The notes beneath the pieces were generated by a model. That model worked only from the letters and a program-made list of their open reading frames with translations. It was not told the DNA's origin and searched no databases. This document shows positions 1 through 20,260 of a stretch of DNA of 20,260 bases, piece after piece (the first letter of the stretch is position 1; every line of letters begins with the position of its first letter). The stretch comes from a virus, in IMG/VR virus record IMGVR_UViG_3300017739_000162, positions 1 through 20,260 of that record; one strand, written 5' to 3'. The translations under genes and the position numbers were made by a program.

Positions 1-672
1 AGCGGTTGCATTAAACACAATAAACCCAGCGTCAGGGTAAAATAATCCATAACTTCCTGAATTTGTTTGCCCTAATGTAGTACCAAGCATAACACCATTA
101 GACCCTGAAACTATGTTAAACTGTCTTCCAGCATTAGTAATTACAGCACTTCCCGTTTTAGTAATAGAATCATCTGTTAGGTGTAATATATTATTAGCAC
201 CTACATCTGCTCCACCCCCACCTTTTATTCTTAAATTTAATGTTCCGGGTTTTAAATTCTGTCTATATCTAGATCTTTGCACGTTTAATACAAATATGTC
301 ATTAGGTGTAACTGTATCAAAGGTAAAATCTGTTAATTCAGTTCCATAAACTAAATTTCTATACTGTGAATATATGTCTCTAGAGGGACTTATACCAAAT
401 GATCCTGTATCATTAGTAAAATCTAATGATCCACTTCCTCTTCTATGGCCATAAGCTAATGCATACTGAACTTCTGCAGAAACACTAGAAGTAGCAAGGT
501 TATAAACATCTATTCTAAAAGCACCACTTGAGGTAGGTGAGCTAAAATTAGCTTGGATGCTTGATGTATGTGCTTCTGTTAAATCGTTTACGTTATTTGT
601 CCAAGTAGATGTAGTCAACTTATCTGTTGAAAGGACTATATCATCTGATGCGTATCTATAGTATGTGGCCAT
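1..672 (-). CDS. Virion structural protein, 5' part only (runs off left edge)
   Basis: The reading frame is open from an ATG at 672 to the window edge, giving 224 codons with no stop; the C-terminus lies outside. The protein begins MATYYRYASDDIV and contains AEVQYALAYGHRRGSGS, then a segment with IYSQYRNLVYG, and later RQNLKPGTLNLRIKGGGG. As I remember them, T4-like marine phages (cyanophages and relatives) carry a virion protein with this same start and AYGHR/YSQYRN signature. It is last in the baseplate/tail run, 6 bases after the preceding stop. The ATG follows an A-rich stretch (aataataaaaa) with no Shine-Dalgarno. Ser, Thr, Gly and Asn dominate, as in beta-rich fibre or baseplate proteins. 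The frame is certain, the virion role likely, and the exact structural job unknown. Confidence 0.75.
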   Translation of the reverse strand, partial: MATYYRYASDDIVLSTDKLTTSTWTNNVNDLTEAHTSSIQANFSSPTSSGAFRIDVYNLATSSVSAEVQYALAYGHRRGSGSLDFTNDTGSFGISPSRDIYSQYRNLVYGTELTDFTFDTVTPNDIFVLNVQRSRYRQNLKPGTLNLRIKGGGGADVGANNILHLTDDSITKTGSAVITNAGRQFNIVSGSNGVMLGTTLGQTNSGSYGLFYPDAGFIVFNATA

Positions 673-678
673 TTTTTA

Positions 679-1374
679 TTATTTTAATATTACTCCGGTT
701 TCTGCTCCCGTTGTAGTAGTGGTAATTACTTCTTTAGTTATTTCTACTGGAATAGTAGTACGGGCACCACTTTCTATACCTTCTACAGTAATACTTGTTA
801 AAAGTCTAGTATTAGTACCGAATAAAGAAGTAGCACTAATAGCCTGAAGTGAAAAGCTAGTACCTCTAATTGTTTCTGAAAGAGCACTATTGGCATAGGG
901 TCTAGAAGTAGATTCAACTCCTGTACTTGTACCAACACCATTAAAAGTAGTTAATAATCTTCTATCTGCTATCGTAGCTAAATACCCTGAAGGTTCTTTA
1001 AGAGTAGCTACCCCATTTAAATTAAGAGTTTCTGGGTTTAATAAAAATTTAGATCCTAAAGATAATTGTATTTTACTTACGTTTGCGGTAACTACGGGCA
1101 TTTTAGTAGTTCCTCTAGGTAAAGTTACTAATTTAGATACTAAAATATTATTTTCATCGGGAAAAGCTTCAACTATATTCATATTTTCAATAGCTTCTCC
1201 TGAAAATTGAGAACCATTAGGGTGGTTTTCATTAAAAAGTGTATAATCAATTTCATCATCACCAAGTGCAAACTGTGTAATGTTAAAGGAGCCATCTCCT
1301 CTTGCTAATAGTTCTCTTCCTTTTCTAGTTAGTATAGCATCTACTATGATAGAAGTATTATTTAAATATCCCAT
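679..1374 (-). CDS. Virion structural protein with conserved N-terminal KGRELLARGDG motif
   Basis: This 231-residue protein has a conserved-looking N-terminus: DAILTRKGRELLARGDG (residues 12-28), then FNITQFALGDDEIDY. This pattern is familiar from structural proteins of T4-like marine phages, which have KKGRELLA followed by FALADDEIDY-type sequence. The rest is rich in Thr, Ser and Val and looks beta-structured, ending in a run of threonines (ITTTTTG). It lies between two other structural-type genes in the tail block. A 36-base AT-rich gap precedes it, containing a TATATATTTATA stretch 11 bases before the ATG. It lacks a Shine-Dalgarno. Membership of the virion cluster is well supported; the specific role is not known to me. 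Confidence 0.75.
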   Translation of the reverse strand: MGYLNNTSIIVDAILTRKGRELLARGDGSFNITQFALGDDEIDYTLFNENHPNGSQFSGEAIENMNIVEAFPDENNILVSKLVTLPRGTTKMPVVTANVSKIQLSLGSKFLLNPETLNLNGVATLKEPSGYLATIADRRLLTTFNGVGTSTGVESTSRPYANSALSETIRGTSFSLQAISATSLFGTNTRLLTSITVEGIESGARTTIPVEITKEVITTTTTGAETGVILK

Positions 1375-1385
1375 TTTTGTTTTTC

Positions 1386-1397
1386 TATAAATATATA
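1386..1397 (-). promoter_or_regulatory. TATATATTTATA motif before the KGRELLARGDG gene
   Basis: On the minus strand this reads TATATATTTATA, 11 bases before the ATG at 1374. The same core, TATATTTATA, recurs near three other starts (14801-14810, 19541-19552, and imperfectly at 10945-10958). It could be a phage promoter element recognised by the gp55-like factor or an A/T-rich translation enhancer. The window is AT-rich, so chance is a real alternative. Confidence 0.35.
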
Positions 1398-1410
1398 ATT
1401 TTTTAAAAAA

Positions 1411-2640
1411 TTACATTAAAGTTTGATTTTCAATGTTTATTTGGTCAGGTATTTTACTATCCCCAATATCTATACCTGCTTTACTTAAAAAATATACTAA
1501 ATTATCTTTAATAAAAGGATGTAAATTATGTGGTATTATAATAATAGGTGCATCTCCTAAACCAGAAGGTAAATCTTTTTCAGCTTGCATTTGAATTAAT
1601 AAGCAAGGTATATTATCATCTAATAACGATATTTTATATCCTTGTTTATTAGCAGTTACCTGACCAGATACATCTGAAGAAGCAAAACCAAATTTTCGGC
1701 TAAAATCTAATACTCTACTTAAAGTAGAATGTTTTCTTTGTATTTCATAAGTATAATATGCCCTTCTATTTAGTTGTTCATTACTAGTATCTAAAAAAGT
1801 AAAGGGACTATTTGTTCCTATAGTAGCAAAATATCTATTTTGTTCGCTGCCAGAAGTAATATTATCAAAAAAATTATCTAAAAGACCTATAGTCGTAATA
1901 GATCCTGAAGTATAATCACCTGGTTTAGAGTTAATAAAATTAAAATGAGTATTAGCTGTGTAATTTTTAGAACTTAAAGCTGTACTTCCTGTAAAAGCAG
2001 TTGCAGTATCAGCATATCTTAACCCGTTACCTGTTAGTGTTATTTGTCCACCGTCACCATCATTACTTAATGTAAGTATTTGTCTTAATCTACCACCATT
2101 AAAAAATACATTATAAGTATCATCTAAAAAATTAGGTATTCTTGAATCTAATAATTTTAAAGAAATATTTTTACCCATAGGAAAATCTTCAAAGAAAGAT
2201 CTATAAAAACCTATTTTAGCATTATCATCATTTGAAAATAAAAATTCAGTACTATTACTATTTCTTGTATTAATTGTTATAGCATCTGTAATGTATATAT
2301 ATGAGGAACTTGGGAATAGTGCTAAAGTAAGATTATTAGTGTTTTCCAAATCTGTAAAAGTAGATCCCACATATATGTTATTAGTATATTTTTGTATACC
2401 CGCTGATTTACCATAGGCAATATCACCATTAGTAAATTCATTAATATTTTGTGTTATTAATTTACTACCAGAATATCTTGGGTTATTCCAACCCTTAGTT
2501 GATAAAACACTATCATTAAATTCTACAGTAAAATCTACACCACCTAATTTTTTCTTTTGTACAAAAGATTGTTGGGAGGGGTTTTGTGGGGCTGAGGGTG
2601 TTAATCCTGTTGCGTATTCGGCATCAATTGGTGTTGGCAT
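1411..2640 (-). CDS. Putative tail/baseplate structural protein, unknown family
   Basis: This 409-residue protein is rich in Asn, Ser, Thr and Gly, with short beta-strand-like segments. There is no signal peptide, membrane helix or catalytic motif that I can recognise. The N-terminus is Pro/Gln/Ser-rich and low in complexity (about residues 1-25), which suggests a flexible arm. A segment near residues 320-350 (DFSRKFGFASSDVSGQV, then LLDDNIPCLLIQMQ) looks like an ordered fold, and the C-terminal third is the most hydrophobic. It follows the gp7-like gene by 11 bases and precedes other structural-type genes, so it is probably a baseplate or fibre-attachment component. I do not recognise the family. 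Confidence 0.7.
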   Translation of the reverse strand: MPTPIDAEYATGLTPSAPQNPSQQSFVQKKKLGGVDFTVEFNDSVLSTKGWNNPRYSGSKLITQNINEFTNGDIAYGKSAGIQKYTNNIYVGSTFTDLENTNNLTLALFPSSSYIYITDAITINTRNSNSTEFLFSNDDNAKIGFYRSFFEDFPMGKNISLKLLDSRIPNFLDDTYNVFFNGGRLRQILTLSNDGDGGQITLTGNGLRYADTATAFTGSTALSSKNYTANTHFNFINSKPGDYTSGSITTIGLLDNFFDNITSGSEQNRYFATIGTNSPFTFLDTSNEQLNRRAYYTYEIQRKHSTLSRVLDFSRKFGFASSDVSGQVTANKQGYKISLLDDNIPCLLIQMQAEKDLPSGLGDAPIIIIPHNLHPFIKDNLVYFLSKAGIDIGDSKIPDQINIENQTLM

Positions 2641-2651
2641 ATTATGTATTT

Positions 2652-5600
2652 TTATCTAGTGAAGTAACTGTCGCTTTCATAATTTAATACAGAATTGTCA
2701 TTATTATTAATAATAACTTCACCATATACTTGGTTATAAGGTGTAACTCGAACAAAGAATTTATCGCTTCTTTTGCCATATAAAACATTATTTTCTAAAT
2801 CTCCTATTGATCCCGTTAAAATAAGATCATGTATATCAATAGTAGCTTCATTTAATAAATACTCCGCAGAAATTGGAGGATTTAAATTTCCTGAAACATT
2901 AGCTAAGTATGATTTATTTTCAAGAGTAATTGTCGTACCTTTAATTTTGTTTCTTTGCAAATAATGAGGTTCTATGACTAACCCAGTTTTTAAATTTGCC
3001 TTAGCTGGCGCAAATTGTTCAATCATTTTAAATAAAGTATGATCAAACTGTTGGATTAGTTTTAGATAATCAAAAATATTTACAATTTTATTTTCTATTT
3101 TTTGGATGTAAATATCTCTTAAAGAATCTAAATCGGGATAACTACTAGATATGTAGTGTCTTGGATCTCCAATATAATCATCCATTCTAAACCCACCTAA
3201 AGTATAAATTATATCTTCATTAACTTCAAAGGTTGGAGAGAAAAATATTCCTAAATCTGAAAAATCATTAGGTTGTCTGTCATAAACTGATTCTTCACTA
3301 GATATAAAGGGTGATAAAATATTATCTTGTACTTCACCAGTATCTAATCTTACTTTATCAGATACCATAGATTTGCCTACTGTATCAGGGGTTGTAAGGT
3401 GGTGGGTTTCTGAAAGATGGGTTTCGCTTATGGTACCTAGTATGGGGTTCGAAAGTATAGGATTAGGAGCATTATTAGTAGTAATAATAGTATTATTATC
3501 TGATCCTAAGGGTACTCTTAACAGTAATGAATCATAACTTGAACTAATACTATTACCATTATAGTTAAAAGGAGATAAAGATTGAGAAAAAATAGTATCT
3601 TTAGTTAATTTTTCGTTCCAAATTCTAAATTCTTGAACACTACCGGTAAAAGGATTTAATAAAGCTCCTGCTGTTTCTGATGATCCAATAGGAAATCTAC
3701 TTCCTAATACTAAAGCATAATTATCACTATCACCACCCGTGCCTACAAAGAATTTAGGTACTTCTAAACTAGCAGATAATATATAAGTGTTTTTATTAAA
3801 ACTAGTATTAGTAGCAAATGCTTCAACCGTATTACCTTCAGCAGAACTACTATTTAATCTTACTGATAAATTCCATACATCACCATTAAAAATAGGTCCT
3901 AGTAAGCTGCTAGATATTGCCGCAACTCTATCTGCTGAACTATCTGCTAGTGAGCCTGATGCAATTACAAGATGAGCTAACGATCCAGAACCCTGTTGTG
4001 AAGTGTCTATACTTTGTGATATCCCAATAACTACATCATGTGGATTTGTAGCTGTATTTGCTAATGATAGTATATCAAATGATGTAGTAGTACCCTTAGT
4101 GGGTAAAAACCTCGTCTGTATAGTTTTAACTTGTAGTGAGGGATTATTACCACGGACATCAAAATTTGATGATAGTAATCCACAACTTCCTGCACTAGGA
4201 GTGGCTATTTTACTAGTTTTTTCATAACTAAAGGTTCTAAATGTAGTTTTATCAGCTACAGGTCCCCCATATTCTTTAACATGTAATATGCTTTCTGGAA
4301 TACCATAACAAGATATTAATGCTTTCATACCTCTTTCTGTACCTTTAGTTTTAAGTAAATAAGGTAAATTATGATAAAGCCTTTTCCATACTTCTTTTGT
4401 TATATCACCTTTAGGGATAGAACCTGCATTTGATGCACTTACCATACTTTGAGATATAGGTGCTTGATATTGGAAATTTCCGTTTGCTGCAAAATCTCCA
4501 TTAAGGTAAGAAAATAAATTTTCGTTTTCGAATTGATCAAAAACTTTTAAACCTGCTCTTTCTAAAGCATCGTACACTAAATCCTTAGAAATACCTTTAG
4601 TTAGTTTATTTTCAGCTTTATTAATTTTTGTAAGATGATCTATATAAATCCAAATTTTATCAAAATGTTCTCCTACCATGTTAACAAATAGAGTATACTG
4701 ATCATTATCATTATTTGATACTATGTGTTCCGGTAATGTATCTGTTAATCTATGAATATTTAAATCATCATATTCAGAACCACTTAATAATTGTCCACCG
4801 TATTTACTATTATTATAATCTTCACTACCTAGCCAATCTTGAGCTTCAGGTGATGTAGTTAAAGAAAGTGTATATGGTCTAGCAGAGTTAGTTTTTGGCC
4901 ACGCAAATGTACCAGATTCATAGTAAAGAAATCTTTCATAAGCATCAAATCCTCCTATCAAAGATCTTTTTTTATTTTCAATAGTACTTCTTTCATTAAT
5001 TACATTAATAGAAGATGTATGTGGTCCAGATAATGTATCTATTTCATTTAATTCTTCATCATAGTTTTCTATTAACCCTAATTTATAATTAAAGTTTTTT
5101 AAGCGTTCTACAGCTGAACTAAAATGAATAAAATTTTCAAAATGATAACGAGTAGGAGTATTAGTATTAGTAAAATCTATTGCTAATTCAAAACTACTAG
5201 ATAGATAATTATCTACATTTTGGAAGGAAGAACTTACTGCTCCACCTAATAATTGATCAAAATTTTGAAAAGTAGATGGTTTACTAGAATTTAATCTCGT
5301 ATCTATTCTTAAATTAGGTCCTTTTATTTGTTCTCCTACAATTAGTTCTTCTAAAGCCGGGTCTCCTAAGTCAATAGTTAAAGCTATTGGGTGGATTATT
5401 TCTTCTGATAGTCTAAATTTAGATTTTTCCCTAATATCATTAGGTAAAGGTTCATATAGTTTGATTAAGACTTCGGTTGGTTCACTAATACTATCAATAG
5501 CAAAATTAATAGCTGTTGATTTTCTATTACGCCCAAAATTTAAAAGGATTTCTCTAAAATATGCTTGGCCACCTAATATACCAATTAGCTTATTAAAGCC

Positions 5601-6005
5601 TTGTATTACATTTTCATCTGTAAGAGAATCGCTTTTTATTTTGATTTCTCTTCTAGATTTAGATATTTCTGATATGTAGAAAGGTTTAACTAAGCTATCA
5701 ACAATAAGTTTTCTATAAAAGCCAATTACTAATCTATACTGACCACTATTAAAACCTAATTCTTTTAATGTTTGTGTATAATCTAAATTAATTTCATTAT
5801 ATAAACCATCTGGATCATTAATATCTCTTTGTGGTCTAAATTTTCTAAAATCTTCCCTATATAATAATAAATTATCATTTAAATCATAAATATACAATTC
5901 AACATTATCTTCTTTCTTACCAAATTTTCTAACTAAACGTTTAGTAGGAACTAAAGCTAAATCTTCTTTATTCAGATTATTTATTATTTCTTGATTAATT
6001 ATCAT
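2652..6005 (-). CDS. Large baseplate wedge protein, gp7/P2-gpI-like candidate with LamG-like insert
   Basis: At 1117 residues this is the largest gene in the window, close to the length of T4 gp7 (about 1030). Around residues 543-580 it reads YLLKTKGTERGMKALI followed by CYGIPESILHVKEYGG. The hydrophobic-xx-KGT-x-x-x-hydrophobic-x-CYG pattern resembles the KGT region of P2 gpI-type tail proteins, which correspond to T4 gp7. Residues about 635-810 look like a concanavalin/LamG-type sandwich, ending in the typical FTGSVQEFRIWNEKLT. The N-terminal 130 residues form a separate domain (RLVRKFGKKEDNVELYIYD). It follows the gp25- and gp6-like genes in transcription order, as expected for wedge genes. 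The wedge role is inferred from length, context and the KGT motif. The LamG-like part could face glycans or be purely structural. The start at 6005 is preceded by aagg directly against the ATG, which is too close to be a working Shine-Dalgarno. Confidence 0.7.
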   Translation of the reverse strand: MIINQEIINNLNKEDLALVPTKRLVRKFGKKEDNVELYIYDLNDNLLLYREDFRKFRPQRDINDPDGLYNEINLDYTQTLKELGFNSGQYRLVIGFYRKLIVDSLVKPFYISEISKSRREIKIKSDSLTDENVIQGFNKLIGILGGQAYFREILLNFGRNRKSTAINFAIDSISEPTEVLIKLYEPLPNDIREKSKFRLSEEIIHPIALTIDLGDPALEELIVGEQIKGPNLRIDTRLNSSKPSTFQNFDQLLGGAVSSSFQNVDNYLSSSFELAIDFTNTNTPTRYHFENFIHFSSAVERLKNFNYKLGLIENYDEELNEIDTLSGPHTSSINVINERSTIENKKRSLIGGFDAYERFLYYESGTFAWPKTNSARPYTLSLTTSPEAQDWLGSEDYNNSKYGGQLLSGSEYDDLNIHRLTDTLPEHIVSNNDNDQYTLFVNMVGEHFDKIWIYIDHLTKINKAENKLTKGISKDLVYDALERAGLKVFDQFENENLFSYLNGDFAANGNFQYQAPISQSMVSASNAGSIPKGDITKEVWKRLYHNLPYLLKTKGTERGMKALISCYGIPESILHVKEYGGPVADKTTFRTFSYEKTSKIATPSAGSCGLLSSNFDVRGNNPSLQVKTIQTRFLPTKGTTTSFDILSLANTATNPHDVVIGISQSIDTSQQGSGSLAHLVIASGSLADSSADRVAAISSSLLGPIFNGDVWNLSVRLNSSSAEGNTVEAFATNTSFNKNTYILSASLEVPKFFVGTGGDSDNYALVLGSRFPIGSSETAGALLNPFTGSVQEFRIWNEKLTKDTIFSQSLSPFNYNGNSISSSYDSLLLRVPLGSDNNTIITTNNAPNPILSNPILGTISETHLSETHHLTTPDTVGKSMVSDKVRLDTGEVQDNILSPFISSEESVYDRQPNDFSDLGIFFSPTFEVNEDIIYTLGGFRMDDYIGDPRHYISSSYPDLDSLRDIYIQKIENKIVNIFDYLKLIQQFDHTLFKMIEQFAPAKANLKTGLVIEPHYLQRNKIKGTTITLENKSYLANVSGNLNPPISAEYLLNEATIDIHDLILTGSIGDLENNVLYGKRSDKFFVRVTPYNQVYGEVIINNNDNSVLNYESDSYFTR

Positions 6006-6014
6006 CCTTATGTA

Positions 6015-7151
6015 TTAGCTATTTAATTTATTCTGTAATGCTTCTACAGCTTTATCTGATACTACAGTAGAAACATTATCAATAAGTCTCTGAAATTTAT
6101 CATTATTTTTGATAATATTAGGGAGAGGAGAAATTAGTTGGTTTAGGCGGGTATCAACTCTGTTTCTAATATCATTTCCTATTTCATTAATTTCAGAAAT
6201 ATCTATACTAACTGCATCTAAGGCCGGTAGTGAGCTAAAATCTCCATTTTCTATTTCTCTAATTCTATTTCTTAGCTGTTCGATTTGGGCGTCTCTGGGG
6301 TCTCCGCCAGTATCACTTTCACCAATAAATAATTGCCCATCTCTAATAAAAGTAGGTTGATCAAAATTATTTTCATCTAGGTTAGGTCCTGATTTTATAT
6401 TTGATAATACTTTGACAGAAGCATAGGGATACCAGTTAGGTCCATCTGGGTAATCATCTTTGTTATATCCTAATGTTTTAATTAAAATATCATGAAAATC
6501 CGCATTATAATTAATTTGCCGTTTAAATCCTTTATCCATATAATAATAATCAGAAGAATCTTTTTTAGATACTATTGTACCATTTCTAAAGAAAGGATGT
6601 TCATCTTCCGTTTGATTAGCTAAAAGTAGTTGTTCTTCTAATTCTTGTATTTTATTATTTAAAGTATCTATAATATCATCCTTAGGATCATCTAAGTTAT
6701 AATTCTCAATATATTCTCTACTTTGATTTATAATAGAAACATGAGATTCTGTTCCTATTTTAGGAATATCAAAAAATAATGAATTATAAAGTTGAAAAAA
6801 CTGTGTTATAGAAAAATTATCTTCTTTTTTAGATAACTCTTCAAAATTACTAGGAACTATACTATCAAAAGAAGATCTAGAAAATATTTCTCTATCTAAT
6901 TTTATAACATTATTTTCAATAATATTAGCTTCTTCTAATTGTAAGGTATTAATAGATTTAGGAATAGGATTTATATCCTCTACTGGAGGAACAATTTGGT
7001 CTTCTGTATCTAAATTTGCTTCTAATTTAGGGTTTAATAAGCTTCTAAAATTTCTTACATCTCTAGAAGATCTACTCCCTGGAATAGAGGAATCTCTACT
7101 AGTAGGTGAGCTTCTTTCAATAGAAATATTATTATTAGGTGTATAGGCCAT
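6015..7151 (-). CDS. Putative baseplate-associated protein with coiled-coil segments
   Basis: This 378-residue protein has a disordered N-terminus rich in Ser, Arg and Asn (residues 1-40). Two predicted helical heptad stretches follow: DTLNNKIQELEEQLLLANQ (residues 162-180) and one near 283-300 (AQIEQLRNRIREIEN). Between them lies a compact segment at about 186-230 with FFRNGTIVSKKDSSDYYYMD and GFKRQINYNADF. This resembles the short repeats with a tyrosine pair and a K/R-R-x-I that occur in phage tail and wall-associated proteins, but I cannot assign it to a family. It sits between the DNRLRE-like gene and the gp7-like gene, 9 bases from the latter. A structural role in the baseplate is inferred from context only. 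Confidence 0.65.
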   Translation of the reverse strand: MAYTPNNNISIERSSPTSRDSSIPGSRSSRDVRNFRSLLNPKLEANLDTEDQIVPPVEDINPIPKSINTLQLEEANIIENNVIKLDREIFSRSSFDSIVPSNFEELSKKEDNFSITQFFQLYNSLFFDIPKIGTESHVSIINQSREYIENYNLDDPKDDIIDTLNNKIQELEEQLLLANQTEDEHPFFRNGTIVSKKDSSDYYYMDKGFKRQINYNADFHDILIKTLGYNKDDYPDGPNWYPYASVKVLSNIKSGPNLDENNFDQPTFIRDGQLFIGESDTGGDPRDAQIEQLRNRIREIENGDFSSLPALDAVSIDISEINEIGNDIRNRVDTRLNQLISPLPNIIKNNDKFQRLIDNVSTVVSDKAVEALQNKLNS

Positions 7152-7152
7152 A

Positions 7153-8289
7153 TTAGTTAACTACTTTAAAGTAATAATCTTCATCATAAACTGTTATTCC
7201 ATCTTCATTTTCATGTTTAAATAAAAGTTTATAATATCTTTCTGCTTGTAAACCATTCATAAATATTTTAAAGTACATTCCTTCTGAGTCTGCACTTAAT
7301 TTACTATGGCTGCTAAAAGGAATAATTACTTCTTCTGTAGCATAATCTTCAAGTGAGTAAAAAGATTTACTAGTAAAATAATTTACATCTAAGAAATTAG
7401 ATGATGTTACGAATTTTCTTGTAGGGTATAATGATCTAACATTTAACCTAAACTTTTTTTCTTCAACTTTCTTATATTCAGCTTTATTATTTCTTAAAGT
7501 AACATAACATTCTCCCGTCTTTTTTATTTTATTATCTGTAGCAGAACCAGTATCATATACTGAATCATCCCAAGAAATATTCAGGTAAGGAGGATATATA
7601 GTGTGTGTATCTAGGGAAAAGAAATTTAAAGTTCCATCTTCAGTTCCATTAAATTCTTGTGATTGACTTCTTTTTAATAAAAACCCATTGTTAGGTATAC
7701 CGTTGGGATAAGTAGATCCAAATTTACTAGCACTATAAAATTTAGTAACAGGAGAAGTTACATTAAAAGATAAATCTAATTCTTCATTATAACCATAAGA
7801 TCTTGTTATTTCAAAACCACTTCCAGTAAACCAGGAACCACCTCCGGCATTTGAAGAAGAATAACTTCCTGTAATCCCATTCCCAAAGGATGATAAAGTC
7901 CATGAGTTTTGAAGAGTACTGTTATCTCTAAATTTCCAAGATACACCATTACTTGTTTGTGGTCTATTACCGAATCTACCCGTACCATTATTATAGCTTT
8001 CTGCTAAAGGGTAAACTTCAAAATGTTGATCTAGAGCTAAATTAGTATGTTCTGTAGCATATAGATTTAAACTAGCTGAAAAGGGAGATGTTACCTTACC
8101 ATCTATTAAAGATGTTATTTCATCAGTATTAAATTGAATTAAGATTCTAGAAGGATATCTACTTGCAGAACTTATATGTTGGGTATCTTCTATAGTTAGA
8201 ATTTCATCTATACTACTATTTAGCCGATCTCTTAACGGATGAGAATATATTGTTGCATCCTTTTCAGGAAATAAGAAATAATGTGCCAT
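7153..8289 (-). CDS. DNRLRE-like beta-sandwich virion protein
   Basis: The first 140 or so residues of this 378-residue protein follow the pattern of DNRLRE/CBM-like beta-sandwich domains. A KDATIYS start leads to a 'structures that hold together' stretch ending SRILIQFNTDEI, then ASLNLYATEH and VYPLAESYNNGTGRF, and finally VSWKF. In DNRLRE domains this corresponds to DatI, sR-hydrophobic-x-hydrophobic-x-FD, L-x-L-Y, and W-x-E-x-x-x-x-x-x-x-x-W. The remainder looks beta-rich and ends in a tyrosine-rich strand (YDEDYYFKVVN). Its start lies 2 bases after the gp6-like stop, so the two are surely co-transcribed. I infer a baseplate-periphery or adhesion role. The family match is by eye and moderate. 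Confidence 0.65.
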   Translation of the reverse strand: MAHYFLFPEKDATIYSHPLRDRLNSSIDEILTIEDTQHISSASRYPSRILIQFNTDEITSLIDGKVTSPFSASLNLYATEHTNLALDQHFEVYPLAESYNNGTGRFGNRPQTSNGVSWKFRDNSTLQNSWTLSSFGNGITGSYSSSNAGGGSWFTGSGFEITRSYGYNEELDLSFNVTSPVTKFYSASKFGSTYPNGIPNNGFLLKRSQSQEFNGTEDGTLNFFSLDTHTIYPPYLNISWDDSVYDTGSATDNKIKKTGECYVTLRNNKAEYKKVEEKKFRLNVRSLYPTRKFVTSSNFLDVNYFTSKSFYSLEDYATEEVIIPFSSHSKLSADSEGMYFKIFMNGLQAERYYKLLFKHENEDGITVYDEDYYFKVVN

Positions 8290-8291
8290 GA

Positions 8292-10163
8292 TTAAATATT
8301 TTTAACTCGTCCTCTTATATCTGAATCGGGGAATTTTATTTCAAAAATAGAAGGATCTAAAGAAGGGTATATAACACCATTAATGGTTGCTTGTTCTAAA
8401 TCATACTTATATTTTGAATAGTTTAAAATTTCCCCAAATTTATTATTAAATACTACTGATTCAACAGAACTAACTCCTTCAACTAGGTTTAATACATTAT
8501 ATATTTCACTTATTACAATAGGTTGATTTATTTGCCACCTATCTATATTAAAGAAATCTTTTAATTTACTAATACATTCGTTTACAACTACATTATTATT
8601 ATAATTTCTAAAAGTATTTATTTCAAAATCTAAATTAAGATTTATAACAAACGCATTTTTTATATTAATAGAATCAGTTAACATTCTAAACTGTTCTAAA
8701 TAAGTAGCTAAATTTTCTTTCGCAGCTAAATTTAAATCTACTATTTGTTTTTTATTATTATATCCTATTACATATAAATTTAATGCATTTGGGTTTTGTA
8801 TTCTTCTACTAGTTTCTGATGAAATTTGATCATCTTTATTTATATATGCTTTTGCTACTTTACCAAATTTTGATGGCATAACTAATGCTCTAAATATGTA
8901 GTCATCTTTTGTAACTGCTCTTTGTTGAGCGTTAAAATTAGCAGCTGCGTTTAATCTAATATCATTATTTGTATCTCCGGGCCCACCACCTCGAGCAGGT
9001 TCTGGATTAGTAACAGCTAAAGAAGTAATTTGATCAGATATATTAACACCTCCTGTATTTGCCTGGGTTTGTAATATTCCTTTCCTAGTAATTGTATTAC
9101 TATTTACATTAGATGATATACCTCCTCCTTTTAAATAAGTAACAGTTAGTGTGGTATTACTAGGAACTTCACCATAAGCTTTAGTATATAAAAAATTAGA
9201 AGGATCATAGGCTAAGTCTAATTGACTTCTGCCATCATTAATACCTAATCCTACGTTATCGGGATTAGGGATTATTTCTTCATCAGAATTACTAGATATT
9301 CCGGAACCAAATTGGATTTCTAGGGTATTATTTGATTTAAATCTACTTATAAATCTTTTAGGGACTTTTTTAGTTTTTAATAAAAAAGGAACTGTATTAT
9401 TGTATTTTGATAAACTTGGATCATTAGAATATATATTAGATACTTCTTCAAATACTGTTTCTTGGGCTAAATAAGGTACTTCAGTATACCTATTGCCATT
9501 ACTATCAACTATAGAATCGATTCCAATAATATCTGCATCTGTTATATTTAGTGTTAAAAATCTTTCTGGAGGACCTATCGTAAAATTTTTAACTTCAGAT
9601 TTAGCACTTATAGCAGTAACACTTTTTTTTAAAATATACTTTTGAGGTTGGTTAGTAACTGTGTTAATACTAAAAATTGAAATATCAGTGGGGTCAAAGG
9701 ATGAGGAAAAAGAAAAATTAACATCTTCTTGTGTTACAAACTCTAATTGAGTATTACTTTGTGGGAAAAATGAAGATCCTTCTTTAAGAGTAAGAGTTTT
9801 AGTAAAATCTGGTCCATTGGATGCTGCTGGTACTGTATGTGAAATATCTAATTTTACTGAAGAGGCATTAGTAACTTGTGGTTTATAGCCTAAAGTATAA
9901 GCTAAATCAAATAAATTATCTCTTTCTTGAGCATAAGATAATAGGGTTTCTTGAAGTTGAGTATCCGTATAAAATGATAAAACATCACCTACGTATGCAG
10001 CCATTTCAATAAACATCATACCCGGATTTCCTTCAGAAAAATCATTAGCTGTATTAGGGTAATAAATTTTTGCAAAATCTATTAATTGCTGTTTTAATTG
10101 TGCATAATCCCTATTTAGGTAATTTACTGTTTTAGTTTCGCTATTTACTTTAGAATATGACAT
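8292..10163 (-). CDS. Baseplate wedge protein, gp6-like (Baseplate_J superfamily)
   Basis: At 623 residues it is close to T4 gp6 (660). The N-terminal helical domain reads DFSEGNPGMMFIEMAAYVGD (about 41-60), then YTDTQLQETLL and LAYTLGYKPQ. That matches the 'dPgmmliEl-Ayvgd-L-yy-d-lnE-lGY-P' consensus of gp6-like wedge proteins. Around residues 383-424 lies the Baseplate_J hallmark: TNPEPARGGGPGDTNNDIRL followed by QQRAVTKDDY. In T4, gp6 dimers form the iris ring that joins wedges around the hub. The gene begins at the last base of the gp25-like gene's stop codon region (overlap of 1 base), a usual gp25-gp6 pairing. It is complete and looks functional. Confidence 0.92.
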   Translation of the reverse strand: MSYSKVNSETKTVNYLNRDYAQLKQQLIDFAKIYYPNTANDFSEGNPGMMFIEMAAYVGDVLSFYTDTQLQETLLSYAQERDNLFDLAYTLGYKPQVTNASSVKLDISHTVPAASNGPDFTKTLTLKEGSSFFPQSNTQLEFVTQEDVNFSFSSSFDPTDISIFSINTVTNQPQKYILKKSVTAISAKSEVKNFTIGPPERFLTLNITDADIIGIDSIVDSNGNRYTEVPYLAQETVFEEVSNIYSNDPSLSKYNNTVPFLLKTKKVPKRFISRFKSNNTLEIQFGSGISSNSDEEIIPNPDNVGLGINDGRSQLDLAYDPSNFLYTKAYGEVPSNTTLTVTYLKGGGISSNVNSNTITRKGILQTQANTGGVNISDQITSLAVTNPEPARGGGPGDTNNDIRLNAAANFNAQQRAVTKDDYIFRALVMPSKFGKVAKAYINKDDQISSETSRRIQNPNALNLYVIGYNNKKQIVDLNLAAKENLATYLEQFRMLTDSINIKNAFVINLNLDFEINTFRNYNNNVVVNECISKLKDFFNIDRWQINQPIVISEIYNVLNLVEGVSSVESVVFNNKFGEILNYSKYKYDLEQATINGVIYPSLDPSIFEIKFPDSDIRGRVKNI

Positions 10164-10579
10164 TAGTAATTAATTGTTAGTGTTACTGCATCCATTGCAT
10201 TGTTTGCTTTAAGTTTATATATAATTTTAATATCTACAAACTGGTTTTTTTTAAGTATTTCTATATTTTCAACAGAAACCTCGGGAACAAATAACTCAGT
10301 TTGGGTAGTAATAGTACTTTGTAAATCTTCTTCACTTATATTTTGTTTAAATAATTGTTGACTTATACCTACACCAAATAGGGGTTCATTAAATCTTTCA
10401 CCCGGATTAGTTAATAGTAAATTTAAAAGATTACTTTTTACTTGATCTTTAGTAGTATAATTTAATTCAAAGGGGCTCCCCGTAGATCTAAATGGTAATT
10501 TTACCCCTAAAGCTTTTTTAGGTTCTAAATCTATTGGATCTATTTCAATTAATTCCCTTTGTTTAAATCTTATAGCCAT
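10163..10579 (-). CDS. Baseplate wedge protein / sheath initiator, gp25-like
   Basis: This 138-residue protein has the gp25/GPW signature. The core LLTNPGERFNEPLFGVGI (about residues 55-72) matches the family 'l-T-pGER-x-x-x-P-x-FG' motif, and the C-terminus is a beta-hairpin of the expected type (VDIKIIYKL). T4 gp25 sits at the top of the wedge and starts sheath polymerisation. It lies directly upstream of the gp6-like gene, overlapping by 1 base, and directly downstream of a small helical gene. Where T4-type proteins carry an Glu-Pro-Arg motif, this protein reads FVPEVSV (about residues 97-103), so that motif is altered or absent. The family call is firm. Confidence 0.93.
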   Translation of the reverse strand: MAIRFKQRELIEIDPIDLEPKKALGVKLPFRSTGSPFELNYTTKDQVKSNLLNLLLTNPGERFNEPLFGVGISQQLFKQNISEEDLQSTITTQTELFVPEVSVENIEILKKNQFVDIKIIYKLKANNAMDAVTLTINY

Positions 10580-10932
10580 TAGGGTCTAAAATTCTTATTT
10601 TTATTCATTGCCTCCATTAATGGTCCATAGTCTTTATTTACAAATTGGTTTATTGGATCATTAGTAGTAAAAGTATCTTCAGGAGATGGTGTATTAGCTG
10701 TTTCACTAAGTAAAGAATCTAAAGTATTATTTCCCGTATTGAATGAAGGCATTTGTTGTTTTATATCCTGCCTAAATTTTTCTTTGCTTTTAGAATTATT
10801 TTGTTCTGTTATTTGGGGGCTTTTATTATATTTAATTTCCTCCTTTAAAGAATTTAATTCTCGTTTAAGAGCATAGTCTATTTCTTCTCTTACAACTTGT
10901 CTTATAATTTTCTCAAATGCACTTAATTTCAT
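10579..10932 (-). CDS. Small helical phage protein upstream of gp25-like gene
   Basis: This 117-residue, highly charged protein starts MKLSAFEKIIRQVVREEIDY, an amphipathic N-terminal helix of a sort found at the start of many T4-like marine phage proteins. The middle (about 30-75) is rich in Lys, Gln, Asn and Ser and probably disordered. The C-terminus reads INQFVNKDYGPLMEAMNK. There is no enzymatic motif. It overlaps the gp25-like start by 1 base and follows a 23-base AT-rich gap with an AATATATTTATT stretch. I do not recognise a function. A small baseplate-assembly partner is plausible from position only. Confidence 0.65.
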   Translation of the reverse strand: MKLSAFEKIIRQVVREEIDYALKRELNSLKEEIKYNKSPQITEQNNSKSKEKFRQDIKQQMPSFNTGNNTLDSLLSETANTPSPEDTFTTNDPINQFVNKDYGPLMEAMNKNKNFRP

Positions 10933-10944
10933 AATTTCATTTTT

Positions 10945-10958
10945 TAATAAATATATTA
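10945..10958 (-). promoter_or_regulatory. Imperfect AATATATTTATT motif before the small helical gene
   Basis: Minus-strand TTAATATATTTATTA lies 12-13 bases before the ATG at 10932 and overlaps the preceding stop codon. It differs from the other copies at the last position of the core. It is listed because it follows the same position and pattern as the better copies. Confidence 0.25.
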
Positions 10959-11816
10959 ACTTCTAGTTATTTTATACCCAGTTTCTAATATTTCAATATT
11001 ATTATCTCCTATGGAAATGTTTTTTAAGTATTGGATATATTTTTCTCTATTTGAATTTTCTAAATTATTTAATATTTCTTCCGGATTTTCACTCTGGGGA
11101 ATAGTTTCTTGTGTAAGGGTATCACTATCAACAAGACCACTAAATTCAGCTATAATTTGTAAATATATTTGATCTATAACTAATTTTTGAGCATTTATTA
11201 GTGAGTTAATATTATTAATTATACTTATAGCTTCATTACAAGATTCTTCAATCGGATCTGTTTGATCAGTAATATGTTCTTTTATACCCTCTATCACTTT
11301 TGATAGCGATTCAAATTGGTCTACCTTAGATTTTGCCTCTTTTAATTTATCATCAGTACTAATAATAGCGCCTCCACCTGATCCTGGTATTGGTGCACCT
11401 ACTGGGGTATTTATAGGTAAAGCATTTAAGGCTATCCTAGCACCCGTTATTAATTTTTTTAATGTTGGGATAAAACTAAGAGCTGTTTCAAAAAAATCAT
11501 TTAATTTATCAAAACGTTCGTTTACTTTTGAAATTTTATCTACTATTGCTTGAATTTCATTACTTTTTTGTAAACTTTTATTTTGTAAATTTTCAGTTTC
11601 AGATTTTAATCTTATGTATTTTTTATCGACTAGATCTAATTGCTCCTGTGTAACTGGTAATCCTCCCAGTTGTTGTTTAATAGTTTCAGGATCAGATAAT
11701 TTTTTTAAAATTTCTTCTTTTAAATTAGAAGAAGTACTATTCTTTACTTTATTTTTTATTTCTTCTACAGCAAGTGTATTAGATGAAATTATACTATTAA
11801 ATGCGTCTTGTATCAT
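10956..11816 (-). CDS. Coiled-coil tail/baseplate protein, unknown family
   Basis: Most of this 286-residue protein is predicted helical. The first coiled-coil stretch runs over about residues 66-115 (KYIRLKSETENLQNKSLQK onward). A short hydrophobic part (ALSFIPTLKKLITGARIAL, about 112-130) leads to a Gly/Pro loop (TPVGAPIPGSGGGAI). A second helical stretch (about 155-225) contains NSLINAQKLVIDQIYLQII. The C-terminus is a small ordered tail. Its start overlaps the previous stop by 4 bases (ATGA), which suggests translational coupling. The architecture resembles helical virion proteins that pack around the tail hub, but I cannot name the family. A tail-assembly role is inferred from context. 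Confidence 0.65.
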   Translation of the reverse strand: MIQDAFNSIISSNTLAVEEIKNKVKNSTSSNLKEEILKKLSDPETIKQQLGGLPVTQEQLDLVDKKYIRLKSETENLQNKSLQKSNEIQAIVDKISKVNERFDKLNDFFETALSFIPTLKKLITGARIALNALPINTPVGAPIPGSGGGAIISTDDKLKEAKSKVDQFESLSKVIEGIKEHITDQTDPIEESCNEAISIINNINSLINAQKLVIDQIYLQIIAEFSGLVDSDTLTQETIPQSENPEEILNNLENSNREKYIQYLKNISIGDNNIEILETGYKITRS

Positions 11817-12286
11817 GTTAAAAATACTTTAGTGCTTTTTATCTCGTCTAAGCTATTTTTTAAATTTGTAATTCTAGTTTTTGTAGCTTGAACTTTTGAA
11901 GGAAATGTAGCATCTGGGGCACATGGACCTGCTATTGGGGCTATTGGTTGTAATAATAATAAATCTATATTATACATTTGTTCTAAAATAGATAATATTT
12001 CTTTTAATTTACTAATTAATTCATTAGATTTTACAGCAGCATTATCAATAGTACTGCCGGGTGAATCAATACCTAATTGTATTCTGGGTGATTCAACTAT
12101 AAATTTACTATTCTCAGCTTGAGAAGTGTTAAAATGAATTTCTCCGTTTGTAGAAAAGGAAAATCCATTATTAGCAAAAAATAAACTATCATCTCCCGCA
12201 TTTAATAGAATTCTTCCTTGACTATTTGTTACTAATTGTTTACCTACATATAAATCAGGTAAAATTGGTTTAAATTTTTTAGACAT
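11813..12286 (-). CDS. Small beta-rich hub/spike-associated protein candidate
   Basis: This 157-residue protein has short beta-strand repeats in its first half (GRILLNAGDDSLFFANNG, then FSTNGEIHFNT and KFIVESPRIQLG, about residues 24-72). That alternation resembles the beta-prism or beta-helix pattern of spike-associated proteins. The second half is helical (about 85-105), followed by a proline-rich stretch (LLQPIAPIAGPCAPD). It follows the hub gene with a 1-base overlap and is coupled to the coiled-coil gene by a 4-base overlap. Position directly after the hub suggests a spike or hub accessory. No family is recognised with certainty. Confidence 0.6.
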   Translation of the reverse strand: MSKKFKPILPDLYVGKQLVTNSQGRILLNAGDDSLFFANNGFSFSTNGEIHFNTSQAENSKFIVESPRIQLGIDSPGSTIDNAAVKSNELISKLKEILSILEQMYNIDLLLLQPIAPIAGPCAPDATFPSKVQATKTRITNLKNSLDEIKSTKVFLT

Positions 12287-14463
12287 TATTTTCCTTTTCC
12301 TAAATTATATACTATTTGGGCATTTTGTAAGTAATCTATGCCCCCGGCTTTACCATTAGGTGCTGATCCTTCTTTTTTACCAAAAATACCATCCCTAAAT
12401 ATATTTTTTTCTTTTACAATTCCATCTTTAATTAAGAGTTCAAGATATTTTGGTACAAAAAATACAGGACAGGCTGTGTCTTTAGGTTCATTATCAATTG
12501 GTAATCTACCCATTTGATTATGACCACCTATTAAGATATTCGGATATTTTTTTACATAACGTTCTACTAATTTTCTTAACGTATATGCTTGGTTTTTTTG
12601 AATATCTATTTTCTTTGTAGTACCACCGATCCAACTAATATTAATAGCGTTTTTATTAGTTTTTTTAGCTATTTCATATGTAGGTGTAATTTGTAAATCA
12701 GAAGTACTTAAGGGACCTCCAACACCATTAGTAACAACACTATCACTATATAATCTTACAGCTAAATCGGGACCAAAATTTCGTGGAATGGTAATATTAT
12801 AACCCCCCGTATTCCATGGTATTTTTCCATCACTGCCTGGTAAAAAATGGGTTTGTATTATATCAACTGGGTTAGCTGAATCATATTGTGCTGTGGTATG
12901 GATCCATAAATATTTAACTGTTTTATTTGGATTAGAAGTTGGGGTTATTTTAGTAGGTTGTTTTATTTGTAAGCTATTTCCTTTGTAATTATAAGCTATT
13001 ACTGTTTCTCCAGAATTCCATCTATCTTTTAAACCTACATATTCTACCCTAGTAGAAAATCTTGGATGTGGGTTATCTCTTGATCCTACAGGTGCAGAAC
13101 TATTAGTAGAACCCGCATTAGTGTTACTAGGATTTGTATTATCTTCTTCTGCAGGTTCACAAGCAGCTATAAAAAATATTTCTGATGTTAATTCAGTTAC
13201 TGCTCCTTCTTCTACTGCTTCATCTAATAAAGCAAAAATTCCGTCTTTGTTTTGATCAACTAATGGAGGATCAAAAACAGCTTCTTCAACTACATTAGGG
13301 GGTTCTGAAAGTGCTCCATCATCAGCAATTACAATTTCTTCATCTAATTCAATTATAGGAGGTTGTACTACAGTTATAGGAGTAGGTGTATCAACTATTA
13401 ATACCTGTTCTTCAGTAGGTTCTTCAAACTCTATATCTAAGGTTTGTAAATTATCACTTGAAACTGATATATTTGAAATATTTTGACCGCTTAATAACCA
13501 CATAGAAGAATGCATATTATTTATATTCTCTAATGAAGCATCACCTTCTATTTCTTCGGATGAACCATTTCCCAATATTACAATGGGTTCTCCTTCACTT
13601 TCATTATCTGACCAATTATTTCTACCTCTGGGGTTTGAAGATCCAAAACGAAGGGACTGTCCAAACCTTCCTTCAATCATAACATCTCCTGAAAATTTTT
13701 GTTTCTTTTTTAAACCTTGGTCTTTAAAATCACCTAAATCAGTATAGTCTTCTTCATTACTATTATCATTTTGGGGGGTGGTTACCGTAGTTGTTTTATT
13801 TTCTTCTGGGATAAACTGTTTTTCAGCATAAAGTCTAGCTTTAGAATCTGCTATATTTAAATTTGTAGAAGTTCCTATTCCGGTTGCTTGTATACCATCA
13901 AATTCTAGGGTTATTGATACTGTATAAGCACCATCACTACTCTGAGTTACAGATCTGTCTATTACTTGAACGTTAGTTAAATTAACTGTTCCAGTAGTCC
14001 TAGTAACTACAGTATTATTTTGTTGTATTCCTAAAGCCGCTTCTTCACTATTGTTTTTTGGGCTATTAGTCATTCTATCCGAGGGTAAAGCATTATGCTC
14101 TACATTATTATGAATATTTAAGGCCGGATAGTAATAATAGGCTTTATTAGATTTTTCACCCTTTAATTTTCTATATATTCGACTAGAGGGACCCGGAAAA
14201 ATTTGTACTACTTCAGATTTTAAGGGAACACTACTTATAAAAGGAAATGCTGGTAATGCTACATCTAAAGCATCTGTATTTGTAGTATTATCGTCATTTT
14301 TTGTTTTATGGAAAAAAATTATACCTATTGAATCTTCTCCCTTATATTCAGGATGATCACTAGTTAAAATTGTATCCATAACTCTTCCAAAAAAGAAAGG
14401 AGCTGGGTTATTAATTACACTATTACTTCCTTTATTATTATTTTTTTTGTTCCTTAAACTCAT
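12286..14463 (-). CDS. Baseplate hub protein, gp5-like, with C-terminal zinc amidase domain
   Basis: The N-terminus of this 725-residue protein (PAPFFFGRVMDTILTSDHPE, residues 20-39, through about 130) looks like the OB-fold of gp5-type hubs. Residues 258-300 (SGDVMIEGRFGQSLRFGSS, then EPIVILGNG) match the 'GDv-EGRfG-slRfGs' segment of gp5-like proteins in marine T4-like phages. An acidic linker covers about 340-450. Residues 515-672 read as an N-acetylmuramoyl-L-alanine amidase (Amidase_2, T7-lysozyme type). Likely zinc ligands are H522 (LWIHTT), H648 (IGGHNQ) and C665 (TACPVF), with Y555 (GGYNITI) and K661 as probable catalytic helpers. So the spike carries an amidase where T4 gp5 carries a lysozyme, and it would cut peptidoglycan stem peptides during entry. 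An A8 run lies in its 26-base overlap with the upstream gene. Hub identity and amidase are both read from the sequence by eye. Confidence 0.85.
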   Translation of the reverse strand: MSLRNKKNNNKGSNSVINNPAPFFFGRVMDTILTSDHPEYKGEDSIGIIFFHKTKNDDNTTNTDALDVALPAFPFISSVPLKSEVVQIFPGPSSRIYRKLKGEKSNKAYYYYPALNIHNNVEHNALPSDRMTNSPKNNSEEAALGIQQNNTVVTRTTGTVNLTNVQVIDRSVTQSSDGAYTVSITLEFDGIQATGIGTSTNLNIADSKARLYAEKQFIPEENKTTTVTTPQNDNSNEEDYTDLGDFKDQGLKKKQKFSGDVMIEGRFGQSLRFGSSNPRGRNNWSDNESEGEPIVILGNGSSEEIEGDASLENINNMHSSMWLLSGQNISNISVSSDNLQTLDIEFEEPTEEQVLIVDTPTPITVVQPPIIELDEEIVIADDGALSEPPNVVEEAVFDPPLVDQNKDGIFALLDEAVEEGAVTELTSEIFFIAACEPAEEDNTNPSNTNAGSTNSSAPVGSRDNPHPRFSTRVEYVGLKDRWNSGETVIAYNYKGNSLQIKQPTKITPTSNPNKTVKYLWIHTTAQYDSANPVDIIQTHFLPGSDGKIPWNTGGYNITIPRNFGPDLAVRLYSDSVVTNGVGGPLSTSDLQITPTYEIAKKTNKNAINISWIGGTTKKIDIQKNQAYTLRKLVERYVKKYPNILIGGHNQMGRLPIDNEPKDTACPVFFVPKYLELLIKDGIVKEKNIFRDGIFGKKEGSAPNGKAGGIDYLQNAQIVYNLGKGK

Positions 14464-14797
14464 CTTTTGCTACTTCTTCTGCTATTTGCTGAAGTTGTTT
14501 TAATTCATCATCTGTAAGTAACGAATCCCCACTGCCCGAACTAGCATTATTTTGTAGTCTTTGGATAACTGCCATCATTTTAATTAAGTGTTCATCATTT
14601 TTAACACTTACTTCTAAATATTCTTTTATAAGAGGGACTACAACAGGAGCATCTCCTATATTTTGTATTAAAGGTTTTAATTCAGCAATTAAAGAATTAA
14701 TTTGTTTATCTTTTTTTTTACTATTATTATATATTTCCTTAAATACGTCAGATGCCGCTTTACCTTCAAATATTATTGTATCAAGTGGATTACTCAT
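14438..14797 (-). CDS. Small helical phage protein upstream of the hub gene
   Basis: I place the start at ATG 14797 (MSNPLDTIIFEGKAASDVF), giving 119 residues, because this reads like a natural N-terminus; an in-frame ATG at 14821 would add MKLGIFIN. The protein is mainly helical and charged. It has a KKKDKQINSLIAELKPLI stretch, then a mid-section helix ending in MMAVIQRL, a Ser/Gly linker (NNASSGSGDSL), and an acidic C-terminal helix. There is no catalytic motif. It overlaps the end of the gp55-like gene by 8 bases and the hub gene by 26 bases. The hub overlap contains a run of eight A residues. A chaperone or hub-assembly role is possible from position but unproven. Confidence 0.65.
   Translation of the reverse strand: MSNPLDTIIFEGKAASDVFKEIYNNSKKKDKQINSLIAELKPLIQNIGDAPVVVPLIKEYLEVSVKNDEHLIKMMAVIQRLQNNASSGSGDSLLTDDELKQLQQIAEEVAKDEFKEQKK
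14441..14448 (-). other. A8 run in the overlap of two genes
   Basis: Eight consecutive A residues (minus strand) sit in the 26-base overlap between the small helical gene and the hub gene. The upstream frame reads CAA AAA AAA TAA and the hub frame reads AAC AAA AAA AAT. Loss of one A by slippage, or a +1 shift, would join the upstream reading frame to the hub frame. The hub gene has its own ATG at 14463, so this is not needed to explain the gene. Confidence 0.4.
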
Positions 14798-15497
14798 GTT
14801 TATAAATATACCCAGTTTCAAGGTATTGAGTATAACAACTAAGATATATTTTCTTCATTATTTTTACTACTTTAGTAATAATAGGGGTTTCAAGACCCGT
14901 AATTTCTCTAATATAAATATAAATAGCTTTTTTATTAAAAATTTCTAAAGATTCACGTTTTTTAAATATAGTTAAAACAGCGTCTGCGACTTGAATTTCT
15001 TCCTGTTTTTTAAAAGTACTTGATAAAATATTATCCATATATGCTATAAATAAATCTAAAAACTCAATTTTTTCACTACGAACTGCATTTCTATCAAATT
15101 CATTTAATATGTTATCATCAGTATCTACTTCAATTAAATCTGCTTTAATTTTTTTCTTAGCATAGTTTTTATTATTGTATAATATAAGATAATTTTTTCC
15201 TACTATACTAAAATAAGAAAAGGCTTTACCCTTGCCCACCTTAAAATAGTGAAGTTTTTCAAGTAAAAAGCAAATAACTTCATGTTTTAAATCTTCAAGA
15301 TCATCTACTTCTGTATAATAAAATTTAAAAGTATGGATAAGATTTTCGGCCAGTTTATAAAACGAATAATGTATTCGCGAATTATAAATCCGATTTCTTT
15401 CTGTTTGGTCTTCGCTAGCTAAATATTCAATTATAGCTAATTCTGTATCTTCTGTAAAATATAATCTTTTACTTTTACGTCCTCTTTTTTTGGCCAT
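14790..15497 (-). CDS. 55: Late-transcription sigma factor, gp55-like
   Basis: This 235-residue protein is longer than T4 gp55 (185). Residues about 13-115 carry the gp55 pattern: YFTEDTELAIIEYLAS, then KLAENLIHTFKFYY, DLEDLKHEVICFLLEKL and KGKAFSYFSIVGKNYLI. This is a sigma-70 region-2-like core that binds host RNA polymerase and recognises a -10-type element. The C-terminus (about 192-222, IREITGLETPIITKVVKIMK) could form a helix-turn-helix-like segment. The N-terminus is basic (AKKRGRKSKR). In T4, gp55 needs the gp45 clamp and gp33; neither is in this window. The gene sits in the same run as the hub gene, so it may be co-transcribed with its own targets. The gene symbol follows the T4 convention. 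Confidence 0.88.
   Translation of the reverse strand: MAKKRGRKSKRLYFTEDTELAIIEYLASEDQTERNRIYNSRIHYSFYKLAENLIHTFKFYYTEVDDLEDLKHEVICFLLEKLHYFKVGKGKAFSYFSIVGKNYLILYNNKNYAKKKIKADLIEVDTDDNILNEFDRNAVRSEKIEFLDLFIAYMDNILSSTFKKQEEIQVADAVLTIFKKRESLEIFNKKAIYIYIREITGLETPIITKVVKIMKKIYLSCYTQYLETGYIYKHE
14801..14810 (-). promoter_or_regulatory. TATATTTATA motif near the start of the small helical gene before the hub gene
   Basis: Minus-strand TATATTTATA lies 3 bases before the ATG at 14797, inside the end of the sigma-factor gene. Its complement is TATAAATATA. The close spacing would make a -10 reading leaderless or misplaced, so it may be coincidence here. It is exact to the core seen at 1386-1397 and 19541-19552. 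Confidence 0.3.
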
Positions 15498-15501
15498 TTA
15501 A

Positions 15502-15750
15502 TTAACGAAGGCGAAATTCATTTAATGCCTCCTGTATTTTCTTAATTTCCTGAAAAAACCAACCTATTTCATCATCTGCTATAAAAGATCCTCTATCATC
15601 TATTTGATTAAGTCTTTTATCACAGTGGGCTATAGCTTCACTTTGTTTACTTATAAAGTCCTCTAATTCTTCGTTTTTTTTAATTAGATTACGAATAGCA
15701 AATCCGGATACAATTAATAGGGCTGATAATATCGCAATTATAATTTCCAT
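15502..15750 (-). CDS. Small membrane-anchored coiled-coil protein
   Basis: This 82-residue protein begins with a hydrophobic helix (EIIIAILSALLIVSGFAI, residues 2-19), followed by a basic stop-transfer (RNLIKK). A charged helical or coiled-coil tail follows (about 25-50 and 65-80). It ends EALNEFRLR. The layout predicts one N-terminal membrane helix with the tail in the cytoplasm (basic residues just after the helix). It lies 4 bases upstream of the sigma gene and 1 base downstream of the HD-like gene. Small proteins of this type occur in T4-like phages next to gene 55, but I know of no defined function. It could tether something to the inner membrane or act in lysis; neither is supported further. 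Confidence 0.65.
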   Translation of the reverse strand: MEIIIAILSALLIVSGFAIRNLIKKNEELEDFISKQSEAIAHCDKRLNQIDDRGSFIADDEIGWFFQEIKKIQEALNEFRLR

Positions 15751-16533
15751 TTAGTCTGTAAAGAATGAATCAATAATTGATTTAGTTTTTTCGTTGAAAT
15801 TAGGATTATTTTCCACGTTTATCGCTTTAGCCTTCCTTATAGTTTTATCAGCTTTGGAGGCATTTGCGGGTTTAGACGATTGTTGTACAACCGAATTTCC
15901 AGAACTCCACATTTGGAATTCTATTTCTTGAGCAGTTTGAATAGCTTGATGAATTAATAATGGTAAATGGGTTCTAAATTTAGTTTCTTTTTGGCCACTA
16001 TAAAAATAGAATTTATTACTATCATCAAATAAACCTTCTTGGTTACGAATAGCTAAATATTCATTATGTGATATCTTAATACCAGCATCCTGAAGAAGAT
16101 AAATTGTACGATCATAGACTTTCATAGCAGGTACATGTTCATTAAACTTATATACCATACCTAAATTTTTAACATGCCAATCAGAATCATTTTTAGTAAA
16201 ATATTCATTATTCCAATCTCCTAACTTACCTAATTGACAAAATAAAGATACAAAATTTAGTTCTTCACCTGTGTAGGATTCAGCAGCCCCATGAAAATCA
16301 TATAATTTATGGAGTTGATTAGCAATTTTATTTACTCTTAATATATGATCAAGATAACCTCCAGGAAAGGCATTATTAAACCAATCCTTAGAAGATGCTG
16401 GTGCGAACATTATTCGTTCTTTAAGGCAATCAGAAAGAGTTTTTAGTTTTTCTAAACGTTTATCTTCAAAATTAGCTTCTAAAACCCCATTAAAAGTTTC
16501 AAAATTAATTTTAATTTGTTCTGCTCCGATCAT
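15751..16533 (-). CDS. Degenerate HD-domain-like protein
   Basis: This 260-residue protein keeps the outline of an HD-superfamily phosphohydrolase: GGYLDHILRV (H63) is followed by a long helical gap, then VSLFCQLGKLGDWNNEYF. In active HD enzymes the second motif is HD followed by h-G-K-h-G-D. Here C99-Q100 replace the His-Asp pair, while L101-G102-K103-L104-G105-D106 is retained. The later helix (LPLLIHQAIQTAQ, about 190-202) has an H195 but not the usual aspartate. So it is probably HD-like in fold but without the metal site, perhaps a binding or regulatory protein. The C-terminal 45 residues are Ser, Ala and Lys-rich and likely disordered. The start overlaps the previous stop by 4 bases (ATGA). 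An alternative is a catalytically active enzyme with a changed metal ligand. Confidence 0.7.
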   Translation of the reverse strand: MIGAEQIKINFETFNGVLEANFEDKRLEKLKTLSDCLKERIMFAPASSKDWFNNAFPGGYLDHILRVNKIANQLHKLYDFHGAAESYTGEELNFVSLFCQLGKLGDWNNEYFTKNDSDWHVKNLGMVYKFNEHVPAMKVYDRTIYLLQDAGIKISHNEYLAIRNQEGLFDDSNKFYFYSGQKETKFRTHLPLLIHQAIQTAQEIEFQMWSSGNSVVQQSSKPANASKADKTIRKAKAINVENNPNFNEKTKSIIDSFFTD

Positions 16534-16733
16534 AAATTACCTATTCTAGTATTTTGATCATCTGGTTCTATATTAATAATATTTTCCAGATTTTCATAAA
16601 GTTCCTTTAACCCATTATCCATAAAGTCTAAAGCTTCTCTATTTTGCCCTCTTTTTATAAGAGTATAAGCACGTGCTAAGCCTTGATTTAGTCTTTCTAA
16701 GGCTATATTCATTTGTCTTTGGTATCTTGCCAT
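16530..16733 (-). CDS. Small helical protein, unknown
   Basis: I choose ATG 16733 (MARYQRQMNIALERLNQGLA), giving 67 residues, because it lies past the upstream stop at 16765 and reads as a clean N-terminus. An in-frame ATG at 16778 would add METYKWVRILNKNFI but overlaps the previous gene. The protein is a basic helix followed by a second helix (FMDNGLKELYENLENII) and a short acidic tail. There are no motifs. It is coupled to the HD-like gene by an ATGA overlap. The function is unknown. Confidence 0.6.
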   Translation of the reverse strand: MARYQRQMNIALERLNQGLARAYTLIKRGQNREALDFMDNGLKELYENLENIINIEPDDQNTRIGNL

Positions 16734-16764
16734 GATAAAATTTTTATTTAATATACGAACCCAT

Positions 16765-17043
16765 TTATAGGTTTCCAAATTTTTTGTAATAGGAATTACA
16801 AGTTTTTAATCTTTTAGTTAAAGTTTTTTTATTATCCATATTAGGATGGTGAGCTAAAAAATCACTACTTAAAAGGTTTAGTGAACTAATAAACTCTAGT
16901 GTTTCACCTACATAATTAAGTTCATCCCTATTTTCAATAGGAATAGTATTTTTTAAATGAACTAATTTTTGGGTAATAGTTTTTTTCCACACATCGAACT
17001 GTGCGTCTGTATCTATACTATCGAAAAAACTGTTTAATGACAT
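16765..17043 (-). CDS. Small helical protein, unknown
   Basis: This 92-residue protein starts MSLNSFFDSIDTDAQFDVWK and continues as two or three predicted helices, with a basic C-terminus (KTLTKRLKTCNSYYKKFGNL). There is no membrane helix or catalytic motif. It is the first gene after the GC-rich gap at 17044-17126, so a promoter ahead of it could drive the genes down to the sigma factor. I do not recognise the family. Its coding sequence near 16995 shares an 11-base repeat with that gap. Confidence 0.6.
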   Translation of the reverse strand: MSLNSFFDSIDTDAQFDVWKKTITQKLVHLKNTIPIENRDELNYVGETLEFISSLNLLSSDFLAHHPNMDNKKTLTKRLKTCNSYYKKFGNL

Positions 17044-17066
17044 AATGCGAATATGCGAACTGTGCG
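16995..17066. repeat. Two direct copies of an 11-base repeat (CGAACTGTGCG), 61 bases apart
   Basis: CGAACTGTGCG occurs at 16995-17005 (inside the start of the small gene) and again at 17056-17066 (in the gap before that gene). Nearby, TGCGA occurs three times at close spacing (17046-17050, 17054-17058 and, with the next base changed, GTGCGAC at 17062-17068). The region is more GC-rich than its surroundings. It could be a protein-binding pair around the start codon, or a small local duplication. The repeat is seen directly; its function is not known. Confidence 0.5.
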
Positions 17067-17126
17067 ACTCAACCCCTTACCCCCCTACAGTAAGGGAAGA
17101 TACGATAAAAAGGATGAAAGACCAAA
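17044..17126 (-). promoter_or_regulatory. Intergenic gap with possible promoter/regulatory role
   Basis: This 83-base gap between the nuclease-like gene and the next small gene is the longest untranslated stretch in the window. It holds the GC-rich hairpin at 17074-17096 and one of the CGAACTGTGCG repeats. On the minus strand it contains TTTTTATCGTATCTTC, which could pass for a weak -10 region, but no convincing -35 or Bacteroidota TAnnTTTG box is visible. A regulatory role is inferred from gap size and base composition only. Confidence 0.35.
17074..17096 (-). other. Hairpin with 7-bp perfect stem in intergenic gap
   Basis: CCCTTAC (17074-17080) pairs perfectly with GTAAGGG (17090-17096) around a 9-base loop. 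Read on the minus strand, it is followed by GTTGAGTC and has no U-tract, so it is not a standard intrinsic terminator. It may be an RNA structure in the leader of the following gene, or an operator-like inverted repeat in DNA. Confidence 0.5.
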
Positions 17127-18215
17127 TTAAGGTTTGGAAACAGAAGGGTCTAATTGATAAACAAAAACATTATTAGTTCTTAATAAACCTTGATCTACTA
17201 ATCCATCTGCTTCTTCAGGTGTAAAAGATATATATTTCCCAAATCTATTTTCACTATTCCACCATATAAAATGATCTATATTTTTACTTGTAGAATAATG
17301 TTTAATTAAATTTTTAGTAAATGATTTTCTAAGTTTAATAGGATTATCTAATATATCCTCAGTAAAATATTTTTTAGCATCTCCTTTTGGATGAGCTTTT
17401 TCTTCAAAATCAATTACAGCATCTAATAGTTCTTTACTATCCATTTCCTCTTCATCTACCAAATTAGTAATAAGAGTTGTTAGTTTTTGATCGGATTTAT
17501 CATATTTTACAGCTAATTGCCCTAAAGCTGTGCGTTCAAACCCTTCAAATTTTCTATCTCTTCCCCCTAAACGAGCACTAGAACCTTTTACCTCTAATGA
17601 TTTTCCATTCCAATCTAAATCACCCGCACCTGCAGACGCCATTTTTACATCCTTAAACAACAATGCCATAGCTACCTCTCCTTTACCTACACCCCTTCCA
17701 CTTTCTTTCCCAGAAAAATTGAACATTTTAGTAAGAGTATCTCTAGATATTCCTGATTTTTCTTCAAAAAAATCTAAAAAATTACCCTCTTTACCAATTT
17801 CACTATATCCTGTTTTTTCAAAATCTATATATTTTTTTAGATCACCACTATTAGATAATAAATCAAATATAACTTGTGGTGCATTAGATGTATCTACAGT
17901 TTTATCAGTAACATTTGAATCAGTAGATACACCAAAGAATCCTTTTTCACCTGGTCTGTTAATAATAAATTTATAAATTTTATCAAGTGCCTTTTGGTCA
18001 TCTTTAATTTGATTTAAAATATCCGTGATATCTTTGATAGATATTTCTTTTTCCTCTTGTTCAACTATAATTTGTTCTTGTAATTGAGGTAAAATAATAT
18101 CCTGTTCTTTAAGAATAGTCTTAAGAATTTTAAGATCAGAGGGGCTATCCAAATCTGGATAGCCCTTCTTACATCTATATGTCCATTCGCTTAGTAAAGC
18201 GTCTATATTAACCAT
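17127..18215 (-). CDS. PD-(D/E)XK nuclease-like phage protein
   Basis: This 362-residue protein opens with LLSEWTYRCKKGYPDLDSPS (residues 7-26), which I recall as a recurring N-terminal motif in marine T4-like phages. Acidic and helical sequence follows (40-85). Residues 180-210 carry a PD-(D/E)XK-type active site: E180 (GKGEVAMALLF), then D199 (GAGDLDW), then E208-x-K210 (SLEVKGSS), with D to E spaced 8 residues apart. ARLGGRDRKF (214-223) adds basic, DNA-binding-like residues. The C-terminus (about 313-345) has IDHFIWWNSENRFGKYISF, a beta-sheet-like end. It could cut DNA as an endonuclease in host DNA breakdown, packaging or superinfection exclusion. The motif is seen directly; activity and target are inference. 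A 9-bp hairpin overlaps codons 17-24. Confidence 0.7.
   Translation of the reverse strand: MVNIDALLSEWTYRCKKGYPDLDSPSDLKILKTILKEQDIILPQLQEQIIVEQEEKEISIKDITDILNQIKDDQKALDKIYKFIINRPGEKGFFGVSTDSNVTDKTVDTSNAPQVIFDLLSNSGDLKKYIDFEKTGYSEIGKEGNFLDFFEEKSGISRDTLTKMFNFSGKESGRGVGKGEVAMALLFKDVKMASAGAGDLDWNGKSLEVKGSSARLGGRDRKFEGFERTALGQLAVKYDKSDQKLTTLITNLVDEEEMDSKELLDAVIDFEEKAHPKGDAKKYFTEDILDNPIKLRKSFTKNLIKHYSTSKNIDHFIWWNSENRFGKYISFTPEEADGLVDQGLLRTNNVFVYQLDPSVSKP
18142..18165 (-). other. Perfect 9-bp inverted repeat inside the nuclease-like gene
   Basis: GGGCTATCC (18142-18150) and GGATAGCCC (18157-18165) form a perfect stem with a 6-base loop. It lies about 50 bases after the start codon and overlaps codons for KGYPDLDSP. 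In this AT-rich window it is the strongest hairpin I noticed. It could slow translation or mark an RNA-processing site, or it could be a by-product of the conserved GYPDLDSP codons. There is no U-tract after it on the transcribed strand. Confidence 0.5.
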
Positions 18216-18226
18216 TAGATTAAATT

Positions 18227-18493
18227 TTATCTTTTTTCTACATAAACTAAAAAGGCCCCACTACATTCTACTCTAGCAATAGGTCCATCAATTGTAGTAC
18301 CACCAGGTACATCAATACTTGTAATAACAGAAGAGGCAGTAAATTGTGATTCAGGTTCTGTTAATGCCCCAAATTCTACTCTAGAAAGTGTTTGTGGTTC
18401 ACTACCAGAGCCTAATGCTAAAATTTTACCTATACTGCCAGTAATTTTCTGACCTACAGAACTTGAAATAGGAGCGTATACTATTCCAGACAT
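18227..18493 (-). CDS. Small beta-rich protein, putative virion component
   Basis: This 88-residue protein is rich in Ser, Gly, Thr and Val, with a beta-strand pattern throughout (GQKITGSIGKILALGSGS, then SRVEFGALTEPESQF and IARVECSGAFLVYVEKR). It has a compact single-domain look with no signal or membrane segment. It lies 1 base after the acidic protein's gene and 11 bases before the nuclease-like gene. It may be a capsid decoration, tail or neck component; I do not recognise a family. Confidence 0.6.
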   Translation of the reverse strand: MSGIVYAPISSSVGQKITGSIGKILALGSGSEPQTLSRVEFGALTEPESQFTASSVITSIDVPGGTTIDGPIARVECSGAFLVYVEKR

Positions 18494-18494
18494 A

Positions 18495-19085
18495 TTACTT
18501 TATATTAGCAAGTTTTTTAAAACGAGTTGTATTATCTGTAGATTCGTTAAGTCCACCCTTAATCTTTTCAGCGTTGTGGGCTACATCCTTTACATAATCA
18601 GCTCTATAATTGGGGTGATCCATATTTTCTTCTTGGCGTCCTCCCCCCTTTATACCGGCACCTGCGCCAGTACCACTAAGGAATTTAGCAATACCTTTAG
18701 CAGTACTTCCTGTATCCCTTATTGCATCTTTTAAACCTTGCATACCACCAGCTGCTTTAAAAGCTACACCTAAATTAGCAGCCATTACTGTACCTAAGGT
18801 AGCTAATTCAGAAGCGGTTATCATATCTTCATTAAGATCTACATTTTCTTCTAAATCTTCAGCTTCTTCTTCATCATCGACTTCTTCTTCCTCTTCTTTT
18901 TCCTCCTCTTCATCATCAACGATAGGCTTAAGCATGTTAAAAATTTGCTTTAAAGTACCTAAGGCTTCATCTTCTTTATCTTCAGGTTCATCAGTAGTAA
19001 CTTTTACTTCATCATCACCTTCTTCTTCACCAAGGTATGCTTCAAGCTCTTCCTTGATTAGTTTATTTAATTCTTCAATAGTCAT
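18495..19085 (-). CDS. Highly acidic protein with Gly/Ala-rich hydrophobic middle
   Basis: This 196-residue protein has three parts. The N-terminal helix is MTIEELNKLIKEELEAYLGE, like the 'I-EE' start helix of several phage proteins. An extreme acidic stretch covers about residues 18-86, including a near-continuous Asp/Glu run at 57-80. A Gly/Ala-rich, hydrophobic segment covers about 92-148 (LATLGTVMAANLGVAFKAAG, then SGTGAGAGIKGGG). The C-terminus ends TTRFKKLANIK. The acidic block could mimic DNA or act as a prohead-core or scaffold-like region; the Gly/Ala segment could insert into a membrane. Neither is established. It starts 1 base before the previous stop region with no Shine-Dalgarno. 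The gene is well supported and its function unknown. Confidence 0.65.
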   Translation of the reverse strand: MTIEELNKLIKEELEAYLGEEEGDDEVKVTTDEPEDKEDEALGTLKQIFNMLKPIVDDEEEEKEEEEEVDDEEEAEDLEENVDLNEDMITASELATLGTVMAANLGVAFKAAGGMQGLKDAIRDTGSTAKGIAKFLSGTGAGAGIKGGGRQEENMDHPNYRADYVKDVAHNAEKIKGGLNESTDNTTRFKKLANIK

Positions 19086-19086
19086 T

Positions 19087-19527
19087 TTATTTATTTTTAA
19101 AAATTTCTTTTAATATAGAACGAATTTCTGTTCTAACGGATTCTTTAAGTTGAATTTCAATTGCTTTATCAATTGTAAATTTTTCTTTAACTTCTTTCAT
19201 TGAATGGTCTCCCATTTCTTTTACAAAAGATTTAAAAGTAGGCTTTCTACCTTCTATTCTAGAAGTTACTGTTTCATAATGTTCCATCATAGAATAATAT
19301 GCGGGAACATCCTTTAAATTTTTTAATACAGTTTCAGTAGCTTTTTCTCTTTGTTCCTCATCAGACTCTCTTAAACCTGTTCCTAATTTAGCAAGTTCTG
19401 TATTCATTCCTTTTTTAAATTCATAAGGATTTACAGATTCAAAATCTAAATCTACAGAACCCCTAGCACCCTGAAGATTAACTTTTTTAGGGTTTCTTTT
19501 ATATCCGTAAAAATTATTATTAGCCAT
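19087..19527 (-). CDS. Conserved T4-like marine phage hypothetical protein
   Basis: This 146-residue protein starts MANNNFYGYKRNPKKVNLQG and contains VNPYEFKKGMNTELAKLG (about residues 32-49), then REKATETVLKNLKDVPAYYS (about 60-79) and EHYE. I recall this PYEF-GM-EL-LG plus EKATE-NLK combination from T4-like marine phages, where it is annotated without a function. The C-terminus is a charged helix (SVRTEIRSILKEIFKNK). It begins 39 bases after the nuclease gene's stop; a TATATATTTATA stretch lies 13 bases ahead of its ATG. No catalytic motif is seen. Confidence 0.65.
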   Translation of the reverse strand: MANNNFYGYKRNPKKVNLQGARGSVDLDFESVNPYEFKKGMNTELAKLGTGLRESDEEQREKATETVLKNLKDVPAYYSMMEHYETVTSRIEGRKPTFKSFVKEMGDHSMKEVKEKFTIDKAIEIQLKESVRTEIRSILKEIFKNK

Positions 19528-19540
19528 AGAATAGTTTTGT

Positions 19541-19552
19541 TATAAATATATA
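19541..19552 (-). promoter_or_regulatory. TATATATTTATA motif before the conserved hypothetical gene
   Basis: Minus-strand TATATATTTATA lies 13 bases before the ATG at 19527, in a 39-base gap that follows the nuclease-like gene. The position and sequence match the copy at 1386-1397, with 11-13 bases to the start in both cases. It is a candidate promoter -10 or A/T-rich enhancer; no -35 element is recognised. Confidence 0.35.
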
Positions 19553-19566
19553 AAAATTATAAAAAA

Positions 19567-19947
19567 TTAACGTTTTCCCCCCCAATATTCAACTCCGTGC
19601 CCTTCTTCTATTAATTGTTTATTAACATTAATTTTAGTAATACCCGTTTCTATAGATACTGGAGAAAGGGAATTTACTAAAACAGTAGCTAATGCTCTAC
19701 CATATTTTCCCACTCCAGAAACTTTTAAAATACATTTATTATCATTAAATTTTAAAATTTCTACTAATCTATCTTTTGCGGCTAAACCACGTTTTTTTTC
19801 TTCTAAATCTCTAGTTCGGGATTCCGGGGTATTAATACCCTCCATTCGGACTCTTATTTTTTTCCAAACATTAAATCCTAAATCAATAGTAACATCTATT
19901 GTGTCACCATCAACTACCCTATCTAATACAGCATTGTATTCGTACAT
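19567..19947 (-). CDS. Staphylococcal-nuclease-fold protein (thermonuclease-like)
   Basis: This 126-residue single-domain protein matches the SNase fold. VVDGDTIDV (about 11-19) gives the calcium-site aspartates D13 and D15; IRVRMEGINTPESR (31-44) supplies the arginine equivalent to Arg35 (R34) and the general base equivalent to Glu43 (E42). GKYGRALATVL (80-90) supplies the arginine equivalent to Arg87 (R84). The residue matching the SNase Asp40 ligand is N39, as in some phage and bacterial homologues. The three catalytic residues being present suggests an active DNA/RNA phosphodiesterase. No signal peptide is seen, so it would act in the cytoplasm or be delivered. It follows the small membrane protein with a 1-base overlap. 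Confidence 0.85.
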   Translation of the reverse strand: MYEYNAVLDRVVDGDTIDVTIDLGFNVWKKIRVRMEGINTPESRTRDLEEKKRGLAAKDRLVEILKFNDNKCILKVSGVGKYGRALATVLVNSLSPVSIETGITKINVNKQLIEEGHGVEYWGGKR

Positions 19948-20165
19948 TACTTAGCAAATTTTTCTAAACCTGCTATACCAAAGCTGCCTAGTGTTACAAA
20001 TACAAATGAATTATAAATAGCTTCATTAATTACTAAATCTTGACCAAAATAACCCGTTGCTAAATCTACCACAGCAAATAATACCATAATAGTAAATGCC
20101 GCAAATCCAACTACTGATTTTTCGTTAATGTCGTTTTCATCTTTAAAAATATCTTTAAGTGCCAT
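19947..20165 (-). CDS. Small two-helix membrane protein, holin-like candidate
   Basis: This 72-residue protein has two hydrophobic segments: VVGFAAFTIMVLFAVVDLA (about 18-36) and SFVFVTLGSFGIAGLEKF (about 53-70). A short polar loop (GYFGQDLVINEAI) separates them and both ends are charged. The length and two-helix hairpin fit small phage holins, but no family-specific motif is visible and other small membrane proteins look alike. It overlaps the nuclease-like gene by 1 base (TAATG), so translation is likely coupled. Lysis function is inference. Confidence 0.6.
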   Translation of the reverse strand: MALKDIFKDENDINEKSVVGFAAFTIMVLFAVVDLATGYFGQDLVINEAIYNSFVFVTLGSFGIAGLEKFAK

Positions 20166-20177
20166 AATTGTGTTGTT

Positions 20178-20260
20178 TTAAATTATTCTATAATTAAAAC
20201 CAACTGAAAAATCATGCCATGCACGATTCCAGTACTTATGGTATTTTCCTTCTGAGAAAA
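20178..20260 (-). CDS. C-terminal end of a gene running off the right edge
   Basis: The minus-strand frame with first full codon at 20258 reads FSEGKYHKYWNRAWHDFSVG then FNYRII and a TAA at 20180-20178. The aromatic-rich, beta-like ending is protein-like. The two other frames read into a stop or look less natural. It ends 12 bases before the start of the small membrane protein gene, in line with the compact operon. No family can be named from 26 residues; the alternating ending resembles a final beta strand. Confidence 0.5.
   Translation of the reverse strand, partial: FSEGKYHKYWNRAWHDFSVGFNYRII

Follow-up and report, generated by a model that had tools for sequence, protein, structure and literature searches.

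The phage T4 protein gp5 comprises an OB-fold (residues 1-129), a lysozyme (174-339) and a needle (389-575), and its cleavage at Ser351/Ala352 yields gp5* (base plus enzyme) and gp5C (needle), found as two distinct chains in virions (PMC7650644). A 20.3-kb virus fragment from IMG/VR, the whole of which (20,260 nucleotides) is referred to here as the window, contains an ORF that an earlier note had described as a gp5-like hub protein with a zinc amidase in place of the T4 lysozyme, placed at the far C-terminus and hence in a different domain order. The locus raises the question of whether this protein is the base of a T4-type spike and, if so, where its needle is.

Genomic Setting of the Hub Gene

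The hub is encoded by a single uninterrupted ORF of 725 amino acids, which bears out the fusion of base and amidase in one frame described previously; the strand, unstated at that time, is minus, and the gene is read from 14463 down to 12286. Downstream of it on the same strand lie, in order, a 157-aa ORF (11813-12286), a 286-aa ORF, a 117-aa ORF, the gp25 gene and a gp6-like gene. Given its position upstream of gp25 and the gp6-like gene on the same strand, the hub ORF is a member of a baseplate gene cluster.

12286..14463, minus strand: putative spike base, linker and zinc amidase, 725 aa (ORF; E=8e-56 to the homologous N-terminal half of single-ORF hubs)
10163..10579, minus strand: gp25 baseplate wedge gene (Pfam GPW_gp25, E=9.4e-10)
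8292..10163, minus strand: gp6-like baseplate wedge gene, used as search anchor (PHROG phrog_219, E=2.4e-20)

Related loci were collected by a search anchored on the gp6-like gene, which gave 80 loci, many of them with a conserved small ORF ahead of the hub, and by a search with an alignment of the putative needle protein described below, from which the best 80 of 346 relatives were taken into the locus set. The locus counts given here therefore describe a sample, and many of the loci are near-copies.

Other genes in the window were also inspected. A small protein with an REE-rich start and a KDYxxLM end (10579-10932) directly precedes gp25 in almost every locus, even where the hubs are quite different. 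Upstream of the hub, a 235-aa protein (14790-15497) is conserved in most loci and shares 41% identity with its counterpart in Microcystis phage Mel-JY01; by eye it resembles a T4 gp55-type late sigma factor, and it gave no PHROG or Pfam match. A staphylococcal-nuclease-like gene (19567-19947; SNase, E=6e-9) lies near the fragment edge, and searches for RNA families and tRNAs found none in the window.

The C-terminal Domain Is Predicted to Be a Zinc Amidase

12451..12927, minus strand: zinc amidase, residues 513-671, with H522, Y555, H648, T663 and C665 (Pfam, PHROG, family profile, conservation)

An Amidase_2 pattern had been read by eye at residues 515-672. In agreement with this, residues 505-675 matched the PHROG amidase family phrog_822 (E=2.2e-10), and a profile of the family matched T7 lysozyme (E=4e-16) and also PGRP amidases. 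The corresponding Pfam check located Amidase_2 (PF01510) at residues 513-666 with E=3.2e-4, yet the score of 21.5 bits is under the curated cut-off of 26; 12 relatives that are more distant but have this same architecture exceed the cut-off. Among the leading Foldseek matches of the hub model, the mean pLDDT of which is 55, were AmpD and a type-2 amidase endolysin (6fhg), with weak E values of 0.009-0.03. As judged by these sequence comparisons the amidase domain is real and, because of its family membership and conserved active site, would be expected to cut the N-acetylmuramoyl-L-alanine bond in peptidoglycan.

Alignment of 17 fused amidases revealed that H522, Y555, H648 and C665 are invariant in all of them. 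Following the pattern of T7-type zinc amidases, H522, H648 and C665 are the zinc ligands and Y555 is the catalytic tyrosine, and the earlier note had picked out each of these four residues. Its further choice of K661 as a catalytic residue is ruled out, as K661 sits in an insertion shared by the window and one relative (L001). In these two proteins threonine (T663 in the window) occupies the column of the T7 lysine, two residues before the cysteine ligand, and lysine occupies it in the other 15, such that the window protein lacks the lysine of the T7 type. Members of the fold do not all need a lysine two residues before the cysteine ligand, and threonine takes its place in some catalytic PGRPs; T663 would be compatible with amidase activity.

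The same threonine, found where 15 of the 17 proteins and T7 lysozyme have lysine, could indicate that the domain is a non-catalytic, peptidoglycan-binding module comparable with the non-catalytic PGRPs, and several of the PGRPs matched by the family profile are indeed recognition proteins. However, all three zinc ligands and the tyrosine are kept, and relatives substitute M15 enzymes for the amidase whose zinc motifs are for the most part intact, suggestive of selection for cutting. Loss of catalysis is accordingly regarded as unlikely.

The Base Resembles gp5 in Position and Architecture

14074..14406, minus strand: residues 20-130, N-terminal beta domain, candidate OB-fold (conserved in all hubs; model strands; no Gp5_OB match)
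13819..13986, minus strand: residues 160-215, lineage-specific inserted beta-beta-beta-alpha domain, dsRBD-like (pLDDT 83-94 by block; Foldseek)
13477..13701, minus strand: residues 255-329, GDVMIEGRFGQSLRFGSS...SSMWLLSGQ hub-family signature (40% identity to the Mel-JY01 hub; conserved across hubs)
13009..13476, minus strand: residues 330-485, low-confidence acidic linker (D/E-rich; pLDDT mostly <50)

The whole hub protein is common to the window and its near relatives, and residues ∼20-130 and 255-329 are conserved across hubs, including those of phages in which base and needle segments occupy one ORF (single-ORF hubs). Profile comparison of residues 18-345 with the single-ORF hubs gave E=7.8e-56. 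The N-terminal part, for which no Pfam or PHROG match was obtained, was modeled at moderate confidence with about six strands (24-31, 49-53, 67-71, 76-78, 85-92 and 107-111; pLDDT about 50-81 by block of ten). The long acidic linker previously placed at about 340-450 is clearly present, with 22 D/E and a single K/R among the 88 residues from 330 to 417.

Residues 160-215 form the most confident part of the hub model (pLDDT 83-94), and Foldseek paired them with dsRBD and ribosomal S5 folds (E 0.015-0.08). This insert is present only in close relatives of the window, including L092 and L093 (E=5.5e-10), and weakly in L091. A dsRBD-like module would be odd in a tail spike and may reflect a mere likeness of fold; phmmer searches of the PDB with the whole hub or with the insert gave no match.

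The N-terminal and 258-300 segments had been called gp5-like, and this description holds for position and architecture and fails at the level of sequence families. None of Gp5_OB, Phage_base_V and Gp5_C from Pfam matched any hub-family member scanned, with a library that detects Gp5_OB in the gp5 proteins of T4, Kuja and SFP10. The hub and needle profiles gave no hhalign signal with T4 gp5 or with an alignment of 11 gp5 homologues, and a Foldseek search of the PDB with the hub model returned amidase and dsRBD-like folds and no gp5 in the top 50. Against BFVD, the same model matched the Vibrio phage Kuja hub at a level too weak to use (E=0.006, probability 0.41), and DUF2345 was matched weakly by one hub-family member (E=0.047). 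A further BFVD match (A0A6J5MDN0, E=1.2e-7) is named glycoside hydrolase family 19, a hint that this hub family may include other enzyme types as well. The hub is consequently termed gp5-like by position and architecture only, and its N-terminal domain is a candidate, possibly divergent, OB-fold. The reading as a baseplate spike or hub protein with a zinc amidase where T4 gp5 has its lysozyme fits both the gp25/gp6 neighborhood and the homology among hubs.

A Putative Needle Is Encoded by a Separate Gene

11813..12286, minus strand: putative needle protein, 157 aa, octad-repeat beta part and helical end (hhalign E=4.6e-28; period-8 hydropathy; AF2)
12284..12288, minus strand: TAATG stop-start overlap joining the base-amidase and needle genes, with purine-rich GGAAAAGGAAAA just 5' of the ATG

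The product of the adjoining ORF aligned with the C-terminal half of the single-ORF hubs (L033, L048, Mel-JY01, Flavobacterium phage immuto and others) with an hhalign E value of 4.6e-28. In the single-ORF hubs, an SSIxLTSxQ signature runs directly into a QIxxNSDRIxLNSK...IGLxT segment, and it is this segment that is homologous to the 157-aa protein. Since the two ORFs of the window are homologous to the two halves of the single-ORF hubs, the order is base-enzyme-needle, as in T4 gp5. The different domain order claimed for the hub was apparent only, because one ORF alone had been read, and the two genes are divided at the enzyme-needle boundary, which is also the place of T4 gp5 cleavage.

The repeat of the T4 gp5 needle is eight residues long, VxGxxxxx (PMC4576200). 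Column-averaged hydropathy of the 157-aa family has a period of 8 (residues 15-72, p=0.0007), as has that of the fused version in the single-ORF hubs (p=0.0005), and the needle part of the single-ORF hub profile weakly matched the beta-helix of a T6SS VgrG (8gra, E=0.0058). The AF2 model of the 157-aa protein (mean pLDDT 61) contains strands at 18, 26, 34 and 41 and two helices; the PDB matches that Foldseek returned for it were noise, mainly on the helices. From the repeat and the homology, we read this protein as a needle with a helical end.

The distance between the needle ORF and the ORF before it is -1 or +1 in 68 of 90 loci, and the needle is probably made by translation coupled to that of the base-amidase gene. 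The existence of single-ORF homologues raises the alternative that the split is a frameshift, an assembly error or a decayed gene. This was ruled out by its recurrence in at least 84 loci of the combined set: in 67 the hub is directly before the needle (fragments included), and in 17 a whole extra ORF stands between them. The start methionine of the needle is also conserved, and the ORF junction is regular.

Two Families of Zinc Enzymes Occupy One Slot

Inspection of the sampled split loci reveals that the recognized enzymes are Amidase_2 or M15 zinc peptidases, either fused to the base or encoded by an ORF of their own, in the same slot. The 35 non-redundant hubs that directly precede a needle comprise 16 with an amidase (L124 and a few others being assigned by active-site motif or alignment and not scanned singly), 15 with an M15-type enzyme (Peptidase_M15_3, M15_4 or VanY, two of them below the Pfam cut-off) and 4 without a recognized enzyme (L015, L132, L143 and the short L096). 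All of the in-between ORFs scanned were Peptidase_M15_3. The HxxGxAxD and WIH-type zinc motifs are retained in nearly all M15 cases.

In a tree of gp6, the change between split and single-ORF hubs is a single step (100/99), and the M15_4 hub L013 falls inside a group of amidase hubs (99/92). The position of this M15 hub within the amidase group means that enzymes have been exchanged.

Several hubs depart from the two main types. The 804-aa hubs at L015:2593-5007 and L016:2586-5000 belong to the split lineage and have a long C-terminal part without a Pfam match, which may be a new kind of cartridge. At L132:158-1117 and L143:394-1365, short hubs of 319 and 323 aa stand directly before the needle ORF, and the slot is empty of an enzyme. 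In the cultured Sinorhizobium phage phiM7, the gene directly after that of the gp5-related hub gp97 (L173:3649-5211) encodes a Peptidase_M15_3 domain (E=8e-19), a further case of a spike with a zinc peptidase as its neighbor.

These data bear on whether the amidase could instead be a lysis enzyme of the endolysin type, active when the infection ends, whose fusion to a structural protein is incidental. The matching PHROG and Pfam families are named as lysis enzymes, and no other lysis gene was recognized within the window; the window is a fragment, however, and hence a missing endolysin says little. A lysis role is also at odds with the enzyme slot, which dozens of loci place between base and needle within a baseplate operon and which is filled from two unrelated enzyme families; we consider such a role improbable.

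Proposed Mechanism

The observations are best accommodated if the hub ORF belongs to a contractile-tail phage and encodes the base of its central cell-puncturing spike, with the T4 gp5 plan realized as two genes and an exchangeable enzyme slot, and we regard this as likely. Counted against it are the lack of a T4 gp5 match for base or needle, the threonine in the lysine column and the weakness of the structure models of both hub and needle. In such a spike, residues 20-330 would dock the whole to the tail tip, and the long flexible acidic linker would carry the T7-lysozyme-type zinc amidase. The product of 11813-12286, the putative needle, presumably trimerizes and would sit under the base. 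On contraction, the needle would pierce the outer membrane and the base-amidase would reach the periplasm, where the enzyme could open a local hole in the peptidoglycan for the tube. What T4 obtains by cutting a single polypeptide in two would here be supplied by separate genes.

Extended to the relatives, the somewhat favored reading is of an uncultured contractile-tail lineage with a two-gene spike, in which a zinc amidase or M15 cartridge, fused or separate, is exchangeable and the needle always has its own gene. The gene break would replace the cleavage of T4, and the recognized enzymes would attack the peptide side and not the glycan strand of the wall.

Together the relatives amount to a natural set of variants of one spike that differ in their enzyme, which makes it testable whether the entry enzyme follows host peptidoglycan and for what reason enzyme and needle have to separate. 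Sequence marks for hubs that are unnamed at present by Pfam and PHROGs are additionally provided by the GRFGQSLRFGS segment and the 157-aa putative needle.

Comparison with Known Systems

The amidase domain shares its fold family, the zinc ligands H, H and C and the tyrosine with T7 lysozyme and the phrog_822 amidases; in contrast, the T7 enzyme is free-standing and has lysine where the window has threonine. The closest hubs in named phages are those of Mel-JY01, the sole tblastn match among these phages, and immuto, which have homologous base and needle segments and the same gene neighborhood. Unlike the window, they carry base and needle in one ORF with no enzyme inside; in Mel-JY01, a separate gene annotated as chitinase, without a Pfam match, adjoins the hub.

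The open-licence literature searched contained no description of an amidase spike whose needle has its own gene, and the combination of a pair of zinc enzymes in one lineage with a constant gene split was likewise not found in those papers. Enzyme replacement in the spike as such is already known. Salmonella phage SFP10 gp5, a Kuttervirus hub, also has a non-lysozyme wall enzyme between base and needle, whereas it is a single chain with a true Gp5_OB match and a cysteine CHAP enzyme in the lysozyme position. RaK2 gp078 is likewise a tail-tip protein with its wall-cutting enzyme elsewhere than in T4, the lysozyme following the beta-helix in one chain (PMC3622015). In cyanophage A-1(L), a peptidase and an endoglucanase are borne by the hub ring protein gp15 and not by the central spike gp25 (PMC10966104).

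With T4 gp5 itself, the window shares the order of base, wall-cutting enzyme and octad-repeat, putatively beta-helical needle, the location in a baseplate operon and the separation of enzyme from needle (PMC7650644, PMC4576200). By contrast, T4 lysozyme cuts glycan and the window enzyme is a zinc amidase; the T4 protein is one cleaved chain, whereas in the window the chain ends after the amidase and the octad-repeat protein is the next ORF; and the window hub has a long acidic linker and no detectable sequence homology to gp5. The comparison suggests that the T4 plan of base, wall-cutting enzyme and needle can be realized with another enzyme class and with two genes in place of one self-processed chain.
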